This document shows positions 1 to 64,000 of a stretch of 64,000 bases of DNA, piece after piece. Within the stretch, counting starts at the first letter, position 1; the number at the start of each line of letters is the position of its first letter. The notes beneath the pieces were generated by a model. The model ran no database searches. It was not told the origin of the DNA and saw only the letters and a list, made by a program, of their open reading frames with translations. The translations under genes were made by a program, and so were the position numbers. Source of the DNA: Candidatus Hydrogenedentota bacterium (GTDB lineage Bacteria > Hydrogenedentota > Hydrogenedentia > Hydrogenedentales > SLHB01); contig JAKPDK010000158.1 in assembly GCA_029552745.1 (NCBI GenBank), forward strand, positions 124,001 to 188,000. The letters are read 5' to 3'.

Positions 1-503
1 TGGACCTTATGATTCATGATTTGGAAATCGTACAAGCACTCGACGCTTCCCCGGTCGTCTCGTTGGATGCAATCGGAGTGCCCGTTTTTTCATCCACAGA
101 AGATATCGCCAATGCAAGGATCCATTTTGCTTCCGGCTGCGTTGCCAACATCACAGCAAGCCGTGTTTCGATGGATAGAATGAGAAAAATTCGCATTTTT
201 GAACCCGACGCCTATATGTCAACGGATTACAGCGAACAGGAGGTACGCGTGTACCGGAAGAAGCCGGGTCCTTTACCGCCGGGTGCCTCGCCTATGGAGT
301 GTATCTCTATAGAAAGCCTCCCTGTGACACGAGAAGAACCTTTGAAACGCGAGCTGTCTTCGTTTATTGAATGCGTGCGGGAACGGAAAAAACCTGTGGT
401 TTCGGGAGAAAATGCCCTTGCCGCCATGTTACTTGCACAACAAGTCATGGAGACTATCCGCTTAACCACGGGAAAGCAAACAATCGACTCATCTGCGCAT
501 TGA
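1..503 (+). CDS. Gfo/Idh/MocA-family oxidoreductase, C-terminal part
   Basis: The gene is cut by the window edge; the reading frame is open from base 3 and only the last 167 or so residues are present. The segment starts with a DLMIHDLEIV stretch, the conserved active-site-proximal helix of the alpha/beta C-terminal domain in Gfo/Idh/MocA NAD(P)-dependent sugar dehydrogenases. The visible part then has the beta-sheet region and a C-terminal helix with the usual 'FIECVRERKKPVVSGENALAAM' type ending. The Rossmann fold is outside the window, so cofactor and substrate cannot be read. lpxB starts 40 bases downstream on the same strand. In several bacteria a Gfo/Idh gene sits in the lipid A cluster; GnnA, which oxidises UDP-GlcNAc at C3 for amide-linked lipid A, is one such protein. 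That link is inference from position only. Confidence 0.85.
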   Translation, partial: DLMIHDLEIVQALDASPVVSLDAIGVPVFSSTEDIANARIHFASGCVANITASRVSMDRMRKIRIFEPDAYMSTDYSEQEVRVYRKKPGPLPPGASPMECISIESLPVTREEPLKRELSSFIECVRERKKPVVSGENALAAMLLAQQVMETIRLTTGKQTIDSSAH

Positions 504-543
504 CCCATTGGGACTGACTCAAACAACGGGGTGAACATCATTC

Positions 544-1656
544 GTGACTAGAATTTTCCTAGTTGCAGGAGAATCTTCCGGCGACATTCACGGCGCAAAC
601 TTGGTCAGAGCCCTACATGCTCTGGAACCCACCGTGGTTTGCGAGGGACTGGGCGGACAACGTATGGCCCTAGCGGGCATGAACTTGCGATACGACCTTG
701 CCGGAAAAGCCATCATGGGCTTCGCGGAGGTGGTGCGGTCTTTCCCATTCATCCGTCGCTTGTTTTACGAAACGGTGGACTATCTAAAAAAGTCGAAGCC
801 TGACGTACTGGTATTGATTGACTATCCGGGATTTAATATACGTCTGGCAGGTGAAGCCAAGCGTTTGGGTATCCCCGTCGTCTATTATATTGCGCCGCAG
901 GTATGGGCATGGAAACCGGGCCGAATTCACGTTTTGGCGGAACGTGTCACAAAAGTACTTGTGATTTTTCCTTTTGAAGAACAATTGTACAAAGAAGCAG
1001 GAGTTGATTGTACCTACGTAGGACACCCCCTCATAGACCATCTGACTTCTTTGTCCGTGCAACAACCACCGACGGATAAATGGGTCACCGCCTTGCTGCC
1101 GGGAAGCCGAGAGCAGGAAATTCGCCGTATCGCGCCCGTCATGTTTGACGTAGCACGAGAACTTCGAACGTGTTATCCTGAAATGGAGCTGGTTGTCCCC
1201 TGTGTTGACATAGAACGGGAACGCCAGGTAAAGTCTTTGGCGGGCGACTTGCCGCTACGCACGACGGTGGGCAATTCTTACGAGGTTCTTGCTTCCGCGC
1301 GTTTCTGCCTCGTGGCTTCGGGCACGGCAACTCTGGAAGCGGCTTTCTTTGGCGTCCCCATGATCATTCTGTATCGCGTGGCTACGGTCAGCTACCTTCT
1401 GGCGCGTCTCTTGGTACAAATTGAATATATCGGGATGGTCAATATCATCGCCGGGAAGAGCATTGTTCCCGAATTCATTCAGCACAACGCCACGCCCGAA
1501 AACGTTCTTCCCGTTGCCTTGGAGTTAATGCAAGACTCGAATGCGCGAAAGCAGATGATCCAAAACCTGGAAGAAGTAAAAAGAAAGTTAGGCGAAACAG
1601 GTGCCTCTCAAAAAGCGGCTAAAGAAATACTCGCAGTGACCGGCAAACAGGCATGA
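544..1656 (+). CDS. lpxB: Lipid-A-disaccharide synthase LpxB
   Basis: LpxB joins UDP-2,3-diacylglucosamine to lipid X to form the tetraacyl disaccharide 1-phosphate of lipid A, on the inner face of the cytoplasmic membrane. The 370-residue length fits the family (about 380). Visible hallmarks are the N-terminal AGESSGDIHG motif at residues 8-17, the APQVWAWKPGR motif near residues 117-127, the LLPGSREQEI phosphate-binding loop near 183 and the C-terminal VASGTATLEAAFFGVPM nucleotide-sugar region. The start is GTG at 544; the AGESSGD motif follows directly, as in other LpxB proteins, so no upstream extension is needed. It ends one base before polA, so both are probably cotranscribed with the upstream Gfo/Idh gene. 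Presence of LpxB supports a lipid A-containing outer membrane. Confidence 0.97.
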   Translation: MTRIFLVAGESSGDIHGANLVRALHALEPTVVCEGLGGQRMALAGMNLRYDLAGKAIMGFAEVVRSFPFIRRLFYETVDYLKKSKPDVLVLIDYPGFNIRLAGEAKRLGIPVVYYIAPQVWAWKPGRIHVLAERVTKVLVIFPFEEQLYKEAGVDCTYVGHPLIDHLTSLSVQQPPTDKWVTALLPGSREQEIRRIAPVMFDVARELRTCYPEMELVVPCVDIERERQVKSLAGDLPLRTTVGNSYEVLASARFCLVASGTATLEAAFFGVPMIILYRVATVSYLLARLLVQIEYIGMVNIIAGKSIVPEFIQHNATPENVLPVALELMQDSNARKQMIQNLEEVKRKLGETGASQKAAKEILAVTGKQA

Positions 1657-1657
1657 C

Positions 1658-4375
1658 ATGAATCAAAAACTGTATTTGATCGACGGAAGCGCATACGCAT
1701 ATCGGTCATTTCACGCTATACAACGGCTCACAAATTCGAAAGGCGAGCCCACAAACGCCGTCTACGGTTTCGCGCGTATTTTGCTGAAAATCCTGAGAGA
1801 ACACGATCCCAGCCATATCGCCGTCGTATTCGACGCCCCCGGGAAGACCTTTCGCGAAGATATATACCCTGCTTACAAAGCGACCCGTCCCGAAACCCCC
1901 GAAGAACTTGTCGCTCAAATGCCCTGGATCGATGAATTGGTACACGCACTGAACCTTCCCCTTATTCGTGTTCCAGGCGTGGAGGCAGACGACGTGATGG
2001 GAACACTGGCGCGACACGCAGAAGATGCGGGGTTGGAGGTTGTGCTTGTTACGGGCGATAAAGACCTTTTGCAATTGGTCACCAACAAGACGCATATCTT
2101 CGACCCGGCAAAGGGAGACAAAGGAGTCTGGTACGAACCGGCAGACGTGAAAAATAGATTTGGTGTGCCTCCCGAAAGAGTACCGGATGCTCTGGGACTC
2201 ATCGGCGACACAGCAGACAATATCCCGGGCGTACGAGGGATTGGAGAAAAAACTGCAAAAACGTTACTCGAACAATATGGCTCGTTGGAAGGCATTTACG
2301 ATCACCTCTCGGAATTGAAGGGAAAACTAAAAGAACGTCTCGAACAAGACCGAGAGGCCGCATTTCTCAGCCGCCGACTGGTTGTCATTGATAAGAATGT
2401 GCCGCTTGATTTTTCTTTAGAAAACCTCGCTCGAAAACCGTTTGATCGAGCCCGTATGGCAGAGCTCTTCTCTCGGTTGGAGTTCCGAACATTACTCGAT
2501 GAATTTCCGCCGGATACTGCCGCGGCAAAACCTACGGCATACCATATTGTGACAGACGCGGCAACCTTGCTCGCGGTAGTAAACGAAATGAAAACAAACG
2601 GTGAGTTTGCGCTGGATACCGAGACTACTTCCACCGATCCCATGCGCGCACGTCTTGTGGGGATTTCACTCTGCTGTAAAGAAGGTACCGCATATTACAT
2701 TCCCATAGGACATACCGTCTCGTCACCGGAAAACTACCCCCTCCAGGAAACCGTGCCTTCTCGTGAACGCGACCCGCGCCAACTGGATAAATCCTTCGTC
2801 CTCGATACCTTACGCCCCCTTCTGGAAGATCCTCATATCAAGAAAACAGGGCACAACATTAAATACGACTGGATCGTATTGGCACGCGAAGGCATCAACC
2901 TGCAAGGTGTTGCGTTTGACACGATGGTCGCGTCGTATTTGACAGACCCCTCCCTTTTAAGGCATAATTTAAATGAAATCAGCCTCCATTATCTCAAGCG
3001 TAAGATGACCCCCATAGAAGATTTAATTGGGAGGGCATCAAAAGCAATTACCTTCGATCAAGTTCCCATTGAACGTGCAGGCGCTTATTCTTGTGAAGAT
3101 GCGGATGTCACATGGCAATTGACCCAGCGGTTCAAAGAAGAACTCGTACAAAGGGAGCTCGATCAACTGTTTTACAATCTGGAGATCCCGTTAATCGGTG
3201 TCCTCGTTCGCATGGAACAGGTCGGTATTGCCATTGACTGCACTGTATTTGAGAAATTGCAGCAGGAAGTTGAAATTCGGCTTGAGGCGCTTCGGCGAGA
3301 GATTACAGAGACGGCTGGGGAAGTGTTCCAGATAAACTCGCCAAAACAATTGCAGCAGATCTTGTTTGAAAAACTTCATCTAAAACCAGTACGAAAAACA
3401 AAAACGGGGTTTTCGACCGACATGGACGTGCTGGAACAATTGGCAGACCAGCATCCTCTTCCAGGCAAAATCTTGGAGTATCGAACCATCGAAAAACTCC
3501 GAAACACCTATATCGATGCGTTGCCAAAACTCATCCACCCGGAGACCGGGCGCATCCACACGTCCTTCAACCAAGCAGTGGCGGCAACGGGGCGCCTATC
3601 CAGTAGTGACCCCAACCTGCAAAACATCCCCGTGCGCACGGAACTGGGACGACGTATTCGCAGTGGCTTTGTGCCAGGTAAACCGGGATGGAAATTGATA
3701 TCCGCCGATTACTCTCAAATCGAGCTGCGGGTTCTGGCACACCTTTCGGGAGATCGTCCCTTGCGTGAAGCCTTTGAAAAAGACGCCGACATTCACCAGG
3801 ATACCGCGGCGCGGTTGTTCGGCGTACTCCCAGATCTTGTTTCGCCAGAAATGCGGCGTCAGGCAAAAGCCGTGAATTTCGGCGTCATTTACGGCATGAC
3901 TCCTTTTGGTTTGTCAAAGAATCTGGGAATTTCCAAAAACGACGCCGCACGGTATATCGAGAATTATTTTGCGCAACATCCCCAGGTTAAGGCTTGGATC
4001 GATGAGACTTTAACGAAGGCGCGAACAAACGGGTATGTCACCACAATCCTGAATCGGCGACGGTATATCCCTGACATCAACGCGAGAGACGCCGCCGCAC
4101 GCAGCGCCGCCGAACGAATCGCCATCAATACGCCCGTTCAAGGAAGCGCCGCCGACATTATCAAGCGTGCCATGGTCGAGTTGGACAAAGCGCTGTCCTC
4201 ACGTGCCGCGCGGTTACTCTTGCAAGTGCATGACGAGCTGCTCGTGGAGACGCCTGAAGAAGAGGCATCGGATGTGGCAGCGCTTATGAAAGATATTATG
4301 GAACATGCAGCGGTTTTGGATGTTCCTCTGAAGGTGGACATAGGTATTGGAGACAACTGGGCTGCAATACATTAA
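1658..4375 (+). CDS. polA: DNA polymerase I
   Basis: This 905-residue protein is a full-length Pol I that fills gaps and removes RNA primers. Residues 1 to about 290 form the 5'-3' nuclease (VTGDKDLLQLV near 130, then the helix-hairpin-helix region IPGVRGIGEKTA). Residues about 310-500 form the 3'-5' exonuclease; the DTET motif (near 320), NIKYD and YSCEDAD motifs all keep their acidic metal ligands, so proofreading should be active, unlike in Taq or Bacillus Pol I. The polymerase domain has motif A (ADYSQIELR, near 683), motif B/O-helix (RRQAKAVNFGVIYG, near 732-745) and motif C (QVHDELL, near 856). The ATG start lies one base after the lpxB stop. Confidence 0.97.
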   Translation: MNQKLYLIDGSAYAYRSFHAIQRLTNSKGEPTNAVYGFARILLKILREHDPSHIAVVFDAPGKTFREDIYPAYKATRPETPEELVAQMPWIDELVHALNLPLIRVPGVEADDVMGTLARHAEDAGLEVVLVTGDKDLLQLVTNKTHIFDPAKGDKGVWYEPADVKNRFGVPPERVPDALGLIGDTADNIPGVRGIGEKTAKTLLEQYGSLEGIYDHLSELKGKLKERLEQDREAAFLSRRLVVIDKNVPLDFSLENLARKPFDRARMAELFSRLEFRTLLDEFPPDTAAAKPTAYHIVTDAATLLAVVNEMKTNGEFALDTETTSTDPMRARLVGISLCCKEGTAYYIPIGHTVSSPENYPLQETVPSRERDPRQLDKSFVLDTLRPLLEDPHIKKTGHNIKYDWIVLAREGINLQGVAFDTMVASYLTDPSLLRHNLNEISLHYLKRKMTPIEDLIGRASKAITFDQVPIERAGAYSCEDADVTWQLTQRFKEELVQRELDQLFYNLEIPLIGVLVRMEQVGIAIDCTVFEKLQQEVEIRLEALRREITETAGEVFQINSPKQLQQILFEKLHLKPVRKTKTGFSTDMDVLEQLADQHPLPGKILEYRTIEKLRNTYIDALPKLIHPETGRIHTSFNQAVAATGRLSSSDPNLQNIPVRTELGRRIRSGFVPGKPGWKLISADYSQIELRVLAHLSGDRPLREAFEKDADIHQDTAARLFGVLPDLVSPEMRRQAKAVNFGVIYGMTPFGLSKNLGISKNDAARYIENYFAQHPQVKAWIDETLTKARTNGYVTTILNRRRYIPDINARDAAARSAAERIAINTPVQGSAADIIKRAMVELDKALSSRAARLLLQVHDELLVETPEEEASDVAALMKDIMEHAAVLDVPLKVDIGIGDNWAAIH

Positions 4376-4453
4376 AGAAACGCACAGTAAATAGAGCAAT
4401 CTTTGAAAAGACAAACAAAGACATTCGCTACAACATACAGGAAAGGATAATGC

Positions 4454-5980
4454 ATGGCGGAGCGAACGGAAAACGATCGGTTCAATAATCACAACAAGTC
4501 CAAAAAAGGTGGGCACTTCCGCAACAATTCCAACGGCGGGGGACGACGCGGCGGCCGCGGCGACCGAAATAAATCGGCAATGCCGAATGGAGCCGAAGCC
4601 GAAATAGAAAACCGCGACGATATCAACGGAAACGGCGGTGGCAATGGTAATGAGGAGAAAAACGGCGCCCAAGACCCTGGAAAGGGAAACGCCGCAGTCG
4701 AAGTAGTCCAGGAAAATACCGGACCCGAGATCTCTATCAATGCTCTCAAACGAATGACCATGACCGAGTTGATCGCCACCGCGCGAAAACTGAACATTGA
4801 AGGCTATAGCGCCCTCAAGAAACAGGACTTGATCTTCAAAATCCTCCAGCGAAGCATTGAAGCGGCTGGCTCCTTGTACGGAGAAGGTACGTTGGAAATC
4901 CTCCCGGACGGTTTTGGGTTCTTGCGGTCACCCGATTATTCCTATTTGCCGGGACCCGATGACATCTACGTTTCGCCCTCTCAAATACGCAAGTTCGGGT
5001 TACGCACGGGCGATACAATTCAGGGACACGTCCGCCCACCCAAAGAAGGCGAGCGGTACTTCGCATTGCTCAAGGTAGAGGCGATCAACTTCGAAAGTCC
5101 CGAAGCGGCACGCGACCGGATGTTGTTTGACAATCTCACCCCCCTTCACCCCAACGAGCGGTTCCGCCTGGAAACCACACCCGATGAGATTGCCATGCGC
5201 GTAATGGATCTCATATCTCCCATAGGAAAAGGGCAACGCGGCCTCATCGTCGCCGCACCCTTTACGGGTAAGACGGTTTTATTACAGAAGATCGCCAATA
5301 GCATCACCGCCAACCATCCGGAGGCAATTGTCATCGTCCTGCTCATCGACGAACGTCCCGAAGAAGTCACCGACATGGAACGTAGCGTGAAAGGCGAAGT
5401 AATCGCTTCGACCTTCGACGAACCGTATGAACGTCATGTCCAGGTGGCGGAAATGGTGTTGGAAAAGGCGAAACGCCTCACGGAACATAAACGCGACGTG
5501 GTGATTCTATTAGATTCCATTACCCGTCTTGCCCGCGCCTACAACAATATTGTGCCTTCGAGCGGCAAGGTACTCTCTGGCGGCGTGGATTCCAATGCAC
5601 TTCAAAGACCCAAACGGTTTTTTGGTGCCGCGCGAAATATTGAAGAAGGTGGGAGTCTCACCATCCTCGCTACAGCCCTTATTGAGACCGGCAGCCGTAT
5701 GGACGATGTCATTTTCGAAGAATTCAAAGGCACCGGCAATATGGAAATCCACCTCGATCGGCGCTTGATGGAAAAACGAATCTTCCCTGCTATTGACGTG
5801 CAAAAATCCCGTACTCGAAAAGAGGAACTGCTGGTACCCGAGGAAGAACTTCAACGCATTTGGCTGCTTCTGAAAGTCTTGAGCCCGCTCACCACGGTAG
5901 AAGCCACCGAACTTCTTTTGGAAAAACTCAAGAAAACAAAAAGCAACGCAGAATTTCTTGCCATGATGCAAAAAATGTAA
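4454..5980 (+). CDS. rho: Transcription termination factor Rho
   Basis: Rho is the hexameric RNA-dependent ATPase that ends untranslated transcripts. The 508-residue protein is about 90 residues longer than E. coli Rho because of an N-terminal tail rich in Asn, Gly and Arg ([17 protein letters not shown]), a disordered RNA-binding extension found in many high-complexity phyla. The Rho_N helical domain follows at about 95-135 and the cold-shock-like RNA-binding domain ([11 protein letters not shown]) at about 145-220. Walker A is APFTGKT near 268-274 and Walker B is [16 protein letters not shown] near 348. The start ATG at 4454 has an AGGAAAGGA ribosome-binding site just upstream; an ATG four bases earlier is out of frame. 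The 78-base gap after polA has no clear promoter. Confidence 0.97.
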
Positions 5981-6037
5981 ACTTTCTCGTACGATTATAT
6001 GTAGAATCGGAAGCGCATCAACGAGGAGGAACCTGCC

Positions 6038-7249
6038 TTGGAAAGTGAAGAGCGCCCCTTTGATGTGATGGTTGCTGGTCACCTCTGCCTGGATATCATA
6101 CCCAAGTTTGCCACGGATGCGACTTCTCTCAATGATCTGCTCCGACCAGGCCAGTTGGTCGAAGTCGGCGAAGCCACTATCAGTACGGGCGGCGCCGTTT
6201 CAAACACCGGAATCATTCTAAAAGTGTTGGGCAACAACGTGTGTTTCAGCGCACGTGTCGGGGAAGATGCCTTTGGAAAAATGATCCTAGATATCCTCAG
6301 CAGCAGAGGTAATCCCGAAGGTATACGCGTCGTTCCAGAACAAGCCAGTTCCTACACCGTAGTTCTGGCACCGCCGAAAATTGACCGCATGTTCTTACAT
6401 AATCCGGGTACGAACAATTCATTCGGGCCCGAAGACCTACGCCCAGAACTCCTTACCAAGTGCCGCTTATTCCATTTTGGCTACCCACCCCTGATGCGCC
6501 GTATGTATGAGAACGAAGGGGAAAACCTAAAACGAATCTTCCAAACCGCCAAAGAATGCGGCGCCACCACCAGTTGTGACATGGCACTCCCCGACCCCAA
6601 TTCACCTGCCGGCAAGGCGCCCTGGCGAAAAATATTGGAAAACGTGCTCCCGTTTGTAGACGTGTTCGTCCCCTCTATTGAAGAAGCGTTCTACATGATA
6701 GAACCCACAGAATTTCTCCGACGAAAAGAAGAACAAAAAGGCGGGGAACTTATTGATGTTCTGACTCCCGACGAATACAGTCGCATTGCGGACAAGCTTC
6801 TTTCCATGGGTTGCAAGATGACCACACTGAAAGCGGGACACCGCGGCTTCTATCTGAAAACCAGTTCTTTGAAACATCTGGAAGGGATGGGCGCCGCTTC
6901 TCCCAAGAATCTTCCTATCTGGGGCAGCCGAGAACTTTGGCAACCCGCCTACCGGGCGGAATACATTGCCAGCGCTACAGGTTCCGGGGACTCCGCAATT
7001 GCCGGCTTCTTGACCGGCTTGATGAAAGGACTGACTCCCGAAATGACCCTGCATTGTGCGGCGTGCGTTGGTTGGCAAAACTTGCAAGCGCTTGATGCCA
7101 TCAGCGGCGTGCGCAGCTGGGAATACACCTTGGAAACCGTACGAAAAGGTTTGCCCTTACTGGATACACACATCCATGCGCCGGGTTGGTACTACTCGCA
7201 AGAACATGGCATTTGGGCAGGTCCCAAAGATCCTCTGAATAAAAACTGA
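6038..7249 (+). CDS. PfkB-family carbohydrate kinase
   Basis: A 403-residue ribokinase-fold protein that should phosphorylate a sugar or nucleoside with ATP. The N-terminal substrate-binding segment STGGAVSNTGIILKVLG (about residues 46-62) is the PfkB glycine-rich signature 1. The C-terminal signature 2 is ATGSGDSAIAGFLTGL near 310-325; its Asp (about 314-315) is the catalytic base, and the usual DTGAGD is here ATGSGD, so the first Asp is replaced by Ala. The protein is longer than ribokinase (about 310) because of an insert around 225-265 and a C-terminal tail ending in a Trp-Tyr rich segment. The start is TTG at 6038, chosen because a GAGGAGG ribosome-binding site sits 7-8 bases upstream. 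The substrate is not predictable from sequence. Confidence 0.85.
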   Translation: MESEERPFDVMVAGHLCLDIIPKFATDATSLNDLLRPGQLVEVGEATISTGGAVSNTGIILKVLGNNVCFSARVGEDAFGKMILDILSSRGNPEGIRVVPEQASSYTVVLAPPKIDRMFLHNPGTNNSFGPEDLRPELLTKCRLFHFGYPPLMRRMYENEGENLKRIFQTAKECGATTSCDMALPDPNSPAGKAPWRKILENVLPFVDVFVPSIEEAFYMIEPTEFLRRKEEQKGGELIDVLTPDEYSRIADKLLSMGCKMTTLKAGHRGFYLKTSSLKHLEGMGAASPKNLPIWGSRELWQPAYRAEYIASATGSGDSAIAGFLTGLMKGLTPEMTLHCAACVGWQNLQALDAISGVRSWEYTLETVRKGLPLLDTHIHAPGWYYSQEHGIWAGPKDPLNKN

Positions 7250-7279
7250 AAACACGATTATCAAAAAGGAGACACCGTT

Positions 7280-7777
7280 ATGACAAAGCAAAAACTCGTT
7301 CCTTTGGAATTGCTGGGCATCACCAGCGACGGCAAGTTTTCTCCGGTGGTTCTCCTCAAGTACGAGGATCGGGTACTTCCCATCATGATCGGAATGGCAG
7401 AGGCTGATGCCATTCATGCCGGTCTTACCCACCGAGACCTCGGACGTCCGATGACTCACGACCTCATTTGCAACATCTTGGCTGGACTACGCGGCAACGT
7501 AAAATCCGTCGTCATCTACAAACTCGAAAACGACACCTTTTTCGCCCACCTCAACATCGAACAACAAAACCCCAATGGCGACGTGGAACAAGTCCTCCGA
7601 ATCGATTCCAGACCCAGCGACGGCATCGCCATTGCCTGCCGCGTGAATTGTCCCATCTATGCCGCGCAAGAAGTCATGGACGCCGCCTCCACCGACTGGT
7701 CTTCCTTGAATCCCCCCGATGAGACCGACGAGCCAGAGGATCAGGAAGATAGCGAGGAACCGAGTCCGGAGGAGTAA
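7280..7777 (+). CDS. BFN-domain (DUF151) bifunctional nuclease family protein
   Basis: A 165-residue protein whose first 130 residues match the BFN/DUF151 family: LVPLELLGI at the start, then VLPIMIGMAEADAI near 38-50, a RPMTHDL segment near 57-63 and the RPSDGIAIACRVNCPIYAAQEVM ending. Some members (plant BBD, Thermotoga TM0160) have been reported as nucleases; the function in most bacteria is unknown. The last 30 residues are almost wholly acidic (Asp, Glu, Pro), a tail not part of the domain. ATG at 7280 follows an AAAAGGAGA ribosome-binding site. It lies 30 bases after the PfkB gene and is probably cotranscribed with it. Confidence 0.85.
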   Translation: MTKQKLVPLELLGITSDGKFSPVVLLKYEDRVLPIMIGMAEADAIHAGLTHRDLGRPMTHDLICNILAGLRGNVKSVVIYKLENDTFFAHLNIEQQNPNGDVEQVLRIDSRPSDGIAIACRVNCPIYAAQEVMDAASTDWSSLNPPDETDEPEDQEDSEEPSPEE

Positions 7778-7920
7778 AATAGAGTAGCCCAGAGTTCATC
7801 TCTCACGCCCGTATCAAAGGGGTGTGTCATGCCCTTCCGCGAAACTTTCCTCCATATCGAACGACGGAAACGTGACCATAGCCTTCAGAAAAACATTGTT
7901 TTTGCATAAGTTCACACAAA

Positions 7921-8296
7921 CCTTTGGCACTGCGCCGAGGAGTTATACCTGGGTTATACGGCCCGTTGTCATTGCGAGGAGCGAGTCCCCGAGCGACGGA
8001 AGCAATCTCCTCAACCGGGCAGCGTCAGAGTGCCCAGGGCGGAGACGGGGAACTTCCCCGACTTCCTAAGGGGATTGCCACGTCGCCCCTTCGGGGCTCC
8101 TCCCAATGACACCGGTGGGAATGCAGCACAAGAGGACGCAGTCCTGAAACGAGCGTCTCGCCAAGAAACGCTTCAAGGGGACATAAATAACTCAAATGTA
8201 CCTCAGGATGCCACGCCTCGGTGCCTTTTCCTTAAAGACCTTCATAGAAAATGACCGCTTCCATTTCTTATCCAACATAACAAAAAGTGCCAAAGG
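7921..8296 (+). repeat. Dispersed non-coding repeat, copy A
   Basis: This fills most of the 605-base gap between the BFN gene and the next gene. The 11-bp motif CCTTTGGCACT at 7921-7931 returns inverted as AGTGCCAAAGG at 8286-8296, giving a 376-bp unit with short inverted ends. Inside are CATTGCGAGGAGCGAG near 7972 and, 100 bases later, GGGGATTGCCACGTCGCC ... GGCTCCTCCCAATGACA, which together form a long imperfect inverted repeat. The same parts recur at 32.6, 45.7 and 59.9 kb. Homology with the other copies continues outward (GCATAAGTTCACA to the left, ATACA-TG-ATTGAA to the right), so the true ends may lie 15-25 bases beyond the motif. It has no open frame that looks like a gene. It is probably a non-autonomous mobile or REP-like element. 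Confidence 0.75.
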
Positions 8297-8382
8297 TAAT
8301 GGACGAATACAGTGTATTGAACACCCCCAGTGTTCCAGCGTAGCATAACCTCGTGTGTGACGAACTCCAAAATAACAGGGTT

Positions 8383-9867
8383 ATGTCGCGAGATATCGCC
8401 GTCATTTTCATCCTGGCGATACTCTGGCGCGTGACGTATTTTCTTTCCTTGCGCCCGGTGATCGATTCTGCCGACTCCGTCATGTACTTGCAGGCTGCAA
8501 GAACGATCTTTAACCACAATTATCACGAAATAGACCCAAGAATCCCGCTCTTATATCCTGCTCTGACGGCAATTCTCCATCAATGGATCGCAGATGTCGT
8601 GCTCGCCGGCACATGCGTTTCCCTCGCCGCAGGCAGCTTTTTGCCGGTCGTGGTCTATCTCGTCACTCGTACGGCATTCGGGATAAGCCCCGCACGCGTA
8701 GCCGCATGTCTGACTGTTTTTTGGCCGTGGTTAGTCGATTATACATGTCGCATTGCGCCCGAGTCTTTGGCAGGATTGCTATGGCTGCTGTCCCTATTTT
8801 GTCTTTATAAAGCATCCAAATCGGGTCTGTGGTGGTCAGCCTCCGCAGCTTTCTTCTTCTTCCTTTTTCATCTCACCCGACCGGAAGGCACCTTCGTAAT
8901 GGCAGCTGCGCCCTTCGTTCTAGCAGGACTGTTGTGGCGACAGTCCGTCAAACGAAGTGTCTCTGCATTTTTTCTTATGGTTGCGTGCGGCGTCACTCTT
9001 GTGGTAGTCCAACTGCTGCTTTCGCATTGGGCAACTGGCGAGGCATATATCAACGCCCGAGTCCCGAGTATTCAATCGTCTTTTCGCCACACCTTCCTTG
9101 AACGGGGTGACGCGTCGTTACGTGCCGCGACAACCTTGTGGAGCCACGTAGTGCCCATTATGATCGGTCCCTACCTGTTAGCCTTTATCGGAGCCGGCTT
9201 GTTCGCAAATACCAAGGCACCCCGTCAAAAGGGCCTAGAAGCGATACTCGGTTTCTTTTGTGTTGTTCAGTTTTTTCTCGCCGCGTTGAGCACGTATTCC
9301 GAACCGAGGTACCTCATGCCGCTAGTCATTGCCAGCGCCGTGTGGGCTGGAAGAGGAATAGCCGTCGTCTCAAAACAATGGGAGTCGTTTCCCCATGGAA
9401 AATGGTTGGGAAAGATTCCTCTGACAGGCGCTTTGCTACTTTTCGCCATAGGTACTGCCCAAACCGCCCTTCCCGAATTCTGGAACAGCCAACCCAGAAC
9501 ACCGAGAGAGTACAAAATCGTCGGCGAGTGGATGAAACAACATTTGCCGCCTGGCATCATCATCACAAGAAAACCTCAAATCGGCTTTTATGCCGATATG
9601 CCGACAACGGGACCGGCAGAATCTGATACGCCACAAACCCTGATCGAACGTGCACGGAGACTAGGCGCTCGGTATGTTGTCATTGATGAGCGGTATACCG
9701 TTCCACTAGCGCCTGGGCTGCGCGAGCTTCTGGACCCCCAAAAGGCGCCGCCTGAACTCCGATGCCTTCGCGACGATCTGTCGCCTTATCCAAAGGCACG
9801 CGTCATCGTGTATGAAGTATTGCACTCTGATAATGCCGCCCCGACATTACCCACAGACCATGAATAA
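8383..9867 (+). CDS. Polytopic membrane glycosyltransferase-like protein (GT39/ArnT type)
   Basis: A protein of about 494 residues made mostly of hydrophobic helices, with a larger soluble C-terminal tail (about 390-494). The first helix is followed by a short loop with SADSVMYLQAA; an acidic pair in the first periplasmic loop is the hallmark of GT-C enzymes such as ArnT and PMT, which use polyprenyl-phosphate sugars. About ten membrane segments can be seen. The ATG at 8383 places a membrane helix at once after the start; a GTG at 8353 in the same frame would add ten polar residues, and neither has a good ribosome-binding site. The stop overlaps the next gene, a GT9 glycosyltransferase, by eight bases, so both probably act in cell-surface glycan or LPS decoration. 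The donor and acceptor are unknown. Confidence 0.75.
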   Translation: MSRDIAVIFILAILWRVTYFLSLRPVIDSADSVMYLQAARTIFNHNYHEIDPRIPLLYPALTAILHQWIADVVLAGTCVSLAAGSFLPVVVYLVTRTAFGISPARVAACLTVFWPWLVDYTCRIAPESLAGLLWLLSLFCLYKASKSGLWWSASAAFFFFLFHLTRPEGTFVMAAAPFVLAGLLWRQSVKRSVSAFFLMVACGVTLVVVQLLLSHWATGEAYINARVPSIQSSFRHTFLERGDASLRAATTLWSHVVPIMIGPYLLAFIGAGLFANTKAPRQKGLEAILGFFCVVQFFLAALSTYSEPRYLMPLVIASAVWAGRGIAVVSKQWESFPHGKWLGKIPLTGALLLFAIGTAQTALPEFWNSQPRTPREYKIVGEWMKQHLPPGIIITRKPQIGFYADMPTTGPAESDTPQTLIERARRLGARYVVIDERYTVPLAPGLRELLDPQKAPPELRCLRDDLSPYPKARVIVYEVLHSDNAAPTLPTDHE

Positions 9868-10723
9868 CCCTTCGCAGCAACGTACCTTGATAGTTCACTT
9901 CGGGGGTATAGGCGACTTCTTGCTCACCTGCCCCACCCTGGCGCTCTTGGCTCGTTCTCGTCGGATAACGCTCGTTGGCAAAAAGGAACGATTAAATCTC
10001 GGTGTACTTGCGGGTATTGCCGAGAGCGCCATCGATTGGAATGCCCTGCCTTTCGACACACTGTTTTCGGATCCTGCGCCGTGCCTTCAGCCGTTCATAC
10101 AGCCCTTCGATGAAGCAATCCTATGGATGAAAGATAGTGACACCGCCGCCGAAAACCTTCAACGTCTGGGAGTCTTGTCTGTAAAGTCGTTCCCCGGTCT
10201 TCCACCCGAAGAATGGAACCAACATGCGTCCTTGTATTATGCGCAATGCCTGGGCTTCGAGGAGGTGCCGCCAAATGATTGGAAAATCAACCCATCCCCT
10301 CTCCCACACGCCGCCATCCTACACCCCGGTAGTGGCAATCCCAAGAAGAACTGGCCATTGGAAAACTTTCTTGATGTTGCGCATTATCTCGAAAACAGAG
10401 GCTTAAACATATGGTGGACTCGTGGTCCTGCGGAGACAGATCTCGTCCTGCCGGACAACCTTTCCACGCTCGAAGATATCTCGCTGTGCGAATTGGCGCG
10501 ATGTTTGGCAGGCGCCGTTGTCTATGTGGGAAACGACAGTGGAATTAGTCATCTCGCTGCCGCCGTGCGTTGCCCAACCATCGCCGTTTTCGGTCCCACC
10601 GATCCCAAGGTATGGGCGCCACGCGGACAACGGGTAACTGTGTTGAAGGGAAACCCCTGGCCTGCACGGGAAGAGGTACTCCGCTCGTTAGACAAGATAC
10701 TTGCCCTGTCAAGAATCGATTGA
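9860..10723 (+). CDS. Glycosyltransferase family 9 (heptosyltransferase-like)
   Basis: A 287-residue GT-B enzyme of the ADP-heptose:LPS heptosyltransferase family. The N-terminus has LIVHFGGIGDFLLTCPTL, the GT9 start motif (normally GDxxLxTP), and the C-terminal half has VYVGNDSGISHLAAAVRCPTIAVFGPTDPKVW, the nucleotide-sugar-binding region. It is shorter than WaaC/WaaF (about 330-350). The start was set at ATG 9860, overlapping the upstream stop by eight bases; in-frame ATGs at 9812 and 9833 would only add residues inside the upstream gene. Expected role: adding a heptose or similar sugar to the LPS core on the cytoplasmic side. The exact sugar is inference. Confidence 0.85.
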   Translation: MNNPSQQRTLIVHFGGIGDFLLTCPTLALLARSRRITLVGKKERLNLGVLAGIAESAIDWNALPFDTLFSDPAPCLQPFIQPFDEAILWMKDSDTAAENLQRLGVLSVKSFPGLPPEEWNQHASLYYAQCLGFEEVPPNDWKINPSPLPHAAILHPGSGNPKKNWPLENFLDVAHYLENRGLNIWWTRGPAETDLVLPDNLSTLEDISLCELARCLAGAVVYVGNDSGISHLAAAVRCPTIAVFGPTDPKVWAPRGQRVTVLKGNPWPAREEVLRSLDKILALSRID

Positions 10724-10773
10724 GCCTCTCGCCAAAGATTGGTAGGATTAACCTCATCCTAGAAAGGTATATT

Positions 10774-11832
10774 ATGAAAGCAGGTATCATCGGTTACGCC
10801 CGCTCGGGCAAAACTACCATTTTCAACGCCATCACGGGCTCTCACGCAGAAGTAGGTGCGTTTGGCAGTCGAGACGCCAACGTGGCGGTACTCAAAGTGC
10901 CGGACGTACGTCTCGACCGTTTAGCAGAGATCTACAAACCCAAAAAAGTCACCTTTGCAGAATTTCAGTTCGTCGACATCGCACCAAGCGACACATCAGT
11001 CCAAGACAAGGCGCTAAGCGATGCCGCACTACGCTTGCTTCGCAACGTGGATGCCCTGGTTCATGTGGTTCGGGCTTTTGCGAACGAAAACGTGCCGCAC
11101 CCTTTAGGTTCCATCGATCCGATTCGAGACTGTCGACTCCTCGAAGAGGAACTTCAACTATTGGATCTGATCGTGATCGAAAAACGGCTGGAACGTTTGG
11201 AAAAAGAAAACCGCAAGGACGCTCATTATCAATTACTCAGTCGCTGCAAAGAGCATATCGAATCGGGTGCGTCGCTCCGTTCGTTGGCGTTAGCTCCGCA
11301 TGAAGAAAAAGAACTTGCTGGATACGGTTTCTTGTCTCAAAAACCGTTGCTTGTGCTGGGTAATTATGGCGAAGAATCCATCGGTAAGACAGACCCTGCC
11401 GGTTTGGCAACGTATGCCGCTGATACCCATAACCCCGTAGTCGACCTCTGTGGCGCTATGGAACTTGAGGTTGCAAGGCTGCCCGAACAAGAACGCGCCG
11501 CTTTCAGAAACGAACTGGGACTCGGGGAAGAGTCGCGCATCCGTTTCCTGCAAGCCGCCTATGAGTTGTTGGGACTAATAAGCTTCTTGACCGCCGGCGA
11601 ACCGGAGGTCCGTGCATGGACCATTCGCAAAGGCACACGCGCTGTGGACGCCGCAGGTGAAATCCACAGCGACATTCAAAGAGGCTTCATTCGTGCCGAA
11701 GTAATCGCCTATGATGACTTTATATCCGCGGGTTCCATGCATAAAGCGAAAGAACTGGGCCTCGTCCGCCTGGAAGGAAAGGATTATATCGTTAAAGACG
11801 GCGACATTATCCTTTTCCGGTTCAATGTCTAA
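10774..11832 (+). CDS. Divergent YchF-like (Obg-family) GTPase/ATPase
   Basis: A 352-residue relative of YchF. The P-loop is GYARSGKTT (residues 7-15), the G4 motif is LGNYGEE (NxxE, as in the ATP-preferring YchF) and the C-terminal 80 residues are a clear TGS/DUF933 domain: RAWTIRKGTRA, DIQRGFIRAEVI and LEGKDYIVKDGDIILFRFNV-like ending. What is odd is the switch II region: where YchF has DIAGLVxGAxxGEGLGN, this protein has VDIAPSDTSVQD, so the G3 DxxG glycine and the following Gly-rich loop are gone. Nucleotide hydrolysis is thus doubtful or differently organised. ATG at 10774 is chosen because the P-loop follows after five residues, as in YchF; the open frame reaches back to 10570 inside the previous gene. 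Role uncertain; family members touch ribosomes and stress responses. Confidence 0.8.
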   Translation: MKAGIIGYARSGKTTIFNAITGSHAEVGAFGSRDANVAVLKVPDVRLDRLAEIYKPKKVTFAEFQFVDIAPSDTSVQDKALSDAALRLLRNVDALVHVVRAFANENVPHPLGSIDPIRDCRLLEEELQLLDLIVIEKRLERLEKENRKDAHYQLLSRCKEHIESGASLRSLALAPHEEKELAGYGFLSQKPLLVLGNYGEESIGKTDPAGLATYAADTHNPVVDLCGAMELEVARLPEQERAAFRNELGLGEESRIRFLQAAYELLGLISFLTAGEPEVRAWTIRKGTRAVDAAGEIHSDIQRGFIRAEVIAYDDFISAGSMHKAKELGLVRLEGKDYIVKDGDIILFRFNV

Positions 11833-11859
11833 CAAGAGGCTTACCCTAGGAGACGGTCT

Positions 11860-12912
11860 GTGAATTTGTCGCGGTGCAAACAGAGGTTGAAAGCTCTATT
11901 AGCTGTTTGCTCCCGACCGGGGCGAATCCTGATTCTCATGCAAAACAATCCCGACCCAGACGCCATTTCATCCGCCGCCGCGGTTCAAGAAATAGCGCGG
12001 ATCTTGTTAAAAAAACGGGCTATCATAGGACACGGTGGCATATTCGGACGCGCGGAAAATCGAGCCATGGTTCAACAACTTCATATCAAAACCCGCCAAA
12101 TCGGACATACGGATTTGGAACGGTTCCGCATCATCTGTCTCGTTGATACCCAACCTTATTCGGGCAACAACGTGTTGTTTCACGGACAACGTGCGGACAT
12201 TGTCATTGACCATCATGAAAAAACAAACCGTCTGCCATGGAACGCCGAAGTTTCAGACATACGCCCCCACTACGGCGCAACATCAACCATACTTTACGAG
12301 TATCTGCGGGCTGCAAACATACGAATTTCCCAACGACTGGCGACCGCCCTGTACTATGGCATTCAGTCGGACACTTCCGAGCTTGGAAGAAAGGCTTCCA
12401 AAGCCGACATCGAGGCGTTTCAAGAATTGACATCTCTGGCTGACCTGCGACGGCTGGCGCGAATTCGCCGGGCTCCCGTGCCACCAGCCTACTTTGGTAT
12501 GCTTCACGAAGCTTTGTCGAACGCGGTGTTGGCGGGTCACACCGTTATCACATTTTTAGCTCAGTGTACCAATCCGGATATGGTGGCCGAAATGGCCGAA
12601 ATGATGCTCCGCTTACAGGGCGTTGACACGTCCGTAGGTTATGGTGTCTGCAAGAACACACTTCATATCTCTGCACGTGCACCCCACGAAAGAGGAAATC
12701 TGGCAAAACAAATGAAACGGGTTACCGCGGGAATCGGAACTGGGGGAGGTCACCGGAGCATGGCAGGAGGTCAAGTTCCCATTACCGACGACAAAGCCGA
12801 CCTCCTCCTCGCACACGTACGAGAACGCATCTTAAGGTATCTTGCCGGAAACAAACCTGCACACCCCCTACTTATCCCCGAGCCTTTGCCTGAAAAACAC
12901 GAGACGTCTTAA
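11860..12912 (+). CDS. DHH/DHHA1 phosphoesterase (NrnA-like)
   Basis: A 350-residue DHH-superfamily hydrolase. The metal-binding motifs are visible: NPDPDAISSA near residues 30-39 (motif I), LVDTQPY near 91 (motif II), VIDHHEKTN near 111 (the DHH motif itself) and GIQSDTSEL near 167. The DHHA1 substrate-binding domain ends with GGGHRSMAGGQV near 294-305. NrnA-type members degrade nanoRNAs and 3'-phosphoadenosine 5'-phosphate; others cleave cyclic dinucleotides. GTG start at 11860 is supported by a TAGGAGA ribosome-binding site. It follows the YchF-like gene by 27 bases. A cysC gene lies 7 kb away, so PAP removal is possible but not shown. Confidence 0.85.
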   Translation: MNLSRCKQRLKALLAVCSRPGRILILMQNNPDPDAISSAAAVQEIARILLKKRAIIGHGGIFGRAENRAMVQQLHIKTRQIGHTDLERFRIICLVDTQPYSGNNVLFHGQRADIVIDHHEKTNRLPWNAEVSDIRPHYGATSTILYEYLRAANIRISQRLATALYYGIQSDTSELGRKASKADIEAFQELTSLADLRRLARIRRAPVPPAYFGMLHEALSNAVLAGHTVITFLAQCTNPDMVAEMAEMMLRLQGVDTSVGYGVCKNTLHISARAPHERGNLAKQMKRVTAGIGTGGGHRSMAGGQVPITDDKADLLLAHVRERILRYLAGNKPAHPLLIPEPLPEKHETS

Positions 12913-12930
12913 GGACGAATCCACTCTACA

Positions 12931-15492
12931 TCACGCCCACGCTATCAGTGCAGTCTCATGTTTCTCCGCAAGGTCAGGATGATTGGGGATCACGCGCACG
13001 GTAAAACCTTGTTGACCCGTTCGGTCGCACACAATAGCACCTTCAAATTTGTAGAGACCGTCCGACTCCTTGCCGGCACAAGTCATTTCCAAGGCTTTTC
13101 CGTTGCTGATACGACCGTACGGGTCCAAATCGCCGTAGTAGATTTCCACGGTGACATCTTGATCTGTGAGATCTGCCAAAGCGAGCCACGCTTGAACAGG
13201 AAGACTCGCCCCAAAAGGTAGCCCTTCTGTCGGGCCCGAAGTCACACGCGTAATCCGGACATCGTGCCAACAATTCCGCACCTTTTTCTTCCAATTCGCC
13301 AACGCCAACGCGCGGGCACGTTTATCGGCATGGAACAGATTCCGCCGCACGGTGCACGGGATATAAAAACGTCGGGAGTATTCGGTCACCATTCGATGCG
13401 TGTTGAACACCGGACATATCGTCTTGATGGAAGTCTTCATCATCTGAATCCAGCGTCGCGGCAATCCGTCCCTTCCGCGATCATAAAAGCGCGGCACTAT
13501 CTCTCCTTCAAGCAGTTCATAGAGCGCTTTGCTCTCTACCTGGTCCTGTTCATCCGGATTGGCATACGTTTCGCCGCGCCCAATACTCCAACCATTTTCG
13601 CCCAACAATTCCGCTTCACACCACCACCCATCCGGTATGCTGATATTTAACCCGCCGTTTGCGGCAACCTTCATGCCGCTCGTGCCACTGGCTTCCAAAG
13701 GACGACGCGGTGTATTCAGCCAACAATCCACCCCCTGTACCATGTACCGCGCGACGTTGATGTCATAGTCCTCAATAAAAACCATACGGTTGCGCATATT
13801 GTACTCACGAATGAAGTGGATGATTCGGCGGATGATGTCCTTTGCCTGCTGATCCGCAGGATGAGCTTTGCCCGCAATGATCATCTGAACAGGCTTGTGC
13901 GGATCAGACAAAATCCGGACAAAACGGTCGGGATCCATTAACAAAAGATGTGCCCGTTTGTACGTCGCAAAACGACGCGCAAAACCAATCGTCAGTATCT
14001 CGGGGTCGAGCACCTCCGCTGCCGCCTGGATTTCAGATTGCGGAGAACCACGCTCTTGCAATTGTGCGATAAGACGCCGCCGAGCAAAATTTACGAGGCG
14101 TTCTCGGCGCCGCTCATGGGTACGCCACAATTCCGGATCGGGGATCGTATCGATTCCCGCCCAGACTTCGGGGTCGGCAGGATTCCGCACCCATGCCGGT
14201 CCCAGATACCTGTCGTAGAGGCCTGCCAGGTCTCGTGACACCCAAAACCGCGTATGTACCCCGTTCGTGATCGATGTAATCGGCACTTCATCGACCGGAA
14301 TGTCTTTCCAGGTGCGCGCCCACATACTGCGCGCCACTTCTCCGTGGAGTTTGCTAACGCCGTTCGAAGCCGCAGACAACTTTAGCGCTAAGACCGTCAT
14401 ACAGAAAGGTTCCCGCGGATCTTTCGGGTTCTGCCTTCCTAAGGCCAGCAGGTCATCCATCGTCATCCCTACGTCTTCGCAATATTTCTTGAAGTAGTAC
14501 GCAACCATATCGGGATGAAACATGTCATTACCCGCTGGCACGGGTGTATGGGTCGTGAAAACACTGCCAGCTTTCACGGCTTCGATAGCATGTTCCACAC
14601 TCAATTTCTCTTCTTTAACAAGCACCCGAATCCGCTCTAAGGTAAGGAAAGCAGAATGTCCCTCGTTCATGTGATATACGGAAGGCTTGATGTCCAACGC
14701 ACGGAGAAGTTGTACGCCCCCCATGCCCAAAAGAATTTCCTGACGAATACGCATATCCAGGTCACCGCCGTATAAACGCGCCGTGATCTCTCTGTCATCG
14801 GGCTCTGGATTACCTTCAAAGTCACAATCGAGAAGATACAACGGAACCCGCCCCACATGAACCACCCATACTCGCGCCTTCACTTGGCGTTCGGGGTAAT
14901 CTACCGAAATCACCAATTGTTTGCCGTCCGTTTTGCGTACTGGCTGCACCGCCATGTTGTAAAAGTCATTGCGCGGATAGCGTTCCTGTTGCCATCCGTC
15001 CGCATTCAGATACTGGGTGTGATACCCTTCGCGGTACAGCAAACCGATACCCACCAAGGGCAACCCCAGGTCGCTCGCCGACTTTAGGTGATCACCGGCT
15101 AATAACCCCAATCCACCCGAGTAGATTGATAAAGATTCATGGATGCCGAACTCCGCAGATAAATATGCAATCATGAGTCCCGGAGGAGTTTCCGGATGCT
15201 TCTCATACCATGTCGGGGAACTTAAATACTCTTGTTTGCGTCGGGCAACTCGCTCGAGATGCGCCAGAAAACTGTCATCTTGTGCCAGTTCCTCCAATCG
15301 CGCTTGTTCCACCCTTCCCAACATCAACACGGGGTTCTGGTTGGTCTTCACCCACAAATCCCGATCGATACGGAAAAAAAGATCGATAGCCTCAGGGTCC
15401 CAACACCAACAATAATTCAGCGCAATGTCCATCAACCCCGCGATGGGATCCGGCAGTTTGGGAACAACCGTGAACTTGGAAATACTAGGCAT
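12931..15492 (-). CDS. glgP: Alpha-glucan (glycogen) phosphorylase
   Basis: An 853-residue GT35 phosphorylase that releases glucose-1-phosphate from glycogen or maltodextrin. The N-terminal 100 residues match DUF3417 (ALNYCWCWDPEAIDLF), which marks the short 'alpha-glucan family phosphorylase' group rather than the classic E. coli GlgP. YLSAEFGIHESLSIYSGGLGLLAGDH appears near 109-135 and the PLP-binding lysine sits in GTSGMKVAANGG near residue 607. The ATG at 15492 follows a GGAGAAACACG ribosome-binding site. The gene ends 18 bases from the convergent DHH gene. Upstream, 65 bases away on the same strand, is ftsA. glgC, the synthesis enzyme, is 23 kb away, so the cell can both make and use glycogen. 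Confidence 0.95.
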   Translation of the reverse strand: MPSISKFTVVPKLPDPIAGLMDIALNYCWCWDPEAIDLFFRIDRDLWVKTNQNPVLMLGRVEQARLEELAQDDSFLAHLERVARRKQEYLSSPTWYEKHPETPPGLMIAYLSAEFGIHESLSIYSGGLGLLAGDHLKSASDLGLPLVGIGLLYREGYHTQYLNADGWQQERYPRNDFYNMAVQPVRKTDGKQLVISVDYPERQVKARVWVVHVGRVPLYLLDCDFEGNPEPDDREITARLYGGDLDMRIRQEILLGMGGVQLLRALDIKPSVYHMNEGHSAFLTLERIRVLVKEEKLSVEHAIEAVKAGSVFTTHTPVPAGNDMFHPDMVAYYFKKYCEDVGMTMDDLLALGRQNPKDPREPFCMTVLALKLSAASNGVSKLHGEVARSMWARTWKDIPVDEVPITSITNGVHTRFWVSRDLAGLYDRYLGPAWVRNPADPEVWAGIDTIPDPELWRTHERRRERLVNFARRRLIAQLQERGSPQSEIQAAAEVLDPEILTIGFARRFATYKRAHLLLMDPDRFVRILSDPHKPVQMIIAGKAHPADQQAKDIIRRIIHFIREYNMRNRMVFIEDYDINVARYMVQGVDCWLNTPRRPLEASGTSGMKVAANGGLNISIPDGWWCEAELLGENGWSIGRGETYANPDEQDQVESKALYELLEGEIVPRFYDRGRDGLPRRWIQMMKTSIKTICPVFNTHRMVTEYSRRFYIPCTVRRNLFHADKRARALALANWKKKVRNCWHDVRITRVTSGPTEGLPFGASLPVQAWLALADLTDQDVTVEIYYGDLDPYGRISNGKALEMTCAGKESDGLYKFEGAIVCDRTGQQGFTVRVIPNHPDLAEKHETALIAWA

Positions 15493-15557
15493 CGTGTTTC
15501 TCCTTCACCCTCCAATTCGCTAAATTATAGGCAATGAACTCGGATAAAGCGAATTCA

Positions 15558-16841
15558 TCAGAAAAAGTACTTCCGAAGAAATTTACCTACCCGACGCACC
15601 ACCGAACCGGCACCTCCCCGAGGATCCAAGTGCCCATTTCTCGCGGCTTGCCTATATTGAAAGCCATGTATTAGCAAACCCACCGCTGCCGAAAATTCAG
15701 GCGACTGCACCGGATGCGGCAACACATCTACCGCCCGAGGAAAACCCACACGACACGGCGTACGAAAGATCGCTTCTCCCAAAGCAACGTAATTCTTGAT
15801 GACACTTGCCCCCCCGGTAAGTACCACCCCCCGAACCAAATTCCGCATCATGTCGCGCGCATTCAAAAACTGCTTGATCTTCGTCATCAGTTCTTTTGCA
15901 CGTTCAAAGATAATCTCGTCCAACATGGACCGATCCACGATGCTGGGCACCCCGGGCACAGACGTCTTTAGCTTGATTTGCGGTGTCTTATCGCCCGATG
16001 ACGGGGAGAAAGAAGCGGCTTCTTCGTCCAATTCCGAGCGCACAAACTCGTCGGATATGCCGTATTCCAAAACAAGTTCGTCGGCTTCGTCGAAAGATAT
16101 ATGTAGGCCGGCAGCCACATCCCGCGTGATGTGATAACCACCCCAATCAAAACACTGCGACCCTAAAATTCGCAGGTCCTTATAAACCGCTATCCCTGTT
16201 GTGCTCCGTCCCATGTCTACTACGGCAACCCCAAGCTCCATATCCTCCGGAGTCAAGCACCCCAGGCCGGCAGCAAGCGGAAGAAACACCATATCTTCCA
16301 GTTCGCGGTTTTGAGACTCCACACATTGGAAGATATTCTCCTCGATAATCATCGGCAATCGAGCAAAGTGAATTCGTGTTTTCAGAACCTCCCCACGAAT
16401 GCCGAGAGGATTCAGAACACGAAGGTTATCAACGTACCATTCTTGTGCGGTCAAGGAGGAATTGACGCGTTTTCCTGGCGCCAAAATGTCACGGGATGCG
16501 ATATCGCGCGCCTCCGCCATGTGTTCCAGGTCTACCATGCCGCGATCGATCTCAACTTTACCTTCGCGGATAAACGTTTCCACGTTCTTCCCGTTTACTC
16601 CACAGAAAAGAGAAGGAACCCGGACACGCGCTTCTCGTTCCGCCGCTGCAAGCGCCTTACCCAACGCAGCCTGCGCCGCATTACGGTCCTGAATCACCCC
16701 CTGAGAGACACATCCCTGCGACGGCACCACCCCGTGCCCCAAAACCTGCGTGGCACCCGAAGCATCCCGGTGACCGATGAGCACGCGGATCGCTCGGGAA
16801 CCAAAATCAACCACCCCGACAATATCACCCCTTCTTCGCAA
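15558..16841 (-). CDS. ftsA: Cell division protein FtsA-like actin homologue
   Basis: A 427-residue member of the FtsA/MreB/Hsp70 ATPase fold. The phosphate 1 loop is GVVDFGSRAIRVLIG (about residues 8-22), the phosphate 2 loop is AVVDMGRSTTGIAVY (about 210) and the adenosine loop is VVLTGGASVIKNY (about 339-351). The last 16 residues (VVRRVGKFLRKYFF) form a basic amphipathic helix like the FtsA membrane-targeting sequence that tethers FtsZ to the membrane. No ftsQ or ftsZ is adjacent, which is unusual. The start is TTG at 16841, the only usable start after the upstream stop; GACGAGG precedes it. It lies 23 bases behind the coiled-coil gene and is probably in the same operon. Confidence 0.85.
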   Translation of the reverse strand: MRRRGDIVGVVDFGSRAIRVLIGHRDASGATQVLGHGVVPSQGCVSQGVIQDRNAAQAALGKALAAAEREARVRVPSLFCGVNGKNVETFIREGKVEIDRGMVDLEHMAEARDIASRDILAPGKRVNSSLTAQEWYVDNLRVLNPLGIRGEVLKTRIHFARLPMIIEENIFQCVESQNRELEDMVFLPLAAGLGCLTPEDMELGVAVVDMGRSTTGIAVYKDLRILGSQCFDWGGYHITRDVAAGLHISFDEADELVLEYGISDEFVRSELDEEAASFSPSSGDKTPQIKLKTSVPGVPSIVDRSMLDEIIFERAKELMTKIKQFLNARDMMRNLVRGVVLTGGASVIKNYVALGEAIFRTPCRVGFPRAVDVLPHPVQSPEFSAAVGLLIHGFQYRQAARNGHLDPRGGAGSVVRRVGKFLRKYFF

Positions 16842-16864
16842 ACCTCGTCTCGCTCCCTGTATTT

Positions 16865-19108
16865 CTAGAACAGGAGATCGTTTCCTGTTTCAATCTCTGT
16901 GGATTCCGTATTTCCTATTTGTGCGATCGTTTCTCGAATTTCCTCCAACGAAATTCGCCGACGATTCAAAACCTCGCGGGTTTTTTCCAACAAGGCGTCG
17001 TCCTCTAATCTCTTCCTCTCTAGCGTTTTCACCTGCTGACGCGCCTCTTCCAAGCGGGAACGCGCGTCCATCTCTTCTTGACGGCGCAATCCCAGGTGTT
17101 GCTCCACTGTCGAGGCTTCCGATCTCGCCTCCCTCAGTTCCGACTCGGCTTGCGCCTTTCTTCTCAACGCCTCGTTACGCTGTGCTTCTAGCGCACGGAT
17201 CTTTTCCTCAATCTCTTCAATCTCTTTCTGAATCCCTGTCACGGATTGAGATATGTGCTCCGCACGTTCTTGAACTGAGTTCCATTCGTTCGCAGCGCCC
17301 GCTACACGTTGTTCCGCTTCAGCAACAGCTTGCTCCGCTATTTGCACCTTGCGGCGCGCTTGTTCCGCTTCGGCAACGTCTTTTTTCAGCCGCTCTTCCG
17401 CGCGCGCGACAAGACCCTCTGCCTCTTTCACTTGGGCAGCCGCTAACCGCAACGCGGCTTCCAGCGCCAAACGTTTCGCTTGTGCTACATTACCATTGGC
17501 AAAGGCTTGCTGCGCCGTCGCCAACAAAGACTCCGGCGTGTCTTCTGCCTGTAGCTCCCCACGATCCTCCCTGGTTCCTTCGCCACGCTCCAAAGATGAC
17601 GACTCTAGACTGGGGGCAAGCTCCTCGACGGCTGGCTCCGAGACACCCCCTCCTGCAGAAAAATCCGGTTCCGACTCTGCCACCTCGACCACCGGCACTG
17701 CCGTCTCCTGTTTGAGCTCCGATGAAGTTACCTCCGCGACTACTTCGCCTTCTTGTTGATCTTCGATTGTAGCCGCGTAAGTCGCCACAAAATCATCGTA
17801 CTCTTTCAGCCAAGTGGTGATAGACTCTGAGCCCGCAGGTCCTCCCGAGGATTCTCCATATAAACCACAAAAGGCATATGCAAGATCGAAAAAGCGATCG
17901 TCCGCTTCAAGCTCGCGATTGGCAATCCCCTTCACAATGTCCACCATACGGTCACACGGCGCTATCAGGGCGTCCCAATATCGTGCATGTGCCAATTTTC
18001 GTAAGGAATTCAAATCTTCCTCGAGCCTTTGCGCCAAATCTTCGACATCCCCAGACGGGTTCTCCGCCAACTGAGCCAAATCATCACAAAACCCGTCCAA
18101 AACAGCTGCTACATCGTCCGGCACGCCACGCCGACCGCTCACCTCGCGGTCGGGCTGTTCGGTTCCCACAGCGGCGGTGCTTGACAAATCCACTGTTCCG
18201 CTGACAGCGCCTGACACCTCTTCCAGGTCAACTCGTTCGGCACCGCCGGACAAGTTTTCGATCAACGATTCCACCGCGCGGTCCAGTTCGTCCAAATCCC
18301 CCACAACTTCCGCAATATCTTCCTTTTCTTCGCCAACCTCTTCATGGGACACTGCCGCGGCGTGATCATACGACCGATCTGGATAGGAATCCGCCGATGC
18401 AACCGCCGCGATGTCTAGCTCCTGCCCCAAAGGACTGACACCCACAACATCTTCATCAAAAGACTGCTCTTCGCTCGGCGCAACTTGAGCACGAGGTGCT
18501 TCGGTTGCCCGCGGTTCCTCTTCATCGGTAACCAGTGGAATTCCCGCTTCCTCTAGTTCACGAAGAGCCCGCTCATACCGCTGACGCCATTTTTCAACAA
18601 CCCCGGGGCGAATACGCCCGACGATCAGGTCGCCAACCATCAAGCACAAGAGTTCATTACTGTCCCCCAAGAAACTTGCGGCTTGATTTGCCCGTCCGGC
18701 GTCTTCGTAACTCTGTAAAATACGCGCGGTCTCGGTCAGCGCGTTCACCAGTTCCCGCCACCCTTGCTCCAGGGCAATTTCAACAGCTGCGATCAGATGG
18801 CTCATGCACTCCTCAGCCCACATTTCTTGGGGTTGTCCTTCACGAGCACGCGCAACCTGCCGCTGAAAACGCCCCAACGCCGTCAGTAACCGCTGGGTAG
18901 GATCGATCGGATAGCTGCCTTCAGGAGCATCATAGGCCGGCGCTTCCGACGCCTCCTCGACATCCAGGTCTTCAGGTTGGTTTCCAGATAATAAGGCATC
19001 TCGTTCTTCAGACGCTACGGGATTGAACTCCGTCTCGTTTTCGTTGCCGGTGCTTTTTGTGTGCTTTTTCCACGAGAATGGATTGCGTGACCGTCTACCG
19101 AACCGCAT
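16865..19108 (-). CDS. Large acidic coiled-coil protein, unknown function
   Basis: I do not recognise a named family. The 747-residue product begins with a basic stretch (MRFGRRSRNPFSWKK), then is acidic and low-complexity. Residues about 60-200 are helical and contain several Trp; about 320-440 form another helical segment; a Ser/Glu/Val-rich linker follows; residues about 510-720 are a continuous coiled coil rich in Glu, Ala, Arg and Gln. There is no signal peptide or membrane segment, so it is probably cytoplasmic. The ATG at 19108 is preferred: it has a GAGGGA ribosome-binding site, whereas the TTG at 19162 that opens the frame lies inside the promoter. Directly downstream is ftsA (23-base gap), so a role with the FtsA filament or in cell shape is a reasonable guess from context only. 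Confidence 0.75.
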   Translation of the reverse strand: MRFGRRSRNPFSWKKHTKSTGNENETEFNPVASEERDALLSGNQPEDLDVEEASEAPAYDAPEGSYPIDPTQRLLTALGRFQRQVARAREGQPQEMWAEECMSHLIAAVEIALEQGWRELVNALTETARILQSYEDAGRANQAASFLGDSNELLCLMVGDLIVGRIRPGVVEKWRQRYERALRELEEAGIPLVTDEEEPRATEAPRAQVAPSEEQSFDEDVVGVSPLGQELDIAAVASADSYPDRSYDHAAAVSHEEVGEEKEDIAEVVGDLDELDRAVESLIENLSGGAERVDLEEVSGAVSGTVDLSSTAAVGTEQPDREVSGRRGVPDDVAAVLDGFCDDLAQLAENPSGDVEDLAQRLEEDLNSLRKLAHARYWDALIAPCDRMVDIVKGIANRELEADDRFFDLAYAFCGLYGESSGGPAGSESITTWLKEYDDFVATYAATIEDQQEGEVVAEVTSSELKQETAVPVVEVAESEPDFSAGGGVSEPAVEELAPSLESSSLERGEGTREDRGELQAEDTPESLLATAQQAFANGNVAQAKRLALEAALRLAAAQVKEAEGLVARAEERLKKDVAEAEQARRKVQIAEQAVAEAEQRVAGAANEWNSVQERAEHISQSVTGIQKEIEEIEEKIRALEAQRNEALRRKAQAESELREARSEASTVEQHLGLRRQEEMDARSRLEEARQQVKTLERKRLEDDALLEKTREVLNRRRISLEEIRETIAQIGNTESTEIETGNDLLF

Positions 19109-19133
19109 GGCACATCCCTCGATTTTTCGACTC

Positions 19134-19172
19134 ATTGTAGCACAATATATTGTGTTACGCAATATATTGTGT
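19134..19172 (-). promoter_or_regulatory. Promoter overlapped by two palindromes (NrdR-box-like)
   Basis: Read on the minus strand, TTGCGT (19162-19157) and TACAAT (19139-19134) are 17 bases apart and the -10 is preceded by TGC, a plausible sigma-70 promoter about 20 bases before the coiled-coil gene. Two near-identical 16-bp palindromes cover it: GCACAATATATTGTGT at 19140-19155 fills the spacer and ACGCAATATATTGTGT at 19157-19172 covers the -35. Their centres are 17 bp apart. The sequence resembles the NrdR box (ACAC-A-TATAT-GTGT type), but NrdR boxes usually have wider spacing and no nrd gene is near. A repressor binding here would block the promoter. Confidence 0.6.
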
Positions 19173-19201
19173 ATAAGTTTCTAAAAACACGCTAAATAGT
19201 G

Positions 19202-19813
19202 TTAAGAAATAATACCGCGATTTTTCAGAAAGTCAAGAACCTTCTGTGTCGACTCTTCTACCGTCTCCAAATCCGTGTCAAGAACAAGTTCCGGGTTTTC
19301 CGGCGGCTCATAGGGCGCCGATACCCCTGTAAACTCCGGTATCTTGCCAGCACGCGCCTTGGCGTAAAGTCCTTTGGGATCCCGTCTCTCACATTCCTCC
19401 AGAGAACATTTCACGTACGCCTCGATGAAGTTCTCCGTACCTGCTATCGCCCGGGCTTTGGCACGGTCCTCTCGATAGGGTGATATGAACGCCGTCAAAG
19501 CAATAACACCGGCTTGAACAAACAATGCCGCCACCTCCCCAATTCGGCGGATGTTTTCCTGCCGATCTTCAGGGGAAAAACCAAGATCCTTGTTTAGACC
19601 ATGCCGAATGTTGTCACCGTCCAAAACAAACGTTCGACAGCCTCGCTGGTAGAGGGCATTCTCCACCGAGTGTGCCAGCGTGGATTTTCCAGAAGAGGGC
19701 AACCCAGTAAACCAGATCACCACCGCTTTATGACCGTTCAAACGCTCCCGGTCTTCTTTGGTGATGAAACCATGATGCCACGTAATGTTTGTGCTCTTAA
19801 TTTCTTCTCCCAT
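19202..19813 (-). CDS. cysC: Adenylylsulfate (APS) kinase
   Basis: A 203-residue APS kinase that makes PAPS from APS and ATP. The P-loop GLPSSGKST is at residues 37-45; the FVLDGDNIRHGLNKDLGFSPEDRQENIRRIGEVA block (residues about 62-95) carries the APS-binding Asp, Arg and Asn residues; FISPYREDR follows near 108-116 and the GLYAKARAG mobile lid near 147. No ATP sulfurylase gene is next to it. It is a stand-alone domain, not fused to CysN. The ATG at 19813 starts MGEEIKSTNITWH, the usual N-terminus. It is divergent from the large secreted protein gene at 19905, with an inverted repeat between them. Confidence 0.96.
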   Translation of the reverse strand: MGEEIKSTNITWHHGFITKEDRERLNGHKAVVIWFTGLPSSGKSTLAHSVENALYQRGCRTFVLDGDNIRHGLNKDLGFSPEDRQENIRRIGEVAALFVQAGVIALTAFISPYREDRAKARAIAGTENFIEAYVKCSLEECERRDPKGLYAKARAGKIPEFTGVSAPYEPPENPELVLDTDLETVEESTQKVLDFLKNRGIIS

Positions 19814-19858
19814 GCAACAATTGCTCCTTCAGTGCTTAATTTTCCCATACTCTTGAGT

Positions 19859-19877
19859 AGTGTATCATTGATACACT
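19859..19877. promoter_or_regulatory. Perfect 19-bp inverted repeat in a divergent intergenic region
   Basis: AGTGTATC and GATACACT are perfect 8-bp arms around a 3-base centre (ATT). It lies between divergent cysC (start 19813) and the gene at 19905. No T-run follows, so a terminator is unlikely; a protein-binding operator is more plausible. The regulator is unknown. Confidence 0.45.
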
Positions 19878-19904
19878 TTATGGGACAAAGACGCCTAGGA
19901 TGTA

Positions 19905-22900
19905 ATGATCAAGAATCAGCTTTTCAATACCCATAACAAGTGGTTAAGCGCACTCGGGACTTGTCTGTTCTTCTATATCCCGATATGTGCGGGTGGGCAA
20001 CCGTTACTTGTTTTTACGGAAGCCCTCACTGCCACAAGGGAATCTTGTGCGGCTTATAGCCAAGTCGTTGATTTCTCCGAAGCACCGTTTTTGACTCCGG
20101 CGATTATGTTACCCGGAAAACGATTGGCTGTACCTGGCAAACTTGATTCTTTTCATAGGCTCGCTTGGACCGTTACCGAAACCAATGCAAAACGCAAAAA
20201 ACCTACTTCGCACGACGTGTTTTCGTTTCTTTCTTTTCTACCCGTTCCAACCCTTGACCTACAAATGCCCATTTCAGCCCCCATTCCTCTGGGCTGGGAA
20301 CCACAAGCCGCCACCACGATCTATCGAAATGACATCACCTACTGGGTCTGTGCCTCGGAGCGTACGGACGAACAATGGGTCTCACGCGGACGACTCGACA
20401 TCTGGAGGTATCGCATTCGTTCAGGCGTCGTCACGAGAGAGCAGGAGCCCTGGTCAGTGCCCCTGCCTGGTGGACCCATTGCTTTAGACTCCCTGTCCGG
20501 TGTAGACCTTGCCATCCTGTGTAAAAATGCGAACTCAAACGGTTCCATCCTTCAACTGTGGTGTATCGAGGATGATACCCTAAAACGCATTAAGGAAATA
20601 CCTATCGAAAATGCCCACACTCTCAATAACGAACCCGCGGGAATGGCGCATGACCCCGCAAACAACCTGCTGTTCATTCTTACGTGGGGTTACCCTGCCG
20701 ACAACCCCAGCGGGTCTCCAACAACCTATGTGCATGTGATCAATCTTTTGGACAATACCCAGCATGATTCGGTAGTAGCCCTTCCCGGGAAGCCCCACAT
20801 TCCCTGCGAACTCGTCACGCAGCCTCCAGGCAACTGCTGGCTAGTGACCTACGAGTCTGCCTCCTCAAGCGCCCACGTGATCCAGATCTCCACTTCGCCC
20901 ACTGGTACAACCATAAACGTCGACGTTCCCATTTTGGGAGCACTGGAACCGCTTTTGGTCGCGGCAGAACCTCGTGGTAACAACTTAGCCGTAGCCAATG
21001 GAAAACGTCTGGAAATCTGGCACAACGGAAAGCCTGGAGACACCTCGCACGATTACGATTCCTCCATACGTGCCTTGGTTTGGTGCGAAGAAGGGCTTTT
21101 CCTCGGCGAAGCGGGACGTGTGCATCGCGTCCATGTAGACACCGCTGAACCCATAGCGTCCGCATCGTTTCAGACTGGACAGGTCGCTCAGATAATTCCT
21201 CTAGACCCGCACGACTTTGAATCGGCGAAAAACGTCGCTTCGCAAACGCCTTTTGATTCTTTTCCAACTCCCGGGATACCCCCAGCTGTCGTAATGGAAG
21301 GGTATAGCACGTTCAAACTTCGACGACGCATCCCACTACCTACACTCCATTCACCGCAAGAGTCCTGGAAGATCGACCCGAATATCTCACTGCCGCCATG
21401 GTTGCGTGTGGAAGTCGGCCTTGAGTCAACGCGACCTTATGCGGACCTGGTGGTAAATACTGCCCTGATGGATCAAGAAAATTTGGTCGCCGTACCGTTG
21501 CAATTTCTGCCCACAGGCGATGTTTCTCATGCTTCTCCAGCACCAAATGCGAAAACGACCGTGTACGTGATCCGCAAAACTCCACGAATGCCCAGAATCC
21601 TCTGGCTTATAGGAAACCCGGTAGAATCCGGCCGACTACGCGATCCCAATGACCCACGTGCGTTGAATCAACTACTTGATCTGCTTGCCTCGCCACCTCT
21701 CTATACCTCTCATGTGGAACCGCGCGGTCAGTTTCCGGAAGACTTGAGTCCGTTTTCAGCGGTCGTGGTAGACTTGGACGCCCTTCAACACGGGGCGTTG
21801 ACGCGTACTGCGCTCATAGATTACACATTGCAAGGCGGAGCCGTGCTCCTTATAGGAAAACACAAGCCCGATTGGAATCGGGGCATGACATCGAACTGGC
21901 TTGCCCCGTTCGGTATATCCTGGGATCCGCTCCGCGAAATAACGGGGCGTTTTAGTACAACCGATAGGGTTGGCTTATTACGTCATTGGCAGGACTTTTA
22001 TATAGAGAAGGGTTGTGCTATTCAACGTCAGAATGATACCCCCGTTTACGCCTCTGTCTCCACTACCCTGAGAAACAAAGCTGAACAGGAATATGTTTTT
22101 GTCGCCCGAGAGGTGAATCGCGGCAGAATCGCTGCAATAGCATCTCTTTCCCCCCTACAAAACACAAGTATGGAAAATACAGCAAATCAACGATTTGCTG
22201 TGGATATGTTTCGTTGGCTTTTGGAAACGCCGCGAGCCGTGAACGACTTGGACGGGGACGGTCTTTCTGACTGGTTCGAAGACAAGAACAATGACGGGAA
22301 GCAGGGTGTCGGGGAAACCTCTATGGAATGGGCGGACACGGACGGAGACGGGCTGCCCGACGGTAAAGAAGATCGTAATCAGAATGGCCTTCTAGATGAA
22401 GGGGAAACCAGTCCTCTGAATGTCGATTCCGACGGAGATGGAATTTGGGATGGTGCGGACGCGTCACCCACACTCCCTGCCGGCGCTCCCATCGTGTTTT
22501 CGCTGCAACCGGAAACCGGTCCTGCTGAGGGGGGTACGTCCGTACTTATTTCCGGCCGAAACTTCACGCCGGATTCAACCGTGTGGTTCGACAACACCGC
22601 CGCAAGAACTACCACCTATGTCAATTCCGAGACGCTCCTAGTAGAAACACCGCCAAGTCCTGATTTCGCTGAAAAGGTCGTTGACATCCGTGTCCAACAT
22701 GCTGACACTCAGAAATCCTGCGTGTTGCCCGGGGCTTTCACCTACATCCACCGCAGCCGCGTCCGCCTGAAGTCGGAAATGCCTCAGTACCACCCAAATG
22801 CAACGAGTGGTGAGTTCTCTCTCATAATTGCAACCGACCCTCCCCTCACCTCCATAGGCCGGATCTCGTTTCTCCTGGAGCCCGAACAAAAGACGGGGTT

Positions 22901-23183
22901 CTACCTCGATGAAGTCCTTCTTTACAACCCGGGGGCTAACCTCATCGACGTTATGACAACTCGACCATCGCCCACCGGTGGACTTTGGGTCGATTTTGCC
23001 GGTCAAAATCTGGCGCCTGCAAACGGAAAACGAGTTACCATAAAGTGGCATTCGGACAAACCGCTGGTTGAGATGCCCCCTGTATGCGTGGCAGTAAAAC
23101 ATCTCGTAATCCATGCAACAAACGGCTCTCCTCTTGACGCTTCGGCTGACGATATCTTTGTACAGTACATCCAACTTATTTGA
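19905..23183 (+). CDS. Large secreted protein: propeller, GATase-like, TSP3 and IPT domains
   Basis: A 1092-residue protein with an N-terminal signal peptide (hydrophobic LGTCLFFYIPICAGGQ, residues about 15-32). Residues about 110-460 have repeated short beta motifs such as NNLLFILTWG and LEIWHNGKPGD that suggest a seven-bladed propeller. Residues about 563-770 (PRILWLIGNP, AVVVDLDALQHG, GGAVLLIGKHKPDW) look like a class I glutamine-amidotransferase-like fold without an evident catalytic triad. Residues about 778-855 hold calcium-binding thrombospondin type 3 repeats (DLDGDGLSDWFED, DTDGDGLPDGKED, DSDGDGIWDGAD). An IPT/TIG domain follows (ETGPAEGGTSVLISG, about 867-943), then a beta-sandwich-like end. 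It is likely exported and calcium-stabilised. No sorting signal is seen. Start ATG follows AGGA at six bases. Confidence 0.7.
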   Translation: MIKNQLFNTHNKWLSALGTCLFFYIPICAGGQPLLVFTEALTATRESCAAYSQVVDFSEAPFLTPAIMLPGKRLAVPGKLDSFHRLAWTVTETNAKRKKPTSHDVFSFLSFLPVPTLDLQMPISAPIPLGWEPQAATTIYRNDITYWVCASERTDEQWVSRGRLDIWRYRIRSGVVTREQEPWSVPLPGGPIALDSLSGVDLAILCKNANSNGSILQLWCIEDDTLKRIKEIPIENAHTLNNEPAGMAHDPANNLLFILTWGYPADNPSGSPTTYVHVINLLDNTQHDSVVALPGKPHIPCELVTQPPGNCWLVTYESASSSAHVIQISTSPTGTTINVDVPILGALEPLLVAAEPRGNNLAVANGKRLEIWHNGKPGDTSHDYDSSIRALVWCEEGLFLGEAGRVHRVHVDTAEPIASASFQTGQVAQIIPLDPHDFESAKNVASQTPFDSFPTPGIPPAVVMEGYSTFKLRRRIPLPTLHSPQESWKIDPNISLPPWLRVEVGLESTRPYADLVVNTALMDQENLVAVPLQFLPTGDVSHASPAPNAKTTVYVIRKTPRMPRILWLIGNPVESGRLRDPNDPRALNQLLDLLASPPLYTSHVEPRGQFPEDLSPFSAVVVDLDALQHGALTRTALIDYTLQGGAVLLIGKHKPDWNRGMTSNWLAPFGISWDPLREITGRFSTTDRVGLLRHWQDFYIEKGCAIQRQNDTPVYASVSTTLRNKAEQEYVFVAREVNRGRIAAIASLSPLQNTSMENTANQRFAVDMFRWLLETPRAVNDLDGDGLSDWFEDKNNDGKQGVGETSMEWADTDGDGLPDGKEDRNQNGLLDEGETSPLNVDSDGDGIWDGADASPTLPAGAPIVFSLQPETGPAEGGTSVLISGRNFTPDSTVWFDNTAARTTTYVNSETLLVETPPSPDFAEKVVDIRVQHADTQKSCVLPGAFTYIHRSRVRLKSEMPQYHPNATSGEFSLIIATDPPLTSIGRISFLLEPEQKTGFYLDEVLLYNPGANLIDVMTTRPSPTGGLWVDFAGQNLAPANGKRVTIKWHSDKPLVEMPPVCVAVKHLVIHATNGSPLDASADDIFVQYIQLI

Positions 23184-23261
23184 AGCCTTTATGGCTTGGG
23201 TGCGTAAAATGTGGTCACGTCTGGTCGACGAAAAGAATTGCGTTCGTAGGAGGAAACCCTG

Positions 23262-24686
23262 ATGGAAAGTCTCAGTCGCTTGATTCTTGCCGCGTTTGTT
23301 TTCGGCCAGTCCACCGAACAAACCCCAATTGCATTAGATTCTCGCCTGGAAATCTTTGTCGACCGTTATTGCATTCAAAAACTCGAAAATACCGAACTGG
23401 TACTACACTCTCCTTGTCCTGCAGAGACAGCTATCCAATTTGATAGAGACTGGGAGGGAAGATACTGCGGTTACGTGACGGTCATAAAAGACACTGACGT
23501 GTTTCGGATGTATTATCGAGGACTGCCCGTGTCGGGAAAAGATGGCCAAAACGCTGAGGTGACCTGCTATGCGGAAAGTCGCGACGGGATTCATTGGACA
23601 AAACCCGACTTGGGTATCTACGAGATCGACGGCACGCGCAACAACAATGTCATATTGGCTGGCATGTCACCTTTTTCTCATAACTTCGCGCCGTTTATAG
23701 ATACGCGCCCCGGAGTCAACCCGAAACAACGCTTCAAAGCCGTGGCAGGGACAGAAGCTTCTGGCCTCAAGGCGTTTGTTTCGGAAGACGGTATCCACTG
23801 GGAACTCGTTACAGATGAGCCCCTCATAAAAGAAGGCGCATTTGATTCCCAGAACGTTGTCTTCTGGTCGGAAACCGAACAGGCTTACTGTTGCTATTTC
23901 CGCACATGGCAAGACAAAATACGACGCGTCAGCCGATGTGTTTCACAGGACTTCCTTCACTGGAGCACGCCCGAACTAATGGAATATTCTCGGGGGCCCT
24001 TGGAACACCTCTATACCAACCAAACCCTCCCGTACTTTCGCGCGCCCCACATTTATATCGGTCTGGCGGCTCGTTTCATGCCTGGCCGCCGCGTAATCGA
24101 TGCTGAACACGCCTCCCAATACGGTGTGGAAGAAAAATATTCCGACGACTGCTCGGACGCAGTTCTCATCTCCAGCCGTGGCGGCAATCTATACGACCGC
24201 ACGTTCATGGAAGCATTCATTCGGCCAGGCTACGGATTGTCCAACTGGACGTCTCGCACCAATTATCCAGCATACGGAATTGTGCAAACAGGCCCCGCGG
24301 AATTGTCGGTATATGTCCAGCGAAATTATGGTCAACCGGGACACTTCCTAGAACGTCTGAGATTGCGACTCGATGGGTTTGCCTCGGTACGCGCGCCCTA
24401 TGACGGAGGAGTGATGCTGACTCGCCCCCTTCGCTTTCTAGGGAAGTCCTTATACTTAAATTACTCGACCTCTGCCGCAGGTCAGGTCCAGGTCGAAATC
24501 TTGGATGAGGCTGCCAAACCAATTCCGGGATACGCCGCAGCTGATTGTGACCTCCTGATAGGTGACGAAATCGATAGGAAAGTTACTTGGAAGAAGAATG
24601 ACGATCTGACAACGTTACAGGGCAAGACCGTACAACTCCGTTTCATCATGAAAGATGCAGACCTTTTTGCCCTGCAATTCCGGTAA
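23262..24686 (+). CDS. GH43/GH32-like five-bladed propeller glycoside hydrolase family protein
   Basis: A 474-residue protein with a short hydrophobic N-terminus that may be a weak signal. The central part has repeated YYR, SRDGIHWTKPDLG, SEDGIHWELV, SQDFLHWSTPELM and similar 'DG-HW' repeats; these are the blades of the GH43/GH32/GH130-type five-bladed propeller found in many planctomycete and verrucomicrobial proteins. The C-terminal 120 residues are a beta-sandwich with LDGFASVRAPYDGG, usual for this class. The catalytic acids cannot be assigned with confidence, and many members of this group have no known substrate. ATG at 23262 follows a TAGGAGGAA ribosome-binding site. It follows the large secreted protein by 78 bases. 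Confidence 0.75.
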   Translation: MESLSRLILAAFVFGQSTEQTPIALDSRLEIFVDRYCIQKLENTELVLHSPCPAETAIQFDRDWEGRYCGYVTVIKDTDVFRMYYRGLPVSGKDGQNAEVTCYAESRDGIHWTKPDLGIYEIDGTRNNNVILAGMSPFSHNFAPFIDTRPGVNPKQRFKAVAGTEASGLKAFVSEDGIHWELVTDEPLIKEGAFDSQNVVFWSETEQAYCCYFRTWQDKIRRVSRCVSQDFLHWSTPELMEYSRGPLEHLYTNQTLPYFRAPHIYIGLAARFMPGRRVIDAEHASQYGVEEKYSDDCSDAVLISSRGGNLYDRTFMEAFIRPGYGLSNWTSRTNYPAYGIVQTGPAELSVYVQRNYGQPGHFLERLRLRLDGFASVRAPYDGGVMLTRPLRFLGKSLYLNYSTSAAGQVQVEILDEAAKPIPGYAAADCDLLIGDEIDRKVTWKKNDDLTTLQGKTVQLRFIMKDADLFALQFR

Positions 24687-24717
24687 CGCCTTGTCGTAAA
24701 GACCGTCGTGCGTAAGG

Positions 24718-25497
24718 CTACGGCACCCGGTGTGCAATCCCACTATAAACCGCGTTACTAGCCGCCGTTTGCCCCTGACACTCAAGCGTGCCATCTTCCA
24801 AAATTCGCGCGTACCCCATTGCAGCAACAATATTATCCCCATGCCGAACTGCGGCGGCAGTCGTCGCCAAGATGCCTTCTCGAACACGTCCCTGAGCGCG
24901 TACCTCTATATTATTTGAAAACTGGACAATGAGGTACAGCTCTTCTCCCTCCTGTTTTACACAAGCATATCCAACAATCGGAGCCGAATTGCGTTCTGAC
25001 ATAAAGCCGGCAGACCGCATCGTGATGAAATACCGACCGTCAAAGCCGTCGGCGACTCCCTTGCCGCCCGATCGCACCTCTTCCAACGTGACAGGACGCG
25101 ACTTCAACGTTCTACCCAACTCGTCATAAACTTTTGCCAAAGGCCCCGTCCAAAACTCCTTCGGTTCTACAGGAGTTGCCGTACTCACCGATGCTTCCGT
25201 AAGTTGGGCAGTCAGCCACTGTTCCACGGTACCGTCGCCAACTTTCATAGCAACCCAGATTATTAGTAACAAACCAAATATAGTTAACAGTCCAGCAAGC
25301 ACACGCCGCGGTTGAACCGGACTTTCCACAACCGGCACGGCATCCTGTCTAGCCAAGCGACGCATCCGTTGGTCACGGAGGTTTTCTCCACAAGTTCTGC
25401 AGAAGAGCGTCCCCGGGGGGTTCACAGTGTCGCACTGTTCGCAGACCGCATCGGCGTCGAGCCGGTCATCCGATAGATTTTGCTGTGATGGTTGCAT
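24718..25497 (-). CDS. Zinc-ribbon membrane protein, unknown function
   Basis: A 259-residue protein. A double-Cys zinc ribbon, CEQC at residues 19-22 and CRTCG at 33-37, is followed by a basic stretch and one membrane helix (LAGLLTIFGLLLIIWVAM, about 68-86), then an extracytoplasmic domain of about 170 residues with no recognised signature. This layout (zinc ribbon, basic linker, single helix, sensor-like domain) occurs in many uncharacterised bacterial proteins. The gene ends 31 bases before the convergent GH43-like gene and is followed upstream by the GH42-like gene on the same strand (159-base gap). Function unknown. Confidence 0.65.
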   Translation of the reverse strand: MQPSQQNLSDDRLDADAVCEQCDTVNPPGTLFCRTCGENLRDQRMRRLARQDAVPVVESPVQPRRVLAGLLTIFGLLLIIWVAMKVGDGTVEQWLTAQLTEASVSTATPVEPKEFWTGPLAKVYDELGRTLKSRPVTLEEVRSGGKGVADGFDGRYFITMRSAGFMSERNSAPIVGYACVKQEGEELYLIVQFSNNIEVRAQGRVREGILATTAAAVRHGDNIVAAMGYARILEDGTLECQGQTAASNAVYSGIAHRVP

Positions 25498-25656
25498 AGG
25501 TAATCGTCCTTAACCCTGCTCCCTTATTCTTGCACACTTTACGTCTGGTGTCCAGTACTATATACAATATCTGCCTGTCTGGCCAACAAAGCAAACCCAC
25601 CCCCAAACTCTGGCTTGCCCTCCGCCACAAAAGGTCTCACCTCGCCTCAACGAACC

Positions 25657-28293
25657 TCATCGCCCCGAACGGGAGTGCTTCGACCCCCTTGATGGCTCGT
25701 TCTCTTGCTGTACTACGCGAGTTACCGTAACCGAAGGAGGTTCCGTAGGTCTAGGAGACGCGTCGGCGGTCGCATTCTTCTCAGGATAAGCATCCGCTGC
25801 GAACTGAATCAAAAGCGGCTCACAAGATTCCAGTCGTGTCGGAAACGTAATCTCACGATTGTGTATCAAATCTCTCCCCGTGACACCGCCTCCTTCCAAA
25901 CATGCATATACAGGCTCTTTTCGAATATTAACCACGTACAACAAATAACTTCCGTCGGCTAGCCTCACCGCACGGTTGACCACTCCTTCGATGGGATAAC
26001 CGTATTCATTGACTGTTCTTGGCCTGGGTGAAAATCCCATCCGATGGTACAAGGCATCTAATGCACCCAAATAATGCCGCGCAAGACCTTCCCCACGAAT
26101 CAACACGGTATTGGGAGTGGACTGCAGCACGTCGCGCCGAGCAATCCCATGTTCATCATGGGTCATGGTACGTCCCATACGAATCATCCCCCCATTGTTT
26201 TCCGCAAAGTTCTTTATGGCAGCATACGCCTCATCAGAAACATTCAGCGCATCGGGGACAATTAAGATACGAATATTCAACAAATCCCCGACACTACACT
26301 GCCGTTCGCTGATGAATCTCACCGGCAAACCGAAATACGAAGCGCCCTCGTATGCACGAAGAAGGGTCTCAAGATAATTCTTACCCCCTTCAGCCATCTT
26401 GGAGGACATGCTCCAAAGAACAGCCACTTCTGCACCAGCCGACTGAAGTTGGGAGATCACTTCCCCCAGACGATTAAAATCCAGACTTGCTGTACTGGCA
26501 GCCTCCACACAATCGACATATCTTTCCGACGCCAACGGTGCGAACGGCTCTTCACGTGATGCCAGCCTCAGGAACATGCCGTCAGCGCCTGCCACCACCC
26601 CATTCCACAAGGAAGTATATACGTTTGAAAAACGGGGAAATTCGTAACGTCCCGGTTCCACGGGAATACACATCTCAATATCCAGAACCGGCTTTTTCGG
26701 AGAAAGCGAGCGCAACAACGCATAATAAGCAAACGGCAGAGGATAACCTATAGCCAAGTCAGAATCCGTACTCCGTGCCTTGGTCACACAAGCCATAACA
26801 TCAACGATACCCTCAAGAAGCTCGCGATCAAGCCCCCAAATCGTTTCACCAGACTCAAACACGTCGTCGTCAAACGCCACAAAAAGTGGGATTTCGACCT
26901 GTTGACTCTTTACCCAATCACGCAGATTCTGAAGATATCTTGCAGCCAACATTTGGTGATAGGTTTGTAAATCAAATTGATACGGCGTGTGACGCACATA
27001 GTTGGGGACCTCTTTGGGCATATTGACTTGGTGAATCAACGCAATCTCTTCAAAACGAAATAAGCGACTTCGCCATATTTTATTTACCTCGTCTATTTGG
27101 ACGTATCGGTCACGTATAAACCGAATAAAGTCCTGTCGCACTTCTTCTCCAGCGAAAAGAAAATGAGGACGTTCCAGCATACAAAGCGCCACCGGAACGC
27201 CCCAGGAAACTTTCGTCCACGCACTCCAATCAAGACCTGTTAGTGATTTGACAGAAGACATGTCGGGTAAACCGGACGGGGAAATCAGCGAGGTGTCACT
27301 GCCCCAACGATAAACCGCCCAGACGCCCGCACAGCACGGCACAGACGGTTCCGGTTTTTCATGCGCGACGGCACGTTCAAGAATCACCGCATTTAGGTGA
27401 TACCTCGCCACTCTTTCGATATTGTTACCCAAATTATCCGTAAAACCCACTAGATAAACCGGTTTGCCTTCTGCCAGAAAAACCCCATCCGAAATGGATA
27501 ACCGCTTTGATGGCGTGATGGACACGCTTTCATAACGATCGGATGCAAATCCCCCGAAGACAAGTTCACTCCGCGCTCGGTTCGCTACGTCCAGCGCATA
27601 TCGGGACGCCGCGTCGGCCTCCGCCAAATCACCTGCATCGAAAGCTTGTTTAGCCATTACCAGGGCATCCTGTCCCAAAGCACATTGCGCCAGCGCATAA
27701 GGTGGATGGCTGCCACCGGAGACCAGCCGATCCAGATGATTCTTGGTTTCCGTCAACAGAGCGTGAGCTTTTTCCATAGTCCGGGCAATTTCATTAGCAA
27801 ACAGCACCCGAACGCGAAATTGCCTTGACGCCAACTCTTTCCCAGCTACCCACGTCACGCTTGCTTCTCCGATATAATCACCGGCGGCTAAATCCGCTGT
27901 AAGCCAATTAAACTTGATAAGATTTTCCCCTCGAACGAGATCAATCGGCGTTACCCCTTGTTCTAACACCTGCGAATCCGTGGCATTCTTGATAACTAAA
28001 TGGGCGCGACAATTTTCAAAAACATCGGTACTTTTCGCCTTTACAACGAACACCACCGACTCCCCCAGGGAATACCTTTGCCCAACTTGGAGTTCCACAC
28101 GCACGTGCGAACCGGGGTGTTCTTCGCCAGGAAAGATATACAACACCGCTTGTCCCTGTCCCGCCGACGGAGCCGTAGCGCCCTCAGAAGACGCCGTCAC
28201 ATCCGAATGAGCAAAATTTGCCGCCGTCAAAAGGGTTACAACCAGAAAAACGGTTTTTCGACCAAAGTGCTCACGCATCGAACTTTTTGCCAC
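25657..28293 (-). CDS. Secreted GH42-like beta-galactosidase-family protein
   Basis: An 878-residue protein with a signal peptide (TVFLVVTLLTAANFAHS, about residues 14-30). Residues about 40-160 look like a beta-sandwich; 170-235 are helical. The TIM-barrel part (about 270-590) begins at VYLVGFTDNLGNNIERVARYHLNAVI and includes DEVNKIWRSRLFRFEEIA, a typical GH42 segment, and VLDIEMCIP near the expected nucleophile. Residues about 615-790 resemble the GH42 trimerisation domain (AGAEVAVLWSMSSKMAEGGKNYLETLLRAYEG). The second catalytic Glu is not assigned. The start is GTG at 28293 with AAGGAGG seven bases upstream; ATG five codons later has none. The C-terminus is low-complexity and Pro/Arg/Ser-rich. 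Confidence 0.75.
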   Translation of the reverse strand: MAKSSMREHFGRKTVFLVVTLLTAANFAHSDVTASSEGATAPSAGQGQAVLYIFPGEEHPGSHVRVELQVGQRYSLGESVVFVVKAKSTDVFENCRAHLVIKNATDSQVLEQGVTPIDLVRGENLIKFNWLTADLAAGDYIGEASVTWVAGKELASRQFRVRVLFANEIARTMEKAHALLTETKNHLDRLVSGGSHPPYALAQCALGQDALVMAKQAFDAGDLAEADAASRYALDVANRARSELVFGGFASDRYESVSITPSKRLSISDGVFLAEGKPVYLVGFTDNLGNNIERVARYHLNAVILERAVAHEKPEPSVPCCAGVWAVYRWGSDTSLISPSGLPDMSSVKSLTGLDWSAWTKVSWGVPVALCMLERPHFLFAGEEVRQDFIRFIRDRYVQIDEVNKIWRSRLFRFEEIALIHQVNMPKEVPNYVRHTPYQFDLQTYHQMLAARYLQNLRDWVKSQQVEIPLFVAFDDDVFESGETIWGLDRELLEGIVDVMACVTKARSTDSDLAIGYPLPFAYYALLRSLSPKKPVLDIEMCIPVEPGRYEFPRFSNVYTSLWNGVVAGADGMFLRLASREEPFAPLASERYVDCVEAASTASLDFNRLGEVISQLQSAGAEVAVLWSMSSKMAEGGKNYLETLLRAYEGASYFGLPVRFISERQCSVGDLLNIRILIVPDALNVSDEAYAAIKNFAENNGGMIRMGRTMTHDEHGIARRDVLQSTPNTVLIRGEGLARHYLGALDALYHRMGFSPRPRTVNEYGYPIEGVVNRAVRLADGSYLLYVVNIRKEPVYACLEGGGVTGRDLIHNREITFPTRLESCEPLLIQFAADAYPEKNATADASPRPTEPPSVTVTRVVQQENEPSRGSKHSRSGR

Positions 28294-28627
28294 GGATGGT
28301 CCTCCTTGTCAAGACGATTCTAGATGACTGCGAGGCGGCGTTCAATACTAGCAAAACGTTTTACACAGTTTGCTTGATGACGGTTCCTCGGTCCTTCTCA
28401 CATATTTATCTGACAGCGACACTTCTGCCGCCCTGCTCTCAAGTAGTCGCACAGGGCAAGAATCAGGGAACTCTCGTGAAACTTTTTGTATTAAGTAAAT
28501 AAGCGGGGAAGGTGTGTTTATGGATAAGTGAGTGTATCAAGGGCAGTTACGAAAGAATAGTGAATATTTTTTACACTGTGGGCGTCTAATGTGGTCGGTT
28601 CCTGAGAGAAACAGAAAAGGTAAACTG

Positions 28628-28656
28628 TTGACATACGAGAGGGGGTTGCGTACAAT
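28628..28656 (+). promoter_or_regulatory. Sigma-70-type promoter for the secretin operon
   Basis: TTGACA (28628-28633), 17-base spacer and TACAAT (28651-28656) form an almost perfect promoter. The transcript would begin near 28663, 66 bases before the first gene of the secretin operon. It sits in a 435-base gap (28294-28728); the rest of that gap shows no gene or clear repeat. The promoter also argues against the small open frame at 28532-28750 being a gene. Confidence 0.7.
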
Positions 28657-28728
28657 CCTCTTTGATGGTTCAACACGCAGCGACAGAGTCATCTGCAGTG
28701 ACGCTGCTCGCTGCGCGGTGATTAATTC

Positions 28729-29175
28729 ATGTACGCCAACGCCGAAATAGGACGGCGCAGCCTCCGGGTATTTATCGCGCCTGGCTTGCTAGGTTGTGTT
28801 TTCGGTGCGCTAGCGTTAGGTTATTCAATACAACCCGACAAAGTGGACCGGCAGAAAATTTTCTACGGTACACCCGAAAAATTTGAAAAACCAGCAGAAG
28901 TCGATTATGAACAGGTCGTACGCACGACTCCGGAATATCAAGAAATTCAAAAAAAGAACGTGGAACGCGGCTCAGGCAGATATTGGATCCTTTTGAGTCG
29001 TGCCAGTGAACATGCGATTCGAGCCATTTGCAAAGTAGGTGACGAGACTGAACATGACCTGATTGCGGCGGCGGGTTATTTGGGCTCACTTGACCCTCCA
29101 ATTCCTGCCGAAGACATTACGCAAATTGTTGTAGAAAGTCTAAAACAGGAAAACAAGAAGAAACCTTCTACGTGA
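28729..29175 (+). CDS. Small single-pass membrane protein, secretin operon
   Basis: A 148-residue protein with one N-terminal membrane helix (SLRVFIAPGLLGCVFGALALGYS, about residues 11-33) and a soluble C-terminal domain rich in Glu and Lys. No known family was recognised. Its small size, topology and position at the head of an operon with a TPR lipoprotein and two secretins suggest an inner-membrane accessory protein of a secretion or pilus-like machine. The stop overlaps the next start in a GTGA. No strong ribosome-binding site precedes ATG 28729. Confidence 0.6.
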   Translation: MYANAEIGRRSLRVFIAPGLLGCVFGALALGYSIQPDKVDRQKIFYGTPEKFEKPAEVDYEQVVRTTPEYQEIQKKNVERGSGRYWILLSRASEHAIRAICKVGDETEHDLIAAAGYLGSLDPPIPAEDITQIVVESLKQENKKKPST

Positions 29176-30191
29176 AGACTACAATAGGTAGCAAAGCAAT
29201 CCACATGCGAGTTAAGAGACGGGCAGCCTGCGATATTCTAGCCTACGTGCTTCTTTTCGGACTTATCGTGGGATGCAGTACGCCGCGGTCGACTTCTCCC
29301 GTTGGTTCCATGCCCATACTGAAAAACCGTTTCGTCGATTTTCGAACCGCGGGTAAAGAGGTAGAAGAAGCCGAGCGCATGATAAAAGCCGGTGATTACA
29401 CCGTCGTCACCCCACGATTACAACATGTGATTTCCAAATATCCTGAGTCACAAGCCGGTATCGATGCCCGTTACTGGTTGGCGGTGGCGTACCAAAAAAT
29501 GAACAGCGCTCGCGAAGCCATTGACATGTTTTCTGAATATCTCCGTTTGGCGCCGGAAGGCAAGTATGCTTCTGAAGCAAAAGCATGCGTAGCCCAACTC
29601 CAGGCGGAATATCAGAGCAAATACCCCTCTCCGGAAGAACTGGACAAACAGATTCAGTCCATCTCCGAACAGGCCATTGCCCACCCAGAAAATTTGGAAC
29701 TGCGGTTGGAATTGGCTGACTTGCTGTGGAAACGCGGGAACTATGAGGAAGCCGGAAGAATATATTACTCAATAACAAAGGAACACCCTGAACTCGCGGC
29801 GGATTCGCGGATAGTCTCACGAGTCGAGCTTCTACCGAATGGCACGTATGTAGTATTAAGTCCTGCCGAGGTGCAGCGCCGTGAGATTCAGGAAAAGCCG
29901 CTCGTGGTGGTCAATACCGCGTCGTTTCGCAGCGGAAGAGATCTTTTTACTCGGGAAAGAAAATATTATGTTGTAACAGGCCAAGCTTATAACCGAAGCG
30001 ACAGCGTGCTCTATGGGGTGCAGGTTATCGTAACACTATACGGTTTTGGCGGCATGGTATATGATTCGACTGCTTACAATATTGGCCGTTTAAATCCCGG
30101 GGAACGCCGCGCTTTCAGTGTGCGATTCTCTAATTTTGATACACTAGACAACATCCTTCGGTATGAATGCGAAGGCGTTTTTGAACGGTGA
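29172..30191 (+). CDS. TPR-containing lipoprotein
   Basis: A 339-residue protein with a lipoprotein signal: the lipobox LIVGC ends at residue 35 from the GTG start at 29172, or residue 24 from the in-frame ATG at 29205. The processed protein should be lipid-anchored. Residues about 55-215 are tetratricopeptide repeats (AGIDARYWLAVAYQKMN, AIDMFSEYLRLAPEG, NLELRLELADLLWKRGNYEEAGRIYYSI). The last 90 residues resemble an FxLYD-type beta domain (YYVVTGQAYNRSDSVLYGV). It overlaps the preceding gene by four bases and lies four bases before the first secretin gene. TPR lipoproteins often act as pilotins or assembly factors for secretins (PilF type), which fits here by analogy. Confidence 0.75.
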   Translation: MKTTIGSKAIHMRVKRRAACDILAYVLLFGLIVGCSTPRSTSPVGSMPILKNRFVDFRTAGKEVEEAERMIKAGDYTVVTPRLQHVISKYPESQAGIDARYWLAVAYQKMNSAREAIDMFSEYLRLAPEGKYASEAKACVAQLQAEYQSKYPSPEELDKQIQSISEQAIAHPENLELRLELADLLWKRGNYEEAGRIYYSITKEHPELAADSRIVSRVELLPNGTYVVLSPAEVQRREIQEKPLVVVNTASFRSGRDLFTRERKYYVVTGQAYNRSDSVLYGVQVIVTLYGFGGMVYDSTAYNIGRLNPGERRAFSVRFSNFDTLDNILRYECEGVFER

Positions 30192-30195
30192 ACGA

Positions 30196-31374
30196 ATGAA
30201 TAAAACGTTCTTGAGACTCTGTTTGATTGGGATTATGTTGGTGGGAAGCCTGGCTCTTGGGCAAGACCAACCTGCCCCGGCACAGCCACCGCCAGCGCCG
30301 CCTCCACCGCCCCAGCAAGCCCCCCAAGCGGTTACGGTGACGGCCAAGATTATCGAGTTCCAAGCGACAAAAGGCTTGGAAACGGGGCTCAGTGCCTATT
30401 TTCGCCGCCGAAATCGGGTTGATTGGTATGGTATCGTGAGACCCCCCGTCCAAGGACTTATGAACGCCGATGTGACGTTTCCGACATCAACAGCGAGCGG
30501 AATCACCGTCTTTCTTGACCGCCTGCGCCTAACCGAAGGCGACCTCGAAATGATCTTGCAAGGACTCGTCAATGAAAACAAAGCCGAAATACTTTCCCGT
30601 CCACGGTTGATGGTCATGGTCGGCGGGGACATTAACCAAATTGGTATTCTGCAGCGCGTACCCTACGAAAACACCACGGTAGTAGGATACGTGCCGGTGC
30701 AAACCACGGAGTTCGAGAATACCGGCGTGAGCCTGCAAGTAGAAGTCCCTAAAGTCATTGACTTGGATAACGACTGGAACACACGGGAGGATACCCTCAT
30801 TCAATTGCAAGTGAGAGCCGAAGTCTCAGAGGAAGGACAACGCATCGTTGTTGCGCTTGATAACCGCGCGGAAGGCGGTGTTCTTGCTTCGAGCAAGAAT
30901 GATCTTACCGCGCCCGAGTTCGTCTCAAGAACCTTGAAAACGCGCATGTGGGTGCGGGATGGCCAAACCTTGGTTATGGGCGGCCTTTACCGAAATGCCA
31001 AGAACAAGGGCTTGACGAGCGCACCTTGGATCACTCAAGCCGAAGACATGGCTGTAGGCCTTGCGGAACGGGTCGTGCCGGGCAACATCCTCGGGTCACC
31101 GATCTCCGCAACCCTTGGCAATCGCACGGTCAACGAGAGTCGGAGAGAACTGGTATTTTTCATCAAAGCCGAAACATGGCGGCCCGCTTTCACCGTTGCT
31201 ACGGACAACGGCTTACAACAAGAAAGTGCGGGAGAAAAGAAACAGACCCCTGCTGACATCATCAGCGGCGTTTTGGAGGGCATCACCCAGCTTCCTCAGG
31301 GAATTGCCGAGGGCATCAAACGCGAAACGGGACCTACAAACGACATCTCTTCAGAACTCGGAGGACGGAAATAA
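30196..31374 (+). CDS. Short secretin-like protein 1
   Basis: A 392-residue protein with a signal peptide (FLRLCLIGIMLVGSLALG), then a Pro/Ala/Gln-rich linker (about residues 22-45), then a secretin C-terminal core. The core is recognisable by EILSRPRLMVMVGGDINQIGI (about 130-150), GVSLQVEVPKVIDL and VRDGQTLVMGGLYRN (about 253-267), the motifs shared by GspD and PilQ. The N0 and N1-N3 ring domains are missing, so it is much shorter than PilQ or GspD (600-700 residues). The ATG at 30196 is used because it lies just upstream of the signal peptide and after the previous stop; the frame is open from 30163. The next gene overlaps by one base (TAATG). It should oligomerise in the outer membrane, but partner and cargo are unknown. 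Confidence 0.7.
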   Translation: MNKTFLRLCLIGIMLVGSLALGQDQPAPAQPPPAPPPPPQQAPQAVTVTAKIIEFQATKGLETGLSAYFRRRNRVDWYGIVRPPVQGLMNADVTFPTSTASGITVFLDRLRLTEGDLEMILQGLVNENKAEILSRPRLMVMVGGDINQIGILQRVPYENTTVVGYVPVQTTEFENTGVSLQVEVPKVIDLDNDWNTREDTLIQLQVRAEVSEEGQRIVVALDNRAEGGVLASSKNDLTAPEFVSRTLKTRMWVRDGQTLVMGGLYRNAKNKGLTSAPWITQAEDMAVGLAERVVPGNILGSPISATLGNRTVNESRRELVFFIKAETWRPAFTVATDNGLQQESAGEKKQTPADIISGVLEGITQLPQGIAEGIKRETGPTNDISSELGGRK

Positions 31375-32441
31375 TGAAACGCATTTCGGTCCTCATTTCG
31401 GTTATTTGTCTATTAGTTTTGTCGAATGGCTATGCCCAATTACCCGGTTCTCCCCCACCAAAACCTCCAGAAGCACTGGCAAAAACTGCAACTCCACCTG
31501 AAGAAATCCGTCAAGTACAGATCCAGGTGTGGATCAGCGAGACTGGTGAACAAGGATTAAGGGATTTGGGGGCAAACCTCACTTACACGCGATTCGTCCG
31601 GGGTAGAGAGCAAGCAGGTTCCGTGCAACAGATAAGCACCAATGTTCAGAGTTTCCAAAAACCTGAGTTTGATGTGGTCTTGCCTGTCCCGAACCAAACG
31701 CTCTTTCCCGCACCGCTTCGACCTGATCCGTCGGGTACCTTGGCTGATGGAATTCAAGCTCAACAGGGTGTGGGACTTTCATCCACGTTAATCTTTGACG
31801 ATTATGGCACCCTAGACACCATCTTCCGAGGTCTGGAGAGAAAATCCGACCTGGACTTAATCGCAAAACCCGAACTTTTGGTCATTAACGGACAAGAGGC
31901 GGAGATTCATGCGGGTTCCCGCGTGCCCTTCCAGTCTATTGCCTACATTCAAGGAAGAGCCCAATTAAAAGTTGTGTGGGAACCCATTGGAGTTTACCTA
32001 AAACTGACACCCGTTATCCTGGATGGACCTACCCCCTCCGTCCAAATGAACATAAACACCCTAGCCGTAAGCGATGTCGCGCGCATCGACAACGTGCGAG
32101 GCGTAGATTTGCCTGTTTTCTCAACCCGTTCCCAGAGCGGTACAGTGCTGGTTCCCAATGGGGAAACGCTCGTCATCGGCGGACTCACCACACGCGTTGT
32201 CCGCCGCACGGAACGCCGTGTCCCTGTGGTCGGAAACATTCCCTTGGTAGGGATCCCATTCCGTGGACGACGCTCGGACGCTATTACGAATCACCTGCTC
32301 ATCTTCGTCAAACCCACTATCGTTGATTTACGCCAGAAAGAATCAGAGAATCTCAGTGCTTTAGAGTTCTGGCGGCGCGATCAATGGAAACATCAAGAAA
32401 GAATTGACGAAGAGATCAAGTTACTCCAAGAAGACCTATAA
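31374..32441 (+). CDS. Short secretin-like protein 2
   Basis: A 355-residue protein with a signal peptide (VLISVICLLVLSNGYAQ, about residues 5-21) and a secretin core. Diagnostic segments are LIAKPELLVINGQEAEIHAGSRVPFQS (about 161-187), VYLKLTPVI and GETLVIGGLTTRVVRRTERRVPVVGNIPLVG (about 263-293), the latter the secretin C-terminal signature with the V-P-x-x-G-x-I-P-x-x-G motif. Like the upstream protein it has no N0/N1 domains. It starts on the last base of the upstream stop (TAATG), so the two are translationally coupled. Two different short secretins in one operon suggest a mixed or two-ring outer-membrane channel, or two-part duty split. No ATPase or inner-membrane platform gene lies in the window. 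Confidence 0.75.
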   Translation: MKRISVLISVICLLVLSNGYAQLPGSPPPKPPEALAKTATPPEEIRQVQIQVWISETGEQGLRDLGANLTYTRFVRGREQAGSVQQISTNVQSFQKPEFDVVLPVPNQTLFPAPLRPDPSGTLADGIQAQQGVGLSSTLIFDDYGTLDTIFRGLERKSDLDLIAKPELLVINGQEAEIHAGSRVPFQSIAYIQGRAQLKVVWEPIGVYLKLTPVILDGPTPSVQMNINTLAVSDVARIDNVRGVDLPVFSTRSQSGTVLVPNGETLVIGGLTTRVVRRTERRVPVVGNIPLVGIPFRGRRSDAITNHLLIFVKPTIVDLRQKESENLSALEFWRRDQWKHQERIDEEIKLLQEDL

Positions 32442-32581
32442 CAAAGCGGCGTAGGTGCATCAAGTCACCCGCCCTGAACGGGGCCCCTATCGGATACGGT
32501 ACACAAACACGACCTCAAGTCTTGGTGTACCTGTTACAAAACTCCCAAAAAGAGCGCCCACTGGGTGCATAAGTTCACAAA

Positions 32582-33034
32582 CCTTTGGCACTGTTTCGAG
32601 GACGTAGACTAGGTTTGTACGCCCGGTTGTCAGTGCGAGGAGCAAGTCTATCCCCCTTGTAGGGGCGAGGCATGCCTCGCCCTTCCCCTCAACCACGTAG
32701 CGCAAGATGACATAGGGCATGGGCCGCGGTAATCTTCGGATACCCGAGGGGATTGCCACGTCGCCCCTTCGGGGCTCCTCGCAATGACAGCGGAAGACGG
32801 CTTTCTATCCCCTGCGCAGGGTTCAGCCCCCCTGTGCCCCCCATGCGGGGACTAACAAGAGATGACAGAAGAACAACACGGCGGGGAGCCCTCCCCCGCG
32901 TGCGGGGGGACTAGGTAGGCATAGATAGATCAAACCTACCTATGACGCTATGCGTCAGTGCCTTCCTCTCAATAACCTTCATGAAAAAAACCTCTCTTCA
33001 ATTGCTCATCCAACATAACAAAAGGTGCCAAAGG
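32582..33034 (+). repeat. Dispersed non-coding repeat, copy B
   Basis: This copy fills most of the 652-base gap before lnt. CCTTTGGCACT at 32582-32592 and GGTGCCAAAGG at 33024-33034 are the inverted ends (one mismatch), giving a 453-bp unit. It contains CAGTGCGAGGAGC near 32631 and GGGGATTGCCACGTCGCCCC ... GGCTCCTCGCAATGACA (about 32749-32790), nearly identical to copy A over 40 bases. A perfect 20-bp palindrome, GGGCGAGGCATGCCTCGCCC, lies at 32663-32682 and recurs in copy D. Flanks GCATAAGTTCACA (left) and TATACATTGCATTGAAA (right) are also shared with copies A and C. No open frame looks coding. Confidence 0.75.
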
Positions 33035-33093
33035 TACTGGCCCTATACATTGCATTGAAATCTCTCTCCTCTCTCGCGCATGATCCTGGCGTA

Positions 33094-34629
33094 ATGTTGA
33101 GCACAACCCAGAAAAAAAAGCGTGGGATTTCTATTATTGCCGCTATTGCCACAGGGCTGCTCACCGCCCTCAGCTTTCCGTCGTGGCACGTGTTCCCGCT
33201 TGTGTGGATTGCTCTCATCCCGTTGTTAACCATCGCTTTCCGCCAACCGTCACCCAAACAGACCTTCTTTTACTTCTTTGTTTCCGGGGCTGTCTTTTAT
33301 CTGATCCTATTGCAATGGCTGCTTTGCAACGTGTATTGGGCGGGCGGCTGGGCGGTGTGGGGATATGTTGCCCTCTGTGCCCTCATGGCAGCCTATTGGG
33401 GTTGTTGCGGCGCAACATGGCATTGGCTTTGTCTCGCCAATAGCCCCAGTCTGTCCACTTTAAGTCTTGCAGTCCTCTGGACGACCATGGAGTTCTTACA
33501 AGGCAAACTGTTCACAGGTTTTGGATGGGGGGCGCTTGGCTACGTGCATGCGGGAGACATCTATGTTCTCCAATTGGCATCGATCGGAGGCACCGGCTTA
33601 TTATCCTTCCTCACCGTCGTGGTTAATAACCTTTTGGCGCGCGCCCTGTGTGAATCGTCCCTCCGTCTGCCCCGCATTTTGTTCGCTCTAGGTATTGTCG
33701 CGGTAGCGCACCTTGTCGGATGGTCATTACTTGATGAAGCAGACTATCGCTCCAATCCCTTCTTGGTGGGACTTGTGCAATCCAACTTTCCCCAAGAGGT
33801 GAAATGGGACCCGGAATATGGGGTCGAAATGGTGGACAAGACGATCGAAGTCACCCGTGAAATGCTTGACACAACCGGCGTAGACCTCATCGTTTGGCCT
33901 GAAGCCCTAATCATGACTCCTCTGGAAACGCCAGGAGTAATGAAAAACCTAGCCGCGTTGACTCGAGAAGCTCAAGCGCCGTTATTTACAGGCATTTCCC
34001 GTTTCGTGCCGGAATCTAATGGCTGGGCAAACTCAAGTTGTCTAATCACGGAACAGGGCAACATTGCCGGATACTACGACAAAATCCACTTAGCGCCTTT
34101 TGGGGAGTATGTCCCTTTAGGGAAGTATTTTCCATTTATCACACAGATTGTGCCTGCAATCGGAGAAATGGTCCCCGGAGAATCTCCAGCCGTCTTTGAT
34201 GTGGGAACAAGACGAATAGGCCCCCTGATCTGCTTTGAAGTGCTGTTTCCTGAAATGGCGGAACGTCTGCGTCGTAACAAAGCGGACTGTCTCGTCGTCA
34301 TTACAAACCTTGCGTGGTTCGGAGTAAGCAATGCCATTCCCCAAGAGCGAGAGATTAGCCGTCTCCGGGCAGTGGAAACACGGCTCCCTCTCATCCATTG
34401 CGCCAACACGGGAGTCTCCGGCGTCTTCGACCCGTACGGAAGGTTTACGAACATAGGCGAAACTCACATTAGGACATTCGATGCGGTACCTGTGGCCGCG
34501 CCGACCCATCAGCCACTTCCGGTCAGTCCCTCACTTTTCTCCAAAATCTGCGCCATCGCTTCTGCAGTTTTCGTTATCCTCAAGCTCATCATACGCATAA
34601 AGTCAAGACCGGACCCACAAAATAATTGA
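33094..34629 (+). CDS. lnt: Apolipoprotein N-acyltransferase
   Basis: Lnt adds the third acyl chain to the N-terminal cysteine of lipoproteins in the inner membrane. The 511-residue protein has about six N-terminal membrane helices and then a periplasmic nitrilase-type domain. The Glu-Lys-Cys triad is visible: WPEALI (Glu near 270), YDKIHLAPFGEYVP (Lys near 330) and GPLICFEVLFPE (Cys near 380). ATG 33094 is preferred; the in-frame GTG at 33025 falls inside the inverted end of repeat B. A weak site precedes the ATG. The several lipoprotein genes in the window are its likely substrates. It is followed by murJ after 65 bases. Confidence 0.95.
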   Translation: MLSTTQKKKRGISIIAAIATGLLTALSFPSWHVFPLVWIALIPLLTIAFRQPSPKQTFFYFFVSGAVFYLILLQWLLCNVYWAGGWAVWGYVALCALMAAYWGCCGATWHWLCLANSPSLSTLSLAVLWTTMEFLQGKLFTGFGWGALGYVHAGDIYVLQLASIGGTGLLSFLTVVVNNLLARALCESSLRLPRILFALGIVAVAHLVGWSLLDEADYRSNPFLVGLVQSNFPQEVKWDPEYGVEMVDKTIEVTREMLDTTGVDLIVWPEALIMTPLETPGVMKNLAALTREAQAPLFTGISRFVPESNGWANSSCLITEQGNIAGYYDKIHLAPFGEYVPLGKYFPFITQIVPAIGEMVPGESPAVFDVGTRRIGPLICFEVLFPEMAERLRRNKADCLVVITNLAWFGVSNAIPQEREISRLRAVETRLPLIHCANTGVSGVFDPYGRFTNIGETHIRTFDAVPVAAPTHQPLPVSPSLFSKICAIASAVFVILKLIIRIKSRPDPQNN

Positions 34630-34694
34630 CCTCTCAAAAAGAGGTTGGTACCCTGATACAATTCTATTGAAACCATTCGAGTGTGGGTTACCCC

Positions 34695-36323
34695 ATGACA
34701 GCGGACACAAGAAAACTATCACGTTTTACAGCCACGTTTGCGAGCGGAACATTCGTCAGCCGCGTTCTGGGCATGATCCGCGACATCCTCTGGGCGAAAT
34801 TCATGCCTACAGGTTCCCTCGACGCGTTTCTCGTCGCTTTTCGGCTTCCCAATATGCTGCGCGATCTCGTGGGTGAAGGAGCAATGAACGCAGCATTCAT
34901 CCCTGTTTTCTCTGAGACGTTGGAAAAGCGCTCGGAAAACGCGTTTCGGGAGTTGGTGCAGACAGTGATGGGAGTCATGCTGATTCTCTTGCTGCTGATC
35001 ACGTTTCTCGGTGTGGTCTTCATCCCGGTGCTCCTCTCGGGCGTGGACGCTCTACGGTTTATTACGGGCTCCGCCCCAAAAACTCAGGAAAACATCGCCC
35101 TGGTTGTCTCGCTCTCTCGTTGGACGTTCCCTTATATTTTTTTCATCGGTATGACCGTCTTCGCGATGGCACCCTTAATGACGTTAGGCCGGTACGCAGT
35201 GCCGTCGTGGTCCCCCGCTTTGTTGAACGTTTCCATCATTTCTTGCCATCTGTTGGTCTATCGATTTTTCCCCCATGTGTTTCCCGACCTGGCCTATGCC
35301 TTAGTGCTCGGTGTCTGGCTGGGCGGTATCGCGCAACTCCTGATGCTCTACATCTCTCTTGGGCGAAATGCACGTGTATGGACGCCTCGGTTTCAACTTG
35401 CCAGCCCCGGTGTGCGGGAAATTTTATTTCTCATGCTGCCCGTGATAGCAGGACAAGCCGCAGGCGAAGTAAACAAACTCGTTGATACCTTGTTCGCCTA
35501 TTCCCTTGAAGAGGGCACTGTTACCGCACTCTTTTATGCCAATCGATTGACCCAACTGCCTCTCTCCATGTTCGGCTTTGCCACAGCAGCCGCCGTTTTG
35601 CCTACCGTGTCTGCGGCGTGGGCTCGCGGTGATGATGATGGCATACGAAAAACTCTCGTTTTCGGATTTAGACAAATACTTTTCTTAGTGATTCCCTCCA
35701 GCCTGGGGCTCATCGTACTCGGAAAACCCATCGTCTGGCTTCTATTCGAACGTGGCAACTTCGATGCCGCCGACACCACTCGAACCGCAACCGCCTTGGC
35801 TTTCTACGCAGCAGGGCTAATCTTCTTTGCTTTGGTGAAAGTCGCGGTAACGGGATTCTACGGAAGCAAAGACACCCGCACACCCGTCATCATCGCCTCA
35901 TTGAGCATGTTGTTGAACATCATTCTAAATTGCCTGCTTGTTCGCCCTTTGGGTTATCGCGGGCTCGCTCTTGCCACCACGATTTCCTATGGCGTCAATT
36001 TTTTCGCCCTGTATTTCTTACTAGTCGATAAATACAGCAGACTCTGGGATAAAGACCTCATCTCTACCGTGGTCAGGATCGCGGCTGCCACGGCTATCGC
36101 TCTCGCCGCAGGATACGCCCTGCACGTGCGCCTGTTAAGCAGTTATCCAGCGGAAATGCTCGGGTTGCTTACCCCACGCCTTGTCACCGTTGCCATACCA
36201 GTTTTGACGGCCGCAGTTCTTTATTTCTTCTCGTGCTGGCTATTACGGGTGCAGGAGGTGGCGTTCTTGTTTCGCGTACTTCTCATTGGCGAAAAGGCAA
36301 AGAAGCGCACCCGTCGAACATGA
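34695..36323 (+). CDS. murJ: Lipid II flippase MurJ
   Basis: A 542-residue MOP-superfamily protein with about 14 membrane helices that flips lipid II across the inner membrane for peptidoglycan synthesis. Typical MurJ/MviN features are the N-terminal ATFASGTFVSRVLGMIRDILWA stretch (about residues 10-30), LPNMLRDLVGEGAMNAAFIPVFSE (about 50-73) and the LFERGNFDAADT loop (about 352-363). ATG 34695 is chosen; an in-frame GTG lies four codons upstream. The C-terminus is basic (KAKKRTRRT). Next to lnt, it makes a small envelope-biogenesis group. Confidence 0.95.
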   Translation: MTADTRKLSRFTATFASGTFVSRVLGMIRDILWAKFMPTGSLDAFLVAFRLPNMLRDLVGEGAMNAAFIPVFSETLEKRSENAFRELVQTVMGVMLILLLLITFLGVVFIPVLLSGVDALRFITGSAPKTQENIALVVSLSRWTFPYIFFIGMTVFAMAPLMTLGRYAVPSWSPALLNVSIISCHLLVYRFFPHVFPDLAYALVLGVWLGGIAQLLMLYISLGRNARVWTPRFQLASPGVREILFLMLPVIAGQAAGEVNKLVDTLFAYSLEEGTVTALFYANRLTQLPLSMFGFATAAAVLPTVSAAWARGDDDGIRKTLVFGFRQILFLVIPSSLGLIVLGKPIVWLLFERGNFDAADTTRTATALAFYAAGLIFFALVKVAVTGFYGSKDTRTPVIIASLSMLLNIILNCLLVRPLGYRGLALATTISYGVNFFALYFLLVDKYSRLWDKDLISTVVRIAAATAIALAAGYALHVRLLSSYPAEMLGLLTPRLVTVAIPVLTAAVLYFFSCWLLRVQEVAFLFRVLLIGEKAKKRTRRT

Positions 36324-36350
36324 AAATCGGAATTTGACTAATCGCTCACG

Positions 36351-37115
36351 ATGCGTGCATACACGTACATAGATCGAGGCAGTGCTCGAGTCGGCAACTC
36401 CTTTTTGGAACGGTCCTGGTCGACTTTCTTGGGGGTAACCCTCAGCATTCGTGACCGAGGCACGGGTTGGGAATGGCTGAGCAGAAAAACCACGTACGAT
36501 TCTGCGCCCCATACACAAGGATTGCCGCTAACCGGCGATGAGTTCTTACTATCCTCCACCAACGCGATGTTTCGCCCATTCGACTTCGGTTATGTAGAAT
36601 GGAGCGAGGAAAACAACGTTTTGGGAGCAGTGCTTTCCGCCTGTTGGACAGGGTCTCAAGTCGACGTGGAAATGCGCGCATTTGCCTTCCATGAACATCC
36701 CGGTATCGTCCGCACCTTATCTATCAAGAATAAGTCGTCGGAAACCCTGGGATTGGAACAATCATTGCTCGAGTCTTTTTCGATCCGCAAAGATATCCTC
36801 ACAACCATGGAACCTTTGCCGCAGATAACCTTGCCAACTTCGTGGGAAACACCCAAATGCGGTGTGATTGCGACCAGCGGCAACAGGGGGATTCTTGTCG
36901 CCGCAGCTGGCAAAGGACACATGTTGCTAGAGAATAATACCTACGGTGCCTCTCACAATGAGATTATTGAATTGACGCCCGGAACGCTGTTCTCTTTTCC
37001 ACCCACGTTTCTTTTTGCGTATCCAGCGCCGTTTAGCCTCGCGGCGAAGTCGCTTTATCTCGACCTTCTGAAAGCCTGGGGAGAAATCGAAATCCTCAGG
37101 ACACGCGAACAATGA
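36351..37115 (+). CDS. Conserved-looking protein of unknown function
   Basis: A 254-residue protein with no signal peptide and no membrane helix. It is beta-rich. A segment near residues 84-135 (NVLGAVLSACWTGSQVDVEMRAFAFHEHPGIVRTLSIKNKSSETLGLEQ) resembles the N-terminal beta-supersandwich of GH36 alpha-galactosidase-like proteins, which also carry 'HPGIVR-L-I-N' phrases, but the catalytic barrel is absent. So it may be a stand-alone carbohydrate-binding-like domain. This is a weak fold guess. It begins 27 bases after murJ and ends one base before the RlmD-type gene, so all three are probably one operon. Function unknown. Confidence 0.6.
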   Translation: MRAYTYIDRGSARVGNSFLERSWSTFLGVTLSIRDRGTGWEWLSRKTTYDSAPHTQGLPLTGDEFLLSSTNAMFRPFDFGYVEWSEENNVLGAVLSACWTGSQVDVEMRAFAFHEHPGIVRTLSIKNKSSETLGLEQSLLESFSIRKDILTTMEPLPQITLPTSWETPKCGVIATSGNRGILVAAAGKGHMLLENNTYGASHNEIIELTPGTLFSFPPTFLFAYPAPFSLAAKSLYLDLLKAWGEIEILRTREQ

Positions 37116-37116
37116 C

Positions 37117-38295
37117 ATGAAAAGAGAATCTACCTCAGATTCAGCGATCCTCGAAGCGACCATTACCGATTTGGCTCATGGTGGCTTTGGGATTGCCCGC
37201 GTAAAAGGACAGGTCTGTTTCGTCCCTTATGCCTTGCCGGGCGACCATATTTCCATAAGGTTAACGCGGAAGATGCGAGGATACACCTGGGGCACTATTG
37301 AAACAATTCTTCACCCCTCGCCTGCACGACTGTTGGCAACTCCTTGTCCCGTGTTCGGCAATTGTGGGGGGTGTTCCTGGTTACATTTCGCGTACCCTGA
37401 CCAAGCCAAATGGAAGCAACACATCGTCGCAGAATGTTTTCGGCGAATCGCAGGCATCCAAATTGAGCCCGCATGGGCTGAGGACGAATCGTTGAGATTA
37501 GGATACCGGACACGGGCGGAATTTCATTGCGACGGCAGGAACTGGGGATTCTACGAGCGCCAGACCCATCGAGTCGTCCCCGTCACCGCATGTCCGTTGT
37601 GTCATCCTGTGGTGAATCAGGCCGTAAGCAAGCTCACACGAATATCAGCCCTGGACTCTGTAGAGGTTACAGCAAATCCAGACACAGGCGAAGTATTGGT
37701 GTGGTCAAATCAACCTTCTTCTGACCTGGAAACCGTATTCCCAAACTCCGATCACCCTGGCTCCAATAAGCCACGTGCTTCTTTTTCCTACGATGAAAGA
37801 ATTATCGTCAACGGGGCATTTAGCCAATCCAGTCTCTTGTTAAACCGCGTATTGGTGCAGGTTGTCCAAAACCAGATCGGTTCTCCCAACAGTCTGCTTG
37901 ATCTGTATTGCGGCAACGGTAATCTCTCGATCACCTATGCGTCCTCTATCCCCGTAGTCGGTTTAGACCACAATGAAGAAGCCGTTCGTGCCGCTGCCTC
38001 CCGAGGTACCGGCGACTACCGCGTCGCACCGGAGGAAAGATTTCGCGACGCTTTGCAAGAAAGGACATGGGACGTAGTCCTACTCGATCCACCCCGAAAA
38101 GGAGCCAAGACCTTGATGCCCGCTCTAGCGTCTTGTAAAACCGGCGCCATTGTGTACGTTTCGTGCGACCCTGCCACGTTGGCACGAGATGCACAAATAC
38201 TACTTGCCAAGGGATGGGAAATAAGCCACGTAGCCGTTGTCGACATGTTCCCCCACACGCATCATATCGAAACGGTCGCTCGATTTGTAAAATAG
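37117..38295 (+). CDS. rlmD: RlmD/TrmA-family RNA (uracil-5-)-methyltransferase
   Basis: A 392-residue SAM-dependent RNA methyltransferase. An N-terminal TRAM domain (residues about 8-65) binds RNA. The [4Fe-4S]-ligand cysteines are C77, C83 and C86 in ATPCPVFGNCGGCSWLHFA, with a fourth in TACPLC near 163. SAM-binding motif I is LLDLYCGNGNLS near 262-273; the DPPRKG motif is near 328, and the catalytic Cys lies in YVSCDPATLARD near 346-357. The protein should methylate U1939 (RlmD) or U747 of 23S rRNA or U54 of tRNA; which one cannot be told. ATG 37117 is one base after the previous stop. Confidence 0.9.
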   Translation: MKRESTSDSAILEATITDLAHGGFGIARVKGQVCFVPYALPGDHISIRLTRKMRGYTWGTIETILHPSPARLLATPCPVFGNCGGCSWLHFAYPDQAKWKQHIVAECFRRIAGIQIEPAWAEDESLRLGYRTRAEFHCDGRNWGFYERQTHRVVPVTACPLCHPVVNQAVSKLTRISALDSVEVTANPDTGEVLVWSNQPSSDLETVFPNSDHPGSNKPRASFSYDERIIVNGAFSQSSLLLNRVLVQVVQNQIGSPNSLLDLYCGNGNLSITYASSIPVVGLDHNEEAVRAAASRGTGDYRVAPEERFRDALQERTWDVVLLDPPRKGAKTLMPALASCKTGAIVYVSCDPATLARDAQILLAKGWEISHVAVVDMFPHTHHIETVARFVK

Positions 38296-38314
38296 ACCGG
38301 GCTCTCGACTGGGA

Positions 38315-39625
38315 CTACTCGATATGGGTTCCGTCGGGAACTACCGCATTCTTAAGCACAACCACGATACCATCAACAATGGAATACGTCTCTGTGGATT
38401 GGGGGGGCAATCCGGGCCTCCCGCGAATGATGACGTTGGAGCCGATCCGGGCGTTCTTGTCAATAATCGCCCGCTCAATTACAGTATTGCTCCCAATACC
38501 CAAAGGTATTTCACGACGCGGAGGGATCGTGTCGTAATAGTCCGCACCCATCAGGATGCTGTGGCTCACAGTAACATTCTCCCGTAGGATGCTCCGAATA
38601 CCAACGATCGAATGTTCCACCCTGGCTCCTGCGATGCGCGAACCCTCACACACGATCGAGTCCGATATTGTAGCGTTCAAAATGTGCGACCCGGGTAAAT
38701 AACGCGGATGCGTGTAAATAGGCCGGCTGGCATCAAAAAAGGCAAAAGGCGGATCTGGCTCGACCAATCGCATCGATACATCATAGTACGACCGTACCGT
38801 CCCTATATCTTCCCAAAAACCGGAAAATAGATGCGCATAAACATAACATGTTGCCAACGACTGTGGAATCACATGCTTCCCAAAATCGATCCAATCTTTT
38901 TGCGTTTCGAGGAGTTCTTCCAAGACATCCCTACGGAACAAATAGACGCCCATCGAAGCCAAATGCTTCTTATTGTCATCCGCAGAATAGCCCAAGTCGC
39001 GCAATAGTTCATCCGAGGTCTCTAGTTCATCCAAGATCTGGGGTTCCTGTGGCTTTTCCACAAACTGCACGATCCGTCCGTCTCGCTGAAGTTTCAAGAT
39101 CCCAAATGCAGGCGCTTCCTCCCGTGATACCGGCAAGACACTCACGGTAATGTCTGCCCGCGTATCCAGATGACGCGCGAGAAAATCCCGGTAATCCATC
39201 CGATAGAGATGGTCACCCGACAAGATTAAGACATGAGACGCCTCGGCATTCCGCAGATGAATCAAATTGCGTCGTATGGCATCGGCAGTACCTTGAAACC
39301 AGTCTACAGTTTTCATGGTCTGTTCAGCCGCAAGGATCTCTACAAACCCGCGTGAAAACGTGTCAAACTTGTACGACTCCGTGATGTGCCGGTGTAGGGA
39401 ATGGCTGTTGAACTGCGTCAATACAAAGATGCGGTTAATGCCCGAGTTTATGCAGTTACTTAACGGAATATCTACCAGCCTATAACGTCCCCCTAATGGT
39501 ACTGCCGGTTTCGCACGTTCCCTTGTCAAAGGATACAGGCGCGTACCCCTCCCGCCACCTAATACCACAGCAACCACACGTTCGGTTCCACTCAGTTCAC
39601 TGAGGGCTTGTGACCTCGGGCTCAT
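38315..39625 (-). CDS. glgC: Glucose-1-phosphate adenylyltransferase
   Basis: GlgC makes ADP-glucose for glycogen synthesis. The 436-residue length is usual. The N-terminal pyrophosphorylase signature is [15 protein letters not shown] (residues about 20-34), followed by [30 protein letters not shown] is near 108-117, and [11 protein letters not shown] near 135-145 carries the active-site Asp. The C-terminal left-handed beta-helix is present ([29 protein letters not shown]). ATG 39625 follows a GGGAGG ribosome-binding site. glgP lies 23 kb away. The gene is convergent with the RlmD-type gene (19-base gap). Confidence 0.96.
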
Positions 39626-39819
39626 GTTCGTCCTCCCTTACCTGGGGCAAAAATGACCCTCACGTATCCATGCGACTTCCTTGCCGCACGTTTCATTTTG
39701 AGTCTATATCAGAAGAACACAAGTTTCAACGCAGTGATTCACTCCCCAAAATATCACCTGATCCCATGCAAAGAGGCGCGGGTAGAGTTGAGAGAAATTA
39801 GGGAATTTGTAAACGATGA

Positions 39820-40899
39820 TCAATCGTAGCAGATGCGCAGGATCTCTTCCCCCTGTTGAAGAGAATTGGGATAAATCCATAGGGCAAACTGATGGAACTT
39901 TTCTCGAAACTCACGCTTCAGACGCTTAATGACTTCCACATCACTCGGAACCCCGATTAACACCTTCTTACCTGCCTCGATTGTCTTGTGATAGTACTGC
40001 CACCAACAAGGATGTTCCGGGGGTTCATTTCCTGTGCCTGGGGTCCATTGAATCATACCGAGACGTGGCAACATCAACAAGGCGTCGTGGTGCCGAAGCG
40101 CTGCTGGTCCGTCCCAATGATAAAGCGAATACGAGATCCTTTCCGTCATTTCTTGCAAGACAGGTACCATGAATTCAACAAACATTTCGGGAGAAATCAT
40201 AGCCGAGAAATCACACTGAAGTTTTACCACTCTCCCCGGAGCCCATATCCAGTAGATACTTCCACCCATTTCGTCCCGGATAACATCGTATAAGATGTCG
40301 TAATAGTGAAAATATTGGTCGGTTATGGAACACAAAGATTGATGAACCCAGTTGGGTCTTTCATAAATATCCAAGAGAAGTTTCTCGTTGCCACGCATAG
40401 CGGCAAGGGTATCCAGCCCCTCAATGAGGTCGGGAAATCCCACAAGGAATTTACCTTGTCCAAGCCGCAACATTTCATGGGCAAGACGAAGCGTGAACTG
40501 CCAGTAGAAGTTCGTGGGATTATACGCAAACCGGGCATTTTCTGGGTAGTCAATGCATGGTTTGCACCAAACCGTATCCACTCCTTCAACACCCTCACAG
40601 CCCAGATAAAGCGCAAGACAATTGGGCGCTAGGTCGGGCGCCACAAAGGGCAGCGCTTCCCCTAAAAAATGTCGATTCAGGCACGCGCGCGCCGCCAAAT
40701 TGACACGATAGGCGAAGTCTTTTGTGGAATAATCGGTCAGCCATCCTTCCGGTTTTGGGAGTGCGGGAATGTCCTCCGCCGGGACTTCTCGCGGTGCTGA
40801 AATCAAGAGTACCGGCCGTCCAATGTCTTTCCCGTGCCACCATTCGCGTAATCGGCACCGCACCTCATCGGCATCTTCTCTGTAATACAAACCACCCAT
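39820..40899 (-). CDS. Uroporphyrinogen decarboxylase (URO-D)-like family protein
   Basis: A 359-residue protein of the URO-D/MtaA-like TIM-barrel superfamily. Features are VGFPDLIEGLDTLAAMRGNEKLLLDIYERP (about residues 154-183), SPEMFVEFMVPVLQEM (about 235-250), and SLYHWDGPAALRHHDALLML (about 257-276), with a His and Asp in place of the usual ExHxDG. True HemE has an N-terminal RxPVWxMRQAGR motif, which is absent, so this is not the heme enzyme. Such proteins are common in Planctomycetota-like genomes and may act in corrinoid methyl transfer or be enzymes of unknown reaction. ATG 40899 follows AAGGTGAT. The gene stands alone, between glgC and metG on the same strand. Confidence 0.7.
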   Translation of the reverse strand: MGGLYYREDADEVRCRLREWWHGKDIGRPVLLISAPREVPAEDIPALPKPEGWLTDYSTKDFAYRVNLAARACLNRHFLGEALPFVAPDLAPNCLALYLGCEGVEGVDTVWCKPCIDYPENARFAYNPTNFYWQFTLRLAHEMLRLGQGKFLVGFPDLIEGLDTLAAMRGNEKLLLDIYERPNWVHQSLCSITDQYFHYYDILYDVIRDEMGGSIYWIWAPGRVVKLQCDFSAMISPEMFVEFMVPVLQEMTERISYSLYHWDGPAALRHHDALLMLPRLGMIQWTPGTGNEPPEHPCWWQYYHKTIEAGKKVLIGVPSDVEVIKRLKREFREKFHQFALWIYPNSLQQGEEILRICYD

Positions 40900-40982
40900 T
40901 TATCACCTTAAGCCGAGTGGCTTCAGCGTAAACACCAGTTGTTCGAACTTACCAGAGAGAAACACAGTCGACACGCCCACTT

Positions 40983-42722
40983 CTAAGCGCCTTGGGCATG
41001 TTGCTCTGCTTGAGAAATGACATAATCCTTATCCAGTTTTGGGAAAAGGACCTCGGGCATCTTCAACGGACTTCCTGCAGGTAGGGGCTGCTTCGCTTCG
41101 TTCCAGCCATCAGGTCCTCCTTCAGGAGAACCCTTTGGCAGAACCACCCCGATCATATCTGCGAGTCGCTCCGCGCCAGCAGGCACAAAAGGCGCCATGG
41201 TCGTGCACAGAGCACGTACCACTTGGCAACAGACATACAAGGTAGTCGCGGTTCGCCCCACATCATTCTTACGTGTTGCCCATGGTTTTCTGGCATCAAA
41301 GTACTGGTTGGCTTTCCTGCCGATATCCACAAAGCGTTCGAGCGCCTGCCGAATACGGAACTGTTCCAGCGCCTCCCCCACTCCATCGATCTGCCCGGAC
41401 AATTCACCCAAAACGGCTTCATCCATTTCATCCATCGTCCCGGGACTTGGAACACGTCCTTCGAAGTTTTTCACCGTCATTGTCAAGCTCCGATGGATAA
41501 AATTGCCCACGACGTCGCATAGTTCGCCGTTGTACCGATTCATAAACTCGTCCCAGTCAAACGCGGCGTCCTTCGTCTCCGGCATGATAGAGCAGAGATA
41601 GTAGCGGATGGCATCTGGATGAAACCGATCCAGAATCCAACGCAGACTCACCATATTCCCCTTGGATTTAGACCCTTTTTCCGCGCGTCCGGTCTCCCGA
41701 TTCAAGACGTTCAAATACTCATTGCCGATAACATTGTCCGCAAGAATAAATCCATCCTGCGCCATACAATAGGCAGGGAACAGGATTGTGTGAAAAGGCA
41801 CGTTATCTTTTCCCATGAAATGAATCAGGCGGGTATCCGGTGACTTCCACCACATCTCCCAAGCATGAGGATCACCGTAACGATCAATTCCCCATTGCCG
41901 CGTGTTCGTCACATAGCCAATCGCATTGTCAAACCAGACATAAAGCCGCTTGTCACGTGCGTCCGGATCATCCAAAGGAATAGGCACACCCCAGTCGGTA
42001 TCGCGCGTGATGCACCTAGGACGCAAATCGTTCACCCAACTGTAGGCGATACCCCGTACATTAGCCCGCCACTCGGGATGACTATCCAGCCACGCTCGTA
42101 GCCGGTCTGCAAAGTCTTGTAGACGGAGAAACCAGTGAACCGTTTGCTTTAGAACGGGCGTAGAACTGTCGCCGGGAATATTTGCACGCGGGGCTATCAA
42201 CTCTTGCGTCGCATACTGCGCCCCACAATTCTCGCACTCATCGCCGGTTGCCTCTTCATAGCCACACTTGGGACAGGTACCCTTCACATACCGGTCCGGC
42301 AAGAATCTCTTCGATTGTTCCGAGTACCACAACTGCATGGTCTGTTTTTCAATGTGGCCCTTACGGAAGAGATTCAAGAAAAACGTCTGGGTCGTTTCGG
42401 TATGAATTGGCCAAGACGTGCGCCCATAAATATCAAACGAGATCCCAAAATCAGCAAATGCCGCCGAATTGGCCGCATGGTACCGATCGATAACTTCCCT
42501 CGGGGTAATTCCTTCCTTTAGCGCTTTCAGTGTAATCGGGACGCCGTATTCATCCGATCCACAAACGTAGAGTATCGGCGTACCGGTCAGACGCTTATAT
42601 CGTACATAGACATCCGCCGGCAGATAGGCTCCACAAATTTGACCAATGTGAACATTGCCGTTTGCGTAGGGCAATGCGCTCGTAACCAGTGTGCGTTGAA
42701 ACGTTTTTTCGTTACTACTCAA
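40983..42722 (-). CDS. metG: Methionyl-tRNA synthetase
   Basis: A 579-residue class I aminoacyl-tRNA synthetase. The HIGH-type motif is PYANGNVHIGQ (residues about 18-28) and the KMSKS-type loop is KGSKSKGN (about 348-355). Two zinc-binding Cys pairs, CPKC and CENC, lie near 148-165 in the connective peptide. The C-terminal tRNA-binding (EMAP-like) domain is absent; the protein stops after the anticodon-binding helices, as in the MetG1/short forms. The start is TTG at 42722, giving MSSNEKTFQRTLVTSALPYANGN; GGAGTAAG is just upstream. Confidence 0.96.
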   Translation of the reverse strand: MSSNEKTFQRTLVTSALPYANGNVHIGQICGAYLPADVYVRYKRLTGTPILYVCGSDEYGVPITLKALKEGITPREVIDRYHAANSAAFADFGISFDIYGRTSWPIHTETTQTFFLNLFRKGHIEKQTMQLWYSEQSKRFLPDRYVKGTCPKCGYEEATGDECENCGAQYATQELIAPRANIPGDSSTPVLKQTVHWFLRLQDFADRLRAWLDSHPEWRANVRGIAYSWVNDLRPRCITRDTDWGVPIPLDDPDARDKRLYVWFDNAIGYVTNTRQWGIDRYGDPHAWEMWWKSPDTRLIHFMGKDNVPFHTILFPAYCMAQDGFILADNVIGNEYLNVLNRETGRAEKGSKSKGNMVSLRWILDRFHPDAIRYYLCSIMPETKDAAFDWDEFMNRYNGELCDVVGNFIHRSLTMTVKNFEGRVPSPGTMDEMDEAVLGELSGQIDGVGEALEQFRIRQALERFVDIGRKANQYFDARKPWATRKNDVGRTATTLYVCCQVVRALCTTMAPFVPAGAERLADMIGVVLPKGSPEGGPDGWNEAKQPLPAGSPLKMPEVLFPKLDKDYVISQAEQHAQGA

Positions 42723-43038
42723 AACTTACTCCCTCATTTTGAAAAGGCAACCGAACACTCTTTCCAACCAGCTGCCCATAAGTACCTACAAGTTCTTTAT
42801 TTTACACAACTTGCAACGCGCGCTGCACATCGATCTCGCTTTGCGACATCCAAAACGTCCGAATAAATCAAAAAAGAACAACCCACGTAGTAGCCCTCAA
42901 GAAAAAACTTGACAGGTGACGGTGCATCTTACATAACCACTCGTTTTATTGTGGTTTCGATTCCCCCTTCGTCAAAAATGGAATGACCTCTCTCGTTCTT
43001 AAAAAACAGACAGGAACTTTTTAACGATGTTCGGTGAA
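42723..43038. other. 316-base gap with no recognised feature
   Basis: Between metG and the YdbL-like lipoprotein gene, both on the minus strand. There is a TTGACA near 42909 followed 17 bases later by CATAAC on the plus strand, but no plus-strand gene starts near it. No convincing terminator or repeat is seen. Confidence 0.4.
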
Positions 43039-43728
43039 TTAAGGCAAACGCACCCACGCACCCGGCTTAACGGCATCACCAAGTTTCTTGCCTGTCGCTG
43101 TCTCTTTGAATTCCGCTAACTCCTGACTATCCCCCGGAAGCTGAATATAATGCCCGGATTGAGCCCGCTGCCGGTATGCTTTCGCAAAAACCCGCTCCAC
43201 TTGCGACAGAGAAGCGCGTCTGTCCTGATTCAAGTCAGCTATTTCTTTGTAAAGGGCTTTTCGATCCGTATTCTCCTCATGGATCGTGCGTTGCACTTCG
43301 TTTTTCTTCTGGGGGTCTTTAAGATCCTCGTGATCCATCAGCGCGACATAACCGCGATTATCTTCTCCGATATACCCTTTGGCTTTGAGATCATCAATGA
43401 TGGGCCTGCGATCCCTCAGTTTTATCATCAGTTCGCGCGCTTTAGCAGAATCACTCTTCAAATCTTGCGCATAGACAGCACCAACTGGAGAAAGAAAATC
43501 CTTTGCCCTTTGAACCCAAGATACCCCTTTCTTCTCTCCGCCCTCGCCCGGAAGCGCGACAGGTACTTCGTCAGTCTTCCCCTCAATAAAATCAAGTATC
43601 TGGGCCGCTTCCCGTTCCAAACGAATGTCCAATTGAATGTGAGCGTTGATCTCATGCTTGGAAGGAATGATGATACAACCCACAATCGCGAAAATAACCA
43701 AACCGAAAGCGGTCATTACCTTCTTCAT
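43039..43728 (-). CDS. Putative lipoprotein, DUF1318/YdbL-like
   Basis: A 229-residue protein. The N-terminus has a basic start, hydrophobic stretch and lipobox-like GLVIFAIVGC with Cys at residue 18, so a lipoprotein is likely. The C-terminal 110 residues resemble the DUF1318/YdbL family: KGYIGEDNRGYVALM, then NEVQRTIHEENTDRKALYKEIADLN and QVERVFAKAYRQRAQSGHYIQLP. YdbL proteins accompany YnbE and the AsmA-like YdbH in phospholipid transport between membranes in enterobacteria. Those partners are not in this window. ATG 43728 is preferred over 43764 because it starts the signal peptide directly and AAAGGA precedes it. Confidence 0.7.
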   Translation of the reverse strand: MKKVMTAFGLVIFAIVGCIIIPSKHEINAHIQLDIRLEREAAQILDFIEGKTDEVPVALPGEGGEKKGVSWVQRAKDFLSPVGAVYAQDLKSDSAKARELMIKLRDRRPIIDDLKAKGYIGEDNRGYVALMDHEDLKDPQKKNEVQRTIHEENTDRKALYKEIADLNQDRRASLSQVERVFAKAYRQRAQSGHYIQLPGDSQELAEFKETATGKKLGDAVKPGAWVRLP

Positions 43729-43811
43729 AGCGCGCAATCCTTTCCGTTTCAGTTTAATACGCATACTATACGACGACGCTTGTCAGATTTCTATTCATGT
43801 AACGTTTTCGT

Positions 43812-43840
43812 TTGCCAAACGGAGACTTTCAGTCTAATAT
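43812..43840 (+). promoter_or_regulatory. Probable sigma-70 promoter for the GH106-like gene
   Basis: TTGCCA (43812-43817), 17-base spacer and TAATAT (43835-43840), giving transcription from about 43847. This supports the ATG at 43880 rather than the TTG at 43859 as the start. Confidence 0.4.
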
Positions 43841-43879
43841 GACGTCTAACTACTCACATTGGAAAGACGGTACGCAACG

Positions 43880-45733
43880 ATGACATTACGCGACTTGTTT
43901 CGTGAACCACCTCGTGACTATTCCCTAGTCCCCTTTTGGTTCTTAAATGACAATCTTTCCGAGGAAGAACTGATACGCCAAATCAATGATTTTGAGGCAC
44001 ACGGCGTGTATGGTTTCATCCCCCATCCGCGCATCGGACTTCCCAAGTCAATTCCCTTCGTTTCGAGGGAATGGTTCCGTATCTTACAGGTTTGTGTAGA
44101 ACAAGCTGCCAGAAAGGGTATGTTTGTCATACTCTACGACGAAGGCATGTACCCGTCTGGGTCCTGTGCTGGACAGGTAGTAGCTGCAAACCGAGGGTTC
44201 GCAGCGCGTTGTATCCAGCGACGAAAACCCGACAACATCGAAGATGACGAAGAAATCATCTTTCAAGACAAGGAATGGCTATACGTGCACACCAGATCGC
44301 GTGGTACCATCCGTGGACTACATTGGGACTCAGATGACGGGAAGGAATCTGCACCTCCCGCTGCCGATTTACTCAATCCAGATGCAACCGCAACGTTTCG
44401 TCGTCTTAGCCTCGACCGCCACTACGAAGAATTAAAACCCTATTTCGGCAATGTCATTCGAGGAATCTTTACCGACGAACCATCTCTTTTAGGGAGGAAC
44501 GCGCTTCCCGAAGTCCGCCCGTGGACGTGGGGGTTTGATCGTTATCTAAAAGAACAACTAGGATACGATTTTATACAAAACATCCCCGCTTTATTTGACA
44601 ACTCACACCCATACCACTCCAGAGTCGAACATGATTTCCTCCGAGCGGTAAACCGGCGTTTGGCTGAAACCTATTATGCGCCCTATAGCCAATGGTGTGA
44701 AAAACATGGTGTTGCCCTCACGGGACATCCCGCCGGACCTTGCGACATCGGTTTTCTTAAATACTTCCACATTCCAGGACAAGACGTCGTCTGGCGGTAT
44801 ATCGAACCTTTCAAGGACAACGCGTTGACTGGCCACCAGTCGACGATGGCGAAATGCAGTTCATCCGCACAACGCCATTATGGCCGCGCGCGAAACCTGA
44901 ACGAATGTTTTGGCGCCTACGGATGGGAACTCACATACGACGAAATGCTCTGGATTACCAATTGGCTGCTCATCCGTGGGGTCAATATGCTTGTGCCCCA
45001 CGCCTTTTACTACTCCTTACGAGGCGAGCGTAGAAATGAACGTCCGCCGGACGTAGGACCTAATAGTCCTTGGTGGAAAAACTACAAACGGTATGCCGAC
45101 TATTGCCGACGTCTGTGCTGGCTTCTGAGCGAAGGTAGACACGTCTGCGATGTTGCCGTTTTGGCCGACACAGACTCGTTGCCTTGGCGTGCCGCACGTG
45201 CTTTATTTGAATCTCAACGAGATTTCAACTATCTCGACCGCGAAACCCTTTTACGAGAATGCCGTGTGTCCGCGGAAAACATCCAAATACGAGATATGAT
45301 GTACAAGGTCCTCCTGGTCGACGGCGCCACGGGATGGGATGAAGAAGTTGCAAATAAAGTCCAGGACATGAGTCGTTCAGGAAGAGTAATCGCTTTTCCT
45401 GATCCCATCGAAGGGATTTCCCATGCAAAAGATTGCGAGAGCCTGTCCGTCCTACTTAACTCCCTCGTTCCCCCCGATGTTTCCATCGTGCCTCGAAATC
45501 CAAACCTGCGCTATATCCACCTTCGGCACCAAGAAACGGACTTCTATGTTTTCGCGAACGAAGGCAAGGAGTCTATTCAAGCAGAGTTATTTGTAGCTTC
45601 AGATCTCACCAACCGGGAATGGTGGGACCCTGAAACCGGTCTTGTCGTATCAAAGGCAACCGACCAAATTATCCTCGCACCCTTTCAAATTCTGGTATTG
45701 AATGCATCAATCCACAAACATTCAACACTGTGA
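43880..45733 (+). CDS. GH106-like glycosyl hydrolase (alpha-L-rhamnosidase family)
   Basis: A protein of about 617 residues without a signal peptide. It opens with VPFWFLNDNLSEEELIRQINDFEAHGVYGFIPHPRIGLP (about residues 15-55), the hallmark of the GH106/PF17132-type family, where the phrase 'L-YDEGMYPSG' (here residues about 90-100, VILYDEGMYPSGSCAG) follows. A central FTDEPSLLGRNALPEVRPW segment (about 198-216) has an acidic pair likely in the active site, and later segments (ECFGAYGWELTYDEM, GVNMLVPHAFYYS) also match the family. The C-terminal part is a beta-sandwich. Family members remove rhamnose, but the substrate here is unknown. The gene stops 12 bases before repeat copy C. Confidence 0.75.
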   Translation: MTLRDLFREPPRDYSLVPFWFLNDNLSEEELIRQINDFEAHGVYGFIPHPRIGLPKSIPFVSREWFRILQVCVEQAARKGMFVILYDEGMYPSGSCAGQVVAANRGFAARCIQRRKPDNIEDDEEIIFQDKEWLYVHTRSRGTIRGLHWDSDDGKESAPPAADLLNPDATATFRRLSLDRHYEELKPYFGNVIRGIFTDEPSLLGRNALPEVRPWTWGFDRYLKEQLGYDFIQNIPALFDNSHPYHSRVEHDFLRAVNRRLAETYYAPYSQWCEKHGVALTGHPAGPCDIGFLKYFHIPGQDVVWRYIEPFKDNALTGHQSTMAKCSSSAQRHYGRARNLNECFGAYGWELTYDEMLWITNWLLIRGVNMLVPHAFYYSLRGERRNERPPDVGPNSPWWKNYKRYADYCRRLCWLLSEGRHVCDVAVLADTDSLPWRAARALFESQRDFNYLDRETLLRECRVSAENIQIRDMMYKVLLVDGATGWDEEVANKVQDMSRSGRVIAFPDPIEGISHAKDCESLSVLLNSLVPPDVSIVPRNPNLRYIHLRHQETDFYVFANEGKESIQAELFVASDLTNREWWDPETGLVVSKATDQIILAPFQILVLNASIHKHSTL

Positions 45734-45744
45734 GCCCATACCCC

Positions 45745-46076
45745 CCTTTGGCATTGCGAGGAGGGAGTCTTCGAAGCGACGAAGCAATCCCCACAACCGC
45801 GCAGCGCAAAAGGCCCAGGTGCAAGACTGAGTTCGGGACATCTCCAAATTTGCAAGGGGATTGCCACGTCGTGCCTGACGGCATTCCTCGCAATGACAGC
45901 GGTGGGGCAATAGCGCAGTAGGACGTGATAGAAAAAAGCGGTCCCAAATGCTCAAGGGGTTTGTAAAGAGCTCAGTCATAGTTCCGGGTGCCACGTGTCG
46001 ATGTTTTTCCCTTTAGCACCTTCCTGGAAATTCCAATCGCCATATCCTCATTCCACGTTACAAAAAGTGACAAAGG
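45745..46076 (+). repeat. Dispersed non-coding repeat, copy C
   Basis: A 332-bp unit from CCTTTGGCATT (45745-45755) to AGTGACAAAGG (46066-46076), the ends being 1-mismatch versions of the motif in copy A. It has CATTGCGAGGAGGGAGTC...GCGACGAAGCAATCCC and GGGGATTGCCACGTCG...ATTCCTCGCAATGACAGCGG. The right end reads GTACTAGACTTATACATTGAATTG, close to copy B. The 5' part lacks the GCATAAG flank found in A and B. The remaining 150 bases up to the MKHI promoter hold nothing recognised. Confidence 0.7.
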
Positions 46077-46226
46077 TACTAGACTTATACATTGAATTGC
46101 TGCAGTGTCTGGGGAGCCATCCTGTTTTTCAGAACAATAAACCGGATATAACCGTCATCTTTCTTCGCCTGGGACGCGTAACATGTTTGAACCATTTCGG
46201 TAGAATAAGCGAGGACAAGAAAAAAG

Positions 46227-46290
46227 TTGACAATTTAAGCTTCCCGTGATATATTTGCCAAGTGTTGCCTTGCGGGTCAGTGACACTGAC
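46227..46290 (+). promoter_or_regulatory. Strong promoter and palindrome before peptide 1
   Basis: TTGACA (46227-46232), exactly 17 bases and TATATT (46250-46255) form a near-consensus sigma-70 promoter. The expected transcript start is near 46262, 63 bases before the peptide 1 start. A perfect 15-bp palindrome, GTCAGTG-A-CACTGAC, lies at 46276-46290 in the leader and could be an operator or a small RNA hairpin. Confidence 0.65.
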
Positions 46291-46324
46291 GCCTCAATAT
46301 GCAACAAAAGGAGATTGGTGTACC

Positions 46325-46480
46325 GTGAATCATATCAAGAGGTTGACAATACAAAAAGCGCAAATCGCGCCAAACACTAGTAGCGGCAGCAATGTAGACC
46401 TGCCCTTCATCATTTCAAGTCTTCAACTGGTGTTAACGGTGCTTCAGGCAGTTCAAACCAAAAAAGCCGCTGCCTCATGA
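46325..46480 (+). CDS. MKHI-family short peptide 1 (candidate RiPP precursor)
   Basis: A 51-residue peptide from a GTG start. The start is fixed by AAAAGGAGA at 46306-46314, ten bases upstream, and by the promoter, whose start point lies past any earlier codon. The first 13 residues (start-NHIKRLTIQKAQ) align without gaps to the next two peptides: His3, Ile4, basic 5/6, Leu/Ile7, Thr/Ser8, Lys11, Ala12. Residues about 14-24 are Ser/Asn-rich and 25-44 are hydrophobic (LPFIISSLQLVLTVLQAVQ). The end is basic and Ala-rich (TKKAAAS). I recognise no known family. Its own promoter and terminator flank it. It is the first gene of the MKHI locus; the shared N-terminus with divergent rest is the signature of leader and core. 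Confidence 0.65.
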   Translation: MNHIKRLTIQKAQIAPNTSSGSNVDLPFIISSLQLVLTVLQAVQTKKAAAS

Positions 46481-46498
46481 GAGGCTTGTTGCTTTTTT
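46460..46498 (+). terminator. Intrinsic terminator after peptide 1
   Basis: An AAAAAAGC ... GCTTTTTT outer stem encloses an inner GCCTC-ATGA-GAGGC hairpin, and ends in a run of six T. It overlaps the last codons of peptide 1, so it ends the transcript right at the stop. Confidence 0.65.
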
Positions 46499-46518
46499 GT
46501 AACGTTTGAAATAGAGAG

Positions 46519-46547
46519 TTGTAAAGTAGGGCAAAGAAGGGGATAAT
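46519..46547 (+). promoter_or_regulatory. Second promoter, before peptide 2
   Basis: TTGTAA (46519-46524), 17-base spacer and GATAAT (46542-46547) fit a sigma-70 promoter with start near 46554. It would give peptides 2 and 3 their own transcript, separate from peptide 1. Confidence 0.5.
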
Positions 46548-46622
46548 TGAGCGGGTTTGCGAAAGGGCAACACGCTCATGGGTTTAAAGGCAAAGAGTTA
46601 AGCGAAAAAAGGAGAAACACAC

Positions 46623-46799
46623 ATGAAACACATCAGCCGCATCACTGTAGCAAAAGCTCAAGAGGAACAGACTGACCTGTTTGCCAAGGTCACGGGCTGC
46701 ATCGAGGATTTTGTCAGCGCCATCACCGGTGCTTACGATTCCGTGCTGGCCGCTGTTGACGCTCTGCTTGCATGCTTCATCCCCCCCGCAGCCAGCTAA
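46623..46799 (+). CDS. MKHI-family short peptide 2 (candidate RiPP precursor)
   Basis: A 58-residue peptide beginning MKHISRITVAKAQ, the same 13-residue N-terminus as peptide 1. The remainder is a long amphipathic/hydrophobic stretch (residues about 18-52) with two Cys at 26 and 51 and a C-terminal IPPAAS. The two Cys could form a disulfide or a modification site. An AAAAAAGGAGA ribosome-binding site lies eight bases before ATG. The gene is 38 bases before peptide 3 and probably shares its mRNA. It is too short for automatic gene finders. Not recognised as a known peptide family. Confidence 0.7.
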   Translation: MKHISRITVAKAQEEQTDLFAKVTGCIEDFVSAITGAYDSVLAAVDALLACFIPPAAS

Positions 46800-46837
46800 T
46801 AATTGAACAGCATTAGCAACATTTGTGGAGAGATAGG

Positions 46838-46954
46838 GTGAAACACATCCGCAAGATATCGCAGCGAAAAGCCGACGCGTGGAGTGATTTCTTAAATGAT
46901 CTTCAGTCTGCGTGGTCGAGATTCGTTTTCGCCAAGAAGAACGAAGTCGTTTAG
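46838..46954 (+). CDS. MKHI-family short peptide 3 (candidate RiPP precursor)
   Basis: A 38-residue peptide from GTG, beginning start-KHIRKISQRKAD, matching peptides 1 and 2 at His3, Ile4, basic 5/6, Ile7, Ser8, Lys11 and Ala12. The core is short and has Trp at 15 and 26, several Phe and a basic-acidic end (FAKKNEVV). GTGGAG seven bases upstream is the ribosome-binding site. A strong terminator follows 22 bases after the stop. The different C-terminus and same N-terminus support a leader function for the first 13 residues. Confidence 0.65.
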   Translation: MKHIRKISQRKADAWSDFLNDLQSAWSRFVFAKKNEVV

Positions 46955-46975
46955 AACTTCCTGCGGAAAAGACAA

Positions 46976-47019
46976 TGCCGGAGCCTTCGAGAGAGAAGGC
47001 TCCGGTATTTTTTGTTTTC
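46976..47019 (+). terminator. Strong intrinsic terminator after peptide 3
   Basis: A CCGGAGCCTTC arm, a GAGAGA loop and a GAAGGCTCCGG arm form an 11-12 bp GC-rich stem, followed by ATTTTTTGTTTT. This is the clearest terminator in the window and separates peptides 2-3 from the downstream modification and export genes. Confidence 0.85.
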
Positions 47020-47091
47020 ATGGGTTCAACAAATGTTCCAGATAAGAACGAATAAGCCTTTAAATGGTGGCGGCAAAATGGAGGAAATAGT

Positions 47092-47133
47092 ATGAAACAC
47101 ATCAAATCGTGCACTTTACCAAGACCGGGATAG
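47092..47133 (+). CDS. MKHI-family peptide 4, 13 residues (partial or remnant)
   Basis: Only MKHIKSCTLPRPG and a stop. An ideal GGAGG lies seven bases before the ATG. The first four residues equal those of peptide 2, but Lys11-Ala12 are replaced. It may be a decayed fourth precursor cut short by a mutation, or a short leader used for coupling. The 316 bases from here to the next gene show no other convincing feature; a 48-codon frame from 47178 has no good ribosome-binding site. Confidence 0.4.
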   Translation: MKHIKSCTLPRPG

Positions 47134-47449
47134 GAGACAGGAAAATCATACTCGGACGATAAAGGTTTAAAATAGAAAATATGCGGCTAGGCCTTTCGGT
47201 AATTATTCCGACAAGACTTACGAAAAACGCGAGGGTGTGTGAGTGTGATTTTTCTTTCAGTAGAGGGGTAGTGCGGGGGTTGCTTACACCAAAACCGCAA
47301 TCTGAGCGCCATTCAGACGCATCCTAAACTTAAGTTTTTTCTTCATATGCGCAAATACCATCAAATTCAATACCCCTTATTAGGATTTCCGACCGCGAGT
47401 CATGTAAAATGGCCAGTATCAACCTGTTTAGAATGGAAGAGAGTAACTC

Positions 47450-48034
47450 ATGATTGTAGGTGAACATGCCGTTGTGCGCATCGCCGATCCGGATGATGCC
47501 GTATTCCTTGCTCGCTTGTTTGACCCCGACATGCCACGGGCGTTTTCCTTGAATATAAGAAGAGAACTGCAATATTTGACAATTGACGACTTGCGCGAAG
47601 CGCTCAGCCACAAAGATTTCCGCGCAGGACTGTTTTATACCATTGAGGACCTCACGGGACTCATTCGGGGTTTTTTTTCCATTAAAACACCCCTGCCTGA
47701 GGTCAACTATTCAGAATTCCTTTTCGGGCTTGCCTCGAGCGAAGACTATGACTCCCCGCTGGCAAAAAATGCCATGGAAATCCTCGAACGACTTGCGTTT
47801 GTGCAAAAACGCCTTAACAAGCTCGTTGCCCAATGCTTGGAGAACGAAACAGATTTCCGAAGCCTCCTCGAAGCACGAGGATTTACGTCTGACGGTATAC
47901 AACGCGACGTCTTGTTCACCGGCGGACGATACCTAAACCTCGAAACATTTACCCTTTTTCGATCGGATTATCTTGCACGAGAACCTATCTACGACGAGTC
48001 TCCAGACATGGCGACTCCGAGAAGATCTCCCTAA
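47450..48034 (+). CDS. GNAT acetyltransferase-like protein A, MKHI locus
   Basis: A 194-residue protein with a RimJ/RimL-like GNAT layout: VVRIADPDDAVFLARLF at the start, a central ENAMEILERLAFVQKRLNKLVAQCLENETDFRSLLEARGFTSDGIQRD stretch like the 'E-N--S---LE--GF--EG--R' GNAT motif, and a LFRSDYL end. Canonical acetyl-CoA loop Q/RxxGxG/A is not clear, so activity is uncertain. ATG 47450 follows GAGAG. It is the first gene of the downstream block and 81 bases before the second GNAT. Role proposed: modifying the MKHI peptides or conferring self-protection; both are inference. Confidence 0.6.
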   Translation: MIVGEHAVVRIADPDDAVFLARLFDPDMPRAFSLNIRRELQYLTIDDLREALSHKDFRAGLFYTIEDLTGLIRGFFSIKTPLPEVNYSEFLFGLASSEDYDSPLAKNAMEILERLAFVQKRLNKLVAQCLENETDFRSLLEARGFTSDGIQRDVLFTGGRYLNLETFTLFRSDYLAREPIYDESPDMATPRRSP

Positions 48035-48115
48035 AGAACCGAAGGCTTCAAGTCAATTCGCTGAGTAATGCTAGAACAAAAAACGAGACCAAAAATTTGC
48101 GGAAAGGTACCCAGC

Positions 48116-48745
48116 ATGGCATTCAAAAAAAGCGTGTTTCTTCGAAGAGCAGACCGAGAAGACCTGGATACGATCGTCGAATGGATGGAAGATACGGATT
48201 TTCATCATTTTCTCTATGGCGACCCCGCACGGTCCCCAAAACAAGTCCGAGAACAAATCGTGGGGATGCTCGGACGTACCATGAGCCAGACCATGCCGAA
48301 CGCCGTTTACTTGCTCATCGACAGCGAAGACGGCCCGATGGGGATTCTTTCCTTGCAAAATATTAGCTGGCGAAATCGCTCTTGTAGTCTAGACCTCTAC
48401 ATCCGCAAAGAGTTTCGCAGCAAGGCTGTGGCTGCCCTGGCTTTCTTCCGCGCTATGGAATATGCCTTTGATGAACTGAATCTTCACCGCGTCGCCGCCT
48501 ACATCTACTCATTTAACTCGCCTTCCTGGCGCCTCATGGAGTTCAGTGGTGCCAAACGGGAACTCGTGCTAAAAGACCACGTAGCGCGCGACGGTAAACT
48601 CTATGACCTGTATGCGTATGGCATGCTCCGCGATGAGTTCGAGCAACTTCGCGCCAAATACGCGGAAAAATACCCCGAAGCCACACTTGCCGCCATGTTA
48701 CAAGCCATGAATGAGAAAGAACAAAAGGCGGAGTCCCAAACGTGA
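48116..48745 (+). CDS. GNAT acetyltransferase-like protein B, MKHI locus
   Basis: A 209-residue RimL-type GNAT: VFLRRADREDLDTIVEWMEDTDFHHFLYG at the start, LLIDSEDGPMGILSLQNISWRNRSCSLDLYI (about 80-110), then the helix-loop for CoA in FRSKAVAALAFFRAMEYAFDELNLHRVAAYIYSFNSPSWRLMEFSGAK, with NSPSWRLMEFSG matching the 'N--S--L-E--GF' motif. ATG 48116 is taken because AAAGG precedes it; an earlier in-frame ATG at 48068 has none. The stop overlaps the CPBP protease start in a GTGA. Substrate unknown. Confidence 0.7.
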   Translation: MAFKKSVFLRRADREDLDTIVEWMEDTDFHHFLYGDPARSPKQVREQIVGMLGRTMSQTMPNAVYLLIDSEDGPMGILSLQNISWRNRSCSLDLYIRKEFRSKAVAALAFFRAMEYAFDELNLHRVAAYIYSFNSPSWRLMEFSGAKRELVLKDHVARDGKLYDLYAYGMLRDEFEQLRAKYAEKYPEATLAAMLQAMNEKEQKAESQT

Positions 48746-49800
48746 CCGCTTTGGCTTTCGTGAAGTTCCTATGTTTGCTGGCAGCCGGGGTGCATGCCGC
48801 ACATTCCATATATCGGAACTTGGTTTCACATGACGGTAGCCCGACCCGTTTATCCGCTCAAGAACGAAAACCGGAACCCCCCGCGAAGTATACACCGAAA
48901 ACCTATAAAGGAAGACTGCCGGAACATCTCTTTGTGAGACACCCCGCTCTCTCTGCAAGAACCGGCATGCGTCCGTCCGCCGTATTGCGTTCTGTTCGTC
49001 GTATGCTTCCTTCCAAACAGCCGTTACCGTGGCAAGGTTCTCCCCGCGTCATTCCGACCCGCTTGTGCAAAGCGCACGCTGCACCCGTTCCTAGCCACAA
49101 AAACGAAGGGTTTTGGGATTTTTGGCGTAGCGCATGGACACACTTTACCGACATTAGCGCCCTGTGTGATTACGCATTGGAAAGTCCTCTTGTACTCGGG
49201 CACTTTTTACTTGTTGCGTTCGTAGAAGAAATGATCTGGCGCGTTGCTTCACAATCCATCTTGATTGAATTCCTCCAGCAAGTCTCGTCGGCTTTGTGGG
49301 CATCGCCCCCTCAATGGTTTGCCACAACCCTTGGAATTGTGATTATCGCCTTCCTCTTCTCCGTTTCCCACAAACATTTCTTCGAAAATACCTGGTTGGT
49401 TTCTGCCGAGTTCTTCGGTTTTGCAATCCTGCTCGGCTTGCTTTACTATTGGACGTCGAGCTTCGTACTGGTTGTCGTGATTCACGCATTACGTGACATC
49501 GAGATAACCTTTCTCGAATACCAGATTCGTTCGGAAGAAATCGGCGACAGAGAAACCGCAGCACGTGAGGTCGAGCAATCGCTCCTCCGCGATACCCGAA
49601 TGCGGCGTCGCCCAAGTGTGCGGGAACTCCTTTTTCAGGTTCCGGCTTTTTATTTATCTTGTTTTCTTGGTTATTGGGAATACGGGGCGTTTACGCGCGA
49701 ACTGATATCTCCTCTGCATATCGCCTTAGGCATAGCGGCGGGACATCTGATTTTTGGCGCGTCCCTATTAATCACCTTGCATAGTGCGGAGACAGCATGA
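48742..49800 (+). CDS. CPBP-family intramembrane metalloprotease
   Basis: A 352-residue protein. Residues 1-125 are a basic soluble region with one short hydrophobic N-terminal helix; the rest has about five or six helices. The CPBP (CAAX protease/Abi) motifs are VEEMIWR (EExxxR, near 160-166), SVSHKHFF (near 204-211) and VVIHALRDI (near 244-252), so all catalytic residues seem present. In peptide clusters CPBP proteases act as leader processing or immunity proteins. The start GTG overlaps the previous stop (GTGA), and the stop overlaps the ABC ATPase start (ATGA). Confidence 0.8.
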   Translation: MTALAFVKFLCLLAAGVHAAHSIYRNLVSHDGSPTRLSAQERKPEPPAKYTPKTYKGRLPEHLFVRHPALSARTGMRPSAVLRSVRRMLPSKQPLPWQGSPRVIPTRLCKAHAAPVPSHKNEGFWDFWRSAWTHFTDISALCDYALESPLVLGHFLLVAFVEEMIWRVASQSILIEFLQQVSSALWASPPQWFATTLGIVIIAFLFSVSHKHFFENTWLVSAEFFGFAILLGLLYYWTSSFVLVVVIHALRDIEITFLEYQIRSEEIGDRETAAREVEQSLLRDTRMRRRPSVRELLFQVPAFYLSCFLGYWEYGAFTRELISPLHIALGIAAGHLIFGASLLITLHSAETA

Positions 49801-50867
49801 ACACGGAATACGCTGTAGAATTAGAGCATATCAATAAGGTCTATCACACCCGACACTTCTTCTACCGAGACGAAGAGACAGGTCGCCGACGATGGTATAC
49901 CAAAAAGACGGTGCATGCCGCTGTCGACGTCAACTTCGGGATCCGTCCCGGGGAGATTTTCGGGCTATTGGGTCCTAATGGCGCCGGCAAAACCAGTTGC
50001 GTCAAAATGATATCTGGATTAGTTCGTCCCACGTCCGGCAACGTTTACGTAGAAGGACTTCACGTCGAGAAAAAGCGTCTACAAGTTTTGCGACGAATCG
50101 GTGTTGTGTTGGAAGGTACCCGCACCGTCATTTGGCCACTGACGCCCTTAGAAAATCTGAACTATTTCGGCAACTTGCGCGGCATTCGGGGCAAGGTACT
50201 CAAAGAGCGCGCGCGCCAACTCCTCGACTTCATCGGACTGAAAGACAAAATGAACGTCCAGGTGCGCCGCCTTTCCCGCGGACAACGCCAGAAACTCGCC
50301 ATTTGCATCGCTTTGATAGCCGACCCTTCCGTCATCCTTCTGGACGAACCCACCACGGGATTGGATGTGCAAAGCAGTCATGCCATACGCGAAAAAATAC
50401 GCGAAATGACCCGCGCGTTCAACAAAAGCATGTTAGTCACTACACACGATATGTTTGTGGCACAAGATCTATGCGATCGTATCGGCATTATCGACAAAGG
50501 AAAACTGATCGCATGTAAAACTACCCCGGAACTCCTCGACGTCTTTTCCGACAAGACCTTCGAGTTCCGTCTCGATAGAATCCCCGAACCCTCAAAATTC
50601 TTGTCTATTCAAGGCGTTCAGTCGGTCGCTCTCGATGAAAACGGGGAGGGTCCCGTGCTTGTCGTCTCTGTCGAACAAGAGGAGACGATTCGTTCCGCCG
50701 CTTTATACGAGATTATCTCCCTGCTCCGCGATGATGGATATCTCTTGAAATCTGTCTCCATGCGGCAACAAACGCTGGAAAACGTCTTCCTTCGTCTCAC
50801 GGAAAGCACAACACCGAGTGTGAAACCTATAGTTTCTGCTGAAAATCAACTAGAAAGGCGCGTGTAA
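49797..50867 (+). CDS. ABC transporter ATP-binding protein, MKHI locus
   Basis: A 356-residue ATPase of the ABC-2 type. Walker A is LLGPNGAGKTS (about residues 57-67), the signature is LSRGQRQKL (about 158-166) and Walker B is VILLDEPTTGLD (about 179-190). Its N-terminus has an unusual insertion (FFYRDEETGRRRWYTKK, about 22-38). The C-terminal extension (about 260-340) resembles DUF4162. Overlaps the protease by four bases; the permease follows after 19 bases. It likely powers export of a peptide or lipid-linked substrate. Confidence 0.9.
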   Translation: MNTEYAVELEHINKVYHTRHFFYRDEETGRRRWYTKKTVHAAVDVNFGIRPGEIFGLLGPNGAGKTSCVKMISGLVRPTSGNVYVEGLHVEKKRLQVLRRIGVVLEGTRTVIWPLTPLENLNYFGNLRGIRGKVLKERARQLLDFIGLKDKMNVQVRRLSRGQRQKLAICIALIADPSVILLDEPTTGLDVQSSHAIREKIREMTRAFNKSMLVTTHDMFVAQDLCDRIGIIDKGKLIACKTTPELLDVFSDKTFEFRLDRIPEPSKFLSIQGVQSVALDENGEGPVLVVSVEQEETIRSAALYEIISLLRDDGYLLKSVSMRQQTLENVFLRLTESTTPSVKPIVSAENQLERRV

Positions 50868-50886
50868 AACGCGATAAATAAGACGC

Positions 50887-51828
50887 ATGTGGCACATAAA
50901 TGGCTTCTTCCTAGTACTCAAAGCGGAGATCGTCCGCGCATTCATCATCATGCGACGATACTGGTTCGCATCCATTATCAGCATCATCATGGGATATGCC
51001 ACCTTGATTACCATCGTCTATGGGCTTATGCATACCCCCAGTTCCGTGAAGGAAATGGCTGAAAAGGCAATCAACGGCATCCTCGGCTTCCTCATAGGGG
51101 TGTTTGCCTTTGGTATTGTCGGCCTATTCTCGCAAGGCTTGCAAGGGATGGCACGCACCGGCGAATTGGAACAGGTGTGCCTCAGTCCGTTCGGTTTGGT
51201 CACCAACTTTTTGGCACGGTCCTTTGTCGCTGCGTTGGGCAACATCGTCAGCAGTGCCATCATGCTCATCCTGGTAGCCAAAACCGTGGCAGAAAATCTA
51301 CACGTGGCACCTGTCGAAACGCTTGTACTGCTCTCTTTAACCTACATCAATCTGATCGGTTTCGGCTTCATGGTCGGTGGCTTGGTATTAGTATTCAAAC
51401 AAACGGGTCAGATGGCGGTCATCGTTCGATTTGCGATGATTGGACTGGCCATCTTTGCCACCGAAAAAATCTCCCAATGGCCTATGTTCGCCCGCTGGGT
51501 GGCTCATGCCCTCCCCGTCACAGACGCCGCCATTTGCTTAAAATACACCATTATCCAGGGACAACAGGTCATCAAATACAACGAGCTGGGCGAGCCGATC
51601 GTGCGCGCCTTAGAACCTGTCTTGGATTCTGCAGGTAAACCCATTTTGGACGCCCTAGGGAATCCGGTTATGAATCGCATTTATGAGACCACCTTCTCGT
51701 CTGTTTTCACTCATGAGTCGTTTTTCTTTCTCATCTTGAGTTGTATCATTTGGACAGCCATTGGTATCGCGTCCTTCCGCTTTATGGAGAATTGGAGTCG
51801 CGATAAAGGTACGTTGGGGGCATACTGA
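50887..51828 (+). CDS. ABC-2 type transporter permease, MKHI locus
   Basis: A 313-residue membrane protein with six or so helices and the ABC-2 fold (YWFASIISIIMGYATLITIVYGL, GFLIGVFAFGIVGLFSQG, LARSFVAALGNIVSSAIMLILVA). It has a loop of about 40 residues between the last two helices (VIKYNELGEPIVRALEPVLDSAGK...). It should pair with the ATPase just upstream. Its stop shares one base with the start of the SPASM-GNAT gene (TGATG), so the products are translationally coupled. Confidence 0.85.
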   Translation: MWHINGFFLVLKAEIVRAFIIMRRYWFASIISIIMGYATLITIVYGLMHTPSSVKEMAEKAINGILGFLIGVFAFGIVGLFSQGLQGMARTGELEQVCLSPFGLVTNFLARSFVAALGNIVSSAIMLILVAKTVAENLHVAPVETLVLLSLTYINLIGFGFMVGGLVLVFKQTGQMAVIVRFAMIGLAIFATEKISQWPMFARWVAHALPVTDAAICLKYTIIQGQQVIKYNELGEPIVRALEPVLDSAGKPILDALGNPVMNRIYETTFSSVFTHESFFFLILSCIIWTAIGIASFRFMENWSRDKGTLGAY

Positions 51829-53744
51829 TGCCAAAAGAACTGATTCACCGTTTCCAACTAGGCGGCAAGAGATTCGCCATCGACCCGGAAACCTGTTTCT
51901 GTTTCGAGTGCGACGATGTTTCGTGGGATGTGTTGGAGTTTTATCCTACTGCCTCGGTTACACGCATCCTTTATGAACTGCAAGGCCGCCATGACCCGAA
52001 AGAAATCAAAGAAGTCATTAGCGAACTGGAGTGGCTACGCGCCACCAAATCGATACTTCCTCATGTCCCTGCAGACAAGTTCGTCAAACAGTTTGAATTG
52101 GAGCGCGGCGTAAAGTTCATGAGTCTCCGGATCCCCCGAGAAGCAGACGAGCCCGCAAAGATAAACAGGCGGTGGTTCAATAAGACACGTCCGAATGTTC
52201 TTTCATCTTCGGCGCGCAACTTGTGCCTGGCAGCACTGGAACTCTTGGTAGGGCGGTCCCTCGAGCAAAAAGAACTCCACTTCACGTTCTTGGAAGAAAA
52301 AGGTGTGACCTCGCCAGACCTCCTCGCCGAAATGGGCATGCACGCTCTAAAACTCGCTTCGTTGACCGGCAAGAAAATCGTGCCTAAAGTCTTGTTGGAA
52401 AACATCTCCCTCCGCGACCTGCCGGAGTCCGTTTGTTCCCATCATCTAAGCATAATGTTGGAGTTCTCTTCGGAAGCCGACATAGCAGACATTTTGAATC
52501 CACTTTGTGGCGACCGGACATTCTCTACGAGCCAGGTTTTGAGTGCCATGAAGGCTACCGGTGTGCAAGGCAAAATAGTTGTGCGCCCCAACCATCCCTC
52601 GTATGAGACCGTCGTATCCGAACTCTATCGGGCAGGCTTCCAATCTATCGAGCTCGATCTAGACAGCGCATTTGCAACTCATCCGGAGATAGAACCGGAA
52701 TCTATGCTACAAGGCCTGCGCGCTTCGGCGCTGTTTTACGCGGAAAGTCTTCAATCCGACAAGTATTTCCGATTAGAACCCATTGCTGGATTGTTTTACC
52801 GTATCCACGAAGGCAAACCTGCGCCCCGCACAGACCCCGCGGGTTTACACGAGCTCGCCGCTGATGACGCCGGAAACCTATATCCCTCTCGTCGTTTCGT
52901 CGGTAATTCCAATTTCATAGTCGGCTCGTTGCAAAAAGGCACTATAGATGAGACACGTCTCCTGCCGTTTAACGACGTCGGCTCGTTAACTACCGGTGTT
53001 TGTCGGCGTTGCTGGGCACGCAATCTATGTGGCGGAGGCTGCGCGGCAGTGCACGCCGCCTTCACGGGCTCATTTCACACCCCCTATGAACCCTGGTGCA
53101 ACATGCAACGCGAGTGGATGGCATCTGCTATAAGTACGTTCAACATTCTGAATGCGGCGGGTGTCAATTTCTCCCGAATCTATGCCCCGTCGGCCAGCGG
53201 CAAAAAAACACTCTCGCTTTTTACCATGGTCCGCGCCGCGATGCAACTCACCGTAGCGATGCGCCCCATCGAGGAGGCAGACGCCCCCCTGCTCGCAAAA
53301 TGGGAAAACTGGTGTGATGCTTCCTATTTCGTGTGCCATCCAGGAGGGTTATTGCTTGCCACGGTCTACGAACGAGAAATGGACGCGCTTCACCCTCAGA
53401 CGTTAGAACAAGAGATGGTCCTTACCCGCCGAAATGGTGACCCCATCGGGCTACTACGCATTTCCCCCGACAAATTCCCCGGCGTCGCCCATGTTGCGGT
53501 GTTTCTTCACAACCCGGCGGAGTATGCATCTCCCGACATCCGCAAAGGGTGCCGACTTCTGCTCCGGGAAGCTGGCAAACAGCAAGCGCTTCGAAAGATT
53601 CTCGTTTATGCCGGCGACCATGAGCCTCATCTACACGAGTTCTTGCGTGCGCTGGATTTGGAGCCCTTGGGCACCTTGCGCGAAGCGCTGTTTCTCCACG
53701 GCAAGTATCACGACGTAACGGTGTTTGCTCTTTCTACGACGTAA
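51828..53744 (+). CDS. RRE-like, degenerate radical SAM/SPASM and GNAT fusion protein
   Basis: A 638-residue protein. Residues 1-80 (MPKELIHRFQLGGKRFAIDPET, then DVSWDVLEFYP and ISELEWLRATKSIL) resemble the N-terminal PqqD-like, leader-binding domain of SCIFF-type radical SAM peptide maturases. The region 90-350 follows their barrel, but the CxxxCxxC motif is missing, and where the maturases have 'YPCHQFVG' this protein has YPSRRFVGNSNFIVGSL, so a SPASM ligand is lost too. The end of SPASM is kept: C392, C395, C401 and C405 in CRRCWARNLCGGGC, plus C424. Residues about 465-638 are a GNAT domain (TVAMRPIEEADAPLLAKWEN). Catalytic radical SAM chemistry is thus unlikely; a leader-binding scaffold feeding an acyltransferase is my proposal. 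It overlaps the permease by one base. Confidence 0.75.
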   Translation: MPKELIHRFQLGGKRFAIDPETCFCFECDDVSWDVLEFYPTASVTRILYELQGRHDPKEIKEVISELEWLRATKSILPHVPADKFVKQFELERGVKFMSLRIPREADEPAKINRRWFNKTRPNVLSSSARNLCLAALELLVGRSLEQKELHFTFLEEKGVTSPDLLAEMGMHALKLASLTGKKIVPKVLLENISLRDLPESVCSHHLSIMLEFSSEADIADILNPLCGDRTFSTSQVLSAMKATGVQGKIVVRPNHPSYETVVSELYRAGFQSIELDLDSAFATHPEIEPESMLQGLRASALFYAESLQSDKYFRLEPIAGLFYRIHEGKPAPRTDPAGLHELAADDAGNLYPSRRFVGNSNFIVGSLQKGTIDETRLLPFNDVGSLTTGVCRRCWARNLCGGGCAAVHAAFTGSFHTPYEPWCNMQREWMASAISTFNILNAAGVNFSRIYAPSASGKKTLSLFTMVRAAMQLTVAMRPIEEADAPLLAKWENWCDASYFVCHPGGLLLATVYEREMDALHPQTLEQEMVLTRRNGDPIGLLRISPDKFPGVAHVAVFLHNPAEYASPDIRKGCRLLLREAGKQQALRKILVYAGDHEPHLHEFLRALDLEPLGTLREALFLHGKYHDVTVFALSTT

Positions 53745-55167
53745 GTTCCTCAGGGTCGCCAAGCGCATTGACCTCCCCGCCATCACCGACAAGACTCCCA
53801 TCCGGACCAATCCCGTATTTTTCCATCTTATATCGAATTTGGTCACGGGTGAGCCCGACGAGCTTCGCCGCTTGCGTTTGAACGCCGCCGGTACGTTCCA
53901 ACGCTTGACGTATCAAATCCCGTTCGATTTGCCACAAAACACAGCCTTGCACCGGCAAACGCACATTGTAATCCGAACCGCGTCCCCGTGGTGAAATGAC
54001 ATGCCTACCCAACAAAATGTCATCCGGCAGAATCACATTACCGGTTCCTAACAACATAGCCCGTTCGATCACATTGCGGAGCTCTCGTACGTTACCGGGC
54101 CAACCGTAATTACAAAGTTTCTTAAGCGCATCAGGCGAAAACTTCTTCGGTTGCCGGTGAAATTCACGGTTAAACTCTTGTAAAAAATGCTCCGCCAAGA
54201 CCGGAACATCTTCCATACGCTCGCGCAAAGGGGGAATGACGATTGGCAAAATGCTCAACCGATAATACAGGTCCTCCCGGAACGATTTCTGCTCAATGGC
54301 GTGCTCCAAATCACGATTTGTTGCGGCAATAATCCGCACGTCCACGGTTATATCTGTCGTTCCTCCGATACGCTTAAATGCTTTATCTTCCAACACCCGA
54401 AGTAACTTCGCTTGCAACGCCGGCGACATATCACCTATCTCATCCAGAAACACGGTACCGCCGTTCGCTATCTCAAAGAGTCCTTTCTTTTGCTCCCGTG
54501 CATCCGTAAATGCGCCCTTTTCATAACCAAAAAGTTCGGAATCTAAAAGAGTTTCCGGTAAAGCCGTACAGGTCACGTTCATAAAGGGCATGTCCACCCG
54601 ATCGGATTCATAGTGAATCGCCCGTGCCACCATGTCTTTCCCAACACCACTCTCTCCAAGAAGCAACACCGTCGTGCTTTCACTCGCCGCCACCCGTCGT
54701 ACCATATCCCGTATTCGCGCCATCGCATCACTTACACCGACAAGATTTGTCAGCCCGAAACGTCTCTTCTGAGCCTGCACCTCGGTACGTAAACGTCGCT
54801 CAAGTCCTGTTGCGCTCAAGACCCGTCTCACCGTGAACGCGAGCATATCCATATCAAAAGGTTTTGAAATGTAGTCACGCGCCCCTTCTTTCATGGCTTC
54901 CACCGCATTGTTAATGGACGAGTAAGCTGTAATCACGATTACCGGCATATCTGGGTACATATCACGAAACTGGTGGAGCAGTTCCATCCCGCTGATATCC
55001 GGCAGTCGCATATCCAACAATACAAGATCGTAAGAGCTTTTCTTCAGCGAAAAGATAGCCGTCTTGCCGTCTTCGGCTTCGTCAACCACATAGCCTTCGC
55101 GCGTTAGTCGCTCCTGAATAGACCAACGAATCAACTTCTCATCATCAATTATCAAAATACGGTTCAC
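53734..55167 (-). CDS. Sigma-54-dependent response regulator (NtrC family)
   Basis: A 477-residue three-domain regulator. The receiver has DDE (about 8-10), the phosphorylated Asp52 in LLDMRLPD, and Lys near 104 in YISKPFD. The AAA+ domain has Walker A GESGVGKD (about 169-176) and GAFTDA near 215 in place of GAFTGA (a common variant). A Fis-type helix-turn-helix is at the end (TQAAKLVGLTRDQIRYKM). It activates sigma-54 promoters. It overlaps the kinase gene by four bases (start in ATGA-type junction) and is convergent with the SPASM-GNAT gene, their 3' ends overlapping by 11 bases. No clear sigma-54 promoter was found in the window. Confidence 0.93.
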   Translation of the reverse strand: MNRILIIDDEKLIRWSIQERLTREGYVVDEAEDGKTAIFSLKKSSYDLVLLDMRLPDISGMELLHQFRDMYPDMPVIVITAYSSINNAVEAMKEGARDYISKPFDMDMLAFTVRRVLSATGLERRLRTEVQAQKRRFGLTNLVGVSDAMARIRDMVRRVAASESTTVLLLGESGVGKDMVARAIHYESDRVDMPFMNVTCTALPETLLDSELFGYEKGAFTDAREQKKGLFEIANGGTVFLDEIGDMSPALQAKLLRVLEDKAFKRIGGTTDITVDVRIIAATNRDLEHAIEQKSFREDLYYRLSILPIVIPPLRERMEDVPVLAEHFLQEFNREFHRQPKKFSPDALKKLCNYGWPGNVRELRNVIERAMLLGTGNVILPDDILLGRHVISPRGRGSDYNVRLPVQGCVLWQIERDLIRQALERTGGVQTQAAKLVGLTRDQIRYKMEKYGIGPDGSLVGDGGEVNALGDPEELTS

Positions 55168-57287
55168 GGGTTATCTTCTCCTCGCGGGATTTCCACCACG
55201 GCAATAGCGCCTCCGCCGGATGCATTCGCCAAACGTATCGTTCCACCGTGCGCTTCCACAATTTGACGACAAATCGCCAGGCCAAGCCCAGTGCCTTTTG
55301 TTTTAGACGTATAAAAAGGCTCAAAGACCTTTTCAGCCGCACCTTCAGCTAACCCGGGGCCAGTGTCAATAACCATCACCGTAAGGTGGGAACTCGTACC
55401 GTCAATTACCGTGTGGATCGTCCCCTTTCCATTCATGGCGTGACCCGCATTCTCAAAAAGATTTACAAACACCTGACGCAAAAGCTGGGCATCCACCCAA
55501 GCCATCGTGTTCACACCATCAGTCCGGGAGTTGACAAATATCACGTTCTGCATCTCAGACCGGTCTTCCATATCCGCTTGGGCAAGTTCAATGACGCTGG
55601 CGAGATCACAAACCTTCTTTTCCGGTTTCCATGGTCTGGCAAACATCAATAAACGCCGAACCGTGTTTTCCATCCTGGCTACTTGACTCAGCGCTTCTTT
55701 CAGCATGACTCCCCGTTTGGGATCATTCCCAACTTCGAGTTGCAACAACTGAAGAAACCCATTAATGCCTGTGAGAGGGTTCCGAAGTTCATGGGTAATT
55801 GCCGCACTCATCTCGCCGATAGCCGCAAGACGCTCAGACCGTGTCGCCCGCTCTTGCATCGCCTTAAAATCTGTTGTGTCCCGAATGACAATCGTACAAT
55901 ACTTTTTGCTCCCAAATGAGAATACCCCAATATTTACGTCCATCGGGAAAACAGTCCCGTCCAAACGCCTCCCTTGCAACTCCACAGAATGCGGCATACT
56001 ACCCATGGATACCGTCTGCAACGACAGATGGACATCGTCCCACTTCTTTGTGCTTTCTTCGTCGGCAAGAAATGTTCGGAATTCCAAGCCCGAAAGACCA
56101 CCCCGCTGCGCCGCCAAGATAGACTCTCCTGCAAGATTGGACTGAAGGATCGTGCCAGTTTCGTCAAGCACCATGATCCCATCAGGAGCTGTTTCGATTA
56201 TGGTTTGAAGTCGAGCCTCATTTTCTTGGAGGGCATTTTCGGCTCGTCGTCGCAATTCAAAATCGTGTTCCAGCCTTTGCAACATATCATCAAAAGCCTT
56301 TGCCAATTGCCCAATTTCGTCCTTCCGGTTTGCGAGCACAGGCGGGGTACCCCGTTCTCCCAGTTTTACCTCCCGCGTATAACCTGTTAAGGCAAGTATC
56401 GGTTTGACCACCACACGTTGCAAGGAAATCATCAGCACCAAGAGTGTCGCCAACCCGGCACCAACCGTCAGTACATAGGCAACACGAGCTGACTTACGTC
56501 CTTCCAACCAAACATAACGCGGGAAATTCAGCCGTAGTACCATCAAGGGATTACCGGCAAGGTCATCCAGAACGGTAGCGAGCAGCAAATGGCCGGCGCT
56601 CTCTCGTTCCACATGTCCCGATGCCAATTTTTCGATATCTGCCCCTTCGGGCAAAGGCTCGCATACAAAATCTAAATCCACCTGTTCGCGCAACAAATCC
56701 TGAACTTCTTGCGTATACAAGCGCCCCATCACGAACGTGCCCCTAACCGGCCCCGATCCGTCGCTGCGGAGAATCGGACAAATAGCAACCAACATAGGAC
56801 CAACCGTCGTTTGAATCAGGCCGGCACGGGCCGCCTCAGGTCCCCCACTGGCGGCATGGGTGAGCACATAATCAAAAATCTGAGAAGGAATTGACACGCC
56901 GATTTCTTCGGGCTCTCTACGATCTAATTTGTATCCATTTTCCCAGACAGGATTCCCCTTCGTATCCCGAATGGAGATGAAATTTAGACGATTTTGAACA
57001 TAAACCTCCCAGTATAAATTGCTTGCAATATAACGGGGATCTATTGTTTCAACAAACTCATACGTGTCGTTCCACAGAGACCAGTCATTCGTAAACATCT
57101 TAAGATGTTCGCATTCGCGTTCAATCGCCTTTACGCAACGGCTCAAATCACGAAAGGCTAGGTCTCGCTCCAATTCTTCAAACTTTTTGAGAACCGCAAC
57201 CCGTTGGACCGTATACTCGGCAAAAATATAAAGAAGAACAACGATTATAAGAAAGAGCACAATCCGCCCTTTTAGAGAATGAAACAT
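55164..57287 (-). CDS. Membrane histidine kinase (CHASE4, HAMP, PAS)
   Basis: A 707-residue sensor kinase. An N-terminal helix (IVLFLIIVVLLYIFAEYTV) and a second near 265-290 bracket a periplasmic CHASE4-type domain (DWSLWNDTYEFVETIDPRYIASNLYWE). HAMP (about 290-345), PAS (about 360-480), HisKA with ITHELRNPLTGINGFLQL (His near 499) and a HATPase_c with the N box near 610 (FENAGHAMNGKG) and DTGPGLAEGAAEKVFEPFYTSKTKGTGLGLAI follow. It pairs with the overlapping sigma-54 response regulator. The signal is unknown. ATG at 57287 follows GGGGGTGAC. Confidence 0.92.
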   Translation of the reverse strand: MFHSLKGRIVLFLIIVVLLYIFAEYTVQRVAVLKKFEELERDLAFRDLSRCVKAIERECEHLKMFTNDWSLWNDTYEFVETIDPRYIASNLYWEVYVQNRLNFISIRDTKGNPVWENGYKLDRREPEEIGVSIPSQIFDYVLTHAASGGPEAARAGLIQTTVGPMLVAICPILRSDGSGPVRGTFVMGRLYTQEVQDLLREQVDLDFVCEPLPEGADIEKLASGHVERESAGHLLLATVLDDLAGNPLMVLRLNFPRYVWLEGRKSARVAYVLTVGAGLATLLVLMISLQRVVVKPILALTGYTREVKLGERGTPPVLANRKDEIGQLAKAFDDMLQRLEHDFELRRRAENALQENEARLQTIIETAPDGIMVLDETGTILQSNLAGESILAAQRGGLSGLEFRTFLADEESTKKWDDVHLSLQTVSMGSMPHSVELQGRRLDGTVFPMDVNIGVFSFGSKKYCTIVIRDTTDFKAMQERATRSERLAAIGEMSAAITHELRNPLTGINGFLQLLQLEVGNDPKRGVMLKEALSQVARMENTVRRLLMFARPWKPEKKVCDLASVIELAQADMEDRSEMQNVIFVNSRTDGVNTMAWVDAQLLRQVFVNLFENAGHAMNGKGTIHTVIDGTSSHLTVMVIDTGPGLAEGAAEKVFEPFYTSKTKGTGLGLAICRQIVEAHGGTIRLANASGGGAIAVVEIPRGEDNP

Positions 57288-57317
57288 GTCACCCCCGACG
57301 AAATTCGTGTTTTCTGC

Positions 57318-59855
57318 CTATTTCGATAAACTTCCAAAAACAGAAATCGTATTAGCTGCATAGCCGCACAGTAAAGACCTGTTAGAAGATGATAAATCCT
57401 GCACCCCCATTGAGAGAAATGTCAACCCTCTTGGCAATATACCTAGAGACTGCAACATCCCGCCCGGCGTCACCCGCACCAGCGTTCCATCGCCACTTAT
57501 CACAAAATAAGCGTTTGACTCTGAAGGATCGGCAACCCCTTGTTCCGGACTAATCCCTAAAGTGTTCTCATGAAAAATAAAATCGCCGTTACAAAGATAT
57601 GCCGTTTTATCCGTAAGAAGAACTACAAACTCTTTTCCCTCCCCTCCACAAACACGAAAGATTTGTTTCACACGCCCGTCTACGGTGGTTCGAGTCTTCG
57701 TAATACCGTAAAGGGCATCTCGGATCTCCACTTCGCCGTTCGCACCACCAAGAACTATTTCCGCCACTCCGTCCCCGTCCACATCAAGCGTCAAAGGGGC
57801 ACAAGAAGGCTCAAAGGAAAGCTTTATGCGAAAAAGCTCGTTGCCCGTATTGGAAAGACACCGTAATTCCGGAGGCGTTGAGGCACATAACAACGCCACA
57901 AAGTCGCGATTTCGACTCGAAATAGGAAAAACCAGGGCGCCAACGAGCGGAGCCAATGCTTCGTAGCGCCACCACACCTTTCCATTCGACAGCAAACTTA
58001 CCAACACGCCCTGCGAATCTCCAACCAAAATTTCGTCTCCCGGAAACCAATGAAGATTCGCTCGCAACGGAGTACCAACTAGCCCCGTCTGCAAAGGACG
58101 ACTCCTCCAAAGTTCTTTGCCCTCAGGGTCACAAGCAATCACCCTCCCCCGCTCATCTCCACTTACGATTTGGTAAGCGCCATAGGGGCCGTGCACAACC
58201 GCCGGGCACATTGAAAATCGATTTCGAAACCACTTCCGCCACAAGACGTTTCCTTCCTCCGTCAACATCGTCATTTCACCTGCGCGGGTTGTAACAACAA
58301 GTTGCATATTGCCGGAAGCGTCTGAAAGGATCGCAGGCGCCCCCGTTACCTCCCCCTCAAAAAACGCTTTCCACAGAACCCGAACGGGCAATGCAACACG
58401 GAGCTCACGAGATACGGGCTTCATATCGGTACTGAAAAGATTGACGGAAAGTTTCATTTGCGGCGCGTCCCGCTCCAGCCCACTAAGAACACCCTGGACT
58501 TCCACACGCTCCCCCGGTGAAGCTTGGACAGGCACGATGCCAGGACTTACGGTGCCGCGACAGCGCAATCCCACACCCATCATACCGGACACCGAAAAGC
58601 CCGTACGATTGACAAACCCATAAGAAATAGGGAAAACCGAGTCCGTACCTGCTGGTTGCAACTCGAACCAAAGACAAGCAGGCGTTACCCAATCCTTTAG
58701 AGGCAATGGAAACACAAAAAACGGATGACTATTTTGGAAAAATGCCGGATTATCGGATGGTCGAAAGATTTCATCGGTGGCAAGGTCGACGACTTTTTTC
58801 GCCGAAGCGAACTCAGAAAAATCGAAATGCGAACCGTCCACAATGACACCAGCGCCATCTCTGCCCCGCAAAGCATAATAGCGTAACCCCGTCTTGCCAG
58901 AAGTGGAATAGCCAACTCGCTCGTAGCCTTCAAAATAAGCATACGACCGTTTAATTGTCTCAACCCACTCCGAATCATAGGGCACTATAGGCGTGATTAC
59001 CACGTATCGGTCGGCGCATAAAAGGGCATGTAACACCGAGGCGGTGTGGGAACCGGTACCGTTCCACATCACAGACCTGGAACAAAGCGCCTCAGAATCT
59101 CCCCCGATCAAGGCTGACAGTCGCTCAAACAAGGAGGCAGATTCGGCGTCTAGTTCCTTTTCCGAGGCAGCGCGAAAACCCAAGTGTACATGGGCGACGT
59201 CTCGTTGTCCATCTCTCTCTACCAAACCCGCTAACCACAAAAACCATAGCGGAGGGGCGCTACCGTTTTCGGGGATCGGAACCAACACGTCCGCCTCCGG
59301 AAATGCCGAAAATAAAGCGCGACGCAAACGACGCCCAGCTTGACGTGCCCTGTCTGCAAGACACGGAGGCGGACACACGTCCCAATCATAACCTTCCCAG
59401 CGGTAATCATAACCAGGCACCGTGGGATCATTTTGTAACATAAGACCTGTAGCCCCTGCTGCTTGGCATGCGGACGCCCACGAACCAACCTCTCGCAAAA
59501 ATTTCTCCAACGAATCTGTGCTGGAAACGCCTTCTACGGAAGGAAAAGTCAGCTTGAAAAAAAGATGCGACATCCCCGCCTCTTTTACCCGCCTCATCAA
59601 GTCCCCGACTTGCTCCTGTGGTGCCGCTAAATCGTCCCCCGAAGGACTGAGCGAGGATACATCTATGATGAGTCCGGAAATTCGCGCACGTCCCCAAAGC
59701 GACAATAGACCACTGTTATCCAAAACATCCGCTTCTGCTACGACGAGCGCTTTCGGAAATGCCGGCTCGGGCACAGGTCTATCCGCGACGACAACAAAAG
59801 AATGAAGTCCCGCCACCAGAAAGCAAAAAAAGACCTTTTTGTACTGCCGCTTCAT
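57318..59855 (-). CDS. Secreted TIM-barrel-like and PQQ-propeller protein
   Basis: An 845-residue protein with a signal peptide (VFFCFLVAGLHSFVVVA, about residues 8-24). The N-terminal half (about 30-330) begins SLWGRARISGLIIDVSSLSPSGDDLAAP and looks like a TIM barrel of the kind found in secreted glycoside-hydrolase-like proteins (GATGLMLQNDPTVPGYDYRWEGYDWD). A beta-sandwich follows, then residues about 470-845 hold PQQ-like propeller repeats (EGNVLWRKW, EGKELWRS, NGKVWWRY, TGNELFRI) with a DVDGDGVAEIVLGG strand. Substrate and PQQ binding are not shown. ATG 59855 starts the signal peptide; a TTG three codons earlier opens the frame. The kinase start lies 30 bases downstream. Confidence 0.65.
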   Translation of the reverse strand: MKRQYKKVFFCFLVAGLHSFVVVADRPVPEPAFPKALVVAEADVLDNSGLLSLWGRARISGLIIDVSSLSPSGDDLAAPQEQVGDLMRRVKEAGMSHLFFKLTFPSVEGVSSTDSLEKFLREVGSWASACQAAGATGLMLQNDPTVPGYDYRWEGYDWDVCPPPCLADRARQAGRRLRRALFSAFPEADVLVPIPENGSAPPLWFLWLAGLVERDGQRDVAHVHLGFRAASEKELDAESASLFERLSALIGGDSEALCSRSVMWNGTGSHTASVLHALLCADRYVVITPIVPYDSEWVETIKRSYAYFEGYERVGYSTSGKTGLRYYALRGRDGAGVIVDGSHFDFSEFASAKKVVDLATDEIFRPSDNPAFFQNSHPFFVFPLPLKDWVTPACLWFELQPAGTDSVFPISYGFVNRTGFSVSGMMGVGLRCRGTVSPGIVPVQASPGERVEVQGVLSGLERDAPQMKLSVNLFSTDMKPVSRELRVALPVRVLWKAFFEGEVTGAPAILSDASGNMQLVVTTRAGEMTMLTEEGNVLWRKWFRNRFSMCPAVVHGPYGAYQIVSGDERGRVIACDPEGKELWRSRPLQTGLVGTPLRANLHWFPGDEILVGDSQGVLVSLLSNGKVWWRYEALAPLVGALVFPISSRNRDFVALLCASTPPELRCLSNTGNELFRIKLSFEPSCAPLTLDVDGDGVAEIVLGGANGEVEIRDALYGITKTRTTVDGRVKQIFRVCGGEGKEFVVLLTDKTAYLCNGDFIFHENTLGISPEQGVADPSESNAYFVISGDGTLVRVTPGGMLQSLGILPRGLTFLSMGVQDLSSSNRSLLCGYAANTISVFGSLSK

Positions 59856-59911
59856 ATAACACAACTTATCATGTTAACACTTCAAGGACAATAGTGTGTT
59901 TTCGTCCATCA

Positions 59912-60254
59912 GCTTTGGCACTTTTTATTGTGGTGGTTGAGGAATTAAAAAAAGGATTCTACAGGAAGGGCCTTGATGAAAAGGCACCGACCCACGACGT
60001 CCTGAAGTACCTTTAAGTCATTTACGAATTCCTTGAGTATATAGAGTTTTTCCGTGCTAAGTCCTATTGCGCTATTTCCCCAGCACTGTCATTGCGAGGA
60101 GCCCCTCAGGCACGACGTGGCAATCCCCTCGGGAGTTCGGGGGAGACCCTGCCCGAAGTCTTCTTGCGCTGCGCGGTTCAGGGGATTGGTTCGTTGCGTC
60201 GAAGACCTGCTCCTCGCAATGGAAACCGTAAGGGGCGAGGCATGCATCGCCCCT
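59912..60254 (-). repeat. Dispersed non-coding repeat, copy D (opposite orientation)
   Basis: This copy is inverted relative to A-C. GCTTTGGCACT at 59912-59922, preceded by TTCGTCCATCA, matches the reverse complement of the right end of copy A (TTCGTCCATTACCTTTGGCACT on that strand). Then GCCTTGATGAAAAGGCACCGA matches the inner right part of A. CATTGCGAGGAGCC ... GTGGCAATCCCC follows near 60092, and the near-perfect palindrome AGGGGCGAGGCATG/CATCGCCCCT lies at 60231-60254 (compare copy B). A second inverted end was not found, so this copy is truncated or altered. It fills most of the 553-base gap before the cold-shock gene. Confidence 0.65.
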
Positions 60255-60408
60255 ACGAAGAAGGTGACGCATTTGCGTAGAAGGTGGTTCTGAGCGGGGA
60301 CGGGGAAGGCGAATCCGGGACTCATCCTACAGAGGGTGAAGGGGACGTGTCATATCAAATCCTCTTGCACCACATCTCCATGGCTGCAGGCATTCACCCA
60401 TCTCAGCT

Positions 60409-60681
60409 CTAAGAAGCGGGTTGGCCCGAGCCTGGTGGATTTGATATAGGTACTACGTTCAATGCTTGGAAACCTTTCGGTGTCTCCACGAGCTCAAACT
60501 GCACCTGTGCCCCCTCTTTTAAGGTCCTATAGCCCTCCATTTTGATCGCCGAATGATGCACAAAGATATCCGCCAAGCCGTCACATACGATAAATCCATA
60601 TCCTTTTTGATTATTAAACCACTTAACGCGTCCCGAACGCGCCGTGCTTTTCAAAGAAACATCTTCTTTTCTACTAGCCAC
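60409..60681 (-). CDS. Cold-shock-domain protein
   Basis: A 90-residue CspA-type nucleic-acid-binding protein. The cold-shock domain has VKWFNNQKGYGFIV with RNP1 (KGYGFI, residues 26-31) and RNP2 (DIFVHHSAI, about 38-46). It has a 14-residue Lys/Ser-rich N-terminal extension and a Pro/Gly-rich tail compared with the 67-70 residue CspA. The start is GTG at 60681 with GAGGAG seven bases upstream. The gene is followed by the repeat copy D. Confidence 0.93.
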   Translation of the reverse strand: MASRKEDVSLKSTARSGRVKWFNNQKGYGFIVCDGLADIFVHHSAIKMEGYRTLKEGAQVQFELVETPKGFQALNVVPISNPPGSGQPAS

Positions 60682-60889
60682 TGCACGTCTCCTCTTCGGA
60701 ATCCATTCTCTCTACTACCACTTGTGCTATTTTTTTAAGTTCTGCAGCTTGTGTCCGAAGAAACATTATTTCTTTACAAAACATTCCGAAGTGAGGTCAG
60801 AGAAGATGCCCCCATCTAAGAGGTAGGAGGACTGTTGTGGCGCAAAAACTGAAACGTGCAAGGGAGTGAGCCGTCGTGTTTCCCCGAGA

Positions 60890-61843
60890 CTAATGTCCGA
60901 GCCGAACTTGATTCGCATCCACGCGAAGTCGTCCGGTTTTCATCATCCAACGAAGACTATCCGCCAAGCCTTCCCGTACGCCGATTTGAGGAACATAACC
61001 AAGGTCACGGCGTGCCTTCGAGCTATCAATACACATGTGCTCCACGACAAAACGGATGCCTGCCTCATTTACCCGACCCGTTGATACGGCTTCTTCGATT
61101 GACACATAGCGTACACACGAATTGGACCCTAACAAGTCTTTGATTATCTCGATGTACTGCGTCAACGTTACCGCGCGTTCCGAAGACAAGTTATAGATTT
61201 GTCCTGCCGCCACCTCGCGTTCCACAGCGGCACAGAAACCGCGAGCGAGGTCCTCGGTATGTACCGGCTGCAACAACGCCCGTCCATCCAAAGGCAACCA
61301 AATTTCACGGTGGTCTGCAATAGCCTGAAAATATTCGGGGTCACGTCCTCCCAATCCATCCAAGGGAACATCCCCTGCGCCGAAAACGTTGCTCACGCGA
61401 AGCGAACACACTTTGAACTTCGTTTCTTCGTAAAACTTCATGAGAACATGGTCTTGAGCGAGTTTCGACCCAAACCCGCCCAACTCCGGCGGACACGGGG
61501 TAGGGTCATCTTCCCGAATCGGCACAAAACCTGCCGGCGCATACACCCCCGTCGAACCGCAATGGATCAATTGGCCACAAAACCGTTTTGCTACAGGCAA
61601 TACCCATTGCAGATCTTCGGCGCTCAATATGGTATCGATAACGGCATCAAATCGAGTTTGGGTCAAGACAGGCTCCGCCTCGGCACGCTCATGCGCATTA
61701 CCAAAAACGTGATGTACCTCCCGGGGCAAATCACCTGGCGTGTTGCCTCGGTGAAAGACCGTCACGGTATTTCCACGACGGAGAAGCTCGCGTGCGATCG
61801 CAGCCCCCAGAAACCTTGTCCCGCCGATGATGAGAACGTTCAT
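60890..61843 (-). CDS. NAD-dependent epimerase/dehydratase (extended SDR)
   Basis: A 317-residue Rossmann-fold protein. The cofactor motif is IIGGTRFLGAAIA (residues about 5-17; GGTRFLG in place of GxxGxxG), the fold continues with FDAVIDTI and GSTGVYAP. The usual YxxxK catalytic motif is altered: after STGVYA the sequence SKLAQDHVL aligns where YxxxK is expected, so the Tyr is not evident. Such proteins include UDP-sugar epimerases and chloroplast mRNA-binding relatives (CSP41-like). The substrate cannot be read. It lies 36 bases after trpS on the same strand. Confidence 0.85.
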   Translation of the reverse strand: MNVLIIGGTRFLGAAIARELLRRGNTVTVFHRGNTPGDLPREVHHVFGNAHERAEAEPVLTQTRFDAVIDTILSAEDLQWVLPVAKRFCGQLIHCGSTGVYAPAGFVPIREDDPTPCPPELGGFGSKLAQDHVLMKFYEETKFKVCSLRVSNVFGAGDVPLDGLGGRDPEYFQAIADHREIWLPLDGRALLQPVHTEDLARGFCAAVEREVAAGQIYNLSSERAVTLTQYIEIIKDLLGSNSCVRYVSIEEAVSTGRVNEAGIRFVVEHMCIDSSKARRDLGYVPQIGVREGLADSLRWMMKTGRLRVDANQVRLGH

Positions 61844-61879
61844 ACGGCTCCTCCCGAACTTAGCCCCTGCTCCGCCAAC

Positions 61880-62941
61880 TCACGCCCGAAATAGACTCCT
61901 GCCAATTCCCATGGCTTCGCGGCATGCCTCAACCGTCTCCAGTGCCACCGGAGTCACTTTTTGCGCGTTCTCCCGCAAAAACTCTAACACAAACGCATCA
62001 GTGTTGTTCGGATCGTTATACCGCTCAATGATTGGTTTATTGAACGCATTCACGTAGTCCGCCAACGTCGTCTTGAGCAGCTTATAAAACTTCTCCCGAC
62101 GACGATATTTACCTACAAAATCCTCGTACACGTCGCGGGGCGCCAGCAGATAGAGCAAGAAGTACAACGCCCCCACACTTGGTGGCATTTGCGGCACAAT
62201 CATCTCAGGCTCGTTGCTTTCCGTAGTCAAGGGCAGCGGATCCGTCGTCGTCTGAACGGCGCGAATCTTTGCCAACACCGTCTCGGGCGGGTCCAACAAA
62301 TCGAGCGTGTTGTTATCTGATTTTCCCATCTTGGACGCACCGTCCAATCCCGGCAGACGTAAGGCTTCGCGCGACACCGCCGCAGGCACTTTCAGCGTTT
62401 CGCCAAACCGACTGTTGAATTTCTGTGCGATATCAATAGCCATTTCCACGTGTTGTCGCTGATCATCGCCTACGGGCACCTTATCGGCTCGCACAATGAG
62501 GATGTCCGCTGCCATAAGCACCGGATAGCCCAACAAACCATAGGATAACGGGTTGCCTTCTGTGCCATCTTGTCGCGGTGGCAACTTGCTAAGCTTATCC
62601 TTGTACGTGGTCCCACGTTCTAAATGGCCAATATTGGTAATCATTCCCAACAATAACGCGAGCTCCGCCGTACAAGGCAGATCACTTTGGCGATAAATCA
62701 CCGACTTGTAGGGGTCTAATCCACACGCCACGTACGTGCGCAACATCGAAAGCGTCTGCCCAAAAAAATCCGTCTTTTCCGTCACGGTGGTCAACGCATG
62801 GTAATCCGCCACAAAGTAATAACAGCGGTGTCCCTCTTCTTGAAGTTTCAGAAAATGACGAATAGCACCGAAATAATTACCATAGTGTAAACGCCCTGTT
62901 GGACGTATCCCGGATAAAATGACTTCACGATGGTCTGCCAT
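61880..62941 (-). CDS. trpS: Tryptophanyl-tRNA synthetase
   Basis: A 353-residue class I synthetase. The N-terminal ILSGIRPTGRLHYGNYFGAI holds the HIGH-type motif (RLHYGN, about residues 17-22) and the KMSKS-type loop is SKMGKSDNN near 203-211. Length and motifs match bacterial TrpRS (about 330-350). ATG 62941 starts MADHREVILSGIRPTG. A divergent pseudopilin gene begins about 155 bases away. Confidence 0.96.
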   Translation of the reverse strand: MADHREVILSGIRPTGRLHYGNYFGAIRHFLKLQEEGHRCYYFVADYHALTTVTEKTDFFGQTLSMLRTYVACGLDPYKSVIYRQSDLPCTAELALLLGMITNIGHLERGTTYKDKLSKLPPRQDGTEGNPLSYGLLGYPVLMAADILIVRADKVPVGDDQRQHVEMAIDIAQKFNSRFGETLKVPAAVSREALRLPGLDGASKMGKSDNNTLDLLDPPETVLAKIRAVQTTTDPLPLTTESNEPEMIVPQMPPSVGALYFLLYLLAPRDVYEDFVGKYRRREKFYKLLKTTLADYVNAFNKPIIERYNDPNNTDAFVLEFLRENAQKVTPVALETVEACREAMGIGRSLFRA

Positions 62942-63095
62942 AATTCCCTCGTATTGCTAAAACGACCGATTCGATATATACTGACGCCACATAGTGGCGC
63001 CGAGTCCCATGGCGGGAACTGCCGAGCACCAGCAGCGCTCAAAAGCATACCGCATCATGGCTATGGCTTTCCAACAGCGCGCGGAGAACACTTTC

Positions 63096-63779
63096 ATGAA
63101 TAGTCCCTGCCACTCCAAAAAGATTTCCAAGAAGACCGCGCAGTCCGGGTTCAGTCTGGTGGAACTCCTCGTGGTCATCGCCATCATTTCCATACTCACT
63201 GCCATGTATGCCGCCGTCGGGGTGCGTGCTATCAGCAAAGCCAAACGCGTCGCCGTCGTAGAAGGAATGCGCCAAGAACACATCGGAAGATTGGCGGATA
63301 ATGCAAACATGGCGCGCTCCAGTCCGTCAAATACCCCTTCCACCGCTGAGGAAATACGAGAGCAGTGCCGTGCCGCTTTTCGTCAAAAAATGGACCTCGG
63401 CGGGAGGGAACTCATTTTTACTGAATTACTTTGTGTGGTGAAATCCGAAGCGGAATTCCGTGCGTATTGGTACACACTGGTAAATCCTGATGCAACGGGC
63501 GCCGTCACCCTGGCTGGAAATCGTTCCATCGTTGTCCAGGATGAGAACGGACAGTCCTATACGCTCGAGTGGCGAGACCGTAGCAGCATGAAAGATAGAG
63601 AAATATACCCTGTGATTTGGGAGTTCCTTTCGACAGATACAAAGCACATGAGCGCCGAAAGCCTCGGGATAACCGTGATGTTTTCCGATGGACATGTGGA
63701 GTACCTACCTTATCCAAGTCGCTATCCTGCAACGCGCGTCGTTGCCGAGCTTTCTCAACGATTCATGGACCGCCAATAA
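63096..63779 (+). CDS. Type II-like pseudopilin with C-terminal SDGH motif
   Basis: A 227-residue prepilin-type protein. After a short leader the cleavage site is G|FSLVELLVVIAIISIL (Gly at about residue 17), with Glu at +5, the classic prepilin motif. A helix and a soluble domain follow. Near the C-terminus, GITVMFSDGHVEYLPY matches the SDGH ending common in DUF1559-like pseudopilins of PVC bacteria. ATG 63096 is preferred to the upstream in-frame starts (63057 or 62994): it gives a normal leader and GGAG lies upstream. Prepilin peptidase is not in the window. Confidence 0.85.
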   Translation: MNSPCHSKKISKKTAQSGFSLVELLVVIAIISILTAMYAAVGVRAISKAKRVAVVEGMRQEHIGRLADNANMARSSPSNTPSTAEEIREQCRAAFRQKMDLGGRELIFTELLCVVKSEAEFRAYWYTLVNPDATGAVTLAGNRSIVVQDENGQSYTLEWRDRSSMKDREIYPVIWEFLSTDTKHMSAESLGITVMFSDGHVEYLPYPSRYPATRVVAELSQRFMDRQ

Positions 63780-63815
63780 TCACAAAAACGGCGACAAACC
63801 TCGCAAGAAAAGTGT

Positions 63816-63821
63816 TATAAT
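63816..63821 (+). promoter_or_regulatory. TATAAT box, possible promoter of the terminal lipoprotein gene
   Basis: A perfect TATAAT stands 38 bases before the ATG of the last gene. A GCGACA 19 bases upstream is a weak -35, so the promoter is only tentative. Confidence 0.35.
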
Positions 63822-63858
63822 ATAGAAAACGCCACCTCGCTCGAGGAGAAGGATAGTG

Positions 63859-64000
63859 ATGCGTTTCATCTTTGTATTAACCCTGTGCGTTCTCTTGACT
63901 GGTTGCGGCTTAGAGCTGCTCGGCACCACCGCTATTCGCAGCGGGCTGGAAGCCGAGCAGGCGCAAACACTGAAAAAAACTTTGGATTACGCGAAAGAAT
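63859..64000 (+). CDS. Putative lipoprotein, start only
   Basis: The gene runs past the window edge; 47 codons are visible. MRFIFVLTLCVLLTGCG is a lipoprotein signal with lipobox LLTGC (Cys at 16). The residues after it are Ala/Gln/Glu-rich and helical (SGLEAEQAQTLKKTLDYAKE), possibly the start of a coiled region. The ATG follows an AGGAGAAGGA ribosome-binding site at six bases; a GTG one codon earlier is in frame. Lipoprotein identity is secure; function is unknown. Confidence 0.7.
   Translation, partial: MRFIFVLTLCVLLTGCGLELLGTTAIRSGLEAEQAQTLKKTLDYAKE

Follow-up and report, generated by a model that had tools for sequence, protein, structure and literature searches.

A four-gene operon in a Candidatus Hydrogenedentota genome is best read as encoding a phylum-specific, stand-alone secretin pore, probably with two subunits. 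To the fuller reading, that the operon specifies a dedicated Hydrogenedentota outer-membrane channel made of two diverged, core-only secretins together with their own assembly or scaffold proteins, we give an even chance. The operon occupies positions 28729-32441, with all four genes (A148, B339, S1 and S2) on the plus strand, of a 64,000-nucleotide stretch referred to here as the window (JAKPDK010000158.1, positions 124,001 to 188,000, forward strand; Candidatus Hydrogenedentota bacterium MAG GCA_029552745.1, GTDB SLHB01). No Rfam family or tRNA gene was detected in the window. The features of the locus are as follows.

25657..28293, minus strand: divergent gene for a GH42-like secreted protein of 878 aa, a neighbour in 20/47 loci
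28628..28656, plus strand: sigma-70-like promoter candidate upstream of the operon (TTGACA-17-TACAAT, 11/12)
28729..29175, plus strand: A148, 148 aa, probably secreted, predicted Skp (OmpH) fold with shortened helical arms (fold at ~28876-29166)
29172..30191, plus strand: B339, 339 aa, lipoprotein (Cys35) with TPRs at ~29463-29792 and a C-terminal FxLYD domain at ~29964-30140
30196..31374, plus strand: S1, 392 aa, core-only secretin with its pore domain at ~30322-31185
~30988-31143, plus strand: altered loop of S1, which also has a conserved C-terminal tail
31374..32441, plus strand: S2, 355 aa, core-only secretin with its pore domain at ~31509-32336 and a canonical signature loop
~32337-32438, plus strand: conserved C-terminal segment of S2
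33025..34629, plus strand: lnt (apolipoprotein N-acyltransferase), the next conserved neighbour, in 29/47 loci
34683..36323, plus strand: murJ (lipid II flippase), a conserved neighbour in 22/47 loci

The stop codon of S1 overlaps the start codon of S2 in the sequence aaaTAATGaaa, in agreement with a preliminary description of this DNA. The open reading frame set lists S1 as 30163-31374 (403 aa), but an in-frame ATG at 30196, right behind the B339 stop codon, opens a signal peptide in the translation. Because the signal peptide begins there, 30196 is probably the true start of S1.

In the well-studied secretins (GspD, PilQ, InvG and pIV), N-domains in the periplasm are turned towards a partner in the inner membrane. 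In S1 and S2, only a short linker rich in Pro and Ala separates the signal peptide from the pore domain. Both exceeded the 27.5-bit cut-off of PF00263 (S1, 63.4 bits, 2.5e-17; S2, 112.7 bits, 1.8e-32), and matches at an E value of ≤1 were found in 43/43 S1 and 45/45 S2 family rows. On the 600 positions of the GspD model TIGR02517, S1 aligned to 335-559 and S2 to 336-594, limits from which we concluded that both proteins begin where the pore domain begins. No Pfam match to Secretin_N or GspD_N0 (E ≤ 1) was found among these 43 S1 and 45 S2 members, whereas Secretin_N scored above its cut-off in 4/5 long secretins of the same genome, which served as a positive control. The hidden N0 or N1 domains against which the preliminary description had cautioned were thus not found by Pfam, and its view of S1 and S2 as short secretins that keep only the C-terminal core stood. 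By neither the curated equivalog score of 351 bits (S1, 64.1; S2, 107.9) nor N0-N3 content are they GspD. When the predicted model of S1 (mean pLDDT, 67.6, which is moderate) was compared with solved secretin structures, the alignments were confined to the pore domain, as with pIV at 174-403 (Z, 12.0; rmsd, 3.5 over 129 residues), where the secretin domain of pIV is 175-405 and N3 is 108-172 according to an excerpt of PMC8563730; prediction therefore supports a pore fold for S1. Excerpted work on PulD indicates that oligomerization survives loss of N1-N2 when N0 and N3 are kept (PMC6946019). The Pro/Ala-rich stretch behind the signal peptide is much longer in some S2 members. The start motif by which linkers were measured was present in 41/45 S2 rows.

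The two secretins differ in the loop ahead of the last barrel strand. The signature of this loop, which we defined as P-x-h-G-x-x-P, was present in 45/45 S2 proteins and 20/21 other secretins but in 0/43 S1 proteins, and the spacing, where measured, was 53-54 versus 35 residues. Since the signature is gone from all 43 S1 proteins, S1 appears from its sequence to be more than a copy of S2, and for the same reason S1 may fail to insert into the membrane. A recent duplication was rejected as the origin of the pair: identity is only 22-27% where BLAST matches the families at all, and in the tree S1 and S2 each formed a group of its own, with full support and a long stem. S1 and S2 may or may not be sisters (AU p, 0.28, with long branches), and S2 may or may not be linked to the relatives' split secretin (AU p, 0.152). 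Extra copies took the form of a lone second S2 (genomes G016 and G022), a second S1 (G004) and a B-S1-S2 unit duplicated in one piece (G001).

Relatives encode both secretins, a point that the preliminary description had raised for checking. The order A148-B339-S1-S2 was intact in 35/47 loci of other genomes, and a contig end cut the remaining 12. Among 68 genomes of the phylum, S1 was present in 62, S2 in 59 and A148 in 62. The operon exceeds chance, because the same four genes recur in the same order throughout the phylum. Outside the phylum, S1 was found in 0/318 genomes, with at most five candidates scored per genome. A scan of genome contigs with S1 alone yielded 35 candidates, none of which was confirmed. 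Two narrow peptide patterns run against one species collection retrieved 47 records, 41 of them titled Hydrogenedentota, Hydrogenedentes or Hydrogenedens; the other six comprised four labelled "uncultured bacterium," one Nitrospiraceae and one Rhodothermaeota, and we took the Nitrospiraceae-titled record to be a mislabelled member of the window's family. Because the survey covered 318 genomes at up to five candidates each, plus two narrow patterns, distant versions of the operon may exist outside Hydrogenedentota. Alignments were limited to genes that are complete on their contigs and exceed a minimum length. The A2, A3, A5 and A6 alignments included all listed relatives, A1 included 29/33 (leaving out L051, L053, L059 and L065), A4 included 25/27 (leaving out L051 and L065) and A7 included 44/47 (leaving out the three longest S2 proteins, of 473-532 aa).

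B339 was confirmed as a TPR lipoprotein: Pfam found the TPRs, and the lipobox Cys35 is invariant in 26/26 rows, of which 23 fit a simple lipobox pattern. Like TPR pilotins of the PilF/TadD type, it is a TPR-bearing lipoprotein adjoining a secretin, which is consistent with the pilotin role suggested in the preliminary description. However, its best NCBIfam matches, both below cut-off, were YbgF (49.8/90.1 bits) and BamD (36.6/81.4), which scored above the pilotin PilW (18.4/154), so B339 may be something other than a pilotin.

The preliminary description had called the protein encoded by A148 a single-pass membrane protein; judging by its predicted structure, secretion and a Skp fold are more likely. 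We rejected the membrane anchor because a Skp-like fold comes directly after an N terminus that resembles a signal peptide. Only 18/33 A148 rows conform to a simple AxA pattern, so cleavage may not occur in all of them. PF03938 gave no Pfam match to the A148 protein of the window, and a genome search with PF03938 recovered neither A148 nor its second copy; in the family, weak matches appeared in 20/24 rows at an E value of ≤10 (best, 9.2e-5). Profile-profile comparison with Skp (hhalign) gave an E value of 7.6e-5 and a probability of 62%; with an unrelated profile the values were 0.12 and 0.5%. When the AlphaFold model (pLDDT, 87) was aligned with 69 chains, the top three rows were all Skp (1u2m, Z 8.3, rmsd 3.1 over 85 residues; 1sg2, Z 7.4; 8gl8 SkpA, Z 5.9) and the next row had a Z of 3.2; models that have no relatives often reach a best Z of 7-8, so the comparison supports a Skp body fold but is not proof of one. 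Foldseek alone gave an E value of 1.4, and searching PDB sequences with the profile of A148 gave five matches, the best an LptA (E, 0.21) and one an OmpH protein (E, 0.39). The arms appear to be short, since the longest core helix in the model has 24 residues (83-106).

In the mechanism that we propose, all four proteins would be exported. B339 would act in the manner of PilF or TadD, binding S1 and/or S2 by their conserved C-terminal tails and delivering one or both to the outer membrane. A148 might hold unfolded subunits, or their Pro-rich N termini, in the periplasm, or it might be a lasting structural part beneath the ring. Because the S1 and S2 genes overlap and the conserved loop differs between the proteins, the two would most likely assemble into a single mixed ring or a stack of two rings, rather than be interchangeable copies. 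With no N0-N3, the channel would have no known means of docking to an inner-membrane platform of the GspC or PilP type and hence would be a wide, gated, motor-less pore. We infer in this way the outer-membrane location, the pilotin role, the mixed ring, the independence from a motor, the function and the cargo. A possible but rather doubtful reading is that the two core-only subunits are obligate and non-identical and form, with a Skp relative built in, a motor-less envelope gate found phylum-wide; if that were true, here would be a secretin that shed, or never had, its periplasmic rings.

The suggestion of a "minimal or split" channel in the preliminary description can now be divided. A minimal channel is plausible from the sequence. 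A single secretin split into halves was rejected: S1 and S2 both carry the core, and the genome has no free N-domain protein by PF03958 (Secretin_N), all 10 of whose 10 matches fell inside the five long secretins, although an N-module from another family would escape this search. An unlikely alternative is that S1 and S2 each make a homomeric channel of their own and merely have the operon, the pilotin and the chaperone in common. Each protein does have a pore domain, their conserved tails differ, so that each could have its own partner, and the extra copies, S2 alone or a second S1, would fit independent use. On the other hand, most genomes of the phylum have both S1 and S2, the unit in G001 was duplicated whole, and for S1 to lack a loop seen in nearly all other secretins would be odd in a self-sufficient channel.

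The preliminary description was correct that no ATPase or platform protein lies nearby: none of the 16 genome matches to PF00437 or the 12 to PF00482 falls within the window (C109:124001-188000), and we rejected on this ground the placement of the operon in a T2SS or T4P locus. As it had asked, we looked elsewhere in the host genome, which does encode ATPases, platform proteins and five long secretins. S1 and S2 might therefore form rings accessory to the long T2SS/T4P secretins, stacked on them, capping them or anchoring them, and the apparent unsuitability of S1 for crossing the membrane alone would be in keeping with such a role, as would the absence of a motor near it. We nevertheless consider this quite unlikely, because S2 has a pore domain with the canonical loop, lnt and murJ are the frequent neighbours, and queries with the host genome's own GspE and GspF found no relative in any of the 47 loci (at least 4 kb of both flanks in 20/47), whereas both were recovered in two control stretches. 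Improbable, in our view, is a structural envelope ring that transports nothing, for example an anchor between the outer membrane and peptidoglycan. The Pro/Ala-rich N-terminal tethers of S1 and S2 (very long in some S2), the lnt-murJ neighbourhood and the ability of Skp to serve structurally, as an excerpt of PMC10994853 has it, would suit such a ring, but the core segments of both proteins align with secretins that form channels, and Pfam found no peptidoglycan-binding domain in the four window proteins.

Comparison with known systems places the two-subunit pore that we favour beside several partial counterparts. S1 and S2 share the PF00263 pore domain with GspD, PilQ and pIV, and S2 keeps their signature loop, but S1 and S2 differ from them in having no detected N0 or N1-N3, two subunits per operon and a replaced loop in S1; even pIV, a small secretin, is described in the excerpt as retaining N0 and N3 (PMC8563730). 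In rhizobial type III secretion, RhcC1/RhcC2 likewise has the C-terminal part of a secretin as its own polypeptide, and the split-secretin halves of two P. syringae pathovars have a TPR gene between them, according to partial sources (PMC3574062; also PMC3973906). There the second gene supplies the N-terminal part, whereas S1 and S2 are both cores and the genome yielded no N-module. The RcpA-TadD pair of the Tad pilus resembles S1/S2-B339 in combining a secretin, a secretin C-terminal tail and a TPR lipoprotein. TadD recognizes the four C-terminal residues of RcpA, essential to secretin formation, and RcpA carries a VirB9-like N-domain, as stated in excerpts of PMC10499894; B339 differs in its extra FxLYD domain, and the S1/S2 locus has no motor gene. 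Like A148 and B339, SkpA and SprE of the extended type IX translocon pair a Skp-fold protein and a TPR lipoprotein with an outer-membrane channel, and both are described as T9SS translocon parts in the available portion of PMC10994853. The T9SS channel, however, is SprA and not a secretin, and the arms of SkpA are long whereas those of A148 appear short. Literature searches on core-only or short secretins, on secretins with Skp and on Hydrogenedentota secretins gave no lead, and the split secretins that they turned up were those of rhizobial-type T3SS only. If the proposal is correct, the operon would provide a natural minimal system for studying the secretin core alone (insertion, gating and mixed rings) and would represent an envelope structure common to a whole, hardly studied phylum.

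The promoter candidate upstream of A148 is a consensus match only, one of 5 such matches versus 3.3 expected from regional shuffles. As for the flanking genes, lnt, murJ and the GH42-like gene, whose Pfam matches fell slightly below cut-offs, are conserved neighbours with a putative functional link to the operon.

The operon is made up of four successive genes on one strand, and neighboring genes either overlap or are separated by short gaps. The window is positions 124001-188000 of contig C109, from a draft genome of 4.36 Mb with a completeness of 99.7%. The end of the first short secretin gene and the start of the second share the sequence TAATG.

Features of the operon (positions within the window; genes from the ORF list)
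28628-28656, promoter-like site TTGACA-17-TACAAT, a consensus match only
28729-29175, + strand, A148, candidate Skp-like periplasmic protein
29172-30191, + strand, B339, TPR lipoprotein
30196-31374, + strand, S1, short secretin (the ORF list places its start at 30163)
31374-32441, + strand, S2, short secretin

Both S1 and S2 matched the Pfam secretin family PF00263 (2.5e-17 and 1.8e-32, respectively). Of the 600 positions of the GspD model, S1 covers 335-559 and S2 covers 336-594, and the matched part is therefore the pore domain. Ahead of it come a signal peptide and then a segment rich in Pro and Ala, which spans 30 to 66 residues in all 43 S1 proteins and 29 to 65 residues in the 41 of 45 S2 proteins in which the start motif was found, a set without the three longest S2 relatives. 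The S2 genes of three related loci (L063, L065, and L066) encode 411 to 478 amino acids, and in L063 and L066 the added length is Pro/Ala-rich N-terminal linker. The preliminary description had proposed that the two secretins lack the N-domain rings, and this was borne out: neither Secretin_N nor GspD_N0 appeared among the Pfam matches of the 43 S1 and 45 S2 proteins. As a control, four of the five long secretins encoded elsewhere in the host genome exceeded the Secretin_N cutoff; the remaining one carries TPRs at its N terminus and matches Secretin_N below threshold.

For S1, structure prediction also supports the pore fold. The AlphaFold model of S1 has a mean pLDDT of 67.6, with the core-strand blocks mostly at 75 to 94 and lower values at about residues 258 to 280. 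All 40 Foldseek matches with an E value of ≤0.001 were chains of secretin complexes, and the alignments to solved secretins span the pore domain (e.g., pIV 174-403). The S2 profile matched solved secretins at up to 8e-32.

S1 and S2 differ from each other at a loop with the pattern P-x-h-G-x-x-P that connects the GGL strand to the final strand of the barrel. All 45 S2 proteins and 20/21 further secretins from the phylum have this loop, and none of the 43 S1 proteins does. The spacing at this loop is 53 to 54 residues in S1, versus 35 in S2 and the other rows where it was measurable, and the S1 model places a low-confidence 17-residue helix (277-293) within the altered segment. A 48-row tree placed the S1 proteins in one fully supported group and the S2 proteins in another, each on a long stem. 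Together with the loop difference, this argues that S1 and S2 are not interchangeable copies.

The host genome contains 16 matches to the GspE ATPase family (PF00437), 12 to the GspF platform family (PF00482), and the five long secretins, and some of these are close to one another (e.g., C26:204838-208499 and C106:169447-180235). None lies inside the window, in keeping with the earlier remark that no ATPase or platform gene is nearby. A tblastn search with the host GspE and GspF found neither in 47 related loci, 20 of which have at least 4 kb on both sides, and recovered both in two control stretches. All 10 Secretin_N matches of the host fall inside the long secretins. S1 and S2 thus have no obvious motor and no obvious free N-domain partner.

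Other secretins of these genomes show arrangements of their own. L076 (G000:C26, ~167 to 170.5 kb) encodes a 1,158-amino-acid secretin with N-terminal TPRs and a Secretin_N match below the cutoff; it may represent the fusion of a secretin with a pilotin-like part. L073 (G000:C100, ~60.2 to 61.8 kb) encodes a secretin of ~520 amino acids with an N-terminal Poly_export domain followed by Secretin_N and Secretin, and proteins of G009 and G017 cluster with it in the tree. At a separate locus, a GspD-like secretin is divided between two neighboring genes. One encodes an N-module, made up of N0 and four Secretin_N stretches in both of the proteins scanned, and the other encodes a core protein of 395 to 503 amino acids. 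This was seen in 5 of 12 genomes picked for similarity to S2, namely, at L163 (G005), L170 (G017), L196 (G020), L189 (G011), and L190 (G027); the core proteins of L163, L170, and L176/L196 have their own signal-peptide-like N terminus.

The best-supported reading of the operon is a stand-alone outer-membrane pore built from two core-only secretins with the help of B339 and A148. S1 and S2 would form the pore, B339 would place it, and A148 would assist or scaffold it. We know of no docking site for an inner-membrane platform on a secretin that lacks N0. A PulD construct without N1-N2 is described as still oligomerizing (PMC6946019), but it retains N0 and N3 and so is no proof of bare-core assembly. 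RhcC2 of the rhizobial type III secretion system is described as a separate C-terminal secretin polypeptide with an N-terminal partner, RhcC1 (PMC3574062, PMC3973906), whereas S1 and S2 are two cores for which no N-module was found. Separate C-terminal secretin polypeptides are already known; searches of open-licence papers found no one-operon pair of core-only secretins that lacks an N-module and has a Skp-like partner.

The lipobox Cys35 of B339 is invariant in 26/26 rows, 23 of which fit a simple lipobox pattern. In addition to its TPRs, B339 carries a C-terminal FxLYD domain (31.4 bits; cutoff, 23). Full-protein NCBIfam comparison ranked YbgF and BamD best, with the pilotin PilW behind and all below their cutoffs. 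TPR lipoproteins can serve as pilotins of secretins: TadD is reported to bind the four C-terminal residues of RcpA, an interaction reported to be essential for secretin formation (PMC10499894). Both S1 and S2 have conserved tails C terminal to the barrel, which could be binding sites.

A148 itself had no Pfam match, and its family matched OmpH weakly in 20/24 rows. With a good structure model (pLDDT 87), Foldseek alone ranked SkpA first at a nonsignificant E value of 1.4. A second-look alignment placed Skp (Z 8.3), Skp (7.4), and SkpA (5.9) ahead of the next row (3.2), among only 69 chains and with a best Z of 7 to 8 being typical for models without clear relatives. The A148 profile matched that of 20 canonical Skps of the phylum with a probability of 62% over the C-terminal 60 columns, versus 0.5% for an unrelated profile. 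The arms of A148 are much shorter than those of Skp. Separate canonical Skp genes are present in 29/30 genomes, which marks A148 as an extra, specialized protein. Second A148-like genes lie at G000:C102:365493-365897 and G005:C23:23274-23660, and host contig C102 has no secretin match. The T9SS translocon is described as having, beneath its outer-membrane channel, two structural parts of this kind, one a Skp homologue and the other a TPR lipoprotein (PMC10994853); by analogy, a like role for A148 and B339 is thinkable.

Relatives do encode both secretins, a point the preliminary description had left to be checked: the order A148-B339-S1-S2 is intact on one strand in 35/47 related loci, and each of the remaining 12 has a contig end no more than 153 bases from the start of its first detected gene. 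Downstream lie lnt (29/47) and murJ (22/47), and a divergent GH42-like secreted protein (window 25657-28293) is kept upstream in 20/47, with some of the other loci cut by contig ends. Records titled Hydrogenedentota, Hydrogenedentes, or Hydrogenedens account for 41/47 loci. Operon genes also occur in records titled Nitrospiraceae (L085, JAACEL010000297.1) and Rhodothermaeota (L114, VFKU01000291.1); the former label is probably wrong, as the counterpart of L085, G010:C569, belongs to the window's family. Among 68 genomes of the phylum, A148 was found in 62, S1 in 62, and S2 in 59 (37, 37, and 35 of the 38 best genomes, among which G017 lacks all three). Neither S1 (E ≤ 1e-25) nor S2 (E ≤ 1e-50) was found in 318 genomes outside the phylum. 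Duplication has produced the arrangement A-B-S1-S2-B-S1-S2 in G001, and extra copies occur as a second S2 in G016 and G022 and a second S1 in G004.

Follow-up and report, generated by a model that had tools for sequence, protein, structure and literature searches.

A short leader shared by dispersed small peptides of Hydrogenedentota, and a candidate maturation and export operon with a SPASM-GNAT protein lacking the radical SAM motif

Grasp-with-SPASM systems contain a SPASM-type peptide protein that works without radical SAM chemistry. In CteB, a maturase of SCIFF (ranthipeptide) precursors, an N-terminal RRE binds the leader by taking it up as an additional β strand (PMC6231123). SCIFF is widespread in Clostridia, and physiological or signalling roles have been argued for SCIFF peptides (PMC8326336). 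In the case of the prochlorosins, one tolerant maturation system, ProcM, handles many precursors that share a conserved leader and are scattered genome-wide (PMC10783134). GNATs of other RiPP clusters, those of selidamides and nostolysamides, acylate Lys or ornithine side chains (PMC13060382). A literature search returned no paper on a Hydrogenedentota RiPP, or on a system of the kind described below.

We analyzed a 64,000-nucleotide stretch of a Candidatus Hydrogenedentota contig (the window), in which a group of short peptide genes precedes an operon ending with a 638-aa protein, SPASM-GNAT. Over residues 4–435 this protein resembles the SCIFF maturase CteB/ScfB (PDB 5wgg/5why; TIGR03974, NF040492) in its combination of RRE, barrel, and SPASM and, like SCIFF, the system is near-universal in one large lineage, here Hydrogenedentota. 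Unlike CteB/ScfB, SPASM-GNAT has no CxxxCxxC (37 aligned copies), contains an extra invariant CFCxEC, and is fused to a C-terminal GNAT; unlike SCIFF, the precursors are mostly devoid of cysteines and occur many per genome, and six cysteines in about 45 residues, a feature of SCIFF precursors, were not observed. The layout, one system with a conserved leader and many dispersed precursors, is that of the prochlorosins, but the leader is short (~14 aa) and has no GG site, cores are conserved between species, no lanthionine residues are required, and none of the tested genes downstream and upstream of the peptides matched LanM. As in selidamides and nostolysamides, a cluster GNAT is accompanied by a conserved basic side chain as a candidate acylation site. 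There, however, the leaders are of the NHLP or Nif11 type, while none of ten representative peptides from Hydrogenedentota matches any leader family (no match to known leader or precursor families of NCBIfam and Pfam above cut-off), and the GNAT, whose acylation activity is a prediction here, is fused to a SPASM scaffold. The SPASM-GNAT operon shares the lack of radical SAM chemistry with Grasp-with-SPASM, and differs from it in having no ATP-grasp gene. The system appears to be RiPP-type; with no LanM among the tested genes, no radical SAM motif, and no Nif11 or NHLP leader, it lacks a defining feature of each of the prochlorosin, radical SAM, and selidamide systems.

The peptide genes of the window and their putative signals are as follows:

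46227–46255, + strand: promoter-like site 5′ of peptide 1, TTGACA-17-TATATT with an extended −10, 11/12 (consensus match only)
46325–46480, + strand: leader peptide gene 1, GTG start, 51 aa, RBS; hydrophobic class A core with C-terminal ...LQTKK
46459–46499, + strand: terminator-like hairpin with T tract after peptide 1, MFE −20.0, z −4.8
46623–46799, + strand: leader peptide gene 2, ATG start, 58 aa, RBS; two-Cys amphipathic core
46838–46954, + strand: leader peptide gene 3, GTG start, 38 aa, RBS; class C core ADAxxDFxNxxxxAWxxFxxxKKNE
46974–47009, + strand: intrinsic terminator after peptide 3, 15-bp stem and T tract, MFE −28.3, z −6.9
47092–47133, + strand: leader-only ORF 4, ATG start, RBS, 13 aa, MKHIKSCTLPRPG*

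A sequence-only reading had described four short genes, each with a ribosome-binding site and all with the same N-terminus. The frames and RBSs are as it described. The 46200–47200 interval contains four [AG]TG-(K/N)-H-I starts; 5000 dinucleotide-preserving shuffles gave 0.003 on average and never more than 1, which rules out chance similarity of the four. The sole further start of this type within the 64 kb window belongs to a 5-codon ORF. ORF 4 consists of a leader alone, with a motif break at position 7, and is probably what remains of a precursor gene. The sequence-only reading had expected gene finders to overlook three of the four genes; common gene callers take ORFs of at least 30 codons, and therefore only the 13-aa peptide 4 is certain to escape them. 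The hairpins with T tracts that follow peptides 1 and 3 suggest that transcripts of the peptide genes are probably separate from those of the downstream genes. Terminator-like hairpins were found 3′ of 18 of 45 class C genes, compared to 5% of random windows.

Because searches for class C genes also gave leader-only matches elsewhere, the motif was sought genome-wide, as GGAG-N(2-12)-[AG]TG-K-H-[ILV]-x-x-[ILV]-[ST], in 68 genomes. This combination of an RBS with MKH[ILV]xx[ILV][ST] was matched 271 times, on average 4 and up to 11 times per genome. In the same genomes, the reversed pattern gave a single match, and a pattern with K and H swapped (MHK) gave two; phylum-wide, the enrichment over the permuted control exceeds 100-fold. 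Thus, the idea of one leader with different bodies, proposed from four ORFs, holds far beyond the locus. The N-terminus is also kept in homologues: upstream of gnat1, the first gene of the operon, the 14 relatives with sequence in that region have one to four RBS-preceded short ORFs starting with M[KR]H[IVL], and many more are found phylum-wide. In the window's own genome, for which counts come from pattern searches, additional peptides were located at C27:99760-100430 (three, adjoining an ECF sigma factor and a large second protein), at C27:128.7-128.9 kb (two), and at C109:224.6 kb. Two other matches in this genome, C25:46966 (26 aa) and C26:143720 (110 aa), appear to be due to chance.

The sample of motif loci that was fetched yielded 202 different peptides, which fall into about 60 core families and are mostly unlinked. 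Core classes at the locus are A (peptide 1), hydrophobic and ending with KE, KN, or KK; B (peptide 2), with a Cys pair; and C (peptide 3), ADAxxDFxNAxxRAWxDFxxxKKNE. In class C, the leader and the conserved core are joined by a linker of variable length, and hence leader and core are separate blocks. The core of peptide 3 was recovered in the class C profile search with an E value of 1.2e-18. Matches to this profile are strong (E <1e-13) in most of the 68 genomes; with the threshold relaxed to E 0.1, 58 genomes have one, in several cases a weak one. The ortholog of peptide 1 in the nearest relative retains ..DLSFIIATLQ..LQALQTKK (cluster 21). The C-termini had been considered unrelated, and bodies indeed differ from one peptide to the next, but the hydrophobic body of peptide 1 and the Trp-rich body of peptide 3 are conserved families in relatives. 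Other families recur across bacterial families, FFQLYFTxLAFMISAAxGDK and LDRVFGFVxEI..KGK among them.

A regular expression search for precursors adjoining the operon found none in five loci (L100, L101, L103, L105, and L106); with the profile search, class C genes were recovered from other contigs of some genomes belonging to the same family. Precursors and operon are also on different contigs in several f3 genomes. Many unlinked single precursor genes sit beside diverse other genes. In several genomes, one Cys-pair family, DLICxV...GGxSP...KCxIP, precedes BACON/vWA and LRR lipoprotein-like genes. In four genomes, Cys-pair peptides have as neighbors a large lipoprotein-like BACON protein (vWA in the window's own genome) and an LRR lipoprotein-like one, at the following loci:

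L231, 6881–9637
L241, 8529–13047
L242, 4797–9401
L248, 9704–14194

In two genera (L039, 5170–8640, and L234, 1317–4400), an ECF sigma factor and a large second protein are followed by three tandem leader peptides. Single leader peptides were noted 3′ of cydAB-like (cytochrome bd) genes (L246, 10034–12778) and 3′ of a ferritin-like gene (L249, 8453–9142); the identity of the neighbors was assigned by eye in both cases.

Conservation at leader positions 2–4, 7, and 8 is partly a consequence of the search pattern, which includes them. Outside the searched motif, basic residues at positions 5 and 9, Pro or Lys at 11, and Ala at 12, 14, and 15 are enriched, and the information decays to background near residue ~17. 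An MKH leader peptide that may serve as a SPASM-GNAT ligand is MKHIRKISQRKADA. Over 20 ortholog pairs, dN/dS was 0.12 for the leader and 0.07 for the core. These low values show that the precursors are translated genes whose cores are under purifying selection. The sequence-only reading had anticipated a conserved leader and diversifying cores; the first expectation was correct, and both the comparison of orthologs and the dN/dS values rule out the second. Cores consist of a single helix, either hydrophobic or amphipathic, and have a C-terminal lysine. A lysine follows residue 16 in 201 of the 202 peptides, the K:R ratio in the last 15 residues is 4.8 (compared to 0.37–0.44 in host proteins), and an almost invariant lysine column marks the helix end in most large clusters. 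Cores without Lys in the last 18 residues, window peptide 2 among them, make up ~11% (cluster-weighted). Two or more Cys are present in only 17% of core clusters.

The peptide genes are followed by an operon with these genes:

47450–48034, + strand: gnat1, degenerate GNAT-like protein, paralog of the SPASM-GNAT C-terminal domain (hhalign E 2e-11)
48068–48745, + strand: GNAT2, SpeG/RimJ-like N-acyltransferase (PF13302, E 2e-18)
48742–49800, + strand: CPBP intramembrane protease, Rce1-like with a weak myxosortase match (PF02517; EExxxR motif seen), candidate leader peptidase
49797–50867, + strand: ABC exporter ATPase, DrrA-like
50887–51828, + strand: putative ABC-2-type permease, assigned from position and hydrophobicity; syntenic in relatives
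51828–53744, + strand: SPASM-GNAT, 638 aa; CteB-like RRE, radical-SAM-fold barrel without CxxxCxxC, SPASM, and SpeG-like GNAT

In the relatives examined, the order gnat1-GNAT2-CPBP-ABC-ABC-SPASM-GNAT is strictly syntenic, with precursors just upstream. The permease has no Pfam or NCBIfam match. The GNAT acyl-CoA loop (Q/RxxGxG/A) is absent from gnat1, and its canonical form is not clearly conserved in GNAT2. An anti-phage defence system was considered and set aside, as three operon proteins gave no PADLOC match. In the window CPBP protein, residues ~293–349 match a segment that precedes the catalytic core in relatives, and a ~90-aa linker is present on the N-terminal side; the arrangement is an apparent circular permutation or an assembly problem.

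The SPASM-GNAT profile matches CteB (5wgg) over residues 4–435 with an E value of 3.9e-38. A predicted model (mean pLDDT of 74) has a Foldseek match to CteB (E 6.6e-17), while its last ~170 residues match SpeG acetyltransferases. The N-terminus is thus RRE-like, of the CteB kind, by both profile and fold. The SPASM part matches ScfB/QhpD-like maturases, and the domain is recognized by TIGR04085 (38.5 bits at a cut-off of 27). The radical-SAM CxxxCxxC is absent from all 37 aligned homologues, ruling out an active radical SAM maturase. Essentially invariant in the same 37 proteins are a CFCxECD motif (CFCFECD) near the N-terminus and the SPASM motif CxxCWxxxxCxGG...WC; a fourth SPASM cysteine (C405) is retained only in the window protein and its two nearest relatives. 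The GNAT region of the 37 homologues is marked by ENWxxAxYF and YDREMDxLHP.

A scan of GTDB r220, one genome per species, was performed with SPASM-GNAT as the query, so that the phylum restriction concerns this protein: its relatives were found almost only in records named Candidatus Hydrogenedentota or Hydrogenedentes. The exceptions outside the named phylum were two "uncultured bacterium" records and one "Nitrospiraceae" record. The latter contig (L071, JAACEL010000057.1), labelled "Nitrospiraceae bacterium OTbin.67", carries the system, and probably belongs to a mislabelled MAG. Plasmids contained no full-length SPASM-GNAT, only partial matches with 21–24% identity to radical SAM proteins. 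Among 68 Hydrogenedentota genomes, all of them MAGs, 62 encode SPASM-GNAT. In a 63rd genome, G049, the gnat1, GNAT2, CPBP, and ATPase genes are present, the last of these being cut off by the contig end. Four genomes of one family (G047, G048, G050, and G051) have neither SPASM-GNAT and GNAT2 nor leader peptides, the single motif match in G048 being a 486-aa signal-peptide protein; G046 and G049, of the same family, have both operon genes and leader peptides. Because the operon-less genomes all come from one family, the co-occurrence of operon and peptides is not fully independent.

The reading we prefer, at a probability of about 0.62, is that peptides 1–3 are precursors in a Hydrogenedentota-specific system of leader-directed maturation and export, including a lysine-acylating scheme. 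The first ~14 residues, MKH[IVL]xx[IVL][ST]xx[PK]AxA, would constitute a recognition leader, which is very likely bound by the RRE-like N-terminus of SPASM-GNAT, most likely as a β strand. SPASM-GNAT itself would be a CteB homologue that is missing the radical-SAM cluster site and now acts as a docking scaffold and acyltransferase, presenting the core to GNAT domains. A more tentative step is that the GNAT domains of SPASM-GNAT and GNAT2, with a partner role for the degenerate gnat1, acylate the conserved lysine that follows the core helix, as the C-terminal lysine bias (K:R of 4.8, compared to 0.4) suggests; the bias could alternatively arise from membrane topology or exporter preference. Against this step, the canonical CoA loop is not clearly conserved in GNAT2 and is absent from gnat1. 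The chances are about even that the CPBP protease cuts after the Ala-rich leader end, near Ala12–15, and the ABC transporter probably exports the resulting (lipo)peptide. A single operon would serve 4–10 or more precursors dispersed over the genome. As to the proposal that the peptides are RiPP precursors, the shared leader is accompanied, just downstream, by a candidate leader-recognition enzyme, a protease, and an exporter; the peptides may be RiPPs in the strict sense.

The N-terminus could instead be an export or sorting signal only, with the ABC pair and the CPBP protein secreting and trimming unmodified membrane-active microproteins, and SPASM-GNAT and the GNATs acting as chaperones or being otherwise engaged. 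The simple hydrophobic or amphipathic helices of the cores, with few chemically special residues, the missing CoA loop of gnat1, and the inclusion of a protease and an exporter in the operon all agree with such an arrangement. We consider it unlikely, since the exporter is co-conserved with a CteB-like scaffold for peptide binding and with three domains of GNAT type, and since a bias specific to K, rather than to R and K, is not expected from a charge requirement alone.

ABC exporters and CPBP proteins are common in bacteriocin loci. The presence of both in the operon, several paralogous precursors per locus, and the membrane-active look of the helices would suit classical antimicrobial RiPPs under diversifying selection, but the strong purifying selection on orthologous cores (dN/dS of 0.07), the maintenance of class C across most of the phylum, the near-universal presence of the system, and the many unlinked single genes beside diverse other genes make this highly improbable. 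We place similarly little weight on a still redox-active SPASM-GNAT, in which CFCxEC and the SPASM cysteines would hold a metal center that modifies peptides without SAM. The near-invariance of these cysteines in 37 homologues despite loss of the radical-SAM ones speaks for this idea; against it, the remaining SPASM cysteines may be structural or zinc-binding, and the fourth is limited to the window protein and two relatives. No SPASM redox enzyme that works without SAM is known to us.

That the system is nearly universal and its cores are conserved argues for a physiological or signalling role of the peptides rather than antibiosis. It is possible, though somewhat less likely than not, that the system amounts to a phylum-defining secretome: dozens of families of conserved single-helix microproteins, dispersed next to unrelated genes, marked by one 14-residue tag, and served by one operon with an ex-radical-SAM leader-docking acyltransferase, would become lysine-lipidated surface or membrane peptides with physiological and not antibiotic roles. 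If the preferred reading of leader-directed maturation and export is true, it adds a new class of leader-directed maturation, which uses a radical-SAM scaffold without radical chemistry. With the leader as a sequence tag, hundreds of unannotated small genes of an uncultured phylum can be found at once. Since near-universal peptides under purifying selection argue for a core physiological role, the phylum would also be a test case for RiPP-like roles besides killing competitors.

Just upstream of the peptide genes, at 43859–45733 of the window, is a glycoside hydrolase family 106-like (α-L-rhamnosidase-like) gene, to which no match was found in the relatives' loci that were fetched. It is followed, at 45745–45905, by a palindromic-looking intergenic repeat (..gcgaggagggagtcttcgaagcgacgaagcaatcc.. 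/ ..ggattgccacgtcgtgcctgacggcattcctcgcaatgaca..), which by eye resembles a dispersed mobile repeat.
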